64,000 nt of DNA from positions 434,001 to 498,000 of the forward strand of contig NZ_RKQN01000001.1 in NCBI RefSeq assembly GCF_003814555.1, in the 5' to 3' direction. This document shows positions 1 to 64,000 of the stretch, in pieces. The DNA comes from Vulcaniibacterium tengchongense (GTDB lineage Bacteria; Pseudomonadota; Gammaproteobacteria; Xanthomonadales; Xanthomonadaceae). The notes below the pieces were generated by a model. That model worked only from the letters and a program-made list of their open reading frames with translations. It was not told the DNA's origin and ran no database searches. How positions within the stretch are numbered: the first letter of the stretch is position 1; each line of letters begins with the position of its first letter. The translations under genes and the position numbers were made by a program.

Positions 1-581
1 TGCCGTTCGACAGCCTGGTCGCCGATCAGCAGCGGGCGATCAACAGCCGCGGCGGCCCGGGCGCGGCGACGGTGAACGTGCAGCAGCAGGTCAACGCCGA
101 CGCCGAACTCGAGATCCGCGGCTGGGAGCTGATCTGGGTGCAGCCGCTGGATGTCGTGTTCGACGGCCTGGGCTTCATGGCCAACTACACCAAGATCGAC
201 ATCGAAGCCACCGGCCGCGACGCCCGGGCGCTGTCCGGCAACGTCTACGGCATCGCGCCGACGATGTGGAACGCCACCGCGTACTGGGAGAACGACGTGG
301 CCTCGGTGCGGCTGTCCTACAACTGGGCGGAGGGCGCCTACGGCACCGGCCCGAACCAGCAGGGTATCACCTACGCGCAGATCGTCGGCGAGGATCGCGG
401 CCAGTTCGACCTGTCGGCCAGCTACACGCTGTCGTCGCTGCCCACCCGGCCGCAGATCACGCTCAACGTCATCAACCTGACCGGCGAGGAGCGGCGTTCG
501 AACTTCTGGTGGCCCAACGCCGTCAACGACCTGTACGACCCGGGCCGCACCGTGATGCTCGGCATCCGCGGTTCGTTCTGA
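1..581 (+). CDS. TonB-dependent receptor, C-terminal fragment
   Basis: The reading frame is open from base 3 to the TGA at 579-581, so this is the 3' end of a gene that begins upstream. The roughly 192 visible residues alternate short aromatic/polar strands typical of an outer-membrane beta-barrel (for example VRLSYNWAEG, GQFDLSASYTLSS, TLNVINLTGEERR). The protein ends in aromatic Phe (IRGSF), the usual insertion signal of outer-membrane barrels. The Q/N/T-rich strand style fits the TonB-dependent receptors that xanthomonads use for oligosaccharide uptake. The downstream symporter and glycosidase suggest a plant-polysaccharide fragment as ligand, which is inference. The plug domain and TonB box lie outside the window. 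Confidence 0.85.
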   Translation, partial: PFDSLVADQQRAINSRGGPGAATVNVQQQVNADAELEIRGWELIWVQPLDVVFDGLGFMANYTKIDIEATGRDARALSGNVYGIAPTMWNATAYWENDVASVRLSYNWAEGAYGTGPNQQGITYAQIVGEDRGQFDLSASYTLSSLPTRPQITLNVINLTGEERRSNFWWPNAVNDLYDPGRTVMLGIRGSF

Positions 582-591
582 CCCGCCGCCC

Positions 592-627
592 GCGGCCCGC
601 CCGGCGCATCGACGCCGGGCGGGCCGC
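592..627 (+). terminator. Strong hairpin between receptor and symporter genes
   Basis: A perfect 15-bp inverted repeat (arms 592-606 and 613-627) with a 6-nt loop lies 11 bases after the receptor stop. There is no U-run after it, so it may be a transcript-end or mRNA-stabilising hairpin rather than a classical intrinsic terminator. It would separate receptor expression from the downstream sugar genes. Confidence 0.5.
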
Positions 628-637
628 GCCGTATACA
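609..637 (+). promoter_or_regulatory. Candidate sigma-70 promoter for the sugar cassette
   Basis: TCGACG at 609-614 and TATACA at 632-637 are separated by 17 bp, which would place the start of transcription near 644, about 23 bases before the symporter ATG. The -35 box falls in the loop and descending arm of the hairpin at 592-627, so readthrough transcripts and initiation could interfere. The -10 match is good and the -35 match weak. Confidence 0.35.
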
Positions 638-666
638 AGACGCTCCCAACGCAGAACCGGCGGCCC

Positions 667-2145
667 ATGAACCGAACCCAGGACTCCCTCTCCGTCACCG
701 AAAAGCTCGGCTACAGCCTGGGCGACTTGGCGGCGAACCTGATCTTCCAGACCTTGGTCACGTTCCTGGCGTTCTTCTACACGGACGTCTACCGCATTCC
801 GGCCGCGACCGCGGCCAAGATCATCTTCGTGGTCGGCCTGCTGGGCGCGTTCGTGTTCACGCCGCTGGTCGCGGTGCTGGCCGACCGCACCCACACCCGC
901 TGGGGCAAGTTCCGGCCGTGGATCCTGTGGACCGCGGTGCCGTTCGGCGTGCTCTCGCTGCTGGCCTTCAGCACGCCGGACCTGGGGCAGGGCGGCAAGG
1001 TCGCGTACGCGCTGGCCACCTACACATTGCTGGTGCTGGTCTACGCCGCCAACAACCTGCCGTACTCGGCGTTGAGCGGGGTGATCACCGGCAACATGGC
1101 CCAGCGCAACAGCCTGTCGGCCTACCGCTTCGTCGCGGTGATGGTCGCGCAGTTCATCATCCAGGTGCTGCTGCTGCCCCTGGTGCTGATCCTGGGCGAG
1201 GGCGATCGCGTGCAGGGGTTCCACAACGCGATGCTGCTGTTCGCGATCGCCGGCACGGTGTTCTTCCTGGTCACCTTCCTCACCACCCGCGAGCGGGTGG
1301 TGCCGGCGCCGGAGCAGAAGTCCAGCATCCGCCAGGACCTGGCCGACCTGGTGCGCAACCGCCCCTGGTCGCTGATGCTGCTGGCGACGGTGCTGGTGTT
1401 CGTCACCCTGGCGCTGAAGGGTGGCATGTACGTGTACTACTTCAAGTACTACATGGACGAGGCCGCGCTGGCGGCGCTGCTGGAGGACATCGGCTTCAAC
1501 CGCTTCATCGGCGGGCTGAACGCGGCGCTGACCGGCATGGGCCTGACCGGATTCCAGTGGCCTAAGGACGCGCCCACCTCGGCGCTGAGCCTGTTCAACG
1601 CCGGCGGCATCATTCTGATGATCGCCGGCATCGGCTTCTCCAAGCCGCTGGCGGACCGCTTCGGCAAGCGCAACGTGTTCGGCGCCTTCCTGTTCCTGTC
1701 CACGCTGTGCATGCTGGCGTTCTGGTTCTTCCCGCCGCAGGCGGCGGGCTGGGCGATGCTCGCGCAGGTGCTGCACGGCTTCCTGTACGGCGTGACCATC
1801 CCGCTGCTGTGGGCGATGGTCGCCGACGTCGCCGACTATTCGGAATGGCGGAATCGCCGCCGTGCCACCGCGATCATCTTCTCCGCCATCCTGTGCGGCC
1901 TGAAGGTGGGCCTGAGCGTGGGCGGCGCGCTGGTCGCCGGCATCCTGGCCCATTACGGCTACGACGCCGACCAGGCCGCGCAGTCGCCCGCGACCGTCGA
2001 CGGCATCCGCATGGCGGTGAGCGTGTACGCCTCGTTGCCGTTCCTGGCCTGCGTGGCGCTGCTGTTCTTCTACGAGATCGACAAGGCGATGGAAACGCGC
2101 ATCGAGCGCGAACTGGCGGCGCGCCGCGCCGGCCAGCCGGGTTGA
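667..2145 (+). CDS. GPH-family sugar:cation symporter (MFS superfamily)
   Basis: This is a 492-residue polytopic inner-membrane protein with about 12 hydrophobic segments. The N-terminus (KLGYSLGDLAANLIFQ) and the late motif DVADYSEWRNRRRATA match the glycoside-pentoside-hexuronide:cation symporters (MelB/XynP-like), in which Asp residues of helices II and IV bind the coupling cation. It probably brings oligosaccharides or glycosides into the cytoplasm. The GH43 gene begins 25 bp after its stop and has no signal peptide, so import before hydrolysis is the natural reading. The exact sugar cannot be read from sequence; xylo- or arabino-oligosaccharides are inferred from the neighbour. Confidence 0.88.
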   Translation: MNRTQDSLSVTEKLGYSLGDLAANLIFQTLVTFLAFFYTDVYRIPAATAAKIIFVVGLLGAFVFTPLVAVLADRTHTRWGKFRPWILWTAVPFGVLSLLAFSTPDLGQGGKVAYALATYTLLVLVYAANNLPYSALSGVITGNMAQRNSLSAYRFVAVMVAQFIIQVLLLPLVLILGEGDRVQGFHNAMLLFAIAGTVFFLVTFLTTRERVVPAPEQKSSIRQDLADLVRNRPWSLMLLATVLVFVTLALKGGMYVYYFKYYMDEAALAALLEDIGFNRFIGGLNAALTGMGLTGFQWPKDAPTSALSLFNAGGIILMIAGIGFSKPLADRFGKRNVFGAFLFLSTLCMLAFWFFPPQAAGWAMLAQVLHGFLYGVTIPLLWAMVADVADYSEWRNRRRATAIIFSAILCGLKVGLSVGGALVAGILAHYGYDADQAAQSPATVDGIRMAVSVYASLPFLACVALLFFYEIDKAMETRIERELAARRAGQPG

Positions 2146-2170
2146 CCCACTCCCGCAGGACGCAATCCGC

Positions 2171-3184
2171 ATGACCGACTACACCGACGACGAGCTGAAG
2201 GCGCTGGCCGCCCGGGCCATCTCCCAGCCCCTGGTCACCCACATCTACACCGCCGATCCGTCCGCGCACGTGTTCGAGGGCAGGCTGTACGTCTATCCCT
2301 CGCACGACATCGACGCCGGCATTCCGTTCGACGACGAGGGCTCGCACTTCGGCATGGAGGACTACCACGTGCTGCGCATGGACTCGCCGGAGGGCGAGGC
2401 GGTGGACTGCGGCGTGGCCCTGCACGTCCGCGACGTGCCCTGGGCCGAGCGGCAGATGTGGGCGCCCGATGCGGCGACCCGGGACGGCCGGTACTACCTC
2501 TACTTCCCGGCCAAGCGCGCCGACGGCCTGTTCCAGATCGGCGTGGCCGTGGGCGAGCGGCCCGAAGGCCCGTTCGCGCCCGAGCCGGAACCGATCGCCG
2601 GCAGCTATTCGATCGACCCGGCGGTGTTCCGCGACGACGACGGCGAGCACTACATGTACTTCGGCGGCCTCTGGGGCGGGCAGCTGCAGAAGTACCGCGA
2701 CAACGCCTACGATGCGGCCCACGCCGAGCCGGCCGGCGACGCGCCGGCGCTGGGCCCGCGGGTGGCGCGGCTGGCCGCGGACATGAAGCGGTTCGCCGAG
2801 GCGCCGCGCGAGGTGGCGATCCTCGACGAACACGGCGTGCCGCTGCGCGCCGGCGACCACGCGCGCCGCTACTTCGAAGGGCCGTGGATGCACCAATACC
2901 GCGGCAAGTACTACCTGTCGTACTCGACCGGCAACACGCACTACCTGTGCTACGCCACCGGCGACAGTCCCTACGGCCCGTTCGTGTACCAGGGGCGCAT
3001 CCTGGAGCCGGTGGTGGGCTGGACCACGCACCATTCCATCGTCGAGTTCGGCGGCAAGTGGTGGCTGTACTACCACGACGCCCTCCTTTCCGGCGGCGTC
3101 ACCCACCTGCGTTCGGTGAAGGTGACCGAGCTGCGCTACGACGGCGACGGCCGGATCCTCACGATCCATCCCTATGGCGGCTGA
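2171..3184 (+). CDS. Glycoside hydrolase family 43 protein (arabinosidase/xylosidase type)
   Basis: This 337-residue protein has the inverting GH43 five-bladed propeller signature: a general base Asp29 in TADPS, a pKa-modulating Asp149 in SIDPAVFRDDDG, and a proton-donor Glu226 in FEGPWMHQ. The N-terminus is charged and lacks a signal peptide, so it should act in the cytoplasm on sugars delivered by the adjacent symporter. Family members release L-arabinofuranose or D-xylose from hemicellulose fragments; which of the two cannot be decided here. The gene starts 25 bp after the symporter and overlaps the following epimerase by 11 bp, indicating one operon. Confidence 0.88.
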   Translation: MTDYTDDELKALAARAISQPLVTHIYTADPSAHVFEGRLYVYPSHDIDAGIPFDDEGSHFGMEDYHVLRMDSPEGEAVDCGVALHVRDVPWAERQMWAPDAATRDGRYYLYFPAKRADGLFQIGVAVGERPEGPFAPEPEPIAGSYSIDPAVFRDDDGEHYMYFGGLWGGQLQKYRDNAYDAAHAEPAGDAPALGPRVARLAADMKRFAEAPREVAILDEHGVPLRAGDHARRYFEGPWMHQYRGKYYLSYSTGNTHYLCYATGDSPYGPFVYQGRILEPVVGWTTHHSIVEFGGKWWLYYHDALLSGGVTHLRSVKVTELRYDGDGRILTIHPYGG

Positions 3185-4004
3185 GCGGGCGGCGGCCGTG
3201 CTCGCCAGCGACCCGCTGCCGCCCGGGGCGTTGTTGACCCTCGCCGACGGCGCGCTGGAGGTCGAGGTCGCGCCCGGCGCGGGCGGCCGCATCGCGCAGA
3301 TCCGCCACCGCGGCGAGGCGCAACTGGTCGGCCACGGTCCGGCGCACGCGGCGGCGATCGCCTGGGGTTGCTTCCCGATGGCGCCGTGGGCCGGGCGCCT
3401 GCGCGGCGGCCGCTTCGCCTTCGAAGGGCGCGAGTACCGCCTGCCGGCCAACCTCGGCGAGCACGCGATCCATGGCGCCGCGTTCGTGCTGCCGTGGCGG
3501 GTCGAGGCGCATTCGCCGCGCCACGCCGAGCTTTCGCTGCGACTGCCGGAGGATGCGCGCTGGCCGTTCGGCGGCGTGTGCCGGCAGCGCATCGAACTCG
3601 CCGGCGAGCGCCTGGAACTGCGGCTGTCGGTGACCGCGGGCGCACGCGCGATGCCGGCGGCGATCGGCTGGCATCCCTGGTTCCTCAAGCCCGACCGGCT
3701 CGAATTCGCGCCGGACCGGATGTACCCGCGCGACGCGCTCGGCATCGCCGTGGGCCCGCCCGGGGAGCCGAAGCCCGGGCCCTGGGACGACTGCTTCGTC
3801 AACCAGCGCCCGGTGGTCCTGCACCGCGGCGCCCGCCGCCTCCGCCTGACCTCCGACTGCACGCGCTGGGTGGTCTTCGACGAGCCTGCGCACAGCACCT
3901 GCGTCGAGCCGCAGACCGGGCCGCCGGACGCGTTCAACCTGGAACCGGCGCCGCTGGCGCCGGGCGCGACCCGCACCGCCTGGTTCCGGCTCGAATGGCG
4001 CTGA
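3174..4004 (+). CDS. Aldose 1-epimerase (mutarotase) family protein
   Basis: This 276-residue protein interconverts alpha and beta anomers of free aldoses, a step that feeds sugars released by glycosidases into catabolism. Mutarotase landmarks are visible: EHAIHGAAF and GWHPWF supply the two histidines, DDCF precedes the barrel end, and FNLEPAPL carries the catalytic glutamate region near the C-terminus. The start overlaps the end of the GH43 gene (ATG at 3174, GH43 stop ends at 3184), implying translational coupling. It is shorter than galactose mutarotase proper (about 340 residues) and matches the compact YeaD/GalM-like group, so specificity is uncertain. Confidence 0.85.
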   Translation: MAAERAAAVLASDPLPPGALLTLADGALEVEVAPGAGGRIAQIRHRGEAQLVGHGPAHAAAIAWGCFPMAPWAGRLRGGRFAFEGREYRLPANLGEHAIHGAAFVLPWRVEAHSPRHAELSLRLPEDARWPFGGVCRQRIELAGERLELRLSVTAGARAMPAAIGWHPWFLKPDRLEFAPDRMYPRDALGIAVGPPGEPKPGPWDDCFVNQRPVVLHRGARRLRLTSDCTRWVVFDEPAHSTCVEPQTGPPDAFNLEPAPLAPGATRTAWFRLEWR

Positions 4005-4017
4005 GGGCCCCGCTCGC

Positions 4018-4047
4018 TCGACGGGGGGCGAGCGCGGCCCTTACACT
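4018..4047 (+). promoter_or_regulatory. Candidate promoter for ppiD
   Basis: TCGACG (4018-4023) and TACACT (4042-4047) are 18 bp apart, about 31 bp upstream of the ppiD ATG. Both boxes are partial matches to the sigma-70 consensus. Confidence 0.35.
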
Positions 4048-4078
4048 GCGCGGCTGACCGCTTCGACGCACCCGGCTC

Positions 4079-6058
4079 ATGCTGCAAAAACTCCGCGACA
4101 AGACCTCCGGCTGGATCGCCACGGTGATCCTGGGGTTGCTGATCATCCCGTTCGCCCTGGTGGGCGTGCAGGACTACCTGACCCAGCGCAGCGACACCTC
4201 GGTCGCGGTGATCGACGCGCCGCCGGCCTGGTGGCCCTCGGCCCCATCCTGGTGGCCGGTCTCGGTGTTCTGGGACCACGAGAAGATCAGCGTCGACGAG
4301 TTCCGCAACCGCTTCGAGCAGGAGCGCCAGCGCATGCGCGCGCAGCAGGGCGAGGGCTTCGACCCGCGCGCGTTCGAGAGCGTCGAGAACAAGCGCGCGG
4401 TCCTCGACCAGCTGATCGCCGCGCGGGTGCAGAAGATCGCCGCCGAGCGCGAGGGCATCGCGGTGAGCGACGAGCTGCTGCGCAAGACCCTCCAGGAGAT
4501 CCCGGCGTTCCAGGTCGAGGGCAAGTTCGACCTCAACCGCTACCGTCTGGCGCTGGCCTCGCAGGTGCCGCCGCAGACCGAGCGCCAGTTCGAGCAGACC
4601 GTGCGCGAGGGCCTGCAGCAGTCGCTGGTGGCGATCGGCGTGGGCGAAAGCGGCTTCGTCGCGCCCGGCGAGCTGGACCGGCTGATCCGCCTGATGGGCG
4701 AGACCCGCGACGTCGGCCTGCTGACCCTGCCGCCGCCGGTGCCCGACGCGGCCGCGCCGGGCGAGGACGAGATCAAGCGCTGGTACCAGGCCCACCTGGG
4801 CGAGTACCGCGCGCCGGAGACGGTGTCGATCGAGTACGTGGAGATCGTCGGCGCCGCGCTGCCGGCGCCGCCGGCGCCGGACGAGGCCACCCTGCGCCGC
4901 CGCTACGAGCAGGAGCGCAGCCGTTTCGTCGAGCCCGAGCAGCGGCTGGCCTCGCACATCCTGGTGCGGGTGGACGAAGGCGCCGACGCCGCGGCGCAGA
5001 AGGCCGCGGAGCAGAAGGCGGCGAAGCTCGCCGAGCAGGCGCGCGCGCCGGGCGCCGACTTCGCCGCGCTGGCGCGCGCCAACAGCGACGACACCGGCTC
5101 CAAGGACGCCGGCGGCGACCTGGGCTGGGTCAGCAAGGGGATGATGGTCGGCGCGTTCGAGGACGCGCTGTTCGCGATGCGGCCGGGCGAGGTCAGCAAG
5201 CCGGTCAAGAGCGAGTTCGGCTGGCACGTGATCCAGTTGCGCGAGGTCAAGGCCGGCGCGCAGGAGAGCTTCGAGCAGGCGCGCGAGGCGCTGGCGCGCG
5301 AGCAGGTCGAGGCCGATCGCGAGCGCGCCGCCAGCGAGCTCGCCAGCCGCCTGGTCGATCTGACCCTGAAGAACCCGACCGCGCTGGCGCCGGCCGCGCG
5401 CGAGGTGGGCCTGCCGTTGCAGAAGCTGGGGCCGTTCTCGCGCGGCGCGGCGACCGGCATCGCCGCCAATCCGGCGGTGCAGCGCGCCGCGTTCTCGGAA
5501 ACGCTGATCCAGGACCGCACCGTCAGCGACCCGATCGAGATCGCCCCGGGCCATACCGTGCTGATCCGCGTCACCGACCACGCGCCCGAGCGCGCGCTGC
5601 CGCTGGCCCAGGTGCGCGAGCGGGTGGTCGCGGCGATCCGCGCCGACCGCGCCGCCCAGGCGGCGCGGAAGGAGGCCGACGCGCTGCTGGCGCGGCTCCG
5701 GGCCGGCGAGACCCTGGAGGCGGTCGCGGCTTCGAAGCAACTGCCGCCGCCGCAGACCGTGCCGGGCGTGCCGCGCGGCATGCCGCTGCCGGACCCGGCC
5801 GTGTCCGAGGCGATGTTCGCGGTGCCGGCGCCGGCCGAGGGCAAGCCGTCCTACGGCAAGGCCGTGCTGGAGGACGGCCGCGCGGTGCTGTTCGCGGTGA
5901 CCAAGGTGACCCCGGGCGACGCGGCGACGATGCCGCCCGGGCAGCGCGAGATGCTGCAGCAGCAGCTGGCCCAGATCCGCGGCGGCGACGACGTCCAGGC
6001 GCTGGTCGATGCGCTGCGCAAGCGGGTCACGGTCCACGTCAACGAGCGCAACCTCTGA
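4079..6058 (+). CDS. ppiD: Periplasmic folding chaperone / peptidyl-prolyl isomerase PpiD
   Basis: This 659-residue inner-membrane-anchored chaperone helps newly secreted proteins leave the Sec translocon and fold in the periplasm. A single N-terminal membrane segment (about residues 12-33, WIATVILGLLIIPFALVGV) is followed by a SurA-like N-domain (about 65-200) and one parvulin domain (about 289-390, with SHILVR, GGDLGWV and FGWHVIQL). The last 250 residues form a second chaperone-like region. Length and layout match PpiD (about 620-660). A Trp-rich insert around residues 50-62 (PPAWWPSAPSWWP) just after the membrane segment is unusual. It is convergent with fabI, an adjacency also seen in Pseudomonas. 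Confidence 0.92.
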   Translation: MLQKLRDKTSGWIATVILGLLIIPFALVGVQDYLTQRSDTSVAVIDAPPAWWPSAPSWWPVSVFWDHEKISVDEFRNRFEQERQRMRAQQGEGFDPRAFESVENKRAVLDQLIAARVQKIAAEREGIAVSDELLRKTLQEIPAFQVEGKFDLNRYRLALASQVPPQTERQFEQTVREGLQQSLVAIGVGESGFVAPGELDRLIRLMGETRDVGLLTLPPPVPDAAAPGEDEIKRWYQAHLGEYRAPETVSIEYVEIVGAALPAPPAPDEATLRRRYEQERSRFVEPEQRLASHILVRVDEGADAAAQKAAEQKAAKLAEQARAPGADFAALARANSDDTGSKDAGGDLGWVSKGMMVGAFEDALFAMRPGEVSKPVKSEFGWHVIQLREVKAGAQESFEQAREALAREQVEADRERAASELASRLVDLTLKNPTALAPAAREVGLPLQKLGPFSRGAATGIAANPAVQRAAFSETLIQDRTVSDPIEIAPGHTVLIRVTDHAPERALPLAQVRERVVAAIRADRAAQAARKEADALLARLRAGETLEAVAASKQLPPPQTVPGVPRGMPLPDPAVSEAMFAVPAPAEGKPSYGKAVLEDGRAVLFAVTKVTPGDAATMPPGQREMLQQQLAQIRGGDDVQALVDALRKRVTVHVNERNL

Positions 6059-6102
6059 CCCGGCGGCCCGTGCCGCCGCGTCGGCGCATGCCCGCGGATG
6101 GG

Positions 6103-6130
6103 AAAAGGCCCGGCGATGCCGGGCCTTTTC
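6103..6130. terminator. Bidirectional intrinsic terminator between ppiD and fabI
   Basis: A perfect 12-bp stem (AAAAGGCCCGGC, 6103-6114, and its complement at 6118-6129) has a 3-nt loop. It gives a GC-rich hairpin with an A-run on one side and a T-run on the other, so it can end both the plus-strand ppiD and the minus-strand fabI transcripts. Confidence 0.85.
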
Positions 6131-6151
6131 GTTTGCGCGCGGCGCGCGGGC

Positions 6152-6949
6152 TTACTCGCCGGCGTCGATGCCGGTCATGCCGAGGATGTTGTAGCCGGCG
6201 TCCACGTAGGTGACCTCGCCGGTGATGCCGGCGGCCAGGTCGGAGCACAGGAACGCGGCGGCGTTGCCGACGTCCTCGATGGTCACGCTGCGGCGCAGCG
6301 GCGCGTACTGCTCGACGTGGCCGAGGATCTTGCGGAAGCCGGCGATGCCGGACGCGGCGAGGGTGCGGATCGGGCCGGCCGAGATCGCGTTGACGCGGAT
6401 GCCTTCCGGGCCGAGGTTCAGCGCGAGGTAGCGCACCGAGGCCTCGAGGCTGGCCTTGGCCACGCCCATCACGTTGTAGTTGGCCAGCGCGCGCTCGGCG
6501 CCGAGATAGCTCAGCGTCAGGATCGCGCCCTTGCGGCCCTGCATCAGCGGGCGCGCGGCCTTGGCCAGCGCCGAAAGCGAGTAGGCCGAGACGTCGTGGG
6601 CGATGCGGAAGCTTTCCCGGCTCAGGCCGTCGAGGAACTGGCCGGCGATGGCCTCGCGCGGGGCGAACGCGATGGCGTGCACCAGGATGTCGAAGCCGTC
6701 GCCCCAGCGCTGCCCGAGCTGCTCGAAGCAGGCGTCGATCTGGGCGTCGTCGGCCACGTCCAGCGGCAGCACGATGTCGCTGCCGTATTCCTGCGCCGCG
6801 GCCTCGACGCGCGTCCTGAGCTTGTCGTTCTGGTAGGTGAACGCGAGCTGCGCGCCTTCGCGGTGCATCGCCTCGGCGATGCCGCTGGCGATCGAGCGCT
6901 CGCTGGCGATGCCGGTGATCAGGGCGCGCTTGCCTTGCAGAAAACCCAT
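6152..6949 (-). CDS. fabI: Enoyl-[acyl-carrier-protein] reductase (NADH), FabI type
   Basis: This enzyme catalyses the last step of each fatty-acid elongation cycle, reducing trans-2-enoyl-ACP with NADH. The 265-residue protein shows the FabI nucleotide-binding start ([15 protein letters not shown]) and the classic active-site stretch [19 protein letters not shown], giving Tyr148, Tyr158 and Lys165 (E. coli Tyr146, Tyr156, Lys163). The ATG at 6949 has a good ribosome site (AAGGAAC) 4-5 bases upstream. It is the same class as the triclosan and diazaborine target. The rest of the elongation genes (fabH, fabD, fabG, acpP, fabF) lie 26 kb away in this window. Confidence 0.95.
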
Positions 6950-7053
6950 GGTTGTTCCTTCTGTCTGGAGCTGGCATTCCCGGCGCGGGCCGGGCAGGGC
7001 GGCCGCGGCGCGGCCGGAAAAGGGGCTAGTTTGCCTCGCGCGCCGGGTGCGGG

Positions 7054-8328
7054 CTACTCGCCGCCGACCGCGGCGCCGAGCGGATCGATGTCGAGCACCC
7101 GCCCGGGGCGCAGCACGCTGTCCGGGCGCAGGCCGTTGCGTTCGAGCAGGTCGGCCAGGCGGATGCCGTAGCGGCGGGCGATGCTCCAGGCGCTGTCGCC
7201 GCGGGCGACGGTGTGGCGGCGCGGCGTTTCCGGCGGCGGGGACGAGGCGATCGGGTTCGCCGCGGGCGGCGGCGCGGCGGCCTGGGCGGCTTCCTCCGCG
7301 GCCGGCGCGACCAGGGCGGCGTCCGCCGCCGGCGCCGCCACCGCGAGCAGCCGCGCCGGGCGGCCATCGCCGCGGCGGAGGCGGCCCTGCGCGAACGCCG
7401 GGTTGAGCCGGCGCAGCTGGGCGGGGTCGCCGCCGGTGCGCTCGGCCCATTGCTCGATCCGCTCCACGTCCGCCGGCACCGTCACCGCCTGCAGCCGCGG
7501 CACCGGCCGGTCGAGGGCGCGCATCCACTCCTCGCGGTCGTCGGCCTGCGCCATCAGGCACGACAGCGCGTGCAGCTTGCGCACGTAGGCCTGGGTGATC
7601 GGCGACAGCCCCGGCAGCCTCTCCGGCGCGGCGTCGCGCGCCTGCTGACCGCCGCGCTGCAGCGCCGCCAGGATCCGGTACTCGCCGGCGTTGTAGGCCA
7701 TCGCCGCCAGGCGCCAGTCGCCGGCGAACATGCCGTACAGGGTCTTGAGGTAGCGCACCGCGGCCTCGGTCGAGTCCACCGGCGAAAGACGGCCGTCGTA
7801 GCCGTCGCGCACCGGCACGCCGTGGTCGCGCGCGGTCATCGCGATCATCTGCCACAGCCCCGCCGGGCCGCTGGCGCTGCGGGCGCCGGGACGGTAGCCG
7901 CTCTCGACGAACGGGATCAGCGCGAACTCGGTGGGGAGGTGCGCTTCGCGCAAGGCGTCGACCACGTAGCCGAACAGCGGCAGCACGTCGTCGTCGCGCG
8001 CGGCCAGGCGCTCGGGGGCTTGGGCGAAGTGCCGCCGCCAGCGCGGGCCGGTGTCGGCGGCCGCGCATTCCGGATCGGCCAGGCCCTCGCGGAAGCGTTG
8101 GTAGATCTCGCGGCCGTTGCGGGCGGCGGGCGAGGCCGGGGGCGGCGCGGCATCGGCTTCGGCCGGGGGCGCGCCTGCCACCGGGGCCGCGGTCGGCGGG
8201 GCGGCGATCTCGACCGGCGCGACCCCGCCGGCAGGCGACGCGCCAAGGGCCTGTGCCGGCCCCGCCAGCGGCGCGCAGGCCAGCGCGAACCCGGCGATCA
8301 GGCGCCGGCGCCGTGGCGCCGCCCTCAC
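7054..8328 (-). CDS. mltD: Membrane-bound lytic murein transglycosylase D-like, with LysM
   Basis: This is a predicted periplasmic enzyme of 424 residues that cleaves peptidoglycan strands to 1,6-anhydro-muropeptides. The N-terminus (Arg-rich, then [18 protein letters not shown]) is a signal peptide, followed by an Ala/Pro-rich linker to about residue 70. The SLT domain spans about 110-250 with catalytic Glu142 in FVESGY, then SGPAGLWQM and [11 protein letters not shown] single C-terminal LysM (about 378-420, [18 protein letters not shown]) binds glycan; E. coli MltD carries more LysM copies. A GTG start at 8328 overlaps the gloB stop (GTGA), which favours it over internal starts. mltD next to gloB is conserved in gammaproteobacteria. 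Confidence 0.85.
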
Positions 8329-9092
8329 GCGGCGAACCCGTCCTTCCAGCGCCGCAGTTCGGCGAAGGCCTCGGCGTCGTCGGCCGGCGTGCGGCCGAGC
8401 CGCTCGGCCAGGCGCGCGCGCACGCCGGCCTGGCCGACGCGCAGGAACGGGTTGGCGGCGCACTCCTCGGCGAGGGTACTGGGCAGGGTCGGTCGTCCGT
8501 CGGCGCGCATGGCTCGGGCCTCCTCGAGACGGCGCCGCAGCGCCGGGTTGTCGGGTTCTACCACGCCGGCGAAGGCGGCGTTGGCGACGGTGTACTCGTG
8601 TCCGCAACAGACCCGGGTGTCGCCGGGCAGGGCGGTCAGGCGGGCAAGCGAGGCGTGCATCTGCGCCGGGCTGCCCTCGAACAGGCGCCCGCAGCCCAGG
8701 CTGAACAGGGTGTCGCCGCAGAACAGCACGCCCTCGCCGTAATAGGCGACGTGGCTGCGGGTATGCCCGGGCACCGCCAGGACTTCGAGGCGCCAGCCGG
8801 CCAGTTCCAAGCGCTCGCCGTCGCCCACCCGCCGGGTCGCGGTGGCGATGCGCTCGTCGCCGGGGGCGATCACCGGCAGGTCCGGCCAGCGTTCCCGCAG
8901 CGCCGGCACCCCGCCGATGTGATCGTGATGGTGGTGGGTGAGCAGGATCGCGGCCGGGCGCAGCCCCGCCGCGGCCGCCGCCAGCACCGGCCCGGCCTCG
9001 CCCGGGTCGACGATCAGCGCGCGCGCGCCGGCCTCGTCGGACAGGATCCAGATGTAGTTGTCGCTCAGGACGGGCAGAGCCTGCAGGCGCAT
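8325..9092 (-). CDS. gloB: Hydroxyacylglutathione hydrolase (glyoxalase II)
   Basis: This 255-residue metallo-beta-lactamase-fold enzyme hydrolyses S-lactoylglutathione to lactate and glutathione, completing methylglyoxal detoxification. Metal ligands are visible: THHHHDH gives His53, His55, Asp57 and His58; VPGH gives His110; FCGDTLF gives Asp127; CCGHEY gives His165. The C-terminal substrate-binding helices include the expected NPFLR motif. The ATG at 9092 gives the family start [15 protein letters not shown]. It is divergent from the methyltransferase gene and upstream of, and coupled to, mltD. Confidence 0.94.
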
Positions 9093-9176
9093 GCGACCTC
9101 CGCGGTTGCCCGGATGATGCCGGGCTGACGCACAATCGTGGCTGGACAGGGGGTCCGCCCCCGGAGGCCGCGAACC

Positions 9177-9899
9177 ATGCCCGCCCGCTCCCCGCCCCGT
9201 CAACCCGCGCCCGCGCCGCCCGGGGCCCTGGCCTGGTACGCCAGCGAGGCGGGCCAGGGGGTGCTCGCGGTCGAGGAGCGGGCGATGGCACGGGTGCTGG
9301 CCGGCTGCCCGGCGTTGCCCTGGCTGTGGCTGGGGGTGCCCGGGGCGGTGGCCCCCGAGGCCACGGTCCGTCGCGGCGTGCGCCTGTGCCGCACCCCGGG
9401 CGGCTTGTTCGACGGCACCGTGCGCTGTGGCCTGCCGCTGCCGCTGGCCAGCGAATCGATGTGCGCGGTGCTGCTGCAGCACGCGCTGGACGACACCGCG
9501 GCGATCGGCCCGCTGCTGGACGAATGCGCCCGCGTGCTCGCGCCCGGCGGGGTGCTGTGGCTGGCGGCGCTGAACCCGTGGAGCCCCTACCGCGCGCGCT
9601 GGGCGCGCAGCGGCCTGCGCGCGCGCGACCCGGGGCGCTGGCAGGCGGCGCTGCGCCGGGCCGGCTTCGCGGTCGACACGGTCGGCGTGCAGTGGCTGGG
9701 CCCGCATTGGCGCGTCGCCCATGGCGAGGTCGGGATCGGCGCCGCCGACCGCCTGCGCGCCGGCATCGCCCTCACCGTGAGCAAGCGCGTGCACGCGCCG
9801 ATCCCGCCGACGCCGGTGCCGGCGCTGCTGCGCTGGCAGGGCGCGCCGGCGGGCGGACGCGGCGCGCGGCGCGCGCGTGAGGCGATAATGCGGCGATGA
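9177..9899 (+). CDS. Class I SAM-dependent methyltransferase (YafS-like)
   Basis: This 240-residue protein is in the position of E. coli yafS, between divergent gloB and rnhA. The central part ([27 protein letters not shown]) is the post-II/post-III region of class I methyltransferases of the UbiE/COQ5 fold. The glycine-rich SAM loop usual at the N-terminal side is not obvious ([13 protein letters not shown] is the best candidate), so this may be a divergent or degraded methyltransferase. The substrate is unknown. An ATG at 9138 is possible, but the one at 9177 fits the fold better. The stop overlaps the rnhA start (ATGA). Confidence 0.8.
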
Positions 9900-10366
9900 C
9901 GACAGACAATCTGAAGCGGGTCGAGGCCCATACCGACGGCGCCTGCCTCGGCAACCCGGGCCCCGGCGGCTGGGCCGCGCTGCTGCGCTACCGCGGCCGC
10001 GAGCGCGAGCTGGTCGGCGGCGAGTCGGCCACCACCAACAACCGCATGGAGCTGATGGCGGCGATCGCGGCGCTGGAGACGCTCAGCGAGCCGTGCGAGG
10101 TCGCGCTGTACACCGACTCGCAGTACGTGCGCCAGGGCATCACCGAGTGGATCGGCAACTGGGTCCGGCGCGGCTGGAAGACCGCCGGCGGCGAGGCGGT
10201 GAAGAACCGCGACCTGTGGGAGCGCCTGCATGCCGCCAACCTGCGCCACCGGGTCGAATGGCATTGGGTCAAGGGCCACAACGGCGACCCCGACAACGAG
10301 CGCGTCGACGCGCTCGCCCGCGCCCAGGCGCAGCAGTTCCGCGCCGCCGCCGCCCCCGTGCGCTGA
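9896..10366 (+). CDS. rnhA: Ribonuclease HI
   Basis: This 156-residue enzyme removes the RNA strand of RNA-DNA hybrids and R-loops. All catalytic acids are present: Asp14 ([16 protein letters not shown]), Glu52 (NNRMELMA), Asp74 (YTDSQYV) and Asp138 (ERVDALA), plus His128 in the flexible loop (KGHNGD). The basic protrusion helix ([24 protein letters not shown]) is retained as in the E. coli type. The ATG at 9896 overlaps the stop of the methyltransferase. dnaQ follows after 18 bp in the same direction; in E. coli rnhA and dnaQ are adjacent but divergent. Confidence 0.96.
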
Positions 10367-10384
10367 GCGTGCGAGAATGCGCCG

Positions 10385-11134
10385 ATGCGGCAGATCGTCC
10401 TCGACACCGAAACCACCGGCCTGAGCTGGGAACGCGGCAACCGCGTGGTCGAAATCGGCTGCGTGGAGTACCTGGAGCGCCGCCCCACCGGGCGCACCTT
10501 CCACGTCTATCTCAAGCCGGACTGCGAGTTCGAGCAGGGCGCGCAGGAGGTCACCGGCCTGACCCTGGAGTTCCTGGCCGACAAGCCGCGCTTCGAGGAA
10601 GTCGTCGACGAGTTCCTCGCCTTCATCGACGGCGCCGAGCTGATCATCCACAACGCCGCGTTCGACATCGGCTTCCTCGATCACGAGCTGCGCCGGCTCG
10701 GCCCGCAGTACGGCTGCATCGCCGACCGCTGCCGGATCGAGGACACCCTGCTGCTGGCGAGGCAGCGCTTCCCCGGCCAGCGCAACTCGCTGGACGCGCT
10801 GTGCAAGCGCCTGGGCGTGGACAACTCGCACCGCCAGCTGCACGGCGCGCTGCTCGACGCGCAGCTGTTGGCCGACGTCTACATCGCCCTGACCTCCGGC
10901 CAGGAGGAGATCGGCTTCGCGATCGACACGGGCGCGGAGGAGGTCGAGGCCGTGGCCTACCGAGTCGACGTCCGCGCCCCGCGCCCGCGCGTGCGGGCCG
11001 AGGCCGAGGAACTGGCCGCGCACCACGCCCGCCTGGAGAAGCTGCGCAAGAAGGCCGGCGGCGCCTGCGTCTGGGACCGGTACCTGGCGCCCGAAGCCGA
11101 AGCGGAGCCGGGCGCGGCGCTGGCCCTGGCCTGA
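10385..11134 (+). CDS. dnaQ: DNA polymerase III epsilon subunit (3'-5' proofreading exonuclease)
   Basis: This 249-residue proofreading subunit removes misincorporated nucleotides in the replicative core. It shows the DnaQ-type motifs ExoI Asp7/Glu9 (LDTETTG), ExoII Asp94 (HNAAFDIGFL) and ExoIII with His153/Asp158 (HGALLDAQLLADVY). The C-terminal 70 residues, which bind the polymerase alpha subunit, are Ala/Glu-rich and end in an acidic tail. It follows rnhA closely in the same direction. Confidence 0.95.
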   Translation: MRQIVLDTETTGLSWERGNRVVEIGCVEYLERRPTGRTFHVYLKPDCEFEQGAQEVTGLTLEFLADKPRFEEVVDEFLAFIDGAELIIHNAAFDIGFLDHELRRLGPQYGCIADRCRIEDTLLLARQRFPGQRNSLDALCKRLGVDNSHRQLHGALLDAQLLADVYIALTSGQEEIGFAIDTGAEEVEAVAYRVDVRAPRPRVRAEAEELAAHHARLEKLRKKAGGACVWDRYLAPEAEAEPGAALALA

Positions 11135-11151
11135 CGCCGCGCGCTTGCGGG

Positions 11152-11305
11152 CCTCACCCCCGACCCCTCTTCCGCAAGCGGGAGAGGAGCCCCCGCGACG
11201 CTGGACGCGAACAAGCCCTCTCCCGCTTGCCGCGAGGGGGCTCCCGCGACGCGCTGATGCCCACAAGCGCCTCTCCCGCTTGCGGGAGAGGGGCGAGGGC
11301 AAGGG
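11152..11305. repeat. Cluster of palindromic REP-like repeats, about 53-bp period
   Basis: Three related hairpin units sit between the convergent dnaQ and PP2C genes. The third is a perfect 22-bp palindrome at 11270-11291 (CCTCTCCCGC, two bases, then its complement). The first (about 11166-11187) and second (about 11217-11238) are imperfect copies. The spacers between units are also related (CCCGCGACGC..., ending ACAAG), giving a period of roughly 53 bp. The position between convergent genes fits a REP/BIME-type element that may end or protect transcripts. Confidence 0.7.
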
Positions 11306-11324
11306 CCAAGCAAGTTCCGCGCGC

Positions 11325-12029
11325 TCAGTGATTGCGCACCAGGATCACGGTCACGTTGTCCGATCCGCCGCCGTCCAGCGCCGCCGCGACCAGGGTGTCG
11401 ACGCACTCCTGCGCGCTGCAGTCGCTCTGCGCCAGCACCTTGGCGATGCTGCGGTCGTCGACTTCCTCGGTGAGGCCGTCGCTGCACAGCAGCAGCTGCA
11501 TGCCGGGGCGCAGCTCCCCGGTCATGGTCTCGACGTTCAGGTTGCGCGGGTCGGTCACGCCCAGCGCCTGGGTGACGACATTGCGATGCGGGTGGCTGCG
11601 CGCCTGCTCGTGGGTGATCGCGCCGTTGGCGATCAGCTCCTGCACGTAGCTGTGGTCCTGCGACAGCTGCGCCAGCTGGCCGTCGCGCCACAGGTAGACC
11701 CGGCTGTCGCCCACCCAGGCCACCTCGAAGCGGTTGCCGGCGATGCGCGCGGCGACCACGGTGGTGCCCATCGGCAGCGCGTCGTTGCGGCGGCGCGAGG
11801 TGCGGATGATCTCCTCGTCGGCGATCCGGATCGCCTGCGCCAGCGGCGTGCCGTCGCGGACCTCGCGCACGATGCTGTCGCGCGCCAGCGCGCTGGCGAC
11901 CTCGCCGTACTCGTGGCCGCCCATGCCGTCGGCCACCAGCCACAGGCCCAGTTCGCTGTCGCCGTAGTAGGTGTCTTCGTTGAGTTCCCGGCGCAGGCCG
12001 ACGTGCGAAAGATGTCCGAATTCGATCAT
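11325..12029 (-). CDS. PP2C-family serine/threonine protein phosphatase
   Basis: This 234-residue cytoplasmic protein is a metal-dependent PPM/PP2C phosphatase of the bacterial Stp/PrpC kind. Metal-ligand motifs are visible: NEDTYYG near the start (Asp19), LVADGMGGHEYGEVAS (Asp34), AWVGDSRVYL in the middle, CSDGLTEEV near residue 187 and GGSDNVTVILV at the end. It reverses Ser/Thr phosphorylation, but no partner kinase is in the window. The ATG at 12029 gives the family N-terminus MIEFGHLSHVGLRRELNEDTY; an open extension upstream has no support. It is convergent with dnaQ. Confidence 0.9.
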   Translation of the reverse strand: MIEFGHLSHVGLRRELNEDTYYGDSELGLWLVADGMGGHEYGEVASALARDSIVREVRDGTPLAQAIRIADEEIIRTSRRRNDALPMGTTVVAARIAGNRFEVAWVGDSRVYLWRDGQLAQLSQDHSYVQELIANGAITHEQARSHPHRNVVTQALGVTDPRNLNVETMTGELRPGMQLLLCSDGLTEEVDDRSIAKVLAQSDCSAQECVDTLVAAALDGGGSDNVTVILVRNH

Positions 12030-12126
12030 GCGTCGGTCAGGCCGCTGCGCTCGTGATGCCGTCGAGCCGAATAACGGAATCATCGGGGCCGGGCGGCCGC
12101 GAGGCAAGCCGCGGATTCACGAAAGA

Positions 12127-12153
12127 CGAAACGCCCCGCGAGGGGGCGTTTCG
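12127..12153 (-). terminator. Terminator after tRNA-Ser(CGA)
   Basis: An almost perfect GC-rich stem flanked by A3 and T3 (GAAACGCCCC...GGGGCGTTTC) lies directly after the 3' end of the tRNA on the minus strand and is followed by a moderately U-rich stretch. Confidence 0.7.
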
Positions 12154-12159
12154 CGTATC

Positions 12160-12250
12160 TGGCGGAGAGGGGGGGATTCGAACCCCCGAGGCGCTATAAA
12201 CGCCTGCCTGATTTCGAGTCAGGTACATTCAACCACTCTGCCACCTCTCC
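12160..12250 (-). tRNA. tRNA-Ser (anticodon CGA)
   Basis: This 91-nt class II tRNA reads UCG codons. The 7-bp acceptor stem (GGAGAGG/CCTCTCC, plus positions 12244-12250 and 12164-12170) is followed by an encoded GCCA 3' end. The anticodon loop CTCGAAA sits between CCTGA and TCAGG. A long variable arm and the T loop GGTTCGAATCC are present. It is followed on its strand by a terminator hairpin. Confidence 0.96.
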
Positions 12251-12362
12251 GGGTGCAGCGAGCCGGTAATGATACGGACCCGGCGCCGGCGCGGCAAGGC
12301 GCCAGCCGGGCCGCGGCGCCGGCGGCTACACTGTCGCCCCCGACTGAACGGCCGCATCCTCC

Positions 12363-12770
12363 ATGTCCGAAATCCTGGTCCCGGTGTCCTTCGGCGAGTT
12401 GCTCGACAAGATCGCGATCCTGCAGATCAAGTCCGAGCGCATGACCGACGAGGCCAAGCTGGCCAACGTGCGCAACGAACTGTCCGCGCTGGAGCGGACC
12501 TGGATGGCGCATCCGGCCGCCGGCGGCGACGTCACCCGCCTGCGCGCCGAGCTGAAGGCGGTCAACGAGCGGCTGTGGGACATCGAGGACGCGATCCGCC
12601 TCAAGGAGAAGGCGCAGGCCTTCGACGAGGAGTTCGTGCGCCTGGCGCGCAGCGTCTACTTCGAGAACGACGAGCGCGCGCGGATCAAGAAGGAGATCAA
12701 CCTGGCGCTGGGCTCGACCTACGTCGAGGAGAAGTCGTACCAGGACTACAAGACCGGCGCGGCGCCGTAA
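12363..12770 (+). CDS. DUF6165 family protein
   Basis: This small acidic, helix-rich protein of 135 residues begins MSEILVPVSFGELLDKIAILQIKSER, which matches the uncharacterised DUF6165 family. Two heptad-like segments (about 15-75 and 80-115, LWDIEDAIRLKEKAQAFDEEF) suggest a coiled coil. There is no signal peptide or membrane segment. Members are typically found near LPS or capsule glycosyltransferase genes; here a heptosyltransferase and a Kdo kinase lie about 1 kb away. A -10-like TACACT at 12327-12332 precedes the gene. The function is unknown. Confidence 0.85.
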   Translation: MSEILVPVSFGELLDKIAILQIKSERMTDEAKLANVRNELSALERTWMAHPAAGGDVTRLRAELKAVNERLWDIEDAIRLKEKAQAFDEEFVRLARSVYFENDERARIKKEINLALGSTYVEEKSYQDYKTGAAP

Positions 12771-13037
12771 CCGCCGCGCGCGTCCTGCCCGGATTGCCGG
12801 CCCGGAGGCATCGCCCGCGCGCAGGCCCTTCCCGCGCCTCGCCGCCACCGCGCTCGCGCGGGTGCTTGCACGCCCGTCCCCGTGCGGGTGAGCCGGCTGC
12901 CGGCGCAGCGCGGTCGCGTGCAGGGGGCCGCGCCGCGGTGGGCGCCGCGCGCTGCCGTCCGGAACGATCGAGTAGGCCCGTCGTTCCGCGCTTCGCGGCG
13001 GCCGGGAGCGGCTTCGGGTGCGGCCGCCGCCTTCGCC

Positions 13038-13388
13038 TCAGCGCGCCAGCGCGTAGGCCGCCACCGCGAACGCCAGCAGCGCGGCGGTGACGGCGACCAC
13101 GGCGAACGTCTGCAGCCGGTGCAGGCGCCGGTCCTGTTCGGCCTGGCTGCGGCGCAGCTCCGCCAGCGTGGCCTCGAGCTGCTGCGCGCCCTGCTTGAGC
13201 GCCGCCAGGGTCTGCTCCATCTCCGCGGCCAGGGCGCGGATCGCCTGGTCGTTGCGGTCGACCGCGTCCTGCAGCTCGCGGATCTGCTCCGGCACCTTGG
13301 ACGGTTCCCGGCTGCGGGTGAACATCGGGCGCGCGGCGCGGATCAGCTCCGGCAGCAGCGGCGCCACCACGGTGAACCATGCGGCCAT
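13038..13388 (-). CDS. Small coiled-coil membrane protein, unrecognised
   Basis: This is a 116-residue protein I do not recognise. It has a short hydrophobic start ([18 protein letters not shown]), a long amphipathic helix with heptads (about 33-90, [28 protein letters not shown]...) and one C-terminal membrane segment (about 94-114). The layout suggests a tail-anchored or inner-membrane spacer protein. Its ATG overlaps the heptosyltransferase stop by one base (TGATG), so it is translated with that gene and probably belongs to LPS-core assembly. That link is inference from position only. Confidence 0.75.
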
Positions 13389-14482
13389 CACGGCCTCCTG
13401 TGATCCTGGGAGGGATAGTCGCTGCGATAGCGCTCGAACGCGGCCACCGCGTCCTCGACCGTGACCAGGTCCATCACGCCCTCGTGCTCGATCTTCGTGC
13501 CCCACTTCAGCTCGGCCGCGGGCTTGCCGCGGAACTTGCGCGCGGCGTCGTCGTAGCGGTCGACGCAGTAGCGGCGGTCGCTGTAGGGCCCGCTGCGGGC
13601 CGGGTTGCTGGCCGCGTGCAGGCCCAGCACCTTGGTGCCCATCGCGTTGGCGATGTGCATCGGGCCGGAATCCGGCGTCATCAGCAGCTGGCCGCGCTCG
13701 AGCAGCGCCGGCAGTTGCTTGAGCGTGTCCTTGCCGACCAGGTCGAGCACGCCGGAGGACGGCGCCGGCGTACGCATCGCCGCGAGGATCGCGTCGGCGG
13801 TGCGCCGCTCCAGCTCGCTGCGGCCGCCGCACAGCACCACCCGCCAGCCGCGCGACAGCGCGTGGTCGGCGACGGCGGCGTAGCGCTCCGCGCGCCAGTT
13901 GCGCAGCGCGTGGCTGGAGCAGGGCGAGATCAGCAGGGTCGGCGTGCCGTCCTCGGGCCACTGCGCGCGCGCCCATTCGCGCGCCTCGGCGGGCACCGGC
14001 AGATCCCAGCGCACCTCGGCCTGGGCGAGGCCGAGCGGCTCGCAGAAGCTGCCGATCGCCTCGAGCACGTGGATGCCGGGACGGTCGGGGATGCGCTCGT
14101 TGACGAACAGGCCGTGCAGGTCCTTCGAGCGCGCGCGGTCGTAGCCGATCCGCCGCCGCGCCGGCACGAACGCCGACAGCAGGTTGGCGCGCGCCGCCAC
14201 CTGCATCTGCAGCAGGGCGTCGAAGCGCGGCGCCGGGCCGAGCCGCTCGCGCAGCGCCTGCCGCGCCGCGCGCATGCCGGCGAGGCCGCCGGCCTTGTCG
14301 TACTCGACGAACTCGACGCCCTCCAGGCCGGCGAGCAGGCGGTGCTCGGCCTTGCCGATCAGCCAGACCAGCCGCGCCTGCGGCCAGGCGCGGCGCAGGG
14401 TGCGCACCAGCGGCACCACGTGGGTGACGTCGCCGAGGGCGGACAGGCGCAGCAGGCAGATCGAGGCGGGCGCGGCAGGCAC
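13388..14482 (-). CDS. Glycosyltransferase family 9 (LPS heptosyltransferase type)
   Basis: This predicted enzyme transfers ADP-activated heptose to the lipopolysaccharide core on the cytoplasmic face of the inner membrane. The 364-residue protein has the GT9 N-terminal signature [27 protein letters not shown], a central basic region ([16 protein letters not shown]) and the C-domain nucleotide-sugar motif [22 protein letters not shown]. The best start is GTG at 14482, only 21 bp from the divergent Kdo kinase ATG. No strong ribosome site is visible. Whether it adds HepI or another residue cannot be told. Confidence 0.88.
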
Positions 14483-14503
14483 GTGGTTGCTAGACTCGGA
14501 GGG

Positions 14504-15253
14504 ATGACGGGCTTCGATGCTGCCGAGGAGTTGACGCCGTTCCGCGACGACAGCGGCTTCGGTGCGATTCTGTTCGACCGCACCCGCGTGCGGCAAGCGA
14601 GCCCGGCGTGGTTCTCGCCGGGCTTCTGGGATGCGCGCGCGCGGCCGGTGGACAGCGGCGGCCGCGGCGGCGCCTGGTTCGTCGACGCGCCGTTCGGGCC
14701 GGCGCTGCTGCGGCGCTACCTGCGTGGCGGCCTGGCCGCGCGCTTCAGCCGCGACCGCTACTGGTGGCACGGCGCCGCGCGCACGCGCAGCTTCGCCGAG
14801 TTCCGCCTGACCCGGGCGATGGCGGAGAAGGGCGTGCCGGTGCCGCGGCCGATCGCCGCCTGCTACCGGCGCGAAGGCCCGTTCTACCGCGCCGCGATCC
14901 TGCTCGAACGCCTCGACGACGTGCGTTCCTTCGCCGACCGCGTCGCGGTGGCCGGCGACGGCGCGCCGTGGGAGGAAGCCGGCCGGCTGATCGCGCGCGC
15001 GCATCGCGCCGGGCTCGACCATGCCGACCTCAACGCGCACAACCTGCTGTTCGACAGCGCCGGCCGCGGCTGGGTGATCGACCTGGACCGCGGCCGCGAG
15101 CGCATTCCCGCGACCGGCTGGCGCGAACGCAACCTGGCCCGGCTGCGGCGCTCGCTGCTGAAGCTGCGCGGCGCGCGCAGCGCGGAGCAGGTCGCGCGCG
15201 ATTTCGCCCGCCTGCGCGCGGCCTACGACCGGGCCTGGGAACGAGGCTACTGA
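14504..15253 (+). CDS. kdkA: 3-deoxy-D-manno-octulosonic acid (Kdo) kinase
   Basis: This 249-residue LPS-modifying kinase of the KdkA/InaA family phosphorylates Kdo in the inner core. The protein-kinase-like catalytic loop is [12 protein letters not shown] (His173, Asp175, Asn180) and the metal-binding Asp193 is in VIDLDRGR. The N-terminal half contains the family [16 protein letters not shown] region. In single-Kdo organisms this phosphate substitutes for the second Kdo. It is divergent from the heptosyltransferase, giving an LPS-core pair. GGAGG immediately before the ATG is closer than usual for a ribosome site. Confidence 0.88.
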
Positions 15254-15254
15254 G

Positions 15255-16013
15255 ATGGCCTGGCATCTGCGCCTGCACGGCGTCGGCAACGCGTCCGCGG
15301 TCGAGCTCGGTTCGGCGATGGCGACCATCGAGCGCGACGGCCGGCCCTGGCTGACCATCGACTGCGGCGGCGAGGGCCTGACCGCGTTCCTGGCGCACTA
15401 CGGCGCGCCGCCGCCGGCGCTGTTCGTCACCCACACCCATCTCGACCACGTGGCCGGCTTCGAACGGTTGTTCGTGGCGAACTACTTCGACGCCGCGCGG
15501 CGCGGCCGCACCCGCCTGTACGTCCCGGCCAAGCTGGTGCCGCTGCTGCACCAGCGCGTGGCCGACTATCCCAACGTGCTGGCCGAGGGCGGGGCGAACT
15601 TCTGGGACGCGTTCCAGCTGGTCCCGGTCGGCGAGGCGTTCTGGCACGACGGCCTGCGCCTGGAGACGTTCCCGGTGCGCCACCATTGGCCCGAGACCGC
15701 GTACGGCCTGCGCCTGCGCGGCAGCGTGGTCTGGACCGGCGACACCCGGCCGATCCCGGAGATGCTGGCGCGCCACGCCGACGCCGGCGAGCTGATCGCG
15801 CACGACTGCGCGCTGCACGGCAACCCTTCGCACAGCGGCATCGACGATCTGGAGCGCGAATACCCGCGCGCGCTGTTGGCGCGCTGCCTGCTCTATCACT
15901 ACGCCAGCGCCGCGGACGGGGAGGCGTTGGCCGCGCGCGGCCATCGCGTGGCCCGCCCGGGCGAGCTCGTCGCGTTGAACGAACCGACGGCGGAGCGGTC
16001 CGAACCGGCATGA
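15255..16013 (+). CDS. MBL-fold metallo-hydrolase (RNase Z-like/lactonase group)
   Basis: This 252-residue cytoplasmic protein with a metallo-beta-lactamase fold carries the dinuclear metal motif THTHLDH (His60, His62, Asp64, His65). Further ligands are likely the histidines in VRHHWPE, the Asp in VWTGDTRPIPE and the His in IAHDCALHGNPSHS. The family acts on phosphodiesters or esters. The substrate is unknown. It starts one base after the kdkA stop and its own stop overlaps the moaA ATG (ATGA), so it bridges LPS and cofactor genes in one transcript. Confidence 0.82.
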   Translation: MAWHLRLHGVGNASAVELGSAMATIERDGRPWLTIDCGGEGLTAFLAHYGAPPPALFVTHTHLDHVAGFERLFVANYFDAARRGRTRLYVPAKLVPLLHQRVADYPNVLAEGGANFWDAFQLVPVGEAFWHDGLRLETFPVRHHWPETAYGLRLRGSVVWTGDTRPIPEMLARHADAGELIAHDCALHGNPSHSGIDDLEREYPRALLARCLLYHYASAADGEALAARGHRVARPGELVALNEPTAERSEPA

Positions 16014-17035
16014 CCGCGCTGTCCGCCGTCCCCGCGCTCGCCCCGCGCGACCGCTTCGGCCGGCCGATCCGCGACCTGCGCCTGTCGGTGATCGAGGCCT
16101 GCAACTTCCGCTGCCCGTACTGCATGCCGGCCGAGCGCGTGCCCGACGGCTACGGCTTCGACCGCGCGAGCCGGCTGTCGTTCGACGAGATCGAAACGCT
16201 GGTGCGCGGCTTCGCCGCGCTGGGCGTGCGCAAGCTGCGCCTGACCGGCGGCGAGCCGCTGCTGCGGCGGAACCTGCCGCAGCTGGTCGCGCGCCTGGCG
16301 CGGATCGAAGCGCTGGAGGACATCGCCCTGACCACCAACGGCGCGCTGCTGGCGCCGCAGGCGCGCGCGCTGCGCGACGCCGGGCTGCACCGGATCACGG
16401 TCAGCCTGGACGCGCTCGATCCGCAGCGCTTCCGCGCGATGAGCGGCGGGCGCGGCGAGATCGCCGACGTGCTGGCCGGCATCGCCGCCGCGGAAGCGGC
16501 CGGCTTCGGCGCGCTCAAGCTGAACTGCGTGGTCGAGCGCGGGGCCAACGACGACCAGGTGCTGCCGCTGGTCGAGCGTTTCCGCGGCACGCCGCACGTG
16601 TTGCGCTTCATCGAATACATGGACGTGGGCACCTGCAACGGCTGGCGCCGCGGGCGGGTGGTGCCCTCGGCCGAACTGCGCGACCGCATCGCCGCGCGCT
16701 GGCCGCTGCGCCCGCTCGGTCCCCACTACCGCGGCGAGGTCGCGTCGCGCTACGCGTTCGAAGACGGCCAGGGCGAGATCGGCTTCGTCAGTTCGGTCAG
16801 CGCGCCGTTCTGCGGCGATTGCCATCGTGCGCGGGTGTCGGCGGACGGCCGCCTCTACACCTGCCTGTTCGCCGGCGAAGGCCACGATCTTCGCGCCGCG
16901 CTGGCCGAAGGCGAGGCCGCGTTGCGCGAGCGCGTCGCCCGGCTCTGGCAGGCGCGCGGCGACCGCTACAGCGAACTGCGCGGCACGCCGGCGGCGCCGC
17001 GCCGGCGCGTCGAGATGTTCCTGGTCGGCGGCTGA
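16010..17035 (+). CDS. moaA: GTP 3',8-cyclase MoaA (molybdopterin biosynthesis)
   Basis: This radical SAM enzyme starts molybdenum cofactor synthesis by converting GTP to 3',8-cyclo-dihydro-GTP. The 341-residue protein has the SAM-cluster motif CNFRCPYC (Cys31, Cys35, Cys38), LTGGEPLLR for SAM binding and the second-cluster cysteines in CGDCHRARVSADGRLYTC. It ends in the Gly-Gly tail (LVGG) needed for full activity. The ATG at 16010 overlaps the preceding stop. moaC follows after about 240 bp. Confidence 0.95.
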   Translation: MTALSAVPALAPRDRFGRPIRDLRLSVIEACNFRCPYCMPAERVPDGYGFDRASRLSFDEIETLVRGFAALGVRKLRLTGGEPLLRRNLPQLVARLARIEALEDIALTTNGALLAPQARALRDAGLHRITVSLDALDPQRFRAMSGGRGEIADVLAGIAAAEAAGFGALKLNCVVERGANDDQVLPLVERFRGTPHVLRFIEYMDVGTCNGWRRGRVVPSAELRDRIAARWPLRPLGPHYRGEVASRYAFEDGQGEIGFVSSVSAPFCGDCHRARVSADGRLYTCLFAGEGHDLRAALAEGEAALRERVARLWQARGDRYSELRGTPAAPRRRVEMFLVGG

Positions 17036-17278
17036 GCCGGCCGGGCGCGTGCGCGGCGCTCCGGCCGGGGCGAGGTCTTTCCGGCGGCGGATTCGCGCGG
17101 ACGAAAGGATCCGAGCAGAAGCGGCATGACGGATGCGGCGCGTCGCGGGTGCGCGGCCAACCGGCAATGGAAAATCGCCGATCCGCGCCGATCCGCGTGT
17201 CCACCGGCCAAATGCAAGACCGCCACGGGACGGCATTCCCGGCCGCGCGAGGCTAAGCTTGGCGGCCGGAGGGCCTTC

Positions 17279-17776
17279 GTGAAGCGCAGCCGCACACCCG
17301 CATTGACCCATCTCGATCCGCACGGCCGCCCGGCGATGGTCGACGTCTCGGCCAAGCCGGCGAGCGCGCGCGCGGCGTCGGCCGAATGCCGGGTGCGCTT
17401 CCCCGCCGAGGTCGCGCGGCAATTGCGCGCTTCCGGGTTAAAAAGCGCCAAGGGCGGCATCGCCGAGACCGCGATCGTCGCCGGCACGATGGCGGTCAAG
17501 CGCACCCACGAGCTGATCCCGTTCTGCCATCCGCTGCCGATCGACGGCTGCCGGATCGCGGTCGAGTGGGCCGGCGAGAACGTGCTGCGGATCGAATGCA
17601 CGGTGAAGACCGTGCACCGCACCGGCGTGGAGATGGAGGCGCTGACCGGCGCGACCGTCGCGGCCCTGACCGTGTACGACATGTGCAAGGCCTTGTCGCA
17701 CCGCATCGTGCTCGGCCCGGCGAAGCTGCTGGCCAAGCGCGGCGGCCGCCGCGACGTCGGCGGGGAGGTCGGATGA
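17279..17776 (+). CDS. moaC: Cyclic pyranopterin monophosphate synthase MoaC
   Basis: MoaC rearranges the MoaA product into cyclic pyranopterin monophosphate. The 165-residue protein has [31 protein letters not shown] and [13 protein letters not shown]...YDMCKA, the two conserved catalytic blocks. A GTG start at 17279, preceded by CGGAGGG, gives the family N-terminus and length (about 160). An ATG at 17126 would add 51 unrelated residues and is rejected. A -10-like TAAGCT lies at about 17254-17259. The stop overlaps the moaD start. Confidence 0.93.
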
Positions 17777-18015
17777 CGGCCCGGGCCAAGGTGCTGTACT
17801 TCGCCAGCCTGCGCGACGCGGCCGGGATGGCCGAGGAAACCGTCGAACCCGCTGGCGATCTGCGGGCCTTGTACGAAGCGCTGCGCGCGCGCCACGGCTT
17901 CACCCTGCCGCCGGAACGCCTGCGCGTGGCCGTCGACGGCGCCTTCGCCCGCTGGAACGACCCGGTCCGGGAAGGCACCGAAATCGCCTTCATCCCCCCG
18001 GTGAGCGGGGGGTGA
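17773..18015 (+). CDS. moaD: Molybdopterin synthase sulfur-carrier subunit MoaD
   Basis: This ubiquitin-like 80-residue protein carries a C-terminal thiocarboxylate that MoaE uses to build the dithiolene. It has the beta-grasp pattern [16 protein letters not shown] and ends FIPPVSGG, the Gly-Gly tail that is adenylated and sulfurated. The start overlaps the moaC stop (ATGA). It is separated from moaE by 443 bp of tandem repeats rather than adjoining it, which is unusual because the two form one enzyme. Confidence 0.93.
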
Positions 18016-18027
18016 GCGTGCGCGGCC

Positions 18028-18300
18028 GATGCCCTATCGGCATCGGTCGCGCATGCGAACGCCCGGCCATGGCTGGCCGGGCCGGGCGTTCCGGAGCCGG
18101 CGCGGTGGCGCCCGGGACGGCGGCAGCGACCTTCGAGATGCGAGGCGATGCCCCATCGGCATCGCGCGCGGCGGCGAGCGCCCGGCCACGGATGGCCGGG
18201 CCGGGCGGTCCGGAGCCGGCCCGGCTGCGCCCGGGAGGGCGACAGCGACCTTCGGGATGCGAGGCCATGCCCTTCGGCATCGGTCGCGCATTCGATCCGC
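18028..18300. repeat. 119-bp tandem direct repeat with internal palindromes, 2.3 copies
   Basis: Units start at 18028, 18147 and 18266, exactly 119 bp apart. Units 1 and 2 are full and closely similar; the third is cut off after about 35 bp. Each full unit holds two inverted repeats: GATGCC/GGCATC with a short loop, and GCCCGGCCA/TGGCCGGGC. Unit differences fall mostly in loops. The array fills the first half of the 443-bp moaD-moaE gap. Bases 18301-18458 hold no gene that I can support. Confidence 0.85.
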
Positions 18301-18458
18301 CCGCCTCATGCAAGCACGCGGCCTTCGCCTGGGCCGCACGGCGCGGCGCCGGCGGTTGCCGCGAACCGCCGTCCACCCGGCCTGCGAGCGCGCCGCCCGT
18401 TCCCCTGTCGCCGCAGCCTGCGTACACGGCGCCGCCGCCGCGGTGCGACAATCGCCGG

Positions 18459-18896
18459 ATGAAGCGCTTCGCCCTCTCGGAGACCCCGTTCGACACCGCC
18501 GCGCTGCGCGCGCAGCTGCTCGACGACCGCGTCGGCGGTTACGCCAGCTTCGAAGGCTGGGTGCGCGACCACAACCAAGGGCGCGCGGTGCGCACCCTGC
18601 GCTACGAGGCCTACGCCGCGCTGGCCGAGACCGAGGGCGAGCGCGTGCTGGCCGAGGCGCTGGAGAAGTTCGACGTCCTCGACGCGCGCTGCGTGCATCG
18701 CGTCGGCGACCTGGCGATCGGCGAGCTCGCGGTGTGGGTCGGCGTCGCCGCCGCGCACCGCGACGCCGCATTCGCGGCTTGCCGCTACGTCATCGACGAG
18801 ATCAAGGCGCGCGTACCGATCTGGAAGCACGAGCGCTACGCCGACGGCGACGCCGGCTGGCTGCATCCCGAAACGAACGCAGGAGAGCCGCGATGA
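18459..18896 (+). CDS. moaE: Molybdopterin synthase catalytic subunit MoaE
   Basis: MoaE inserts two sulfurs into cyclic pyranopterin monophosphate using MoaD thiocarboxylate. The 145-residue protein has GGYASFEGWVRDHNQGRAVRTLRYEAY, HRVGDLAIGELAVWVGVAAAHRDAAFAACRYVIDEIK and the catalytic-lysine region VPIWKHERYADGD. The ATG at 18459 follows a GACAAT element at about 18447-18452, so the gene may have its own promoter with a very short leader. Its stop overlaps the next gene (ATGA). Confidence 0.93.
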   Translation: MKRFALSETPFDTAALRAQLLDDRVGGYASFEGWVRDHNQGRAVRTLRYEAYAALAETEGERVLAEALEKFDVLDARCVHRVGDLAIGELAVWVGVAAAHRDAAFAACRYVIDEIKARVPIWKHERYADGDAGWLHPETNAGEPR

Positions 18897-19897
18897 ACCT
18901 GAGATCCGTCTGCCTGCTGTCGCTGGCGCTGCTGGCGCCGGCGGCCGGCGCCGCCGAGTTGCTGGTGGGCAACAAGTCCGGCGACAGCGTGTGGCGGCTG
19001 TCGACCGAGGACGGGCGCAAGCGCGGCGAGTTCGCGGTGGGCCCGGCGCCGCACGAGATCGCGGTCTCGTCCGACGGTGCCCTGGCGCTGGTCAGCAACT
19101 ACGGCGGCGCGACGCCGGGCCGCACGCTGAGCGTGCTCGACCTGCGCGCCGGCAAGCTCCTGCGCGTCATCGACCTGGGCGAGCACGGCCGCCCGCACGG
19201 GCTGCGCTTCCTCCCCGGCGACCGCCGCGCGGTGGCGACCACGGAGGCCTCGGGCCGCCTGGTGCTGGTGGACATCGCCGCGGGCAAGGTGGAGGACGCG
19301 ATCGCGCTGGGGCCGGGCCGCGGCCACATGGTCGCGTTGTCCGCCGACGGCCGGACCGCCTACGTCACCAAGATCGATGCGGGCACGCTGAGCCGGGTCG
19401 ATCTCGAGGCCCGGCGCAAGAGCGGCGAGCGCGCCGCCGGCGCCGGCGCCGAGGGCGTGGCGGTGCACCCGCGCAGCGGCGAGGTGTGGGTCAGCAATCG
19501 CGAGGCCGGCACCGTCACCGTGCACGACCCGGACACGCTGGAGATCCGCGCTACGATCCCGAGCCCCGGCTTCCCGATCCGGGTAACGTTCACGCCCGAC
19601 GGCCGCCACGCGCTGGTCACCAATGCGCGCGCGGCGACCCTCGGCGTGATCGACGCCGCCGCCAGGCGTTCGCTGCACGCGATCGCGCTGGCGAAGCCGG
19701 GCGTCGAGTACCGGGAGACGCTGCTCGGCCGCGCCGCGTTGCCGATCGGCGTGACCGCCGATCCGGCCAGGCCGCGGGTGTACGTCGCGATCAGCGGCGG
19801 CGACGAGATCGCGGTGATCGACACGACGCGCTGGACGGTGGCCGAGCGCTGGGCGAGCGGGCGCGAGCCCGATGCCTTGGGCATCGTGGCGCGTTGA
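18893..19897 (+). CDS. Secreted YVTN/NHL-type beta-propeller protein
   Basis: This 334-residue protein has a clear signal peptide (MNLRSVCLLSLALLAPAAGAAE), followed by about seven propeller blades with the YVTN-like pattern (for example ALALVSNYGG, TAYVTKIDAGTLSRVDL, EVWVSNREAGTVTVHDPDTLEI, HALVTNARAATLGVID). It should act in the periplasm as a binding or scaffolding protein; its ligand is unknown. It is translationally coupled to moaE, so it may be expressed with molybdenum cofactor genes, but no functional link is known to me. Confidence 0.82.
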   Translation: MNLRSVCLLSLALLAPAAGAAELLVGNKSGDSVWRLSTEDGRKRGEFAVGPAPHEIAVSSDGALALVSNYGGATPGRTLSVLDLRAGKLLRVIDLGEHGRPHGLRFLPGDRRAVATTEASGRLVLVDIAAGKVEDAIALGPGRGHMVALSADGRTAYVTKIDAGTLSRVDLEARRKSGERAAGAGAEGVAVHPRSGEVWVSNREAGTVTVHDPDTLEIRATIPSPGFPIRVTFTPDGRHALVTNARAATLGVIDAAARRSLHAIALAKPGVEYRETLLGRAALPIGVTADPARPRVYVAISGGDEIAVIDTTRWTVAERWASGREPDALGIVAR

Positions 19898-20122
19898 GCC
19901 GGACGGAGCCCGCCGCCGCGCGATGGGCGGCGATCGGATCGCTGGCCCGGCCGCTGCCCGATCCGCGCATCGCCCTCCCGACAGCGGGAACGAAGGCGGT
20001 TGCCGACTTCACAGGGGCGGGGCATGAAGCGCGCCGCGGGCGCCCGCGCCGGGGGCGGGGGCGGGAAGGGCACGAAGAACCGACGCCCGCCGATGCGGCG
20101 TTCCGCGGGCCGGAAGGGCGAT

Positions 20123-20227
20123 GACCCCGCCGGCTGGCCTCGGCGCCCGCATCGATCGATACCGTTGCTGCCTTCCGGCCCTGGCGGGGTTTTCGACCTA
20201 GCGTCGCGAGGGGCCGACGGGGCCACC
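20123..20227 (-). ncRNA. ffs: Signal recognition particle 4.5S RNA
   Basis: This small SRP RNA binds Ffh and targets membrane proteins to the Sec translocon. On the minus strand the conserved domain IV reads CCAGGGCCGGAAGGCAGCAACGG. It contains the GGAA tetraloop (20176-20173), the closing GCC/GGC stem and the symmetric CAGG/AGCA loop contacted by Ffh. The flanking arms (GGCCCCG near 20226 and CGGGGTC near 20123) pair to form the rod. It lies downstream of tRNA-Ser(GGA) and near dnaX, a common place for this gene. The ends are estimated to within a few bases. Confidence 0.88.
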
Positions 20228-20250
20228 ATAGAGACGGGTGCTATCGAGAA

Positions 20251-20282
20251 GGAAAACCCGCACCTGGCGATGCGGGTTTTCC
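20251..20282 (-). terminator. Terminator after tRNA-Ser(GGA)
   Basis: A perfect 12-bp stem (arms 20251-20262 and 20271-20282, GGAAAACCCGCA) with an 8-nt loop and A/T runs at the base follows the tRNA on the minus strand. Confidence 0.85.
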
Positions 20283-20289
20283 GGAAATC

Positions 20290-20382
20290 TGGCGGAGAGA
20301 GCGGGATTCGAACCCGCGAAGCGGGGTTTAGCCGCTTACACACTTTCCAGGCGTGCTCCTTCAACCACTCGGACATCTCTCC
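20290..20382 (-). tRNA. tRNA-Ser (anticodon GGA)
   Basis: This 93-nt class II tRNA reads UCC/UCU codons. The acceptor stem GGAGAGA/TCTCTCC (plus positions 20376-20382 and 20294-20300) is followed by encoded GCCA. The anticodon loop CTGGAAA lies between CACGC and GTGTG, and there is a long variable arm. It is the second tRNA-Ser on this strand in the window. Confidence 0.96.
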
Positions 20383-20553
20383 GCACCTGGTACCGCGCTC
20401 CCGAGTGCGGCGTCCGGCCGTTTCGGGACATTGGATTCTAACTGCGCGGCGGTAGCGGAACAAGCGCGCGCGGCCGGCGCGGGCGGGCGTGGCACACTAT
20501 GGCCTTCCTCCTCGCACGTGCCGGCGCCCGCGCCCGGCCATCCCGAAGGCCGC

Positions 20554-22332
20554 ATGTCCTATCTCGTCCTCGCCCGCAAATGGCGCCCCAAGCGCTTCGC
20601 CGAACTGGTCGGGCAGGAGCACGTGGTGCGCGCGCTGACCAATGCGCTCGATTCGGGGCGCGTTCACCATGCGTTCCTGTTCACCGGCACCCGCGGCGTC
20701 GGCAAGACCACGATCGCGCGCATCTTCGCCAAGTCGCTGAACTGCGAGCGCGGCACGTCCGCCGAGCCCTGCGGCGAGTGCAACGCCTGCCGCGACATCG
20801 ACGCGGGGCGCTTCATCGACCTGCTCGAGATCGACGCCGCCAGCAACACCGGCGTCGACGACGTGCGCGAGGTGATCGACAACGCGCAGTACATGCCCAG
20901 CCGCGGCCGGGTGAAGGTGTACCTGATCGACGAGGTGCACATGCTGTCCAAGTCGGCCTTCAACGCGCTGCTGAAGACGCTGGAGGAGCCGCCCGGGCAC
21001 GTGAAGTTCCTGCTCGCGACCACCGACCCGCAGAAGCTGCCGGTGACGGTGCTGTCGCGCTGCCTGCAGTTCAACCTCAAGCGCCTGGACGAGCAGCAGA
21101 TCCAGGGGCAGATGACGCGCATCCTCGAGGCCGAGGGCATCGCCGCCGAGCCCGGCGCGATCCGCCAGCTGGCCAAGGCCGCGGACGGGAGCCTGCGCGA
21201 CGGCCTGTCGCTGCTCGACCAGGCGATCGCCTACACCGGCGGCCGGCTCGAGGACGCGGCGGTGGCGGCGATGCTCGGCACGGTGGACCGCACCCGCGTC
21301 GGCGCGCTGCTGGACGCATTGGCGCAGGGCGAGGGCGCGCGCCTGCTGGCCGAGATCGAGGCGCTGGCCGAGTTCTCGCCGGACTGGGACAGCGTGCTCG
21401 AGGCCTGCGGCGAGGCGTTGCACCGGATCCAGGTGCGGCAACTGGTGCCCGAGGCGCAGATCGAGAGCGACGGCGTCGACGTGGACGCGCTCGCGGCGCG
21501 GTTGCGGCCCGAAGTGGTGCAGCTGTGGTACCAGATGGCGCTGGCCGGCCGGCGCGAGCTGCCGCTGGCGCCGAGCCCGCGCGCCGGCTTCGAGATGACC
21601 CTGCTGCGCATGCTCGCGTTCCGGCCGGGCGAAGCCGAGGGCGCGCGCGTCGGCTCCGCGGCATCGCGCGAGGCGGCCGCCCCGTCCCCGCGACCGGCCG
21701 CCGCGGCGCCGGCGCGCGAGCGCCCGGCGCCGCCAAGCCCGTCCGTCGAGGAGGCGCCGGGCGAGCACGCGGCCGCGCCGCCGCCCAGGTCCGCGGCGCC
21801 GCCTGCGTCCGCGCCGCGCCACGATCCACCGCCGGCTGCGCCCGAGCGCGCGCGCGAATCCGCGCCGGCGATCGAGCTTGCGGCCGAGCCTTCCCGCGCC
21901 GCCGCGGCGCCGGCGGCGACCGACGCCGGCATCGCCGATGCCGAGGCCTGGCATGCGTTGGTCCTGGCCAGCGGCCTGAAGGGCCCGGCGCGCGAGTTGG
22001 CGGAGCACGCGCTCTTCGTCGGCTACGAGGCCGGCGTGCTGCGCCTGGCGCTGTCGCCCGCGGACGAGCTGCTGAACACGCCGATGTCGACCAGGCTGCT
22101 CGGCGAGGCGCTCGGCCGGGCGCTCGGCGCGCCGCCGCAGATCCGCTTCGAGATCGCGGCCGGACCGGCGGCGGTTGCGGGCGAGTCGCTGCGCGAACGC
22201 AACGCGCGCGCGCGCGACGCGCGCCAGGCGGCGGCCGAGGCCGCGTTCATGGGCGATCCGGACGTGCAGCGCCTGATCGCCCAGCACGGGGCGCGGATCG
22301 TCCCCGATTCGATCCGCCCGTTCGACGACTGA
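20554..22332 (+). CDS. dnaX: DNA polymerase III tau/gamma subunits
   Basis: This clamp-loader ATPase of 592 residues links core polymerases to the loader. The N-terminal AAA+ domain shows Walker [10 protein letters not shown], a four-Cys zinc module ([16 protein letters not shown]), the Walker B DEVHM and the sensor LLATTDPQK with an SRC arginine finger. Residues about 370-480 are an Ala/Pro-rich linker before the tau-specific C-domain ([22 protein letters not shown]...). The ATG at 20554 matches the family start [16 protein letters not shown] see no A-rich slippery heptamer in the linker, so production of a shorter gamma form is doubtful. ybaB and recR follow. Confidence 0.95.
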
Positions 22333-22355
22333 TTCCCTACCAAGCGAGAAACGAC

Positions 22356-22676
22356 ATGCGTGGAAACATCGCCCAGCTGATGCAGCAGGCGCAGCGGATG
22401 CAGGAGAACATGCAGCGCGTGCAGGAGGAGCTCGCCAGGCTCGAGGTGACCGGCAGCGCCGGCGCCGGCATGGTCAGCGTGACCCTGACCGGGCGCATGG
22501 AGTGCCGCAAGGTGCGCGTCGATCCGAGCGTGCTGAGCGACCCGGAGATGGCCGAGGACCTGATCGCCGCCGCGTTCAACGACGCCGTCAACAAGGTCAA
22601 CGCCGAGTCGCAGGCGAAGATGGCCGCCGCGACCGCCGGCATGCCGCTGCCGCCGGGCATGAAGATGCCGTTCTGA
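22356..22676 (+). CDS. YbaB/EbfC family nucleoid-associated protein
   Basis: This small DNA-binding protein of 106 residues forms a dimer with tweezers-like helices. [33 protein letters not shown] is the typical N-terminal helix, followed by the central sheet ([20 protein letters not shown]) and the Met/Pro-rich C-terminus ([11 protein letters not shown]). It lies between dnaX and recR as in most proteobacteria, and is thought to shape chromatin and modulate gene expression or repair. Confidence 0.94.
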
Positions 22677-22761
22677 ACCGATCGCCCGTCGCTCCGCGAC
22701 GGCGGGAACCCCGCGGCCGCAGCGCCGCCGGGCTTCCGCCCGCGCGGGACGGCGGCGCCCG

Positions 22762-23361
22762 ATGCCGATGTCGTCCCTGCTCGAACAATTGATCGACGCG
22801 TTGCGCGTGCTGCCCGGCGTCGGCCAGAAATCCGCGCAACGCATGGCCTACCACGTGCTCGAGCGCGACCGCGCCGGCGGCGCGCGCCTGGCGGCGGCGC
22901 TGGCGTCTGCGGTGGAGCGCGTGGGCCATTGCGTGCGCTGCCGCGACTTCAGCGAGACCGAGGTCTGCGCGACCTGCGCCAGCGCCGGCCGCGACGCGCA
23001 CCAGCTGTGCGTGGTCGAGTCGCCGGCCGACCGCCTCGCGATCGAACAGGCCACCGGCTACCGCGGCCTGTACTTCGTGCTGCAGGGCCGGCTGTCGCCC
23101 TTGGATGGCGTCGGCCCGCGCGAGCTCGGCCTGGACACGCTGGCCGCGCGCCTGGCCGAGGGCGAGGTGCAGGAGCTGATCGTCGCCACCAACCCCACCG
23201 TCGAAGGCGAGGCCACCGCGCACTACCTGGCGCAGCTGGCGCGCCAGCACAAGGTGCGGCCGAGCCGGCTCGCGCACGGCGTGCCGCTGGGCGGCGAGCT
23301 GGAATACGTCGACCGCGGCACCCTGTCGCACGCGTTCGGCTCGCGCAGCGAGATGGAGTGA
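22762..23361 (+). CDS. recR: Recombination mediator RecR
   Basis: RecR works with RecO (gene at 54921 here) and RecF to load RecA at gaps. The 199-residue protein has the helix-hairpin-helix ([15 protein letters not shown]), a zinc finger with Cys57, Cys60, Cys69 and Cys72, the Toprim domain ([33 protein letters not shown]...) and the C-terminal Walker-like region. The start at 22768 ([10 protein letters not shown]) fits relatives better than 22762, but both are in frame. Transcription with dnaX-ybaB is likely. Confidence 0.94.
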
Positions 23362-23515
23362 GGCCGGGATCCGCGGCCGGCGACCCGAGGTCCGCAAACG
23401 CGCGATCCGCGCACGGCCTGGTTGCCAGCGCCATCGCCGGGCGCTCGCCGCAGGGCTTCCGCCGAACCCGCGAAGGCGGCAGTATCCGAGTCCGCACCCG
23501 AACCCCGAGCCGGCC

Positions 23516-23872
23516 ATGACCGACACCATCTTCCACAAGATCATCCGCCGCGAGATCCCTGCCGACGTGGTCTACGAGGACGAGCACCTGATCGCGTTCC
23601 GCGACATCGCGCCGCAGGCGCCGGTGCACGTGCTGTTCGTGCCGAAGACCTCGATCGCCACGCTCAACGACCTGCGCGCCGACCAGGCCGAGATCGTCGG
23701 CCGCCTGGCCCACGCCGCGGCCGAGTACGCCAAGCGCGAAGGCTTCGCCGAGGACGGCTACCGCGTGGTGATCAACTGCAACGGCCACGGCGGCCAGACC
23801 GTGTACCAGCTGCACCTGCACCTGCTCGCCGGCGCGCCGCTGGGACGATTCGGCGCCGGCCGCGAGGCGTGA
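23516..23872 (+). CDS. Histidine triad (HIT/HinT-like) nucleotide-binding protein
   Basis: This 118-residue cytoplasmic protein of the HINT branch is expected to hydrolyse purine nucleoside phosphoramidates such as aminoacyl-adenylates. The start (TIFHKIIRREIPADVVYEDEHLIAFRDIAPQAPVHVLFVPK) and end fit the family. The triad motif reads VYQLHLHLL: the nucleophile His100 and following His102 are kept, but the first histidine is Gln98. The gene ends just before a strong bidirectional terminator. Confidence 0.92.
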   Translation: MTDTIFHKIIRREIPADVVYEDEHLIAFRDIAPQAPVHVLFVPKTSIATLNDLRADQAEIVGRLAHAAAEYAKREGFAEDGYRVVINCNGHGGQTVYQLHLHLLAGAPLGRFGAGREA

Positions 23873-23894
23873 CGGCAGGGCGGATCGCGCCCAC

Positions 23895-23924
23895 GAAAAA
23901 GCCCGCCGCGCGGCGGGCTTTTTC
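23895..23924. terminator. Bidirectional terminator between HIT gene and slp
   Basis: A perfect stem GAAAAAGCCCGCCG with its complement and a 2-nt apex has A5 and T5 at its base. It serves the plus-strand HIT gene and the minus-strand Slp operon. Confidence 0.9.
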
Positions 23925-23944
23925 ATGCGCGGAACGCGGGCCGG

Positions 23945-24445
23945 TCACCACCAGCCCCAGCCCCACCACGGCCACGGATGCGGCGGGTAGTTGTTGTAGA
24001 TCACGTCGACGGTCTCGCGCTGCGGCCACAGGTAGACCACGTCGGCGTCGACCACCGGGAAGCGGTAGTCGTAGCCGCCGATCTTGCGGGTCTCGTAGCC
24101 GGACACGCGGCCGACGAAGGTGACTTCGCGGTTCTTCTCGAACACCGCCGGGTCGTAGAAGCCGGTGCGGCAGGCGAGGAAGCGGCCGCCGGTGTCGTCG
24201 CTGCCCCAGGACGGGCGGCCGGTCGTGCCGAGGTTGGTCGAGATCATCTCGAAGCAGGTGCGGTTGCTCTGCGGTTCGACCTGGACGATGCGGCCGCCCC
24301 AGCGCACGGCGGCGCCGGTGCTGTCGTTGGCGGCGGCGTCGCGCGGGGTGATCGAGGCGAACTCGCCCTGCAGCGGCTTGGGCTGGGTGGCGCAGGCGGC
24401 GAGCAGGACCGCGCTGGCGGCGAGTACGGCGAGACGGGCGTTCAT
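23945..24445 (-). CDS. Slp-family outer-membrane lipoprotein
   Basis: This is a 166-residue predicted lipoprotein: the signal MNARLAVLAASAVLLAAC gives a lipobox with Cys18. The mature part (ITPRDA, VRWGGRIVQVEPQSNRTCFEMIS, FLACRTGFYDPAVFEKNREVTFVGRVSGYETRKIGGYDYRFPVVDADVVYLWP) is the Slp/YeaY fold of starvation- and acid-induced outer-membrane lipoproteins. The C-terminus is strikingly Trp/Pro-rich (PPHPWPWWGWGWW). Its ATG overlaps the stop of the transglutaminase gene (ATGA), making it the last gene of the MoxR-DUF58-TgpA operon. Confidence 0.88.
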   Translation of the reverse strand: MNARLAVLAASAVLLAACATQPKPLQGEFASITPRDAAANDSTGAAVRWGGRIVQVEPQSNRTCFEMISTNLGTTGRPSWGSDDTGGRFLACRTGFYDPAVFEKNREVTFVGRVSGYETRKIGGYDYRFPVVDADVVYLWPQRETVDVIYNNYPPHPWPWWGWGWW

Positions 24446-26460
24446 CTGCGTTCTCCTGGAGGCGTCGCACGACCGGGGCCCTGCGACGCGGACGGGGCGG
24501 GGGTCGGGCGATGCCGGCGCAGGGCCTGGGCCAGCGCGCGGGCGGTGCGTCCCCCCGGTTCGCCGACAGCGTAGCGCCATTCGCTGAAACGGTGGCTGAG
24601 TTCGCGCAGGGCGGGGCCCAGGTCGGGCCGCGCCGCGGCCACCCGGGCGGCCCAGGCTCCCGCCGGCTCGTGCGGTTCGCGCTCCAGGCCGAGCCGCCGG
24701 TAGCGGCGGCCGAGCGCATGCCAGGCGCGCAGCACCGGGTCGCGTTCGCGCTCCCCGCGCGCGCTCAGCCATAGCATCCACGCCAGGGCGAGCGCGGCGC
24801 AGGCCGCGAACAGCAGCACCAGGTGCGCGCCGTCCAGGCGCTGCACGCCCAGCCCGCTGAGCAGGCGTTCCTGGCGACGCGCGTCGAAGCCGAGGACGAA
24901 GTCGTTCCAGCCGCGCCGCAGCCAGTCGCCGACGTCGACCAGCGAGCGCGCGCCGCCGCCGAGGCCCCCGAGCAGGCCGTCGGCGCCGGGCAGGCGGTCC
25001 CCGATGGTGTCGTAGATGCGTTCCGGGGCGACCGCCGCGGTCGGGTCGACCCGCACCCAGCCGCGCCCGCGCAGCCAGACTTCGGTCCAGGCATGCGCGT
25101 CGGAACGGCGCACCAGCCAGTAGTCGCCGATCGGATTGCGGTAGCCCCCGGCATAGCCGGTGACCACGCGCGCGGGCACGCCGGCGGCCCGCATCAGCAC
25201 CGCGAAGGCCGAGCTGAAGTGCTCGCAGAAGCCGGCCCGGGTATCGAACAGGAACTCGTCGACCGCATGCCGGCCGGGCAGCGGCGTCTCCAGGGTGTAG
25301 GCGAAGTCGCGGCGGATCCAGGCGAGCGCACGGCGCACCACCGCGGCGTCGTCGCCGCCGGCCTCGGCGCGCCATTGCCGGCCCAGCGCCACGGTACGCG
25401 GGTTGTAGCCCTCGGGCAGTCGCAGCGCGAGCGCGCGCAGCGCGCGCGGCAGGTGCGGCTGGTGGTGCCGCGGCGCGGCCGAGCGCAGCCGCCAGCGGCT
25501 CACCGAGGTCTGCGGCCGCAGCGCCTGCAGGCCATGGTCCGGCGCCAGCGTGGCCCCGTCCGGCGCGGCCAGGGGCAGGTCGAGCGCGACCAGTTGGCGG
25601 CGGTCGGTCGGCTCCAGCTCGATCTCGTAGTCCCAGTGCGGCGGCCCGGCATCGAACGGCGCCGGCGCGATCCCCGGCGGCCAGCGCAGCTGCCACCAGG
25701 TGCGGCCGTCGAAGTCCCACAGCACCGGCCCGCGCCAGTACAGCTGCTGGCGCGCCGGGACGGGGCCGAAGAAGCGGGCCCGCAGCGCCGGGCGCTCGTC
25801 GCCGATCAGGTCCAGCCATTGCCCGGGGCTCATCCGGTCCGAGAGGCCGGGCCGCGCCAGCGCACGCTCCGGGATGCCCCACAGCGGCGCGCCCAGGCGC
25901 GGCACCAGCCAGAACGTCGCCAGCGCCAGCGGCAGGCCGACCGCCAGCAGGCGGCCGGTCGCCGCCAGCCGCCGCCACAGCGGCGGCGCGGGGTCGGGGG
26001 CGCCCGCTTCCAGGTCGGCCAGACGCTGCAGCGTCGCCAGCGCGAGCAGCGCCGCGAGCAGGCCGAGCAGCAGCGACAGCGGCCCTTGGTCGAGCAGGAA
26101 GGTCGCGAACGGCGCGAACAGGGCGAAGCCGACCAGGCTGCGCGCATCGCGCAGGGTGAAGGTTTCCGCCGGCTTGAGCGCGATCATCGCCGCCAGCAAC
26201 GCGCAGCCGGTGTCGCGGCCGAGCGAGAAGCGGCTGGACGCGAGCACCAGGCCGACCAGCGCCAGCGCCAGCAGCAGGCGCAGCGCGCCGGGCAGCGGCC
26301 GCCGCCAGGTCAGCAGCGCGACGGCGACGGCGGTGGCGCCGAGGCCGCCCTGCAACGCGCCGGGCAACTGCAGCAGCAGCGGCAGCAGCGCGGCCGCCGC
26401 GGTCAGCAGGGTGGCCCGCCTTGCGGCCGGGTCCAGCGGCAGCGGGCGCGCGCTAGGCAT
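24442..26460 (-). CDS. TgpA-like transglutaminase membrane protein (DUF3488)
   Basis: This 672-residue inner-membrane protein has about six N-terminal membrane segments (to about residue 190), a periplasmic transglutaminase-like domain with the catalytic triad Cys412 (AGFCEHFSS), His456 (SDAHAWTEVW) and Asp472 (VDPTAAV), one more membrane helix at about 550 and a cytoplasmic tail. It resembles Pseudomonas TgpA, which is essential there and lies in the same MoxR-DUF58-TgpA order. The true substrate of this family is not established. Its start overlaps the DUF58 stop by 8 bases. Confidence 0.9.
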   Translation of the reverse strand: MPSARPLPLDPAARRATLLTAAAALLPLLLQLPGALQGGLGATAVAVALLTWRRPLPGALRLLLALALVGLVLASSRFSLGRDTGCALLAAMIALKPAETFTLRDARSLVGFALFAPFATFLLDQGPLSLLLGLLAALLALATLQRLADLEAGAPDPAPPLWRRLAATGRLLAVGLPLALATFWLVPRLGAPLWGIPERALARPGLSDRMSPGQWLDLIGDERPALRARFFGPVPARQQLYWRGPVLWDFDGRTWWQLRWPPGIAPAPFDAGPPHWDYEIELEPTDRRQLVALDLPLAAPDGATLAPDHGLQALRPQTSVSRWRLRSAAPRHHQPHLPRALRALALRLPEGYNPRTVALGRQWRAEAGGDDAAVVRRALAWIRRDFAYTLETPLPGRHAVDEFLFDTRAGFCEHFSSAFAVLMRAAGVPARVVTGYAGGYRNPIGDYWLVRRSDAHAWTEVWLRGRGWVRVDPTAAVAPERIYDTIGDRLPGADGLLGGLGGGARSLVDVGDWLRRGWNDFVLGFDARRQERLLSGLGVQRLDGAHLVLLFAACAALALAWMLWLSARGERERDPVLRAWHALGRRYRRLGLEREPHEPAGAWAARVAAARPDLGPALRELSHRFSEWRYAVGEPGGRTARALAQALRRHRPTPAPSASQGPGRATPPGERR

Positions 26461-27427
26461 ACGGCATCAGCGCCAGCGCGCGCAGGCAGGCGTGGCGGTG
26501 CTGGGCGCCCTGGCCCGGGCCGAGCGCGGGCTGGTTCGGCAGGTGCAGGCGGTAGCGGCGGCCGTCGCGCTCGGCCTCGTCGACCCAGCGCGCCAGGCGG
26601 GCGATGCGCGCCTCGTGGTCGAGGCCGCGCAGTTCGCGCCAGTCGAGCACGACCTCGGCGCCCTGCGGCTGTTCGTATTCGCGCACCAGCAGATGGTCGC
26701 GGCGCGCCGAAGGCTTCCAGGCGATCGCGCGTCGCGCGTCGCCGGCGCGGTAGTTGCGCAGGTGGTGGACGTCGTCGCCGCTGGGATGCAGGCGCGCCTG
26801 CACGCGGTCGCCGCGGCCGCCCGGCAGCGGCGGCCCGTGCGCCTCCGGCGCCGGGTACACCAGCAACGGCTGCTGCGGCCAGACGTACGCCCAGGCGCGT
26901 GCCAGGCCGAGCGGCCGCGTGGTCGACACGCGCAACCGCGGCAGGTCGTACCAACCGCGTCGCTGCGTCGGCAGCGCCAGCTCGCAGTCGCCGCGGCCGT
27001 GCTCCAGGTTCAGCACCGCCGGCGCGACCGCGGCGTCCCCGTCGCAGCCGAGGGCGCCGTCGTCGTCCACGCGCAGGCCGCGGCGCGCGCGCCCCGGCGC
27101 GGCCTGCGCATGCACGCGCACCCGCAGCGGCCGCCCCGCGGCAACCGGCTCCGCATCGATCGCGCTCACCGCCAGCCCCGACAACTGCAACTGCGCCGCG
27201 ACCAGGCTGGCCAGGCCGGCGCCGCCGAGCAGCAGGCCGAGCAGCAGCGCCGGGTTGTTGTTGTAGTTGAGCGCGCCGCCGAGCATCGCCAGCAGCAGCG
27301 CGGCGTAGAACAGGCCGAAGCGGGTCGGCAGCACGTAGATGCGGCGGCGGTGGAACGCGGCCGGCAGCGGCTCCGGCTCGCGGGGCCGGGCCCAGGTCGA
27401 CGCGAATTCGCGCAGGCGTTGCGGCAC
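26453..27427 (-). CDS. DUF58 domain protein (MoxR-associated)
   Basis: This 324-residue protein has two N-terminal membrane helices (about 36-75, LPTRFGLFYAALLLAMLGGALNYNNNPALLLGLLLGG), followed by an extracytoplasmic or cytoplasmic domain ending in the DUF58 hallmark DDVHHLRNYRAGDARRAIAWKPSARRDHLLVREYE. DUF58 proteins usually carry a VWA-like fold and are partners of MoxR ATPases. A GTG start at 27427 with AAGGGAG upstream is chosen. It sits 12 bp after the moxR stop and overlaps the transglutaminase gene. Confidence 0.88.
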   Translation of the reverse strand: MPQRLREFASTWARPREPEPLPAAFHRRRIYVLPTRFGLFYAALLLAMLGGALNYNNNPALLLGLLLGGAGLASLVAAQLQLSGLAVSAIDAEPVAAGRPLRVRVHAQAAPGRARRGLRVDDDGALGCDGDAAVAPAVLNLEHGRGDCELALPTQRRGWYDLPRLRVSTTRPLGLARAWAYVWPQQPLLVYPAPEAHGPPLPGGRGDRVQARLHPSGDDVHHLRNYRAGDARRAIAWKPSARRDHLLVREYEQPQGAEVVLDWRELRGLDHEARIARLARWVDEAERDGRRYRLHLPNQPALGPGQGAQHRHACLRALALMPYA

Positions 27428-27438
27428 CGGGCTCCCTT

Positions 27439-28392
27439 TCAGTCGACCGGCACCGCGTGCAGGATCGCCTTGGCCAGCGCCGCGTCCTGGCCGGCGTCGG
27501 CCTCGGCGACCAGCCGGTGCGCCGCCACCGCCGGGAACAGCGCCTGCACGTCCTCCGGCAGCACGTGCCGGCGCCCGAGCAGCAGCGCGTACGCGCGCGC
27601 CGCGCGCAGCAGGGCCAGGCCGGCGCGCGGCGACAGGCCGACGCGCACGCCCGGGTGGCGCCGGCTGCGCGCCAGCAGCGCCTGCACGTAGCCGACCAGC
27701 GCCTCGCTGGCATGCACCTCGCGCACCGCGCGTTGCAGCGCCAGCACGTCGTCGCTGCCCAGCAGCGGCAGCGCGCGCGCGATCAGGTCGCGGCGGTCCG
27801 CGCCGGCGAGCAGGTCGCGCTCGGCGCTCTCGCTCGGGTAGCCCAGCGAGAGGCGGAGCAGGAAGCGGTCCAACTGCGAGTCCGGCAGCGGATAGGTGCC
27901 GGACAGGTCGACCGGGTTCTGCGTGGCGATCACGAAGAACGGTTCCGGCAACGCGTGGCTGGCGCCGTCGACGGTGACCTGGTGCTCGGCCATCGCCTCC
28001 AGCAGCGCGCTCTGGGTGCGCGGCGGCGCGCGGTTGATCTCGTCGGCCAGCAGCACTTGGGCGAACACCGGGCCCGGGTGGAAGCGGAACTCGCGCGTGG
28101 CCGGGTCGAACACCGACACGCCGACCACGTCCGCCGGCAGCAGGTCGGAAGTGAACTGCACGCGCTGGAACTCCAGCCCGAGCGTCGCCGCCAGCGCGTG
28201 CGCGAGCGTGGTCTTGCCCAGCCCCGGCAGGTCCTCGATCAGCAGGTGGCCGCCGGCGAGCAGCGCGACGAACGCCAGCCGCACCTCGTGCGGTTTGCCC
28301 AATACCAACCCGTTGACCTGCTGTTGCGCGCGCTCGAGGGCCTGGCGCTGGGCATCGGTTAGCATGGGGGCCATCGGAAGGGGTGCCGCCAT
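27439..28392 (-). CDS. MoxR-family AAA+ ATPase
   Basis: This 317-residue cytoplasmic AAA+ chaperone has Walker A at about 55-62 (PGLGKTTL), Walker B at about 113-118 (VLLADEINRAPP), sensor 1 (FFVIATQNPVD) and the arginine-finger region (SQLDRFLLRLSLGYP). MoxR proteins remodel VWA/DUF58 partners, here encoded directly downstream. An ATG at 28392 is preceded by AGGAGAAC at good spacing and is preferred over the internal Met at 28374 or 28365. It is divergent from the glycosyltransferase at 28537; the 144-bp gap should hold both promoters. Confidence 0.92.
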   Translation of the reverse strand: MAAPLPMAPMLTDAQRQALERAQQQVNGLVLGKPHEVRLAFVALLAGGHLLIEDLPGLGKTTLAHALAATLGLEFQRVQFTSDLLPADVVGVSVFDPATREFRFHPGPVFAQVLLADEINRAPPRTQSALLEAMAEHQVTVDGASHALPEPFFVIATQNPVDLSGTYPLPDSQLDRFLLRLSLGYPSESAERDLLAGADRRDLIARALPLLGSDDVLALQRAVREVHASEALVGYVQALLARSRRHPGVRVGLSPRAGLALLRAARAYALLLGRRHVLPEDVQALFPAVAAHRLVAEADAGQDAALAKAILHAVPVD

Positions 28393-28536
28393 CGTGCGTG
28401 TTCTCCTGATCGGGCCCCGCGCCGCGCGTCGGGGCCGTGCCGTCCGGACCCGTCCCGGCATCCGCGCCTTGCGCCGAATCGCGCCTCGCGCAGGCAAGGG
28501 CGCGCGAGGCCCGGAGTTTAGCGAGGACACGAGGCG

Positions 28537-30393
28537 ATGAGGGACGAAACGCGCGCGCGCCGCGCCTATTGGGTGCTGTGGGTCGCAATCCTGCTGCTCA
28601 AGCTGGCCGTGGCCGCGCGCCTGCCGCTGTTCGTCGACGAGGCGTTCTACTGGCAGGAAGGCCGTCACCTGGCCGCGGCCTATTCCGACCTGCCGGGGCT
28701 GACCGCCTGGCTGACCCGGCTCGGCGTCGCGCTCGGCGGCGAGCACGCCCTGGCGCTGCGCCTGCCGTTCCTGCTGATCGCCGCGGCGGTGCCGTGGCTG
28801 GTGGTGGCGATCGCCGCGCGCGAATACGGCGCCACCGCCGGCTGGCAGGCCGGCGGCTTGGCGCTGCTGCTGCCGCTGGCGGGCACGCTCGGCCTGCTCG
28901 CGCTGCCGGACGCGGCGATGGCGCTGGCCACGCTGCTGTGCCTGGATGCCGGCGCGCGCCTGCTGCGGGGCGTCGACGCCGCCGCGGCGCTGGAGCTGGC
29001 GTTCGGCCTCGCGCTGGGCGCGCTGTGCCACTACCGCTTCATCGCGGTGATCGGCGTCGGCGGCATCGTCCTGCTGCTGCTGCCGGAAGGGCGGCGCCTG
29101 CTGCGCGACGTGCGCGTGCTGGTGGCGGTCGCGATCGGTGCCTCGGCCTGGGCGCCGCTGGTGGCGTGGAACTTCGACAACGCCGACGCCGGGCTGCGCT
29201 TCCAGCTGATCGACCGGCACCCGTGGGCGTTCCATTTCGACGGCGCGCTGTTCCTGGCGATCCAGGGCGCGCTGGTCACGCCGCTGCTGTTCGCCGCGCT
29301 GGCCTGGGCCGCCTGGCGCGGCCTGCGCAGCCCGCTGCTGGTGTCGCGCTTCTTCGCCCTGTTCGGCGCGCTGGTCGTGCTCGGCTTCTTCGTGCTCGGG
29401 TTCTTCGCCGACACCGAGCGGGTCAGCTTCCACTGGCCGTTGCCAGGCTACCTGGCGCTGCTGCCGCTGCTGCCCAACGCGTTGGCGGCCTGGCCGCGCG
29501 CCTGGCGGCGCGCGACCTGGGGGCTGGCCGGCGCCGGCCTGGCGGCGTCGCTGGGCTATTACGTCGCGGTGTCGTCGCCGCACCTGCGCGAGCGCGCCTC
29601 GACCGAGAAGTGGTACCCGGCGAACTTCGCCGGCTGGGACCGGCTGGCCGAAGCGGTGCGCGCGGAGCTTGCGGCGATGCCGCCCGGCACGCGCATCGTC
29701 GCCGACAACTTCAAGCTCGGCGCCGAGCTCGGCTTCGCCCTCGGCGACCCGCGCATCCCGGTGCTCGACCATCCGCTCAACCACAAGCACGGCCGCGCGC
29801 CGCAGCTGCGCCTGTGGGGCCTGCACAGCGCCGGCCGCGCGGACTGGGGCGAGGCGCCGGTGCTGCTGGTGGTCAGCGCCACCGAGGTGCCGTTCAAGCA
29901 CCTGCTGCGGCGCTACCACGCGCTGTGCGCGATGGTCGGCCCGCTGCCGCCGCCGCGGCGCGTGCTCAACGTCGATCATGGCCGGCAGCGGTTCCTGCTG
30001 TTCGCGCTCGAAGGCCCGCGCCGCGAGGGGCCGTGCGCGGCCCCGGCCATCGCCTGGATCGACGAGCCGGTTTCGGCTGCGCGCGTCGGCCGCCGCTTCG
30101 CCGTGCGCGGCTGGGCGTTCAAGGACGGCGCCGGCCTGGCCGCGGTCGAGATCACGCTCGACGGCGACGTCGTCGCCACGGCGCGCTACGGCCGCGACTT
30201 CCCCGGCCTGCAGCGGGTCTGGACGGAAACCAACGATCCGCAGCATCCCAAGGTCGGCTTCGACGCCGAGGTCGACCTCGCCGGCCGCACCGACGTGGCG
30301 CCGGGGCGGCACTGGCTGGGCCTGCGCCTGCACGGGCGCGACGGCAGCGTCGAGGCCTGGAGCGAGCAACCGCTCGAGCTCGGACGCGAATGA
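28537..30393 (+). CDS. ArnT-like family 39/83 membrane glycosyltransferase
   Basis: This 618-residue polytopic inner-membrane enzyme has about 11-12 membrane segments in the first 340 residues and the acidic GT-C motif VDEAFYWQEGRH near residue 30. It probably moves a sugar from a polyprenyl-phosphate donor to a lipid or glycan in the periplasm, like ArnT with aminoarabinose. Residues about 505-618 form an extra soluble region (RRFAVRGWAFKDGAGLAAVEITLDGDVVATARYG...) that looks like a beta-sandwich and is not part of the usual ArnT layout. Donor and acceptor are unknown. Confidence 0.85.
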   Translation: MRDETRARRAYWVLWVAILLLKLAVAARLPLFVDEAFYWQEGRHLAAAYSDLPGLTAWLTRLGVALGGEHALALRLPFLLIAAAVPWLVVAIAAREYGATAGWQAGGLALLLPLAGTLGLLALPDAAMALATLLCLDAGARLLRGVDAAAALELAFGLALGALCHYRFIAVIGVGGIVLLLLPEGRRLLRDVRVLVAVAIGASAWAPLVAWNFDNADAGLRFQLIDRHPWAFHFDGALFLAIQGALVTPLLFAALAWAAWRGLRSPLLVSRFFALFGALVVLGFFVLGFFADTERVSFHWPLPGYLALLPLLPNALAAWPRAWRRATWGLAGAGLAASLGYYVAVSSPHLRERASTEKWYPANFAGWDRLAEAVRAELAAMPPGTRIVADNFKLGAELGFALGDPRIPVLDHPLNHKHGRAPQLRLWGLHSAGRADWGEAPVLLVVSATEVPFKHLLRRYHALCAMVGPLPPPRRVLNVDHGRQRFLLFALEGPRREGPCAAPAIAWIDEPVSAARVGRRFAVRGWAFKDGAGLAAVEITLDGDVVATARYGRDFPGLQRVWTETNDPQHPKVGFDAEVDLAGRTDVAPGRHWLGLRLHGRDGSVEAWSEQPLELGRE

Positions 30394-30632
30394 GCGCGCT
30401 CGCGCCGGGGACTGCCGAGCGCCAAGGCCCCGGGGGATCGCTACGACAGCCGCGACCCGCGCCGCGCCGTCGGCCAGGTGCGCGATGGACTCGTCCGCAC
30501 GCGCCTTGCGCGCGGCCCCGCGCATTTCCTCCTCGGTCGCGCCGGCGCGGCGCTTGGCGCGCCACGTTCGGCGCGGACGCGCGATGCGTGGTCGCAGCGC
30601 GATGCCCGGCGGCGCGGCCGGCGGCTTTCGGG

Positions 30633-31208
30633 CTAGGGCAGGGTGTAGCCCGCCTCGCGCAGCAAGCGGGCGGTGGCGATCAGCGGCAGGCCGATCAGCG
30701 CGGTCGGATCGCGGCTCTCGATGGCCTCGAACAGGGCGATGCCCAGGCCTTCGGCCTTGAAGCCGCCGGCGCAGTCGAACGGCTGCTCGGCGTCGACGTA
30801 GCGCTCGATCTCCTCCGCGCCCAGCGCGCGGAAGCGCACCTCGGTGGTGTCCAGCGCCTGCAGCGCCGGGCCGTCGTGGCGCAGCAGGCACAGCCCGGTG
30901 TGGAAGCGCGCGCTGCGGCCGGCCATGGCGCGCAGCTGCGCGATCGCCCGCGCGCGGTCGCCGGGCTTGCCGATCGGCCGGCCGTCGAACTCGGCGACCT
31001 GGTCGGAGCCGATCACCCACGCCTCCGGGTAGTCGGCCGCCACCGCCGCGGCCTTGGTCCGCGCCAGGCGCCGCGCCAGCTCGAGCGGCGTCTCGCCCGG
31101 CCGCGGGGTCTCGTCCGCGTCCGGGCGCACGGTGGTGAACGGCAGGCGCAGCCGGGCCAGCAGTTCGCGGCGGTAGGGCGAGGTCGAGGCCAGGATCAGC
31201 GGGCTCAT
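30633..31208 (-). CDS. Maf/YceF-type nucleoside triphosphate pyrophosphatase
   Basis: This 191-residue house-cleaning enzyme hydrolyses modified or non-canonical NTPs. Family motifs are clear: LILASTSPYRRELLARL (phosphate loop), PDADETPRPGETP, the catalytic Asp in VIGSDQVAEFDGRPIGKP, and CAGGFKAEGLGIALFEAIESRDPTALIGLPL at the end. Its position upstream and divergent from yceD-rpmF points to the YceF subgroup (7-methyl-GTP pyrophosphatase in E. coli). A small membrane-protein gene lies 19 bp upstream in the same direction. Confidence 0.92.
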   Translation of the reverse strand: MSPLILASTSPYRRELLARLRLPFTTVRPDADETPRPGETPLELARRLARTKAAAVAADYPEAWVIGSDQVAEFDGRPIGKPGDRARAIAQLRAMAGRSARFHTGLCLLRHDGPALQALDTTEVRFRALGAEEIERYVDAEQPFDCAGGFKAEGLGIALFEAIESRDPTALIGLPLIATARLLREAGYTLP

Positions 31209-31227
31209 GCGGGCTCCCCGGGACGGA

Positions 31228-31596
31228 TCAGGTGCCGCTCATCGACGCGCGCGCCGCGGCGACGCGCGCGAGCTGCTGTTCGATCCGCCCGCGCGCCTGG
31301 TCGATCGAGCGCCGCACCCGCGCGAGCTGGGCCAGGCTGGCCTCGCCGCCGTGGTCGCGCAGCCACAGGCGCTGGCGCAGCATCTCGCGCATCGCCTCGG
31401 CCACCGGATCGCCGGCACCGGGGCCGGTCACCGCCTCGATCTCGGCGCGGGCGGCGCGCAGGCGTGCCTCGAGCGCGTCGGCGGCGTCGAGCACCTCGCG
31501 CAGCGCGCGCTGGCGCCGGGCCGGCCGGCGCAGGATCGCGTAGGCCAGGGCCGCGAGCGCAAGCACGGCGGGCAGCGAGAGCAGGGCGGCGGTCAC
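31228..31596 (-). CDS. Small membrane-anchored coiled-coil protein, unrecognised
   Basis: I do not recognise this 122-residue protein. From the GTG at 31596 it has one N-terminal membrane helix (about 3-22, AALLSLPAVLALAALAYAILRR), then a highly charged Ala/Arg/Glu helix (about 26-60) and a second helical region (about 65-118) with heptad spacing. A longer in-frame start at 31770 would cross the yceD promoter region and is less likely. It precedes maf by 19 bp and is probably co-transcribed with it. The function is unknown. Confidence 0.65.
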   Translation of the reverse strand: MTAALLSLPAVLALAALAYAILRRPARRQRALREVLDAADALEARLRAARAEIEAVTGPGAGDPVAEAMREMLRQRLWLRDHGGEASLAQLARVRRSIDQARGRIEQQLARVAAARASMSGT

Positions 31597-31690
31597 GGGG
31601 GCGGTCCGTACGGGCAGGAGCCGCAGTCTGAACCGCCGCCGTGCGCGCGGCAAATTTCCCCGTCGCGCCGTGGGCTTAGCCCGCCCGGGT

Positions 31691-31719
31691 TTGACAGGCC
31701 CGGGGGGCGGCCCTACCAT
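31691..31719 (+). promoter_or_regulatory. Consensus sigma-70 promoter of the yceD-rpmF operon
   Basis: TTGACA (31691-31696) and TACCAT (31714-31719) are exactly 17 bp apart, the best sigma-70 match I found in the window. Transcription should begin near 31725-31730, at or within about 5 bases of the yceD ATG, leaving no room for a ribosome-binding site. Confidence 0.75.
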
Positions 31720-31729
31720 TTCGTGTCTT

Positions 31730-32245
31730 ATGTCGGCGAACCTGCCCGAGTTGCTGGATGCTTGGCGCATGGTGGCGGCGCGGCGCGGCGTGGAAGGCCG
31801 CTTGCCGTTGTCGGCGCTGACCCGGCTGCGGGAGAGCCTGGTCGATACCGAAGGCGAGGTGCGCTTCGCGCTCGATTTCGACCGCGATGCGTTGCAGGTG
31901 CCTTACGTCGAGCTGCGCATCGAGACCGAGCTGCCGCTGGAATGCCAGCGCAGCCTGGAGCGCTTCCTGCTGCCGGTGAAGATCGTGCAGCGGCTCGGCC
32001 TGATCCGCGACGAGGCGGAAGAGGCCTCGCTGCCGCCGGGCTACGAGCCGCTGCTGGTGCCGGAGGACGGCCAGCTGCGCGCCGCCGACCTGGTCGAGGA
32101 CGAGCTGATCCTCGCCGTGCCGGTGGTGCCGGTGGCGCCGGGCTCGCAGGCGGTCGAGCGCGAATGGAAGGCCGACCAGGCCGAAGCCGGGCGCGCCCAT
32201 CCGTTCGCGGCGCTGGCGCAGTTGAAGAAAAAATCGGGCGACTGA
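31730..32245 (+). CDS. yceD: YceD family protein (DUF177)
   Basis: This 171-residue cytoplasmic protein is conserved next to rpmF across bacteria and linked to 23S rRNA metabolism in studies of its relatives. The family core VELRIETELPLECQRSLERFLLPV and the acidic EDELILAVPVVPV are present, ending HPFAALAQLKKK. E. coli YceD has CxxC in the first block; here it is CQRS, so the second cysteine is lost. The ATG at 31730 gives the family start; an upstream extension to 31670 would precede the promoter. The mRNA appears nearly leaderless. Confidence 0.9.
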   Translation: MSANLPELLDAWRMVAARRGVEGRLPLSALTRLRESLVDTEGEVRFALDFDRDALQVPYVELRIETELPLECQRSLERFLLPVKIVQRLGLIRDEAEEASLPPGYEPLLVPEDGQLRAADLVEDELILAVPVVPVAPGSQAVEREWKADQAEAGRAHPFAALAQLKKKSGD

Positions 32246-32296
32246 TCCAGCGGTCGCCCGGCGTTTGGGTTCTTATCGTTTTCTTGGAGCAAGACC

Positions 32297-32491
32297 ATGG
32301 CTGTCCAGAAGTCCCGCGTCACCCCGTCCAAGCGCGGCATGCGCCGTTCGCACGATGCGCTGAGCGCCAAGCAGCTGGCCACCGACCCGACCACGGGCGA
32401 GACCCACCTGCGCCATCACGTCACCGCCGACGGCTACTACCGCGGCAAGAAGGTGATCGACACCAAGTCCAAGATCGTCGACGAAGAGTAA
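32297..32491 (+). CDS. rpmF: 50S ribosomal protein L32
   Basis: This 64-residue basic protein is identical in layout to gammaproteobacterial L32 without zinc cysteines ([41 protein letters not shown]). A ribosome site TTGGAGC precedes the ATG. It is co-transcribed with yceD. In many relatives plsX follows; here 166 bp without a gene lead to fabH. Confidence 0.97.
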
Positions 32492-32657
32492 TCTTCGTCC
32501 CCGCCGCGCCGCGCGGCCGCCGCAGGCGTCGCGCGCGAAGCCGTCGTCGATCCGCTCCGCGGCCCACGGGCGCGCGGAGTCCGCTTGGCAGGCCGCGGCG
32601 GATTCCTCCGCCAGCCCGGCTGGCGGGCCCCGGCTACGGCTGCGCAGCGGAGTGGTG

Positions 32658-33635
32658 ATGACCGAGACGATTTACGCCCGCATCGCGGGCACCGGCAGCT
32701 ATCTGCCGCCCAAGGTGCTGACCAACGACGACCTCGCCAAGTTCGTCGATACCAGCGACGAGTGGATCGCCACGCGTACCGGCATCCGCGAGCGCCACGT
32801 GGTCGAGGACGAGACCACCAGCGACCTGGCGTTCCATGCCGCCACCCGCGCGCTCGAAGCCGCCGGCGTCGCCGCCGGCGAGCTCGACCTGATCGTGGTC
32901 GGCACGACCACGCCCGACCTGATCTTCCCCTCGACCGCCTGCCTGCTGCAGGCGCGGCTCGGCGCCGAGGGCTGCGGCGCGTTCGACGTCAACGCGGCCT
33001 GCTCCGGCTTCCTCTACGCGCTCAGCGTCGCGGACAAGTTCATCCGCGCCGGCGCGGCCAAGACCGTGCTGGTGGTCGGTTCGGAGACGCTGACCAAGAT
33101 GCTTGACTGGGGCGACCGCTCCACCTGCGTGCTGTTCGGCGACGGCGCCGGCGCGGTGGTGCTCAAGGCCGACCGCGAGACCGGCATCCTCAGCACCCAT
33201 CTGCACGCCGACGGCGCCAAGAAGGAACTGCTGTGGAACCCGGTCGGCGTGTCCGCCGGCTTCAAGCCGGACGAGCCGAACGCCGGCGTGCGCGTGCTGA
33301 TGACCGGCAACGAGGTGTTCAAGCACGCGGTCAAGGCGCTGGACTCGGTGGTCGAGGAGACCCTCGAAGCCAACGGCCTCGATCGCCACGACATCGACTG
33401 GCTGATCCCGCACCAGGCCAACCTGCGGATCATCGAGGCCACGGCCAAGCGCCTGGACATGCCGATGGACCGGGTGATCGTCACGGTCGACAAGCACGGC
33501 AACACCTCCTCGGGCTCGGTGCCGCTGGCGCTGGACGAAGCGGTGCGCTCGGGCAAGGTCCAGCGCGGCCAGCTGCTGCTGCTGGAGGCCTTCGGCGGCG
33601 GCTTCACCTGGGGATCGGCGCTGCTGCGCTACTGA
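32658..33635 (+). CDS. fabH: Beta-ketoacyl-ACP synthase III
   Basis: FabH starts fatty acid synthesis by condensing acetyl-CoA (or a branched primer) with malonyl-ACP. The 325-residue protein has the catalytic triad Cys115 (VNAACSGF), His252 (IPHQANLR) and Asn282 (KHGNTSSGS). The ATG at 32658 with GGAG just upstream is preferred over in-frame GTGs at 32652 and 32655. Branched-chain primers would fit xanthomonads, which are rich in iso-fatty acids, but that is inference. Confidence 0.95.
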
Positions 33636-33657
33636 GCGCCGCCCGCATTTCGACGCG

Positions 33658-33689
33658 ACGCCTCCGCCCTTGCCGGCGGGGGCGTTTTC
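33658..33689 (+). terminator. Terminator after fabH
   Basis: ACGCCTCCGCC pairs with GGCGGGGGCGT (one wobble) around a short loop and is followed by TTTTC. It would end the yceD-rpmF-fabH transcript, so fabD must be served by its own promoter; a TATCAT box at about 33893-33898 is a candidate. Confidence 0.7.
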
Positions 33690-33927
33690 GTATCCGGTCG
33701 GCGCGCACGTTGCTCCGGCGCCGCGATCGCCGTTTCGCGAGAGGAGGATTGCGTCGCGCCCGGATCAGGCGCCTCGCAGCGCGGCGCTCGCCCGTGCGGC
33801 TGAAGTCGCAAGACGTTCGATCCGGCGCGCCGCACGCCGCACGCTTCACGCGGCACATACGTGGCGGTACAGACGCGGCGCAGCAAACGCCCGTATCATG
33901 CGCACCTCTTTTCGCAGAGGGTCTCGC

Positions 33928-34881
33928 GTGACCGGTCCTTCCTCCATCCAGGCGCGGCTGGCGTTCGTTTTCCCGGGCCAGGGCTCGCAGTCGCTCGGCA
34001 TGCTCGCCGACCTGGCCGCGGCGCATCCCTCGGTGCGCGAGACCTTCGCCGAAGCCAGCGAGGGCGCCGGCGTCGATCTGTGGACGCTGAGCCAGGAAGG
34101 CCCGGAAGAGAAGCTCAACAGCACCGAGTTCACCCAGCCGGCGCTGCTCGCCGCGGGGATCGCGGTGTGGCGGCTGTGGCGCGAGCGCGGCGGCGCGGTG
34201 CCGGCGGCGCTGGCCGGGCACAGCCTCGGCGAGTACACCGCGCTGGTCGCATCCGGCGCCCTGTCGCTGGGCGAGGGCGCGCGCCTGGTGCGGCTGCGCG
34301 GGCAGCTGATGCAGCAGGCCGCGCCGGCCGGCAGCGGGGCGATGGCGGCGGTGCTCGGCGCCGAGGACGCGCTGGTCGAATCGGTGTGCGGGGAGGTGTC
34401 CGGCGGCGAAGCGGTGGTGCCGGCCAACTACAATTCGCCGGGCCAGATCGTGATCGGCGGCCACGCCGCCGCGGTCGACAAGGCGCTGACCCTGCTCGCC
34501 GAGCGCGGCGTGCGCAAGGCGGTGAAGCTTGCGGTCAGCGTGCCGTCGCACACGCCGCTGATGCGCGACGCGGCCGAGCGCCTGGCCGAGGCCTTGGCCG
34601 GCGCGCAATGGCAGGCGCCGGGGATCCCGGTGGTGCAGAACGTCGACGCCGGCGTGCATGCCGGCGAGGCGATCCGCGACGCGCTGGTGCGCCAGCTGTA
34701 CCTGCCGGTGCAGTGGACCGGCTGCGTGCGCGCGCTGGCGGCGCGCGGAATCGAGCGGGTGGCCGAATGCGGCCCCGGCAAGGTGCTCGCCGGTCTGGTC
34801 AAGCGCATCGACAAGAACCTCGACGCGCGCGCCCTGGGCACGCCGGCCGAGTTCGACGCCGCGCTGGCCGAATGGCGGTGA
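33928..34881 (+). CDS. fabD: Malonyl-CoA:ACP transacylase
   Basis: FabD loads malonyl groups on ACP. The 317-residue protein begins with the family FVFPGQGSQSLGML and has the nucleophile Ser99 in GHSLGE and the partner His208 in SVPSHTPLM. A GTG start at 33928, after AGAGGG, is chosen; an ATG at 33898 is in frame but overlaps the likely -10 box TATCAT. fabG follows after 122 bp. Confidence 0.94.
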   Translation: MTGPSSIQARLAFVFPGQGSQSLGMLADLAAAHPSVRETFAEASEGAGVDLWTLSQEGPEEKLNSTEFTQPALLAAGIAVWRLWRERGGAVPAALAGHSLGEYTALVASGALSLGEGARLVRLRGQLMQQAAPAGSGAMAAVLGAEDALVESVCGEVSGGEAVVPANYNSPGQIVIGGHAAAVDKALTLLAERGVRKAVKLAVSVPSHTPLMRDAAERLAEALAGAQWQAPGIPVVQNVDAGVHAGEAIRDALVRQLYLPVQWTGCVRALAARGIERVAECGPGKVLAGLVKRIDKNLDARALGTPAEFDAALAEWR

Positions 34882-35003
34882 GCCCGCCTGCCGCCTGAGG
34901 CGCGGCGGCCACGCGGACCTGCGGGCGCCGTACGCGCGCGATCACGCGATAATCCGCGCCGACCGCACCGCATGCGGCGCACGAACGCCCCCTGGAGACA
35001 GAC

Positions 35004-35747
35004 ATGACCCCGACATTGCAAGGCGAAATCGCGCTGGTCACCGGCGCCAGCCGCGGCATCGGCGCGGCGATCGCCGACGAACTGGCCGCGCAGGGCGCGA
35101 CCGTGATCGGCACCGCCACTTCCGAGTCCGGCGCCCAGGCCATCGGCGAGCGCCTGCGCGCGCACGGCGGCCACGGCCGCGTGCTCGACGTCGCCGACGG
35201 CGCCGCGGTCGAGGCGCTGATCGACTCGATCGGCAAGGAGATCGGCCCGATCTCGATCCTGGTCAACAACGCCGGCATCACCCGCGACAACCTGCTGATG
35301 CGGATGAAGGACGAGGACTGGCAGGCGATCCTCGACACCAACCTGACCAGCGTCTACCGCACCAGCAAGGCGGTGATGCGCCCGATGATGAAGGCGCGCA
35401 AGGGCCGCATCGTCAACATCGCCTCGGTGATCGGCGTGACCGGCAACGCCGGCCAGGCCAACTATGCCGCGGCCAAGGCCGGCATCATCGCCTTCAGCAA
35501 GTCGCTGGCGAAGGAAATCGGTTCGCGCGGCGTCACCGTCAACGTGGTCGCGCCCGGTTTCATCGACACCGACATGACCCGCTCGCTGCCCGAGGACGCG
35601 AAGAACGCGATGCTCGGCCAGATCGCGCTCGGCCGCTTCGGCGAGCCGGCCGACGTGGCCCGTGCGGTCGCGTTCCTGGCCGGCCCGGGCGGCGCCTACA
35701 TCACTGGCGAGACCCTGCACGTCAACGGCGGCATGTACATGCCCTGA
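35004..35747 (+). CDS. fabG: 3-oxoacyl-ACP reductase
   Basis: This 247-residue SDR enzyme reduces beta-ketoacyl-ACP with NADPH. It shows the TGASRGIG cofactor loop (13-20), NNAG, the catalytic Ser141, Tyr154 and Lys158 (YAAAK) and a C-terminal MYMP. It is placed between fabD and acpP as in E. coli. Confidence 0.95.
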   Translation: MTPTLQGEIALVTGASRGIGAAIADELAAQGATVIGTATSESGAQAIGERLRAHGGHGRVLDVADGAAVEALIDSIGKEIGPISILVNNAGITRDNLLMRMKDEDWQAILDTNLTSVYRTSKAVMRPMMKARKGRIVNIASVIGVTGNAGQANYAAAKAGIIAFSKSLAKEIGSRGVTVNVVAPGFIDTDMTRSLPEDAKNAMLGQIALGRFGEPADVARAVAFLAGPGGAYITGETLHVNGGMYMP

Positions 35748-35869
35748 CGCCGGCGAAATTCGGCCGCTAAGCGGTTGAACGAAAAGGGCTTTCGCGCACG
35801 CTCGCGATCGCCCGCGATTCCATTAGACTATTCCGTCGAACATCCCGTCCCGGGAGGAGTGAGAACCCC

Positions 35870-36109
35870 ATGAGCGACATCGAAAATCGCGTCAAGAAGA
35901 TTGTGATCGAACAGCTTGGCGTTGACGCAGCACAAGTCACCAACAACGCTTCGTTCGTCGACGACCTCGGCGCGGACTCGCTCGACACCGTCGAGCTGGT
36001 GATGGCGCTCGAAGAAGAGTTCGAGTGCGAGATCCCGGACGAAGAGGCCGAGAAGATCACCACCGTGCAGCAGGCCATCGACTACGTCAAAGCGAACGTC
36101 AAGCAGTAA
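35870..36109 (+). CDS. acpP: Acyl carrier protein
   Basis: This 79-residue acidic four-helix protein carries growing acyl chains on a 4'-phosphopantetheine attached to Ser37 (GADSLDT). It is preceded by a strong ribosome site (GGGAGGAGTG). Its codons are visibly less GC-extreme than its neighbours, which fits very high expression. A TAGACT box at about 35824-35829 may allow separate transcription from fabG. Confidence 0.98.
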
Positions 36110-36319
36110 GTTCGTTCCTGGACGGAACCGCGGCCGCCCGCGGCCGGGTCTTCCCGTCCTCCGCAACGAAGGCGCGGCCGCCGCGGCCGCCGCCTTCGGA
36201 ACGGGGCCGGCGCCCGCTCGGGCCCCGGTCTCCGGTAAAACCGACCGGGGCCGCTCTGCGGCCCCGCGTCGTATCGACCGGCCGATGCGCCGGCGCTGTG
36301 TCCGCAGAGGGAGTGCCTT

Positions 36320-37558
36320 ATGTCCAAACGTCGCGTCGTCGTCACCGGCCTCGGGATCGTCTCGCCGCTCGGCAACGATCTGGCCAGCACCTGGGACGGC
36401 ATCGTCAACGGCCGCTCCGGCATCGGGCCGATCACCCTTTTCGACGCCTCCGGCTTCACCACCCGCATCGCCGGCGAGGTGCGCGACTTCGACGTCACCC
36501 GCTGGGTGAACCCGAAGGACGCGAAGAAGATGGATCCGTTCATCCACTACGGCGTCGCCGCTTCGCTGATGGCGATGGAGGACGCCGGCCTGACCGTGGA
36601 GGAGTCCAACGCCGAGCGCATCGGCGCGCTAATCGGCTCGGGCATCGGCGGCATCCTCGGCATCGAGGAGCAGACCGTGAAGTACCACGAGGGCGGCCCG
36701 CGCAAGATCTCGCCGTTCTACGTGCCCAGCACCATCATCAACATGCTGCCCGGCCAGGTCTCGCTGCTGACCGGCATCAAGGGCCCCAACTTCTCCGCGG
36801 TGTCCGCCTGCGCCACGTCGAACCACTCGATCGGCATGGCGATGCGCATGATCCAGTACGGCGACGCCGACGTGATGATCGCAGGCGGCGCCGAGCGCGG
36901 TTCCTCGCCGACCTCGGTCGGCGGCTTCTGCTCGATGAAGGCGATGTCCACGCGCAACGACGAGCCGGCCAAGGCCTCGCGCCCGTGGGACAAGGACCGC
37001 GACGGCTTCGTCCTCGGCGACGGCGCCGGCATCCTGGTGCTGGAAGAGTACGAGCACGCCAAGGCGCGCGGCGCGCGCATCTACTGCGAGCTGGCCGGCT
37101 TCGGCGCCTCGTCCGACGCGTTCCACATGACCGCGCCGAGCGAGAACGGCGAGGGCCCGGCGCGCTGCATGGCCGCGGCGTTCAAGGATGCCGGCATCAA
37201 CCCGGACCAGGTCGGCTACCTCAACGCGCACGGCACCTCCACGCCGCTGGGCGACGTGGCCGAGACGCTGGCGATCAAGCGCGCGCTCGGCGACCACGCC
37301 TACAAGACCATGGTCAGCTCGACCAAGTCGATGACCGGGCACCTGCTCGGCGCGGCCGGCGGCGCCGAGGCGATCTTCTCGGTGCTGACGCTGCACCACG
37401 GCATCATCCCGCCGACCATCAACCTGGACGAACCGGGCGAGGGCTGCGACCTCGACTACGTGCCGAACGTCGCCCGCGAGGCGCAGGTGGACGTGGCGGT
37501 GTCGAATGGCTTCGGTTTCGGCGGCACCAACGGCACGCTGGTGTTCAGGCGGATCTGA
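36320..37558 (+). CDS. fabF: Beta-ketoacyl-ACP synthase II
   Basis: FabF elongates acyl-ACP with malonyl-ACP and controls unsaturated chain length with temperature. The 412-residue protein has the Cys-His-His triad: Cys164 (SACATSNHS), His304 (NAHGTST) and His341 (MTGHLLGAAGG). It ends at a clear terminator before pabB. Confidence 0.96.
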   Translation: MSKRRVVVTGLGIVSPLGNDLASTWDGIVNGRSGIGPITLFDASGFTTRIAGEVRDFDVTRWVNPKDAKKMDPFIHYGVAASLMAMEDAGLTVEESNAERIGALIGSGIGGILGIEEQTVKYHEGGPRKISPFYVPSTIINMLPGQVSLLTGIKGPNFSAVSACATSNHSIGMAMRMIQYGDADVMIAGGAERGSSPTSVGGFCSMKAMSTRNDEPAKASRPWDKDRDGFVLGDGAGILVLEEYEHAKARGARIYCELAGFGASSDAFHMTAPSENGEGPARCMAAAFKDAGINPDQVGYLNAHGTSTPLGDVAETLAIKRALGDHAYKTMVSSTKSMTGHLLGAAGGAEAIFSVLTLHHGIIPPTINLDEPGEGCDLDYVPNVAREAQVDVAVSNGFGFGGTNGTLVFRRI

Positions 37559-37578
37559 GGCCGGCTGCCGCGGTACCC

Positions 37579-37610
37579 GCGATCCCCGCCGCGGCGGGGA
37601 TCGCCGTTTT
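37579..37610 (+). terminator. Terminator after fabF
   Basis: A GC-rich 13-bp inverted repeat (GCGATCCCCGCCG and complement, effective loop of about 4) is followed by CGTTTT. It likely ends the acpP-fabF transcript. Confidence 0.75.
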
Positions 37611-37710
37611 CGCCAGGCGCGAGGCCGCCGCGGCACGGTCGACATGAGGCTCCCCCTTTGCCGCGGCCGGCGCGACGCGGCCGCCACTCCCACGACTGGA
37701 CCACGGCCGC

Positions 37711-39063
37711 ATGCTCCTGACCCGCGCCCTGCCGGCTCCGCTCGATCCGCTCGCGCTGCACCGGCTGGCGCCACGGCGCTATCCGCTGCTGCTCGAGTCC
37801 AGCGCGCACGGCACCGCCCAGGGCCGCTGGGACCTGCTGCTCGCCGCATCGGGCGAAGCGCTGCGCCTCGGCGCGGACGGCGCGGTATGCGACCGCGACG
37901 GACGCGTCGTCGGCGGCGATTTCTTCGCCGCGCTGGACGAAGCCTGGCGAGCGGCGCGGATCGCGCGCGACGAGCCGCGCTGGCCGTTCCGCGGCGGCTG
38001 GGCGCTGCTGCTGGGCTACGAGGCGGCGGCGCAGGTCGAGCCGGTGCTGCGCCTGCCGCGCGCGCCGGGCGCCTTGCCGGCGGCGCTCGCGTTGCGCTGC
38101 CCGGCCGCGCTGTTGCGCGACCGCGCCCGCGGCGATTGCGTGGCGATCGCCGAACCGGAACATGCGGCGCTGCTCGAGGGGCTGCTCGCCGACGCGTCGG
38201 TGGCCGCGCGCCTGCCGCCGCTGCCGGCGTGGACGCCGCCGGAGGCGATCGAGGAGGACGAGCCGCGGCGCTTCGTCGACGGCGTGGCCCGGGTGCTCGA
38301 CTATCTCGCCGCCGGCGACGTGTTCCAGGTCAATCTCTCGCGCGGCTGGCGCGCGCGCTTCGAGGCGCCCGCGGATCCGGCCGCGCTGTTCCAGCGCCTG
38401 CGCGAGAACAATCCGGCGCCGTTCGCCGGCGTGTTCGCGGGCGAGGGCTGGGCGGTGGTCAGTGCGTCGCCGGAGCGGCTGGTGTCGGTGCGCGGCGAAC
38501 GGGTGGAGACGCGGCCGATCGCCGGCACCCGCGCGCGCCTGCCCGGCGACGACGAGGCGGCGCGCGTCCGCGAGCTGGTCGGCCATCCGAAGGAACGCGC
38601 CGAGCACGTGATGCTGATCGACCTGGAGCGCAACGACCTCGGCCGCGTCTGCGCGCCGGGCAGCGTCGAGGTCGACGAGCTGATGACCGTGGAGAGCTAT
38701 GCGCACGTGCACCACATCGTCAGCAACGTGCGCGGCCTCCTGCGCGCGGACGCGACGCCGGGGCAGGTGATCCGCGCGGTGTTTCCCGGCGGCACCATCA
38801 CCGGCTGCCCGAAGGTGCGGTGCATGCAGATCATCGCCGAGCTGGAGGGCGTCGGCCGCGGCGCCTACACCGGGGCGATGGGCTGGCTGGGCCGCGACGG
38901 CGACCTCGACCTCAACATCCTGATCCGCAGCGCCGAGCTCGAAGGCGATGCGCTGCGCTTCCGCACCGGCGCCGGCATCGTGATCGACTCCGATCCGCGG
39001 CGCGAGCTCGAGGAGACCCGGGCCAAGGCGCGAGGGATGTTGCGGGCGCTGGGGGTGGAGTGA
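37711..39063 (+). CDS. pabB: Aminodeoxychorismate synthase component I-like (chorismate-utilising enzyme)
   Basis: This 450-residue chorismate-binding enzyme, with pabC just downstream, is expected to make 4-amino-4-deoxychorismate for folate. The catalytic half contains AGDVFQVNLSRGW, SASPERLVS, the signature TRPIAGTRAR (Ala271), KERAEHVMLIDLERNDLGRV, FPGGTITGCPKVRCMQII and GYTGAMGW-like AYTGAMGW. In E. coli PabB the signature is PIKGT with a covalent Lys274; here it is Ala, as in anthranilate synthase TrpE. A PabA/TrpG amidotransferase is not in the window. Genomic context favours PabB. Confidence 0.85.
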   Translation: MLLTRALPAPLDPLALHRLAPRRYPLLLESSAHGTAQGRWDLLLAASGEALRLGADGAVCDRDGRVVGGDFFAALDEAWRAARIARDEPRWPFRGGWALLLGYEAAAQVEPVLRLPRAPGALPAALALRCPAALLRDRARGDCVAIAEPEHAALLEGLLADASVAARLPPLPAWTPPEAIEEDEPRRFVDGVARVLDYLAAGDVFQVNLSRGWRARFEAPADPAALFQRLRENNPAPFAGVFAGEGWAVVSASPERLVSVRGERVETRPIAGTRARLPGDDEAARVRELVGHPKERAEHVMLIDLERNDLGRVCAPGSVEVDELMTVESYAHVHHIVSNVRGLLRADATPGQVIRAVFPGGTITGCPKVRCMQIIAELEGVGRGAYTGAMGWLGRDGDLDLNILIRSAELEGDALRFRTGAGIVIDSDPRRELEETRAKARGMLRALGVE

Positions 39064-39368
39064 CTTCCCGCCGTGGATCGATGCGGATACGCGGATCGGA
39101 GAGCGCGCGCATTTCCGCTTCCGGCGCGAGCACGAGCTTCGTGCCATGCGGCGCCCGGACGCGGCGGGGCGGGGCGTTGCGCGACGCGCTGCAAGTACAT
39201 CCATGCAGGCCCTTCGGCGGCGTCCATGCCGCCGAACCCCGCGCGAGGCGATGTCGCGCCGCCCGCGGGCGGGGGCGGGCGGTCGAAGTGGATGCCGCCC
39301 GACGCCGCGGTCACGGGGCCGCTTCCGGCCCGCGCACATCCGCGTCAACTCGTGGCAAAAGGAATCCC
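39064..39368. other. 305-bp gap between pabB and pabC
   Basis: I see no supportable gene, RNA or strong hairpin here. The stretch is GC-rich and contains two short direct copies of GTCCATG-like sequence (about 39200-39235) near a CCCTTCGGCGG stretch. It interrupts an otherwise tight cluster. Confidence 0.5.
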
Positions 39369-42064
<2,696 letters not shown>

Positions 42065-42068
<4 letters not shown>

Positions 42069-43045
42069 GCCCCGCCGACCACGCCTTCGCCCCCTGGCAG
42101 CAGCGCGTCTACGCGCAGGCCGCGGCCGCGCTCGACGCCGGCCGGCTCGCCCACGGCCTGCTGTTCTGCGGCCCCGCGCAGCTGGGCAAGCGCGCGCTGG
42201 CCCAGCGCCTGGCACGGCGCGTGCTGTGCCCGCAGCGCGGCGCCGACGGCGAGCCGTGCGGGCATTGCCGCAGTTGCCAGCTGTTCGCCGCCGGCACCCA
42301 TCCGGACTTCCGCACGGTCTCGTTCGTGCCGAACAAGGAAGGCACGCGGCTGCGCACCGAGATCGTGATCGAGCAGATCCGCCAGCTTTCCGAACAGCTC
42401 GCGCTGACGCCGCAGTACGGCGGCGCGCAGGTCGCGATCATCGACCCGGCCGACGCGATCAACCACGCCGCCTGCAACGCGTTGCTGAAGACCCTCGAAG
42501 AGCCGGTGCCGGGCCGCTACCTGTGGCTGGTCAGCGCGCATCCGGCGCGGTTGCCGGCGACGATCCGCAGCCGCTGCCAGCGCTACGAACTGCGCCTGCC
42601 GCCGCGCGCCGAGGCGCTGGCCTGGCTGCAGGCGCAGGGCCATGCGCCGTCCGTCGCGAACGAGGCGCTGGACGCCGCGCGCGGCCATCCCGGCCTCGCC
42701 CACGAATGGCTGCAGGGCGACGGCCTGGCGCTGCGCCGCGAGGTCGCGGGCGATCTCGCCCGGCTCGGCCGCGGCGAGCTGGCGCCGGTCGAGGCCGCGC
42801 AGCGCTGGGCCGGCGACGACCGCGCCGAACTGCGCCTGCGCCACGCCGCCGACCTCGCCCTGCAGCAAGCCGCCGGCTTGACCGACCCGGCGCGAACGCG
42901 CAGTCTGGCGGCCTGGTTCGAACGGGCGAACCGCACGCGCGATCTGCTGCGCACCACGGTGCGCGCCGATCTGGCGGTCGCCGAACTGTTGCTGGCTTGG
43001 CGCGCCCTGGACGGGCGCGCGGGCGACGAGGGGCGGAAACGATGA
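42065..43045 (+). CDS. holB: DNA polymerase III delta' subunit
   Basis: This 326-residue clamp-loader subunit is related to DnaX but lacks a functional P-loop (FCGPAQLGKRAL). It keeps the zinc module (CPQRGADGEPCGHCRSC), [24 protein letters not shown] and the SRC arginine-finger (TIRSRCQRY). The ATG at 42065 is preferred to 42011, which would start inside the upstream gap. The stop overlaps the pilZ ATG. Confidence 0.93.
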
Positions 43046-43407
43046 GCGGCACGACCGGCGCGGGGGGCGCGCGGCAGGGCATCCTGTCGCTGGCGATCAA
43101 GGACAAGGCGCAGCTGTACGCCGCCTACATGCCGTTCCTGAAGCAGGGCGGCATCTTCGTGCCGACGCCCAAGCGCTATTTCCTCGGCGACGAGGTGTTC
43201 GTGCTGCTTACCTTGCCCGAATCGCAGGAACGCCTGCCGGTCGCCGGCAAGGTGGTCTGGGTGACCCCGGTCGGTGCGCAGGGCAATCGCCCCGCCGGGA
43301 TCGGCGTGCAGTTCGCCGACACGCCCGAGGGCGAGGCGATCAAGGGCAAGATCGAGGCCCTGCTGGCCGGCTCGCTCACCGCGGAACGGTCAACGCATAC
43401 GATGTAG
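43042..43407 (+). CDS. pilZ: PilZ-domain protein (type IV pilus type)
   Basis: This 121-residue cytoplasmic protein matches the original PilZ of type IV pilus assembly: GILSLAIKDKAQLYAAYMPFLKQGGIFVPTPKRYFLGDEVFVLLTLPESQERLPVAGKVVWVTP...GIGVQF. The RxxxR and (D/N)xSxxG residues that bind c-di-GMP in other PilZ proteins are not visible, as is usual for this subgroup. In xanthomonads it bridges PilB and an EAL protein. It is translationally coupled to holB. Confidence 0.92.
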   Translation: MSGTTGAGGARQGILSLAIKDKAQLYAAYMPFLKQGGIFVPTPKRYFLGDEVFVLLTLPESQERLPVAGKVVWVTPVGAQGNRPAGIGVQFADTPEGEAIKGKIEALLAGSLTAERSTHTM

Positions 43408-44225
43408 CGCGGTGGCGCCGTTCCGCAGATCGCGGCGGGCTGCGCAGGGACGCGGCGGGACGGCAGGCCAGGGGCGACGCCAAGGCAATGGAACTGGCCG
43501 CATCAGGCGCCGACCGGTCCGTGGCCGAGCTGCCGCCCCAGGCCGCGCTACAGGTGCGGCTGCGGCAGCGGATGCGCGAACGTACGCCGGCGCGAGCTGG
43601 CCGGGCGGCGCGGCCAGCTCGCGGCCGCTCGTCGGAACGTCCGCCTCGGCGCGGGGCGGTCGGCGTTGCGATCCGGGCTGCGCGACCTCGAACTCCACCT
43701 CGCGGAGCCGCCGCGAACCGCGCATGCGGAAGGCGTCCGCCCTGTTCGTGCCGGCGCTCCTGACCTTGCCCGACGACCTGATCGCGGGATGGCTCGCATC
43801 GTTACGGCGAACGCGCATTTGCCCGCGAAGCCATCCCGCGGTTTCCGACGCGGGCGCGTCGCGCGTCCACGCTCGCGCGTGTCGCGGCGCGGGAACGCAG
43901 CCCCGCGGGCCGGATTGGGCGCCCGGGAGCGCCGCGGCCCCCGTCGCTGCGGTTCGTCACCGCGTGCGATCGATCGAACCCGCGCGCGCCCATGCGCGGC
44001 GTCGAGCGCGGGCATCGAGGCGCCTGTGCGCGGCACGTATCCGCCTCGGAACACCGCAAGCTTGGCGCTGGCGTCTTCGCTCGAGCGCCGAAGCCGCTGC
44101 CGCGCATCCTCCGGAGAGGGGCGCCGGCGCATCGATGCGGCGCGACCGCATTTGCGCGCACAAGCGCAGCCGCGGCGACGGTGTCCCGGCGCAGCCGGCT
44201 GCGGCCGCAAAGGCCGGGACGCGAA
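43408..44225. other. 818-bp non-coding stretch with an inverted repeat
   Basis: No ORF here looks like a protein: all open frames are Arg/Ala/Pro-rich, typical of GC-rich noise. A perfect 12-bp inverted repeat (CGCGGGATGGCT at 43783-43794 and its complement at 43829-43840, 34-nt loop) is the main structure. The fadB-like gene ends at 44226 on the minus strand, so the region lies between convergent genes. It could be remnant DNA or hold an unrecognised RNA. Confidence 0.5.
43783..43840. repeat. Inverted repeat with 12-bp arms
   Basis: Arms CGCGGGATGGCT and AGCCATCCCGCG enclose a 34-nt loop. The arm core resembles the GCGGGAATGGCG arm of the inverted repeat at 57592-57667. Confidence 0.7.
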
Positions 44226-46280
44226 TCAGCCGCGCAGCGCCGGGTTGTCCCAGCCGGGGCGCGGCGCGAAACGGTCGCCGTAACGGGCGTGCAGCTGTTG
44301 CAGGCGCGCCAGCAGCGCGTCGGCGCCGGTCTCGCGCACGTACTGGATCGGGCCGCCGCGGAACGGCGCGAAGCCGGTGCCGAAGATCACGCCGGCGTCG
44401 AGCAGGTCGGCGTCGGCGACCACGCCGTCGTGCAGGCACGCCACCGCTTCGTTGAGCAGCGGCAGGATCAGGCGATCTTCCAGGTCCGACGGCATCCGGT
44501 AATCCTTGGGCAACTGCGGCTTGACCGGCTTGCCGTTCTCCCATTTGTACAGGCCCTGGCCGTCCTTCTTGCCGCGCTGGCCGGGCTCCGGCGGGGCGGA
44601 CAGCGACTGGGGAATCGGCAGGCCGAGGAAGGGCGCCAGCTCCGCGCCGACGCCCGCCGCCACGTCCAGGCCGACCGTGTCGATCAGCTCGATCGGCCCC
44701 ATCGGCATGCCGAACTTCAGCGCCGCCTTGTCGATCGCCGCCCCCGGGATGCCTTCGGCGAACGCGGTCGCCGCCTCCAGCAGGTAGGGGAACAGCACCC
44801 GGTTGACCAGGAAGCCCGGGGTGCCGGCGACCGGCACCGGCAGCTTGTCGATGGCCTTGCAGAACGCCGCCAGGCGCTGCTCGGTCTGCGCCGCGACCTG
44901 GTCGTGGCGGATGATCTCGACCAGCGGCATCAGCGCGACCGGATTGAAGTAGTGCAGGCCGGCGAACCGGTCCGGCCGGGCGATGTGCTCGCGCAGCTCG
45001 CTCAGCGGGATCGACGAGGTGTTGGTGGTCAGCAGCGCGTCCGCCTTCATCCGCGGCTCGACCGCCGCGTACAGCTCGCGCTTGGCCTCCGCTTTCTCGA
45101 TGATCGCCTCGATCACCAGGTCGGCCTCGGCGACGCCGTCGCCGGCGAGGTCGCCCTTCAGCCGCGCCGCCGTCTCGGCGCGCCTGGCCTCATCCTTCAC
45201 CTTCTTCTCGAACAGCGCCTTCGCGCGCTCCAGCGCGGCGTCGATGAAGCGTTGCTCGCGGTCCTGCAGGGTCACCTCGAAGCCCTTGTACGCCGACCAG
45301 GCCGCGATGTCGCCGCCCATGACGCCGGCGCCGACCACGTGCACGCGGCGCACGCCGTGCTCCTTGCCGCCCAGGCCCTTCAGCCGCTCCTGCAGGAAGA
45401 ACACCCGGATCAGGTTGCGCGCGGTCGGGGTGGAGGCCAGCCTGACCACCGACTTGCGCTCGGCCGCGAGCAGCGCCTGGATGCCGCCGCCGCTGTTGGC
45501 CCAGGTGTCGATCAGCGCGTACGGCGCCGGGTAGTGCTCCTTGCGCGCCTTGCGCGCGACCTGCTTGGCCAGCATCGGCGCGAGCAGCTTGCGCGCCGGC
45601 CAGGTGTTGGTGGCCCAGCCGAGGAAGCGCTGCTTGAACGGCCGCGCCGCGCCGCGCAGGGCGTAGGCGGCGGCGACGTCGACCAGGGTCGAGGCATCGG
45701 TGACCTTGTCGACCAGGCCGGCCGCGCGCGCGGCCGACGCCGACAGCGAGCGCCCGGTGAGCATCAGGTCGAACGCGGCCGGGGCGCCGATCAGGCGCGG
45801 CAGGCGCACGCTGCCGCCCCAGCCCGGATAGATGCCGAGCTTCACTTCCGGCAGGCCGATCCGGGTCGAAGGATCGTTGCTGGCGACGCGGTGGCGGCAG
45901 GCCAGGGCGATCTCGGTGCCGCCGCCCATGCAGAAGCCGTGGATCGCGGCCACGGTCGGGCAGGGCAGTTCCGCCAGGCGCTGGAAGGTCTGCTGGCCGC
46001 GGCGGATCGCGTCGCCGACCGTGCCCATGGCGTCGAAGCTCTGGAACTCCTTGATGTCGGCGCCGGCGATGAAGCCGTTCGGCTTGGCCGAGCGCAGCAC
46101 CACGCCCCGGGGCGGATCCAGCGCCAGCCGTTCGAGCAAGGCGTCCAGTTCGATCAGCACGTCCTGGGCGAAGGTGTTGACCGGCGCGCCGGCGCGGTCG
46201 AACGACAGCACCAGGACGCCGTCGGCGCGCAGTTCGGTCTGCCAGTGCTGGAAACGGAGACCGTCGAGGCCAGCGATCAT
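44226..46280 (-). CDS. 3-hydroxyacyl-CoA dehydrogenase/enoyl-CoA hydratase (FadB/FadJ type)
   Basis: This 684-residue bifunctional beta-oxidation enzyme hydrates enoyl-CoA and oxidises the 3-hydroxyacyl product with NAD. The N-terminal crotonase domain has GFIAGADIKEF, GFCMGGGTEIALACRHRV and GIYPGWGGSVRLPRLIG with the catalytic glutamates. The linker leads to the Rossmann domain (VHVVGAGVMGGDIAAWSAYKG), TNTSSIPLSEL, the catalytic histidine in GLHYFNPV and GFLVNRVLFPYL. It is about 40 residues shorter than E. coli FadB. The ATG at 46280 is chosen. A thiolase partner is not in the window. Confidence 0.92.
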   Translation of the reverse strand: MIAGLDGLRFQHWQTELRADGVLVLSFDRAGAPVNTFAQDVLIELDALLERLALDPPRGVVLRSAKPNGFIAGADIKEFQSFDAMGTVGDAIRRGQQTFQRLAELPCPTVAAIHGFCMGGGTEIALACRHRVASNDPSTRIGLPEVKLGIYPGWGGSVRLPRLIGAPAAFDLMLTGRSLSASAARAAGLVDKVTDASTLVDVAAAYALRGAARPFKQRFLGWATNTWPARKLLAPMLAKQVARKARKEHYPAPYALIDTWANSGGGIQALLAAERKSVVRLASTPTARNLIRVFFLQERLKGLGGKEHGVRRVHVVGAGVMGGDIAAWSAYKGFEVTLQDREQRFIDAALERAKALFEKKVKDEARRAETAARLKGDLAGDGVAEADLVIEAIIEKAEAKRELYAAVEPRMKADALLTTNTSSIPLSELREHIARPDRFAGLHYFNPVALMPLVEIIRHDQVAAQTEQRLAAFCKAIDKLPVPVAGTPGFLVNRVLFPYLLEAATAFAEGIPGAAIDKAALKFGMPMGPIELIDTVGLDVAAGVGAELAPFLGLPIPQSLSAPPEPGQRGKKDGQGLYKWENGKPVKPQLPKDYRMPSDLEDRLILPLLNEAVACLHDGVVADADLLDAGVIFGTGFAPFRGGPIQYVRETGADALLARLQQLHARYGDRFAPRPGWDNPALRG

Positions 46281-46427
46281 TCGGCACCATCCGTTCAGGT
46301 ATGGGAGGCCGTTATCATCCCGAGGATGTTTCGCCGCAGTCAAATGCGCGCTTGATTTCCGGCGCTCGCGGCGGGCGGGACTTCGGCGCTTGCGGCGGTC
46401 GCGTCCGACCCCATTAATGATCGTGAT

Positions 46428-46455
46428 TGAACTTTCGCCCGGCAGGGCGGTCACA
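46428..46455 (+). promoter_or_regulatory. rpoE: Candidate sigma-E-dependent promoter of rpoE
   Basis: TGAACTT (46428-46434), a 15-bp spacer and GTCACA (46450-46455) resemble the GGAACTT / GTCTAA-type sigma-E sites. It lies 41 bp upstream of the rpoE ATG, which fits autoregulation. Confidence 0.45.
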
Positions 46456-46496
46456 GCGTTCGGCCACGGCCGAGCTGATCAGGAGCCCGGCCCTGT

Positions 46497-47114
46497 ATGG
46501 CCGAAACATTGCCCAAAGACGTGGAGTTGGACCAGGAGCTGGTCAGGCGTGTCCAGCGCGGCGACAGCGCGGCCTTCGATGCCTTGGTGCGCAAGTACCA
46601 GCATCGGATCGCCGGGCTGATCGGGCGCTACATTCCGGACTGGAGCGAATGCCAGGACGTCGCGCAGGAAACCTTCATCCGCGCCTACCGGGCGCTGCCG
46701 AACTTCCGCGGCGACGCCCAGTTCTATACGTGGTTGCACCGGATCGCCGTGAACACCGCCAAGAACCATCTGGTCGCGCAGAACCGCCGCCCGCCGGCGG
46801 ACGACATCGACGCCGGCGAGGCCGAGCACTTCGACGTCGGCGCGCGCCTGCGCGACACCGACACGCCGGAACATGAACTGCTGCGGCAGGAGATCGAACT
46901 CACCGTGATGCGCGTGGTCGAATCGCTGCCGGAGGAACTGCGGGCCGCGATCACCCTGCGCGAGGTGGACGGCCTGAGCTACGAGGAGATCGCGCAAAAG
47001 ATGGGGTGCCCGATCGGCACCGTCCGCTCGCGCATCTTCCGGGCGCGCGAAGCGATCGACGCCGAGCTGCGCCCCCTGCTGGACCACGATCCGAACGACA
47101 CCGCCAAGCGATGA
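46497..47114 (+). CDS. rpoE: RNA polymerase sigma factor RpoE (sigma-E/AlgU type)
   Basis: This 205-residue ECF sigma factor directs the envelope-stress response. Region 2 is visible (FDALVRKYQHRIAGLIGRYI, DVAQETFIRAYRALPNFRGDAQFYTWLHRIAVNTAKN) and region 4 (LPEELRAAITLREVDGLSYEEIAQKMGCPIGTVRSRIFRAREAI). The sequence follows the AlgU/RpoE subgroup. rseA overlaps it (ATGA) and mucD follows, forming the regulon's own operon. Confidence 0.95.
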   Translation: MAETLPKDVELDQELVRRVQRGDSAAFDALVRKYQHRIAGLIGRYIPDWSECQDVAQETFIRAYRALPNFRGDAQFYTWLHRIAVNTAKNHLVAQNRRPPADDIDAGEAEHFDVGARLRDTDTPEHELLRQEIELTVMRVVESLPEELRAAITLREVDGLSYEEIAQKMGCPIGTVRSRIFRAREAIDAELRPLLDHDPNDTAKR

Positions 47115-47977
47115 CCGCCGACATCCGATCCCACGACGACGACCGCGAAACCCTCAGTGCGTTGTTCGACGGCGAACTGCAGGGCGACGCCGCGCGCTTC
47201 GCGCTCAGGCGCCTGGGCCACGACGAGCAGTGGCGCCGCGCCTGCGGCCGCTGGCAGCTGTACGGCGACGTGCTGCGCGGCCAGGCCGCCGCGCTCGCGC
47301 CGGGCGGCTTCGCCGAGCGCGTCGCCGCCGCCATCGCCGAGGACGGGCGCTCCGAGCAGGCGCGGGCCGCGACCGGCACCGGCGGCGCGCTCGGCCGACG
47401 CGCCTGGATCGGCGGCGCGCTCGCCGCATCGGTCGCCGTCGCGGCGCTGTTCGTGAGCCGGCCGCTGTCGCAGGACGCCGGGCCGGCGGCGCCCGCGTCG
47501 ACGCCGGTGGCGAGCGCGAGGCCGGCGCCCGCGGAGCCTACGCCGGCTCCGGCGGCCACGTCCGCCCCGGCCCCGCGGGTACCTGCGGCCGAGCTCGCGT
47601 TGGGCGCGGTCGCCGCGGCCGAAGCGCCGCGCCGCGCGCTGGAGCGTCGCAACGGCAAGGCGCGCGCCGGCGACGAGGCCGGTGCGCGCGCCGCGCGGCG
47701 GAGCGCGGCCGAACGCGCCGCCGCGCCGCCGGTGCTGGTCGCGGGCGCGGAGCCCATGCCATCCGGCGCGCGGGCGGGCGATCCGTTCCTGCCGCCCGCG
47801 CACGAGGCGACGCCGCGGCCGTGGCCGCGCGCGGTGCTGCCGCAGTACTCCTCGGGCGGCGAATTCAACGCCCGCTACGGCGACGGCGCGCAGCCTTCGT
47901 TCTATCCGTTCGAGCCGGTGCCGGCGCCGCCGCCCGGCGCACGCCTCCCGTCCGAGCCCACGGCGCCGCGGCCCTGA
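47111..47977 (+). CDS. rseA: Anti-sigma-E factor RseA-like
   Basis: This 288-residue predicted inner-membrane anti-sigma factor holds RpoE inactive until cleaved under envelope stress. Residues 1-75 are the cytoplasmic RseA/MucA N-domain (ETLSALFDGELQGDAARFALRRLGHDEQWRRACGRWQLYGDVLRGQ), then a membrane helix (about 98-116) and a long Ala/Pro-rich periplasmic region. The periplasmic part is longer and more disordered than in E. coli RseA (216 residues). No rseB gene separates it from mucD. Confidence 0.88.
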   Translation: MTADIRSHDDDRETLSALFDGELQGDAARFALRRLGHDEQWRRACGRWQLYGDVLRGQAAALAPGGFAERVAAAIAEDGRSEQARAATGTGGALGRRAWIGGALAASVAVAALFVSRPLSQDAGPAAPASTPVASARPAPAEPTPAPAATSAPAPRVPAAELALGAVAAAEAPRRALERRNGKARAGDEAGARAARRSAAERAAAPPVLVAGAEPMPSGARAGDPFLPPAHEATPRPWPRAVLPQYSSGGEFNARYGDGAQPSFYPFEPVPAPPPGARLPSEPTAPRP

Positions 47978-48077
47978 CGCCGCGGTCGCGCTCCCACCGG
48001 ATCCGCAGCGGCCGGCGCGCCGGCCGCACGGCCCCCTTGAACCCGTTTCCGAGGCAATCGTCCCCGAGGCCGCCCCG

Positions 48078-49577
48078 ATGAACCGTCCGTTTCGTTCCCT
48101 AGCCCTGGCCGGCGCGATCGTCGCGCTGTTGCCGACCGCGTGCTCCGCGCAGCCGCCGTCGACGCCGATCGCGCCGCCGCCTGCCGCGACCCCGGCGCCG
48201 CCGCTGGTCAGCGGCTTGCCCGACTTCACCGCGCTGGTGCAGCGGGTCGGCCCGGCGGTGGTCAACATCCGCGCCGAGGTGGCGCCGCGCCGCGCCCGCG
48301 GCGGCATGCCGGACGCGGACATCCCCGAGATCTTCCGCCGCTTCTTCGGCGACGACCTGCCGTTCCCGGGGCCGATGCCGCCGGGGCCGGGCGGCGGCGG
48401 CGTCTCGCTCGGCAGCGGCTTCCTGATTTCCGACGACGGCTACGTGCTGACCAACCACCACGTGGTCGAAGGCGCGGACAAGGTCAAGGTGCTGCTGTCC
48501 GACCGGCGCGAGTTCGAGGCCAAGGTGATCGGCACCGACGAGCAGTCCGACGTCGCCCTGCTCAAGATCGACGCCAAGGGCCTGCCGTTCCTGCGCGCGG
48601 CGCGCGCGGACTCGACCAAGCCGGGCCAGTGGGTGATCGCGATCGGCTCGCCGTTCGGCCTCGACCACTCGGTCACCGCCGGCATCGTCAGCGCGGTCGG
48701 GCGCAGCAATCCGTACGCGAACCAGCAGTACGTGCCCTTCATCCAGACCGACGTGGCGATCAACCGCGGCAACTCCGGCGGCCCGCTGCTCAACACCGGC
48801 GGCGAGGTGGTCGGCATCAACTCGCAGATCTTCAGCAACTCCGGCGGCTACATGGGCGTGAGCTTCGCCATCCCGATCGACGTGGCGATGAACGCGGCCG
48901 AGCAGCTGCGCGCCAAGGGCCGGGTCAGCCGCGGCATGCTCGGCGTGACGGTGGAGCAGATCGACGGGCAGAAGGCGCGCGGCTTCGGCCTGCCCGACAC
49001 CCGCGGCGCGCTGGTCAACCAGGTCGCGCCGGGCAGCGCGGCGGACAAGGCCGGGCTGGAGCCGGGCGACGTGATCCGCGCGGTCGACGGCCGCCCGGTC
49101 GACACCAACGCCGACCTGCCGCCGCTGATCGGCGGCAAGGCGCCGGGCACCCAGGTGCGCCTCTCGGTGTTCCGCAACGGCCGCACGATCGAGGTCCCGG
49201 TGGTGTTGGACGAGCTCGAAGGCGGGGCCGTCGCCACGGCTGCGGACGGCGCGGACCAGCCGGCGCGCGGCGGCGCCGCGGCGCCGGCCAACCCGTTCGG
49301 CCTGGCGCTGCAGGACCTGAGCGCCGAGCAGCGCCAGCGCCTGAACCTGCGCAGGGACGAGGGCGTGCTGGTCGCCGGCGTGCGCGGCGACGCCGCGGCC
49401 GAGGCCGGCCTGCGGCCAGGCGACGTGGTGCTGTCGGTCGGGCGCAAGTCGGTGGGGTCCGCCGCCGCGCTCGGCCGCGAGCTGGCGGCGGCCAAGCCCG
49501 GCGACACGGTGATGCTGCTGATCCGCCGCGGCAACCTGACCCAGTACAAGGCGGTCACCGTTCCCGAGCGGGACTGA
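48078..49577 (+). CDS. DegP/MucD-type periplasmic serine protease
   Basis: This 499-residue Do-family protease/chaperone degrades misfolded periplasmic proteins. It has an N-terminal signal (LALAGAIVALLPTACSA), a protease domain with His128 (TNHHVV), Asp158 (QSDVALLKID) and Ser233 (RGNSGGPL), and two PDZ domains (about 300-385 and 415-495). It is in the position of mucD, the third gene of the rpoE operon. A cysteine in the signal (PTACS) is not a good lipobox. Its own expression is probably sigma-E dependent by readthrough. Confidence 0.93.
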   Translation: MNRPFRSLALAGAIVALLPTACSAQPPSTPIAPPPAATPAPPLVSGLPDFTALVQRVGPAVVNIRAEVAPRRARGGMPDADIPEIFRRFFGDDLPFPGPMPPGPGGGGVSLGSGFLISDDGYVLTNHHVVEGADKVKVLLSDRREFEAKVIGTDEQSDVALLKIDAKGLPFLRAARADSTKPGQWVIAIGSPFGLDHSVTAGIVSAVGRSNPYANQQYVPFIQTDVAINRGNSGGPLLNTGGEVVGINSQIFSNSGGYMGVSFAIPIDVAMNAAEQLRAKGRVSRGMLGVTVEQIDGQKARGFGLPDTRGALVNQVAPGSAADKAGLEPGDVIRAVDGRPVDTNADLPPLIGGKAPGTQVRLSVFRNGRTIEVPVVLDELEGGAVATAADGADQPARGGAAAPANPFGLALQDLSAEQRQRLNLRRDEGVLVAGVRGDAAAEAGLRPGDVVLSVGRKSVGSAAALGRELAAAKPGDTVMLLIRRGNLTQYKAVTVPERD

Positions 49578-49786
49578 GCCGGCCGCCCGCGCCGCGGCAC
49601 CGGCCGCGGCGCGCGCCGCTCGCGTCGCCGTGCGGAACGCCGGACGCGGACGCGCGCCTCGTCCCCTTCGTTCGCGCCTCCGCCGTCGCGGCCGGCCCGG
49701 CACCGGGCCGGCGGCCACGGTCCCGGCGCAGGCCTGTGCGATAATTCCACGTTCTCTCCGGTTTCCGCAGGCCGCGCGCCGCTCCC

Positions 49787-51580
49787 ATGCAGCAGATCCG
49801 CAACTTCTCGATCATCGCCCACGTCGACCACGGCAAGTCGACGCTCGCCGACCGCATCATCCAGATCTGCGGCGGCCTGGAGGCGCGCGAGATGGAGGCG
49901 CAGGTGCTCGACTCCAATCCGATCGAGCGCGAGCGCGGCATCACCATCAAGGCGCAGTCGGTCTCGCTGCCGTACAAGGCGCGCGACGGCCGGGTCTACC
50001 ACCTCAACTTCATCGACACGCCCGGCCACGTCGACTTCAGCTACGAGGTCAGCCGCTCGCTGGCCGCCTGCGAGGGCGCGCTGCTGGTGGTCGACGCCGC
50101 CCAGGGCGTGGAGGCGCAGTCGGTGGCCAACTGCTACACCGCGGTGGAGCAGGGCCTGGAAGTCGTGCCGGTGCTCAACAAGATCGACCTGCCCACGGCC
50201 GACATCGAGCGCGCCAAGGGCGAGATCGAGGCGGTGATCGGCATCGACGCGTCCGACGCGGTGGCGATCAGCGCCAAGACCGGCCTCAACGTGGTCGAGG
50301 TGCTCGAGGCCATCGTCCACCGCATCCCACCGCCCAAGCCGCGCGACACCGACAAGCTGCAGGCGCTGATCATCGACTCCTGGTTCGACAACTACCTGGG
50401 CGTGGTCTCGCTGGTGCGGGTGATGCAGGGCGAGATCAAGCCGGGCGACAAGCTGCTGGTGATGTCGACCGGCCGCACCCACCAGGTCGACCAGGTCGGC
50501 GTGTTCACGCCCAAGCGCAAGGTCCTGGACCGGCTCGGCGCGGGCGAGGTCGGCTGGGTCACCGCGTCGATCAAGGACGTGCACGGCGCGCCGGTCGGCG
50601 ACACCCTGACCCTGGCCAACGATCCCGCGCCCAAGCCGCTGCCCGGCTTCCAGGAAATGCAGCCGCGCGTGTTCGCCGGCCTGTTCCCGGTCGACGCGGA
50701 GGACTACCCGGACCTGCGCGAGGCGCTGGAGAAGCTGCGCCTCAACGACGCCGCGCTGCGCTTCGAGCCGGAGAGCTCCGAGGCGATGGGCTTCGGCTTC
50801 CGCTGCGGCTTCCTCGGCATGCTGCACATGGAGATCGTGCAGGAACGGCTGGAGCGCGAATACGACCTCAACCTGATCACCACCGCGCCCACGGTCATCT
50901 ACGAGGTGCTCAAGACCGACGGCACCCTCGTGCCGATGGACAACCCGGCCAAGCTGCCGCCGGTGAACCAGATCGAGGAGATCCGCGAACCGATCATCCG
51001 CGCCAACATCCTCACCCCGCCCGACTACGTCGGCAACGTGATCACGCTGTGCGAGGAGAAGCGCGGCGTGCAGATCGGCATCACCTACATGGGCGGGCAG
51101 GTGCAGATCAGCTACGAGCTGCCGATGGCCGAGGTGGTGCTGGATTTCTTCGACAAGCTCAAGTCGGTCAGCCGCGGCTACGCCTCGCTGGACTACCACT
51201 TCCTGCGCTTCGAGCCGGGCCCGTTCGTGCGCGTGGATACGCTGATCAACGGCGACAAGGTCGACGCGCTGTCGATCATCTGCCACCGCAGCCACGCCGA
51301 CCGCCGCGGCCGCGAGCTGTGCGAGAAGATGAAGGACCTGATCCCGCGGCAGATGTTCGACGTGGCGATCCAGGCCGCGATCGGCTCGCAGATCATCGCC
51401 CGCACCACGGTCAAGGCGCTGCGCAAGAACGTGCTGGCCAAGTGCTACGGCGGCGACGTCACCCGCAAGAAGAAGCTGCTGGAGAAGCAGAAGGAAGGCA
51501 AGAAGCGGATGAAGCAGGTCGGCCGCGTCGAGATCCCGCAGGAGGCCTTCCTCGCGGTGCTGCAGGTGGACAACAAGTGA
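49787..51580 (+). CDS. lepA: Elongation factor 4 (LepA)
   Basis: This 597-residue ribosome-associated GTPase has a role in translation initiation/back-translocation and ribosome assembly. G motifs: AHVDHGKST (12-20), [22 protein letters not shown]. The LepA-specific C-terminal domain ([35 protein letters not shown]...[16 protein letters not shown]) is complete. A GATAAT box at about 49740-49745 precedes it. It is followed by lepB as in most proteobacteria. Confidence 0.96.
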
Positions 51581-51795
51581 GGCCGGGCGCCGGGGCGGGC
51601 AGGGCGCCGGAGCGCGGCCGCGGCCGGTTCCGCGCGCGTCTTCCCGGTCGGCCTGGCCGACCGATCGCGCAATGACGCGCGGCGGTTCCCCGGCTATGCT
51701 CGGCCCGGCCGGTTCGCCGGGGAGCGACCCGCCGGCCCGCGGTCCGTGCGAACCGCGCCTCCCGAATCCCGAACCCCGGCTCCAAAGGAGCGTGC

Positions 51796-52584
51796 ATGCG
51801 TTGGTTTGAAATCGCCCTGGTCGTCCTGACCCTGTTCACCGGCCTGGTCTGGCTGCTCGACAAGCTGGTCCTCGCCAAGCGCCGCGCCGCCCGCCAGGGG
51901 CTGCTGGAAGAGGGCAGGGAGCCGGTGGTCGTCGACTACTCCAAGGCGTTCTTCCCGGTGCTGGCGGTGGTGCTGATCCTGCGCAGCTTCGTCGCCGAAC
52001 CGTTCCGGATCCCGTCCAATTCGATGATGCCGACGCTGTTGACCGGCGACTTCATCCTGGTCAACAAATTCGCCTACGGCCTGCGCCTGCCGATCACCAA
52101 CAAGAAGTTCGTCGCCCTCGGCGAGCCGCAGCGCGGCGACGTGGTCGTGTTCCGGCCGCCGCACCACCCCGACCAGGACTGGATCAAGCGCGTGATCGGC
52201 CTGCCCGGCGACCGCATCGGCTACCACGACAATCAGGTGACGGTGAACGGCCGCCCGCTGGCCTACCGGTCGATCGGGGTGTACCAGGGGCGCGGCAACG
52301 GCGCGGAGATGACCGGCGCCGAGGAACTGCGCGAAAACCTGCTCGGCCGCGAGCACGACGTCCTGGAGCGCACCGACCTGCCGTTCCTGGACCAGGGCGA
52401 GGGCGACTGGGTGGTGCCGCCGGGGCATTATTTCGTGATGGGCGACAACCGCGACAACAGCGAGGACAGCCGATACTGGGGCTTCCTGCCGGAACAGAAC
52501 CTGCGCGGCAAGGCGTTCCTGATCTGGATGAACTTCGACGGCGGGGACGTAGACTTCTCGCGCATCGGCAACCGGATTCCGTAA
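51796..52584 (+). CDS. lepB: Signal peptidase I
   Basis: LepB cleaves signal peptides on the outer face of the inner membrane. The 262-residue protein has two N-terminal membrane helices (about 4-22 and 52-64), the catalytic Ser76 (RIPSNSMMPTL) and Lys131 (DWIKRVIGLPGD), and box E (MGDNRDNSEDSRYWG). It lies between lepA and a DUF4845 gene. Confidence 0.95.
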   Translation: MRWFEIALVVLTLFTGLVWLLDKLVLAKRRAARQGLLEEGREPVVVDYSKAFFPVLAVVLILRSFVAEPFRIPSNSMMPTLLTGDFILVNKFAYGLRLPITNKKFVALGEPQRGDVVVFRPPHHPDQDWIKRVIGLPGDRIGYHDNQVTVNGRPLAYRSIGVYQGRGNGAEMTGAEELRENLLGREHDVLERTDLPFLDQGEGDWVVPPGHYFVMGDNRDNSEDSRYWGFLPEQNLRGKAFLIWMNFDGGDVDFSRIGNRIP

Positions 52585-52641
52585 TCGGCGCGGCCGTCGC
52601 GGGGAGCGGCGGGCGCGATCACACCAAGGGGAGTTGGCGAC

Positions 52642-53019
52642 ATGAAGCGTACGCAGAGCGGCATGACCCTGATCGGGTTCATCCTGGTGCTGGCCGTGGT
52701 CGGCGTGTTCATCTACATGGGGATGAAGCTGATCCCGATGTATTCGGAGTACTTCGCGGTCAAGCAGGCGCTGAAGGAGCTGTCGAAGGAGGCCGGGATC
52801 ACCCAGCAGGATCCGGCCAAGATCAAGGACCTATTCTTCCGCCGCCTGTACATCAGCTACGCGGAGAACGTGAAGTCCGAGAACGTGAAGATCGCGCGCA
52901 AGGACGCCGGCTACGTGATGACGGTGGACTACGAAGTGCGCCGGCCGCTGATCGCCAACATCGACGTGGTCGGCCATTTCCAGGCGACGCAGGACCTGCG
53001 CCGCGACGGCTTTGAGTGA
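52642..53019 (+). CDS. DUF4845 family protein
   Basis: This 125-residue protein of unknown function is conserved between lepB and rnc in many gamma- and betaproteobacteria. One N-terminal membrane helix (about 10-28, [19 protein letters not shown]) follows a [12 protein letters not shown] start that looks like a type IV prepilin leader (G-M-T-L rather than G-F-T-L). The rest is a small alpha/beta domain ([11 protein letters not shown]...[23 protein letters not shown]). Its end overlaps the rnc start by 8 bases. Confidence 0.88.
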
Positions 53020-53674
53020 GCGCATCGGCCACCGTTTCGCGGATCGCGAGCTGCTGCAGCGGGCGCTGACCCACCGCAGCGCCGGCGCGCCGCACAACGA
53101 GCGCCTGGAATTCCTCGGCGACGCACTGGTCAACCTGATCGTCGCCGAGGCGCTGTACCGGCACTGGCCCAGCGCCGACGAGGGCGCGCTGACCCGCGCC
53201 CGCGCCGAGCTGGTGCGCGAGTCGGCGCTGGCGCCGATCGCGCGCCGGCTGGAATTGGGCGACCACCTGACCCTGGGGCCGGGCGAGATGAAGTCCGGCG
53301 GGCATCGCCGCGATTCGATCCTGGCCGACGCGCTGGAGGCGGTGGTCGCGGCGGTCTACCTCGACGCCGGCTTCGAGACCTGCCGGGCGGTGGTGCTGCC
53401 CTGGTTCGAGGAGGCGATCGCCGCGTTGCCGCCGCCGCACAAGGTCGGCAAGGACGCCAAGACGAGGTTGCAGGAATGGCTGCAGGCGCGGCAGAAGCCG
53501 CTGCCGACCTACGCCCTGCTGGCCGAGAGCGGCGAGGAGCACGCCAAGCGTTTCCACGTCAGCTGCACGCTGTCCCAGCCGCCGCTGGCGACCGAGGGCG
53601 TCGCCGGTTCGCGTCGCGCCGCCGAGCAGATCGCCGCCGAGGCGGCGCTGGAGCGGCTGCAGGCGCGGGACTGA
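53012..53674 (+). CDS. rnc: Ribonuclease III
   Basis: This 220-residue double-strand-specific RNase matures rRNA and some mRNAs. Catalytic residues are Glu30, Asp37 ([12 protein letters not shown]), Asp106 and Glu109 ([19 protein letters not shown]), with the C-terminal dsRNA-binding domain ([23 protein letters not shown]...[14 protein letters not shown]). The only usable start is TTG at 53012, inside the DUF4845 gene: no ATG or GTG is in frame upstream before a stop, and the numbering offset to E. coli (8) is constant. era follows after 241 bp. Confidence 0.94.
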
Positions 53675-53915
53675 CCCGGGTCGAGCGGAGCCGGCCCTCG
53701 TATCGCTACCGGAGCGGCGGACTCGCTGAATTTCGCCGCCTCTGCGGACTGCCTTCCTGTCGCAGCGCTTCCGCTGCGCGGCCGCCAGTGGAGTTTCCGG
53801 GCTGCCCATGCCTCCGGCTGCTTCCCAGCGAGATTGGGACGCGAAGACGGGTCCGCAGAGCGAAGGCGGCGATCCGCGATCCCGCGCCTCCGCTCCCGGC
53901 ACTACAATCCACGCG

Positions 53916-54824
53916 ATGAACGCATCCGCCTACCGCGCCGGCCACGTCGCCGTGATCGGCCGACCCAACGTCGGCAAGTCGACCCTGGTCAACGCCCTGG
54001 TCGGCGCCAAGATCAGCATCACCTCGGCGCGCCCGCAGACCACCCGCCATCGCCTGCTCGGCATCGCCACCTTCCCGGAGGGGCAGCTGGTGCTGGTCGA
54101 TACGCCGGGCCTGCACCGCGACCAGGGCAAGTCCACCGCCACCGCGATGCACCGCTGGATGAACCGCGCCGCGCGCGGCGCCCTGGAGGGCGTGGACGCG
54201 GCGATGCTGGTGGTGCGCGCCGGCCACTGGGACGAGGCCGACGCCTTCGCCTACGACGTGCTGCGCGGCGCCGGCCTGCCGGTGGTGCTGGTGGTCAACC
54301 AGGTCGACCGGGTCAAGGACAAGGCGGCATTGCTGCCGTACCTGGCCCAGGTCAGCGAAGGCCGCGAGTTCGCCGCGGTGCATCCGGTCTCCGCGCTCAA
54401 GCGCAAGGGCCTGGAGGCGCTGGTCAAGGATGTGCTGGCGCTGCTGCCCGGGCAGCAGCCGCTCTACGGCGAGGACGAGATCACCGACAAGAGCCAGCGC
54501 TTCCTCGCCGGCGAGATGGTGCGCGAACAGCTGATGCGCCAGCTCGGCGAGGAACTGCCGTACGCGACCACGGTCGAGATCGAGCGCTTCGAGACGGACG
54601 GCGCGCTGCTGCGCATCGGCGCGGTGATCTGGGTCGAGCGCGACGGCCAGAAGGCCATCGTGATCGGCAAGGGCGGCGAGCGCCTGCGCGAGATCGGCGC
54701 CCGCGCCCGCCAGCAGATGGAGAAGCTGTTCGGCAGCAAGGTGTTCCTGCAGACCTGGGTGCGCGTGCGCGAAGGCTGGAGCGACGACGAGGCGGCGCTG
54801 CGCGCGTTCGGCTACCACGATTGA
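53916..54824 (+). CDS. era: GTPase Era
   Basis: This 302-residue GTPase binds 16S rRNA and helps mature the 30S subunit. It has G1 GRPNVGKST, effector [10 protein letters not shown]3 DTPGL and the C-terminal KH domain (GRLREIG-like [33 protein letters not shown]). The G4 motif reads NQVD (54297-54308) instead of the usual NKxD. The ATG at 53916 is chosen, as the longer frame from 53808 starts before a TACAAT box at 53903-53908. That box would give a very short leader. Confidence 0.94.
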
Positions 54825-54920
54825 GCAGGCGGGTGCGAGCGGGGAGGAACGAGTGGAACCGCCCGTGCCGCCGCCTCCGCGCGCTCCTGTTGACTCGTTC
54901 CTCCTGACCAGGCCTGGCCC

Positions 54921-55673
54921 ATGCGCTACAGCGCCGAACCCGCCTTCGTCCTGCACGCGCGGCCCTGGCGCGAGACCAGCCTGCTGGTCGAGGTGCTGAC
55001 CGCGGAGCACGGCCGGCTCGGGCTGGTCGCGCGCGGCGTGCAGGGGCCGAAGCGGCACGCGCTGCGCGCCGCGTTGCAGCCGCTGCAGGCGATCCGCTTC
55101 GATGCGGTGCAGACCGGCGAGCTGGCGCGCCTGATCCAGGCCGAGGCCACCGACGCCGCGCCACGCCTGGCCGGCGAGGCGATGCTGGCCGGCTTCTACC
55201 TCAACGAGCTCACCTTGCGCCTGGCGCCGCGCCACGACCCCTCGCCCGAGCTGTACGCCGCCTACGCGCGGGCCCGCGCGCGCCTGGGGGCGGGCGAGCC
55301 GCTGGGCTGGACCCTGCGCCGCTACGAGCGCGACCTGCTCGACGCGCTCGGCGTCGGCTTCGACTGGGCCCACGACGGCGACGGCGAGCCGATCGACCCG
55401 GCGGCGCGCTATCGCCTCGATCCCGAGCACGGCCCACGCCGCCTGCTCAGCGACCGCGGCCATGACGACCGCCGCGGCGCCGCGACCGGCCGCGCGCTGC
55501 TCGCCCTGGCCGAGGACCGCGCGCCCGCCGCCGAGGACCTGCCCGGGCTGCGCCGCAGCCTGCGCGTGGTGCTGGCGCATCATCTGGGGCCGCGCGGGCT
55601 GAAGTCGTGGGAGATGCTCGGCGAGCTCAAGCGTTACGCGGCCGCGCCGGACGACGCGGGCGAAACGCGGTAA
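54921..55673 (+). CDS. recO: DNA repair protein RecO
   Basis: RecO anneals SSB-coated DNA and works with RecR (gene at 22762). The 250-residue protein has the N-terminal OB fold ([39 protein letters not shown], with LQPLQAIRF) and the helical C-domain ([35 protein letters not shown]-like [15 protein letters not shown]). Zinc cysteines are absent, as in other gammaproteobacteria. It ends the lepA-lepB-rnc-era-recO series. Confidence 0.93.
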
Positions 55674-55858
55674 CGCGTCCGCGTCGGCCGTGCCCAGGCA
55701 GTCGGCGAGCCCCGGGCACGGCCTCGTTCGGGCCGCCTGCGGCGGTGCCGGATCGCGGCGCAGCCCCGGGCACGGCGCGCTGCTCCGGGCTCGCCGGCAT
55801 CGGCTTCCGCCCCGCGCGGCAGTAGAATCGGGATCATCACGACACGCGGTAAGCAGGC

Positions 55859-56745
<887 letters not shown>

Positions 56746-56749
<4 letters not shown>

Positions 56750-57480
56750 GCCGCCGCGCGGCCTGGCTGACGGGCCTCTTGTTGCTGCCGACGCTCGCCG
56801 CCGCCGCGGCGCGGGAGGCGGCGGACGCGGCGGCGCCGTTGCCGCCGCCGCAGCCGGGCGCGGCGCCGCGCGACCCGGACTTCGGCGTGCGCAGCCGCCA
56901 GTTCGGCCTCGAGCGCCAGGTCGAGATGTTCCAATGGCGCGCGGCGGACGGCGGCTACGCGCGGGTCTGGAACGCCGCGCCGATCGATTCGTCGGGCTTC
57001 GCGCCCGGCCACGCGAACCCGCCGCGGCTGCCGCTGGAGAACCGCCGCTGGTGGGCCGAGGACGCGACCCTCGACGGCAGGCCGATCGACCGCGAGGTGC
57101 TGCAGGTGCTGGGGCAGTGGCGTACGTTCCGGCCGAACTTCTCGCGCCTGCCGGCGAACCTCGCCGCATCGTTCCAGCCCGAGGGCGACGGGCTGACCAG
57201 CGCCGAGAATCCGCTCGAGCCGCGCATCGGCGATCTGCGCATCCGCTGGCGCGAGCTGCGCCTGCCGGCGCTGGACGGCAAGGTGGAGCTGCGCGAGGGG
57301 CGTTGGCGCCTGGCGGTGCCGCCCGAGCGCGCGGCGCAGCAGGCGGCGCGCGCGGGCGAGGCCGTCGAACTGCCGGTGCGCGAGGAGGCGCGGCTGCTGC
57401 CGTGGCTGCTCGGCGGCGGCGTGGCCATGCTGGCCCTGCTGGCGGTGCTGCTCAGGCGCTGGCGGCGCCGCAGACGCTGA
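56746..57480 (+). CDS. TMEM43-like membrane protein, short form
   Basis: This 244-residue protein has an N-terminal signal or membrane segment (1-22) and one C-terminal membrane helix (about 215-233) followed by an Arg-rich tail. The middle part ([52 protein letters not shown], and the late [18 protein letters not shown]) matches the TMEM43 family, known from animals and bacteria. Full-length members are about 350-450 residues with several C-terminal helices; this copy is shorter. It is translationally coupled to the upstream hydrolase. The function is unknown. Confidence 0.75.
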
Positions 57481-57591
57481 ATCCAACAGCCTTCGCCGCC
57501 GGCCGGGGCGCGCAGAGCATCGCGCTCCCTCGGCCGTTGCCCGCCAGCGCTTCGCGGTGCGTGTCGCGGCCTGGGGAAGGTGAACGATCGC

Positions 57592-57667
57592 CGCCATCCC
57601 CGTGAAAGCGGAATGCTGTGCCTTCCCACAAGCCGGGACGCCCGTTTCCGCTTGCGCGGGAATGGCG
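57592..57667. repeat. Imperfect 22-bp inverted repeat (REP-like hairpin)
   Basis: Arms 57592-57613 and 57646-57667 match at 19 of 22 positions around a 32-nt loop. It sits between the convergent TMEM43-like gene and upp and may act as a terminator or REP element. Related in core sequence to the repeat at 43783-43840. Confidence 0.65.
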
Positions 57668-57747
57668 AGCGGAGTGGAGTCACCGGGCCTTTCCCCGGAC
57701 GAAAACGGGCACGGGCGCCTGCTTTCGCCGGAAGCGAGCGCCTCGGG

Positions 57748-58383
57748 TCAGGCCTCGTGGCGGGTGCCGAAGATCTTGTCGCCGGCGTCGCCCAGCCCGG
57801 GCAGGATGTAGCCGACCTCGTTGAGCCGTTCGTCGACCGCGGCGGTGTAGACCTCGACGTCCGGATGCCGCGCCCCGAGCGCGCGCAGCCCCTCCGGCGC
57901 GGCGACCAGGAACAGGCCCTTGATGCGCCGGCAGCCGGCGGCCTTGAGCATGTCCACGGTCGCGACCAGGGTGCCGCCGGTGGCGAGCATCGGGTCGAGC
58001 ACGATCGCGGTGCGCTCGTCCATGCGCCCGGTCAGCTTCTCGTAGTAGCCCACCGGCTGCAGGGTCTTCTCGTCGCGCTGCAGCCCGACCACGCCGACCT
58101 TGGCCGCGGGGATCAGGTCCAGCACGCCCGGCAGCATGCCCAGGCCGGCGCGCAGGATCGGCACCAGCGTCACCTTCGCGCCCTTGATCCGGCGCGTGGC
58201 CACCGGGCCGGCCCAGCCTTCGACCACGACCTCCTCGGTCTCCAGGTCGGCGGTGGCCTCGTAAGTGAGCAGGGTGGCGACCTCGGAGGCGAGCTCGCGG
58301 AAGCTCTTGGTGCTGTTGTCGGCGCGGCGCATCAGGCCCAGCTTGTGCTGGACCAGCGGGTGGCGGACTTCGACGATCTTCAT
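57748..58383 (-). CDS. upp: Uracil phosphoribosyltransferase
   Basis: This 211-residue pyrimidine-salvage enzyme converts uracil and PRPP to UMP. It starts [19 protein letters not shown] and has [10 protein letters not shown], the PRPP loop DPMLATGGT ([20 protein letters not shown]) and the uracil-binding [16 protein letters not shown]. The start at 58383 matches the family. It is followed downstream by the hairpin repeat. Confidence 0.95.
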
Positions 58384-58778
58384 GCGCGGTTCCACGGTGC
58401 GACCTGCCGAAGTCTGGGGCAAACCCGGCCGCCCGTGGAAGCGGGGGCGAGAAAGCCGGCTCGCGCCAGGCTTCCCCGAGCCCCGCGGTCGCGGCCGCCG
58501 TGGGTGGCCGCCGCCGGCGTGCGAGGCGCCGTGGTCATCCCGGGGAAGGCGCGCGCGATGCTGCGCGCGACCGCACCGAGGCGTTCTTCCGCGTCCGCAA
58601 GGGCCTGCCGCGCGGACGCGATCCGGTCGGGTTGGCCGGCTGGAGCGATGCGGCGCGCGGCGCGGGCGCCGATCCGCGCGCCCCACGCCGCGCTTCGCCG
58701 CGCGCGAGGCGGCCGGCAAGCGCGACGACGGACGGCGGGGACCGGCGCGGGCTCGCGGAGGCCCGCCGCCGCCCGGGG
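58384..58778. other. 395-bp gap upstream of upp
   Basis: No gene-like ORF or RNA is apparent. Open frames are Arg/Gly/Ala-rich noise. The upp promoter should lie near the left edge. The DNA is GC-rich, and I see no dominant repeat. Confidence 0.5.
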
Positions 58779-60275
58779 TCAGGCCGCCGCGGCCTGCTGC
58801 GCGCGCGGGCCTTCGCGCAGCGCGCGCCCGACCATCGACACCAGCAGGTCGAGTTCCTCGCCGGTGATGCCGAAGGTCGGGGTGAAGCGCAGCGAGTTGG
58901 CGCCGCCGTGGATCACGCCGATGCCGTGCTCGCGCAGCCACTCCTCGGTCGAACCCGCGCCGTAGCACTTGTACTGCGGCGACAGTTCGCAGGAGAACAG
59001 CAGGCCGGTGCCCTGGACCTTGACGATCGCGCCGCCGAGCTCGGCCTTGAGCTGCTCCAGCTTCTCCAGCGCCTCCTGGCCGCGCGCGCGGATGTTCTCG
59101 CGCACCGCCGGCGTGACCATCTCCAGCACCGCGCAGGCGACGTCGAGCGCGCGCGGGTTGCTGGTCATGGTGTTGCCGTACAGGCCCTTCTTGTACAGCG
59201 CGGCCGCGCCGGCGCTCACCGCCAGCACCGACAGCGGGTACTGGCCGGCGTTGAGCGCCTTCGAGTAGGTCTCCATGTCGGGCGCGTCGACGCGCTCGAA
59301 GCCCGGGTAGTCGACGATCGACAGCACGCCGTGCGCGCGCAGGCCGGCCTGGATCGAATCGACCAGCAGCAGCGCGCCATGGGCGCGGGTCAGCTCGCGC
59401 GCGGCGGCGTAGAACTCGACCGGCACGCCGCGGCCCGGATCGCCTTCGCCCATCACCGGCTCGAGGAACATCGCCTCGATGAACCAGCCGCGGGCGTCGG
59501 CGTCGGCGAAGGCCTGCTTCAGCGCGTCGATGTCGTACGGCGCCACGGCCAGCACGCTGTCCTCGCCGCGGAAGCTGGCCAGGTGCTGCAGGTAGGTCTT
59601 GCGGGTGGAGTCCGAGTACAGCGCCGGGCGCTCGGTGCGGCCGTGGAAGCTGCCCTTGACCACCAGGCGCTTGATCGTGCGGCCGGCATGGCGGGCGCCC
59701 GGGTCGGTCATCAGCTTGGCGTTGGCGTCGACGATGCGCGAGGCCAGCGAGACCGCCTCCGAGCCCGAGTTCAGGCACAGGAACTTCTCGTACGGGCAGC
59801 CGCCGCGGGACAGGCCGACCGCCGCGCGCAGCGCGCGCGCGAAGCGCAGCTGCGACAGCGACGGGGTCATGATGTTGGCCATCGCCTGCGGCCGGGCCAG
59901 CGCCGCCAGCACCGGCTTGGGGGCGTGGCCGAAGCCGAGCATGCCGTAGCCGCCGGAGTCGTGCACCACCGCGCCTTTCAGCGTCACCACCCAGGGGCCG
60001 CGCGCGGCCAGGGCGACGTAGGGGTTGACCGCGTCGTCCGGGTAGAAGTTGACGTAGCCGGCCTGCACCGCCTGGACCTGGGCGTCCTCGTCGAGGTCGA
60101 GCAGGTCGGCGAAGTCGTCCTTCAGCCGCCGGTATTCCTGTTCGGCGGCCTCGATCGCCTCGATCAGTTCGGCGTGGGTGGCGGCGAAACGGGCGATGGT
60201 GGCGTCGTCCAGGCCCTGGGTGCGGCGACGGCCCCGATGGGCGCGCAGGGGGGCGAGTCGGTCGATGACGGCCAT
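58779..60275 (-). CDS. Class III (ornithine/lysine-type) PLP-dependent aminotransferase
   Basis: This 498-residue fold-type I aminotransferase has [16 protein letters not shown] for phosphate binding, the acidic residue Asp306 in [15 protein letters not shown], and the PLP lysine Lys339 in [14 protein letters not shown]. Most members read DEVQTG at the Asp site; here it is DSIQAG. There is an extra N-terminal region of about 85 residues ([50 protein letters not shown]). The substrate, probably an omega-amino acid such as lysine or ornithine, cannot be fixed. It is divergent from an Lrp-type regulator, which probably controls it. Confidence 0.85.
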
Positions 60276-60323
60276 GGGTCCTCCGGATTGAAAACGCGAT
60301 CGTCCTATTATCGGGATTGGAAC

Positions 60324-60368
60324 GTCGATCGACAGTGGCGATTTGTACGAAATACCGGATAATTTCGT
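60324..60368. promoter_or_regulatory. Dyad operators in the aminotransferase-lrp intergenic region
   Basis: Two inverted repeats lie in this unusually AT-rich stretch: the palindrome GTCGATCGAC (60324-60333) and ACGAAAT (60347-60353) with ATTTCGT (60362-60368), 8 bp apart. AT-rich dyads of this size are typical targets of Lrp/AsnC regulators, such as the one encoded next to them. Confidence 0.45.
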
Positions 60369-60393
60369 CTTTCCGACGAACCGGGTGCGCAGG

Positions 60394-60825
60394 ATGAAGA
60401 TCACGGAGGCCGACCAGCAGCTGCTCTCGGTGCTGCGCGAGAACGCCCGCGCGTCCACCGCGGAGATCGCCCGGCGCTTGCGGCTGTCGCGCACCACCGT
60501 GCACAGCCGGATCGAGCGGCTGGAGCGCGAAGGGGTGATCGCCGGCTACACCGTGCGCGTGCACGACGAGGCCGAGCGCGGCCATATCCGCGCCCACATC
60601 ATGGTGACCGTGCTGCCCAAGCAGATGCCCGCGGTGGTCGCCGCGCTGCACGCGATGCCGGAGGTGCGCGCGCTGCATTCGGTCAGCGGCCCCTTCGACC
60701 TGGTCGCACTCGGGGTCACGCCCTCGGTGGAGGCGATGGACGAGCTGACCGACCGCATCGGCGCGATCGACGGCGTCGAGCGCACCACCTCGGCGATCAT
60801 CCTGTCGGCCAAGTTCGAGCGCTAG
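60394..60825 (+). CDS. Lrp/AsnC family transcriptional regulator
   Basis: This 143-residue regulator starts [21 protein letters not shown]. It has an N-terminal winged HTH ([33 protein letters not shown]) and a C-terminal RAM domain ([40 protein letters not shown]). It is divergent from the class III aminotransferase; by analogy with Lrp-family pairs it senses an amino acid and activates or represses that gene. An upstream ATG at 60343 overlaps the putative operator and is rejected. Confidence 0.92.
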
Positions 60826-63042
<2,217 letters not shown>

Positions 63043-63263
63043 CCCCCGGCTCGCGCCGCTCGCGCTGCCGGGCTCCGCCGGCCTTCGCGAGGGGGCTTTC
63101 CCGGCCGCGGCCGACCCGCGGGGCGCCCGCGCACGCGGCGCGGAGGCGGGGAAGGCGCGCCCGGGCAGGGCTCGCCTGCGCGGCCCGGCGATCGGTGGTC
63201 GACGCCGCGGGCCGGCGGCCGGCCGTGGCATAATCCCCCGCTATTTTCGACAGGACATCCGTC

Positions 63264-63605
63264 ATGAATCTGCTCGACCTCGTGATTTCCCCGGCCTACG
63301 CCCAGGCCGCCGGCCAGGCCCAGCCGGGCGGCTTCGGCATGTCCCTGCTGTTCCCGATCCTGCTGATCGCGGTCATGTACTTCCTGATGATCCGCCCGCA
63401 GATGAAGCGGCAGAAGGAACACCGGGCGATGCTGGAGAAGCTGTCCAAGGGCGACGAGGTGCTGACCAACGGCGGCATCGCCGGCGTGGTCGCCGAGATC
63501 GGCGAGAACTTCATCCTCGTGGAGATCGCCGACAACGTGCGCATCCGCGTGCAGAAGGGAGCGATCGCCAACGTGCTGCCCAAGGGCACCTTGAAGTCGG
63601 CCTGA
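63264..63605 (+). CDS. yajC: Preprotein translocase subunit YajC
   Basis: This 113-residue accessory protein of the SecDF complex has a short N-terminus, one membrane helix (about 26-45, MSLLFPILLIAVMYFLMIRPQMKRQKEH) and a cytoplasmic SH3-like tail (GDEVLTNGGIAGVVAEIGENFILVEIADNVRIRVQKGAIANVLPKG). A CATAAT box at about 63229-63234 is a candidate -10. secD starts 58 bp after its stop. Confidence 0.95.
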   Translation: MNLLDLVISPAYAQAAGQAQPGGFGMSLLFPILLIAVMYFLMIRPQMKRQKEHRAMLEKLSKGDEVLTNGGIAGVVAEIGENFILVEIADNVRIRVQKGAIANVLPKGTLKSA

Positions 63606-63663
63606 GCGGCCGCCACGCCACACGATGCAAACGGCGGCAGGAATGCCGCCGCAGGGGTCTTCG

Positions 63664-64000
63664 ATGCTGACTTACGCGCGCTGGAAATACTTCGTCATCC
63701 TGCTCGTCCTGCTGCTCAGCGCGCTGTACGCGCTGCCGAACGTCTTCCCGCAGGACCCGTCGGTGCAGGTCACCGCCAACCGCGGTGCCGGTGTGGACGA
63801 GGCGCTGCGTAAGCGGGTCGGCGACCTGCTCGGCCAGGCCAAGGTGGCGCCCAAGGCCGTCGAGTTCGACGACGGCAACCTGCTGGTGCGCCTGCGCGAC
63901 CCCGACCAGCAGGTCAGGGCCGCCGACGCGCTGCGCGACGCGCTCGGCAGCGACTACGTGGTGGCGCTGAACCTCGCCTCGACCGTGCCGGACTGGCTGG
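63664..64000 (+). CDS. secD: Protein translocase subunit SecD (5' part)
   Basis: This first part (about 112 residues) of SecD is cut by the window end. It starts MLTYARWKYFVILLVLLLSALYALPNVFPQDPSVQVTANRG, which is the family N-terminal membrane helix and start of the P1 periplasmic domain. SecD with SecF uses the proton gradient to complete protein export. The frame is open to base 64000. Placement after tgt-yajC is canonical. Confidence 0.94.
   Translation, partial: MLTYARWKYFVILLVLLLSALYALPNVFPQDPSVQVTANRGAGVDEALRKRVGDLLGQAKVAPKAVEFDDGNLLVRLRDPDQQVRAADALRDALGSDYVVALNLASTVPDWL

Follow-up and report, generated by a model that had tools for sequence, protein, structure and literature searches.

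Leaderless messages are thought to be rare in the Gammaproteobacteria, and a study of Xanthomonas reportedly counted about 14% of mRNAs as leaderless. Among the closest described systems to the locus analyzed here is the yceD-rpmF operon of Escherichia coli, whose first gene has already been described in one paper, in the part available, as leader-free and poorly translated: ribosome profiling showed unequal translation of the two genes from an even mRNA, the low translation efficiency of yceD was attributed to its missing leader, and Krishnan et al. 2010 was cited on the yceD-rpmF point (PMC4378010). Deletion of yceD in E. coli lowers 23S rRNA and leaves growth normal in rich medium (PMC5049393). 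Leaderless genes in general are known; the available portion of PMC5230787 puts leaderless mRNAs at no more than 1.7% of E. coli genes and states that their start-codon preference differs, and Kim et al., as far as the text is accessible, give 18 exactly leaderless genes (PMC3415461). In the accessible text of the 5′-end study of Romero et al., five E. coli mRNAs have leaders shorter than 10 nt, three of them from prophage genes and the others from pgpA and rhlB, and yceD is absent from that text (PMC4681348). No 5′-end maps for Xanthomonas or Lysobacter were among the literature matches listed, and we found no statement in the open-access literature on conservation of the near-leaderless layout of yceD. 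What is new here is the deep conservation of this layout and a composite sequence pattern that leads back to yceD.

In E. coli K-12, yceD is preceded by TTGACT, a 17-bp spacer, TAATAT and GCGCGCCCT, which leaves a gap of 9 nt between the -10 element and the ATG. Of 5426 E. coli genomes, 5374 contain a 161-bp stretch carrying this promoter, with identity of at least 99% in 5097 records. The same collection holds five yceD places on plasmid-labelled records, which could be mislabelled chromosomes or large integrations. The window analyzed here, a 64-kb stretch of Vulcaniibacterium tengchongense DNA with 73% G+C, has a closely similar arrangement on its plus strand: a -35 element TTGACA (31691-31696) that matches the consensus at 6/6 positions, a 17-bp spacer, and a -10 element TACCAT (31714-31719) that matches at 4/6. 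The sequence-only reading had singled this out as the best sigma-70 promoter of the window, and a scan of both strands agrees, ranking it top at 10/12, ahead of the two other sites that reach at least 9/12 (three in all). It is also the one promoter-like site at threshold between 28000 and 36500, where dinucleotide shuffles gave a mean of 0.3 (sd 0.5), so that a start well upstream of 31710 finds no promoter-like site of its own in that interval. The ten bases TTCGTGTCTT (31720-31729), comprising the discriminator and the predicted leader, separate the -10 element from yceD, which encodes the DUF177 23S rRNA accumulation protein (31730-32245; ATG 31730-31732, stop 32243-32245) and is preceded by weak Shine-Dalgarno (SD) pairing. 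The identity of this ORF as YceD rests on PF02620 (47.6 bits; cut-off, 33.2 bits), and it matches the NCBIfam equivalog NF008395 with an E value of 1.5e-24 at 86.9 bits, which is under the 192-bit cut-off of that model. Four Arenimonas records, of a genus that we take to belong to the same family as the window (Xanthomonadaceae), are nearest to the YceD of the window among the named matches listed, with 60-63% identity. The second gene of the operon is rpmF for ribosomal protein L32 (TIGR01031; 32284-32491, plus strand), with an SD-like TTGGAG at 32284-32289 and its ATG at 32297, and fabH follows.

The relation between promoter and start codon is held constant across the family. In all of the 30 family loci first compared, TTGAC lies 38-39 nt before the yceD ATG (39 in 28 loci, 38 in L025 and L027), and inspection of the same loci found a TA...T -10 element and a CTT immediately 5′ of the ATG in each. 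The YceD N-terminus before the LDAWR motif differs in length from one family locus to another, yet the distance from promoter to ATG stays fixed, and this links the promoter to the ATG at 31730. This fixed distance, together with protein matches that in many relatives extend to 31730, upholds the earlier assignment of the YceD start to that codon. The TTG within TTGACA is in frame with yceD in most family loci; it is not a shared start, because it is out of frame in L025 and L027. A chance promoter at yceD was rejected on the combined weight of the 30/30 conservation and the shuffles.

For wider comparison the layout was defined as a best sigma-70-like site of at least 8/12 within 150 nt upstream that leaves 7-12 nt to the start codon, with yceD starts set by alignment or by distance from the Pfam match and therefore blind to the promoter. 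Within the order, 58 of the 60 relatives searched gave a match, and 56 were used after exclusion of G014 (divided between two contigs) and G050 (partial); the layout was found in 52 of these 56 loci, compared with a mean of 0.35 and a maximum of 1 in 20 shuffles. Beyond the order, yceD was matched in 146 of 184 genomes of the class, which we take, from the named pattern matches described below, as Gammaproteobacteria; three of these lie in the window's own family, and from the remaining 143 we took 114, mostly the better-scoring ones, which represent 95 other families. The layout is present at 98 of these 114 loci (20 shuffles: mean 2.7, maximum 6) and in 83 of the 95 sampled families outside the order, and by inspection in five of six further class families. 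Taken together, these samples place a -10 element just 5′ of the start codon at 155 of 176 class loci, with a gap of 9 nt in 72 of the 98 class loci and of 10 nt in the window. The start codon is ATG in 155/155 selected loci, a figure to be read with the preference given to ATG during start choice. As a control, the rpmF starts of the same loci showed the layout in 3 of 164 cases, and by both the shuffles and this control sigma-70 hexamers at 16-18 bp spacing exceed chance at yceD. In the other classes of the phylum, from which 34 loci were taken out of 97 matching genomes, inspection found the layout at 0/34 yceD loci, which rules it out as a phylum-wide trait. This distribution suggests that an early class member probably already had the layout and that most of the sampled families retained it.

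The 21 class loci that lack the layout comprise 16 from the wider class sample, four from the order, and L348, and some of these exceptions may reflect a wrong choice of start. L139, L158, and L187 carry a TTGAC/TANNNT site and its G+C-rich tail further upstream, 69-90 nt from the yceD start that was chosen, and in L158 and L187 a 5-nt SD-like word precedes that start; in these three lineages the start may have shifted downstream, changing a leaderless gene into a leadered one. L105 has an ATGATG, of which the second ATG was chosen as the start. Among the remaining exceptions, for example, L100, L117, L168, L185, L190, and L191 have no TTGAC/TANNNT site at the usual distance.

Translation signals differ sharply between the two genes of the operon. 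Predicted pairing with the 16S rRNA tail in the window amounts to -1.9 kcal/mol before yceD versus -5.6 kcal/mol before rpmF, and the means over the compared loci are -1.24 kcal/mol for yceD, -2.21 kcal/mol for shuffled sequence, and -6.74 kcal/mol for rpmF. SD pairing is stronger at rpmF than at yceD in 159 of 164 loci, and an SD-like word of at least 4 nt precedes 160/164 rpmF starts versus 16/164 yceD starts, where the words are 4-5 nt long. Since rpmF follows yceD both in the window and at 164 of 170 loci, this contrast means that the message as a rule couples an SD-poor first gene with an SD-led second one. It had been proposed from the window sequence that the operon for L32 begins with a near-leaderless message. 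For YceD the promoter geometry supports this, but the proposal does not carry over to L32: an SD-like site precedes rpmF, so that it is YceD, not L32, that would start near-leaderless. L32, which had been called essential, is dispensable in E. coli. A terminator-like hairpin (32234-32270) spans the yceD stop codon, with a T-rich stretch and the SD of rpmF behind it; it is a possible attenuation or processing site between the two genes.

In the selected set of 155 loci, the -35 element reads TTGAC at 94-99% per base and has a T before it in 82%, as it does in the window, the -10 element reads TANNAT with T at 96% and the second A at 90%, and the flank and spacer columns shown stand at 30-53%. 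These hexamer frequencies are inflated by the selection of good matches, and positions 2 (A) and 6 (T) of the -10 element stand at 100% because the scan demands them. Six bases after the -10 element there is a G in 112/155 loci, CTT precedes the ATG in 96/155, and a nearest-purine rule gives a leader of 4 nt in 96/155 loci (range 1-6). The next purine in the consensus is the first base of the ATG itself, so some of the transcripts could be strictly leaderless. The ten bases between the -10 element and the yceD ATG of the window predict a leader of about 5 nt. Judged by the usual distance from -10 element to transcription start, the window +1 most likely lies near G31725, which would give the leader GTCTT; a start at the first base of the ATG, 11 nt downstream of the -10 element, is less likely.

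The discriminator, measured as the bases from the -10 element to the last three before the ATG, holds 81-82% G+C in loci that average 41, 50, and 65% G+C (n = 21, 32, and 102), and the spacer tracks the genome at 37, 53, and 69% in these groups. Promoters of the rRNA type that are under stringent control carry a G+C-rich discriminator. The likeness to them lies in this G+C-rich stretch between -10 and +1, kept even in AT-rich class loci, and by its composition it suggests stringent (ppGpp/DksA) control of the operon across the class. The window itself differs, however, as its own discriminator TTCGTGT has 3/7 G+C, the lowest of 35 family loci (family mean 74%), and the case for stringent control is weakest there.

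Searches run in the reverse direction, from pattern to gene, returned to yceD. The strict pattern TTTGACA-N17-TANNAT-NNNN-S-GCTT-ATG, scanned over a species-level genome collection, gave at least 116 matches, and in 114 of the 116 listed the ATG opens a YceD ORF as recognized by a profile built from the studied loci. Hosts among the matches listed include Stutzerimonas, Pseudomonas, Cellvibrio, Microbulbifer, and Alcanivorax, as well as Thiobacillus, Nitrosomonas, Zoogloea, Arenimonas, and Colwellia. In Microbulbifer guangxiensis (L233) promoter and ATG are kept and the ATG opens a 14-codon ORF, behind which YceD lies in another frame (profile E value 2e-52); the short ORF is possibly a leader peptide or the product of a frameshift. 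In the second match that does not open YceD directly (L250), the stretch ends after 39 codons. Of the 184 class genomes, 16 hold a single match each to the strict pattern, every one of them at yceD, and its backward control gave 0. The window's own site does not fit the strict pattern, since its tail GTCTT differs. A relaxed pattern, TTGAC-N17-19-TANNNT-N8-11-ATG, occurs twice in the window's own genome, at yceD and lexA, and it is found at yceD in 18/18 family genomes among 38 matches in total; the other 20 of these do not exceed the backward control (28) and as a group are background. In the AT-rich order genome G042 the relaxed pattern gave 39 matches against 56 backward, again background. 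The relaxed pattern by itself thus proves little, and it is recurrence at one gene that carries weight. With two relaxed matches in the own genome and 3/164 rpmF starts, a layout common to many genes was ruled out. The composite promoter-ATG pattern can mark the true YceD start in unannotated genomes.

The lexA gene of the same genome (TIGR00498, E value 1.4e-52) has the layout at G000:C1:565902-565940 (L309:1501-1539), where TTGACA is followed by TTAGTAGCATTGCTACTAATG, a palindrome that holds the -10 element and reaches the start codon. This palindrome is presumably the LexA operator, and the gene looks like an autoregulated, near-leaderless one with the operator over its -10 element. Closer to yceD, a candidate divergent promoter TTGCCG-17-CAGACT (31625-31653, minus strand), a weak match to the consensus, could serve a 122-aa ORF at 31228-31596 that has no Pfam or NCBIfam match; in 22 of 34 family loci the AGTCTG and GCAAA/G blocks of this site are spaced 24-27 nt from each other. 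A known RNA element near yceD was looked for and none was found at Rfam gathering scores. Elsewhere in the window, on the minus strand, Rfam matches to the sRNA sX4 and to a tRNA overlap (12129-12267 and 12163-12250), so that the sX4 of the window may be a tRNA with its flanks, and just upstream of them lies a promoter-like site (9/12) with its end at 12269.

The explanation that we consider likely is that the promoter of the yceD-rpmF operon is fused to the start codon of its first gene, which gives a near-leaderless, SD-poor YceD and an SD-led L32 with low and high output, respectively. RNA polymerase would start a few nucleotides before the yceD ATG, in the window most likely at G31725, YceD would be translated from this near-leaderless message with little SD pairing, and L32 would initiate from the same message at its better SD, such that one promoter yields low YceD and high L32 by differential translation; stringent control, if it applies, would link both proteins to ribosome synthesis. 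A different emphasis is possible, though we hold it to be rather unlikely, in which selection maintains a strong and perhaps stringent promoter, with the near-leaderless start tolerated as a side effect of the compact intergenic space that yceD shares with a divergent gene. The G+C-rich discriminator across the class and, in the window, the small distance to the divergent ORF are in keeping with this, but it leaves unexplained both the fixed gap between -10 element and ATG (72 of 98 class loci have 9 nt) and the SD pairing of yceD below that of shuffled sequence. Transcription from a promoter further upstream, which would give yceD an ordinary leader and make the TTGACA site a minor one, appears very improbable: the RNA sraB is annotated just upstream of E. 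coli yceD and 21 of the 176 loci are without the layout, but the interval from 28000 to 36500 has no other promoter-like site at threshold, and the leader so produced would still be without SD pairing. Least credible of all is translation with a normal leader from the next in-frame ATG, at 31769. Thirty of the 35 family loci retain that codon, yet it is absent in the other five and has no preceding SD in the window, the protein match with many relatives reaches the upstream ATG, and within the first 30 codons of the 155 loci no further in-frame ATG (GTG and TTG uncounted) is common to more than 55. On this comparison a downstream start with a ribosome site, which would have refuted the sequence-only reading, finds little support.

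A further proposal concerns what a promoter fused to a start codon might be for. The near-leaderless start could sense ribosome state, with YceD made in proportion to 70S ribosomes or under stress that blocks SD-led initiation, a suggestion that we regard as unlikely. Leaderless initiation uses 70S ribosomes and resists kasugamycin according to the available text of PMC5230787, the E. coli deletion lowers 23S rRNA, and the layout is conserved, all of which would suit such a role. However, a stub of 3-5 nt may behave differently from a true 5′-terminal AUG, and in the accessible portion of the same report Lange et al. found that leaderless messages were not enriched among the kasugamycin-resistant ones, torS was the sole leaderless transcript among them, and that text has no yceD (PMC5230787). 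The deletion strain also shows no growth defect in rich medium (PMC5049393), and with normal growth of E. coli that lacks yceD the benefit of the layout is not obvious. In its strongest form, which we think similarly improbable, the proposal would have a fixed stub of 3-5 nt selected across most Gammaproteobacteria, with its translation reporting ribosome state and thereby tuning YceD and 50S assembly. If the ribosome-state reading were true, yceD would represent a conserved housekeeping use of leaderless initiation. Independently of it, and under the explanation of a promoter fused to the start codon, yceD is a housekeeping gene whose near-leaderless start recurs in 83 of 95 families outside the order and adjoins an SD-led rpmF. 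The yceD-rpmF message thus forms a natural pair, one message with two initiation modes, in which leaderless initiation can be probed in laboratory species, E. coli K-12 among them.

The yceD arrangement can be set beside several known systems. The leaderless genes of Deinococcus-Thermus (PMC12340547) likewise have a TANNNT element just 5′ of the start codon and no SD, as does the TA-like signal of PMC3160421, in which TANNNT lies close before a start codon without SD. The Deinococcus gap is about 6-7 bp and a -35 element helps there without being needed, whereas yceD has a gap of 9-10 nt and keeps a near-consensus -35 element; given the longer gap, a short stub rather than a zero leader is expected at yceD. 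The two also differ in reach, as the Deinococcus layout is found in nearly a third of D. radiodurans genes and the TTGAC layout occurs twice in the window's own genome. The rhlB and pgpA genes of E. coli resemble yceD, in the part of the study available, in being housekeeping genes with a -10 box just 5′ of the start (PMC4681348). A further counterpart is the E. coli yceD-rpmF pair itself, which has plsX between rpmF and fabH and sraB just upstream, where in the window fabH comes directly after rpmF, and which is orthologous to the pair described here and carries its promoter in the same place.
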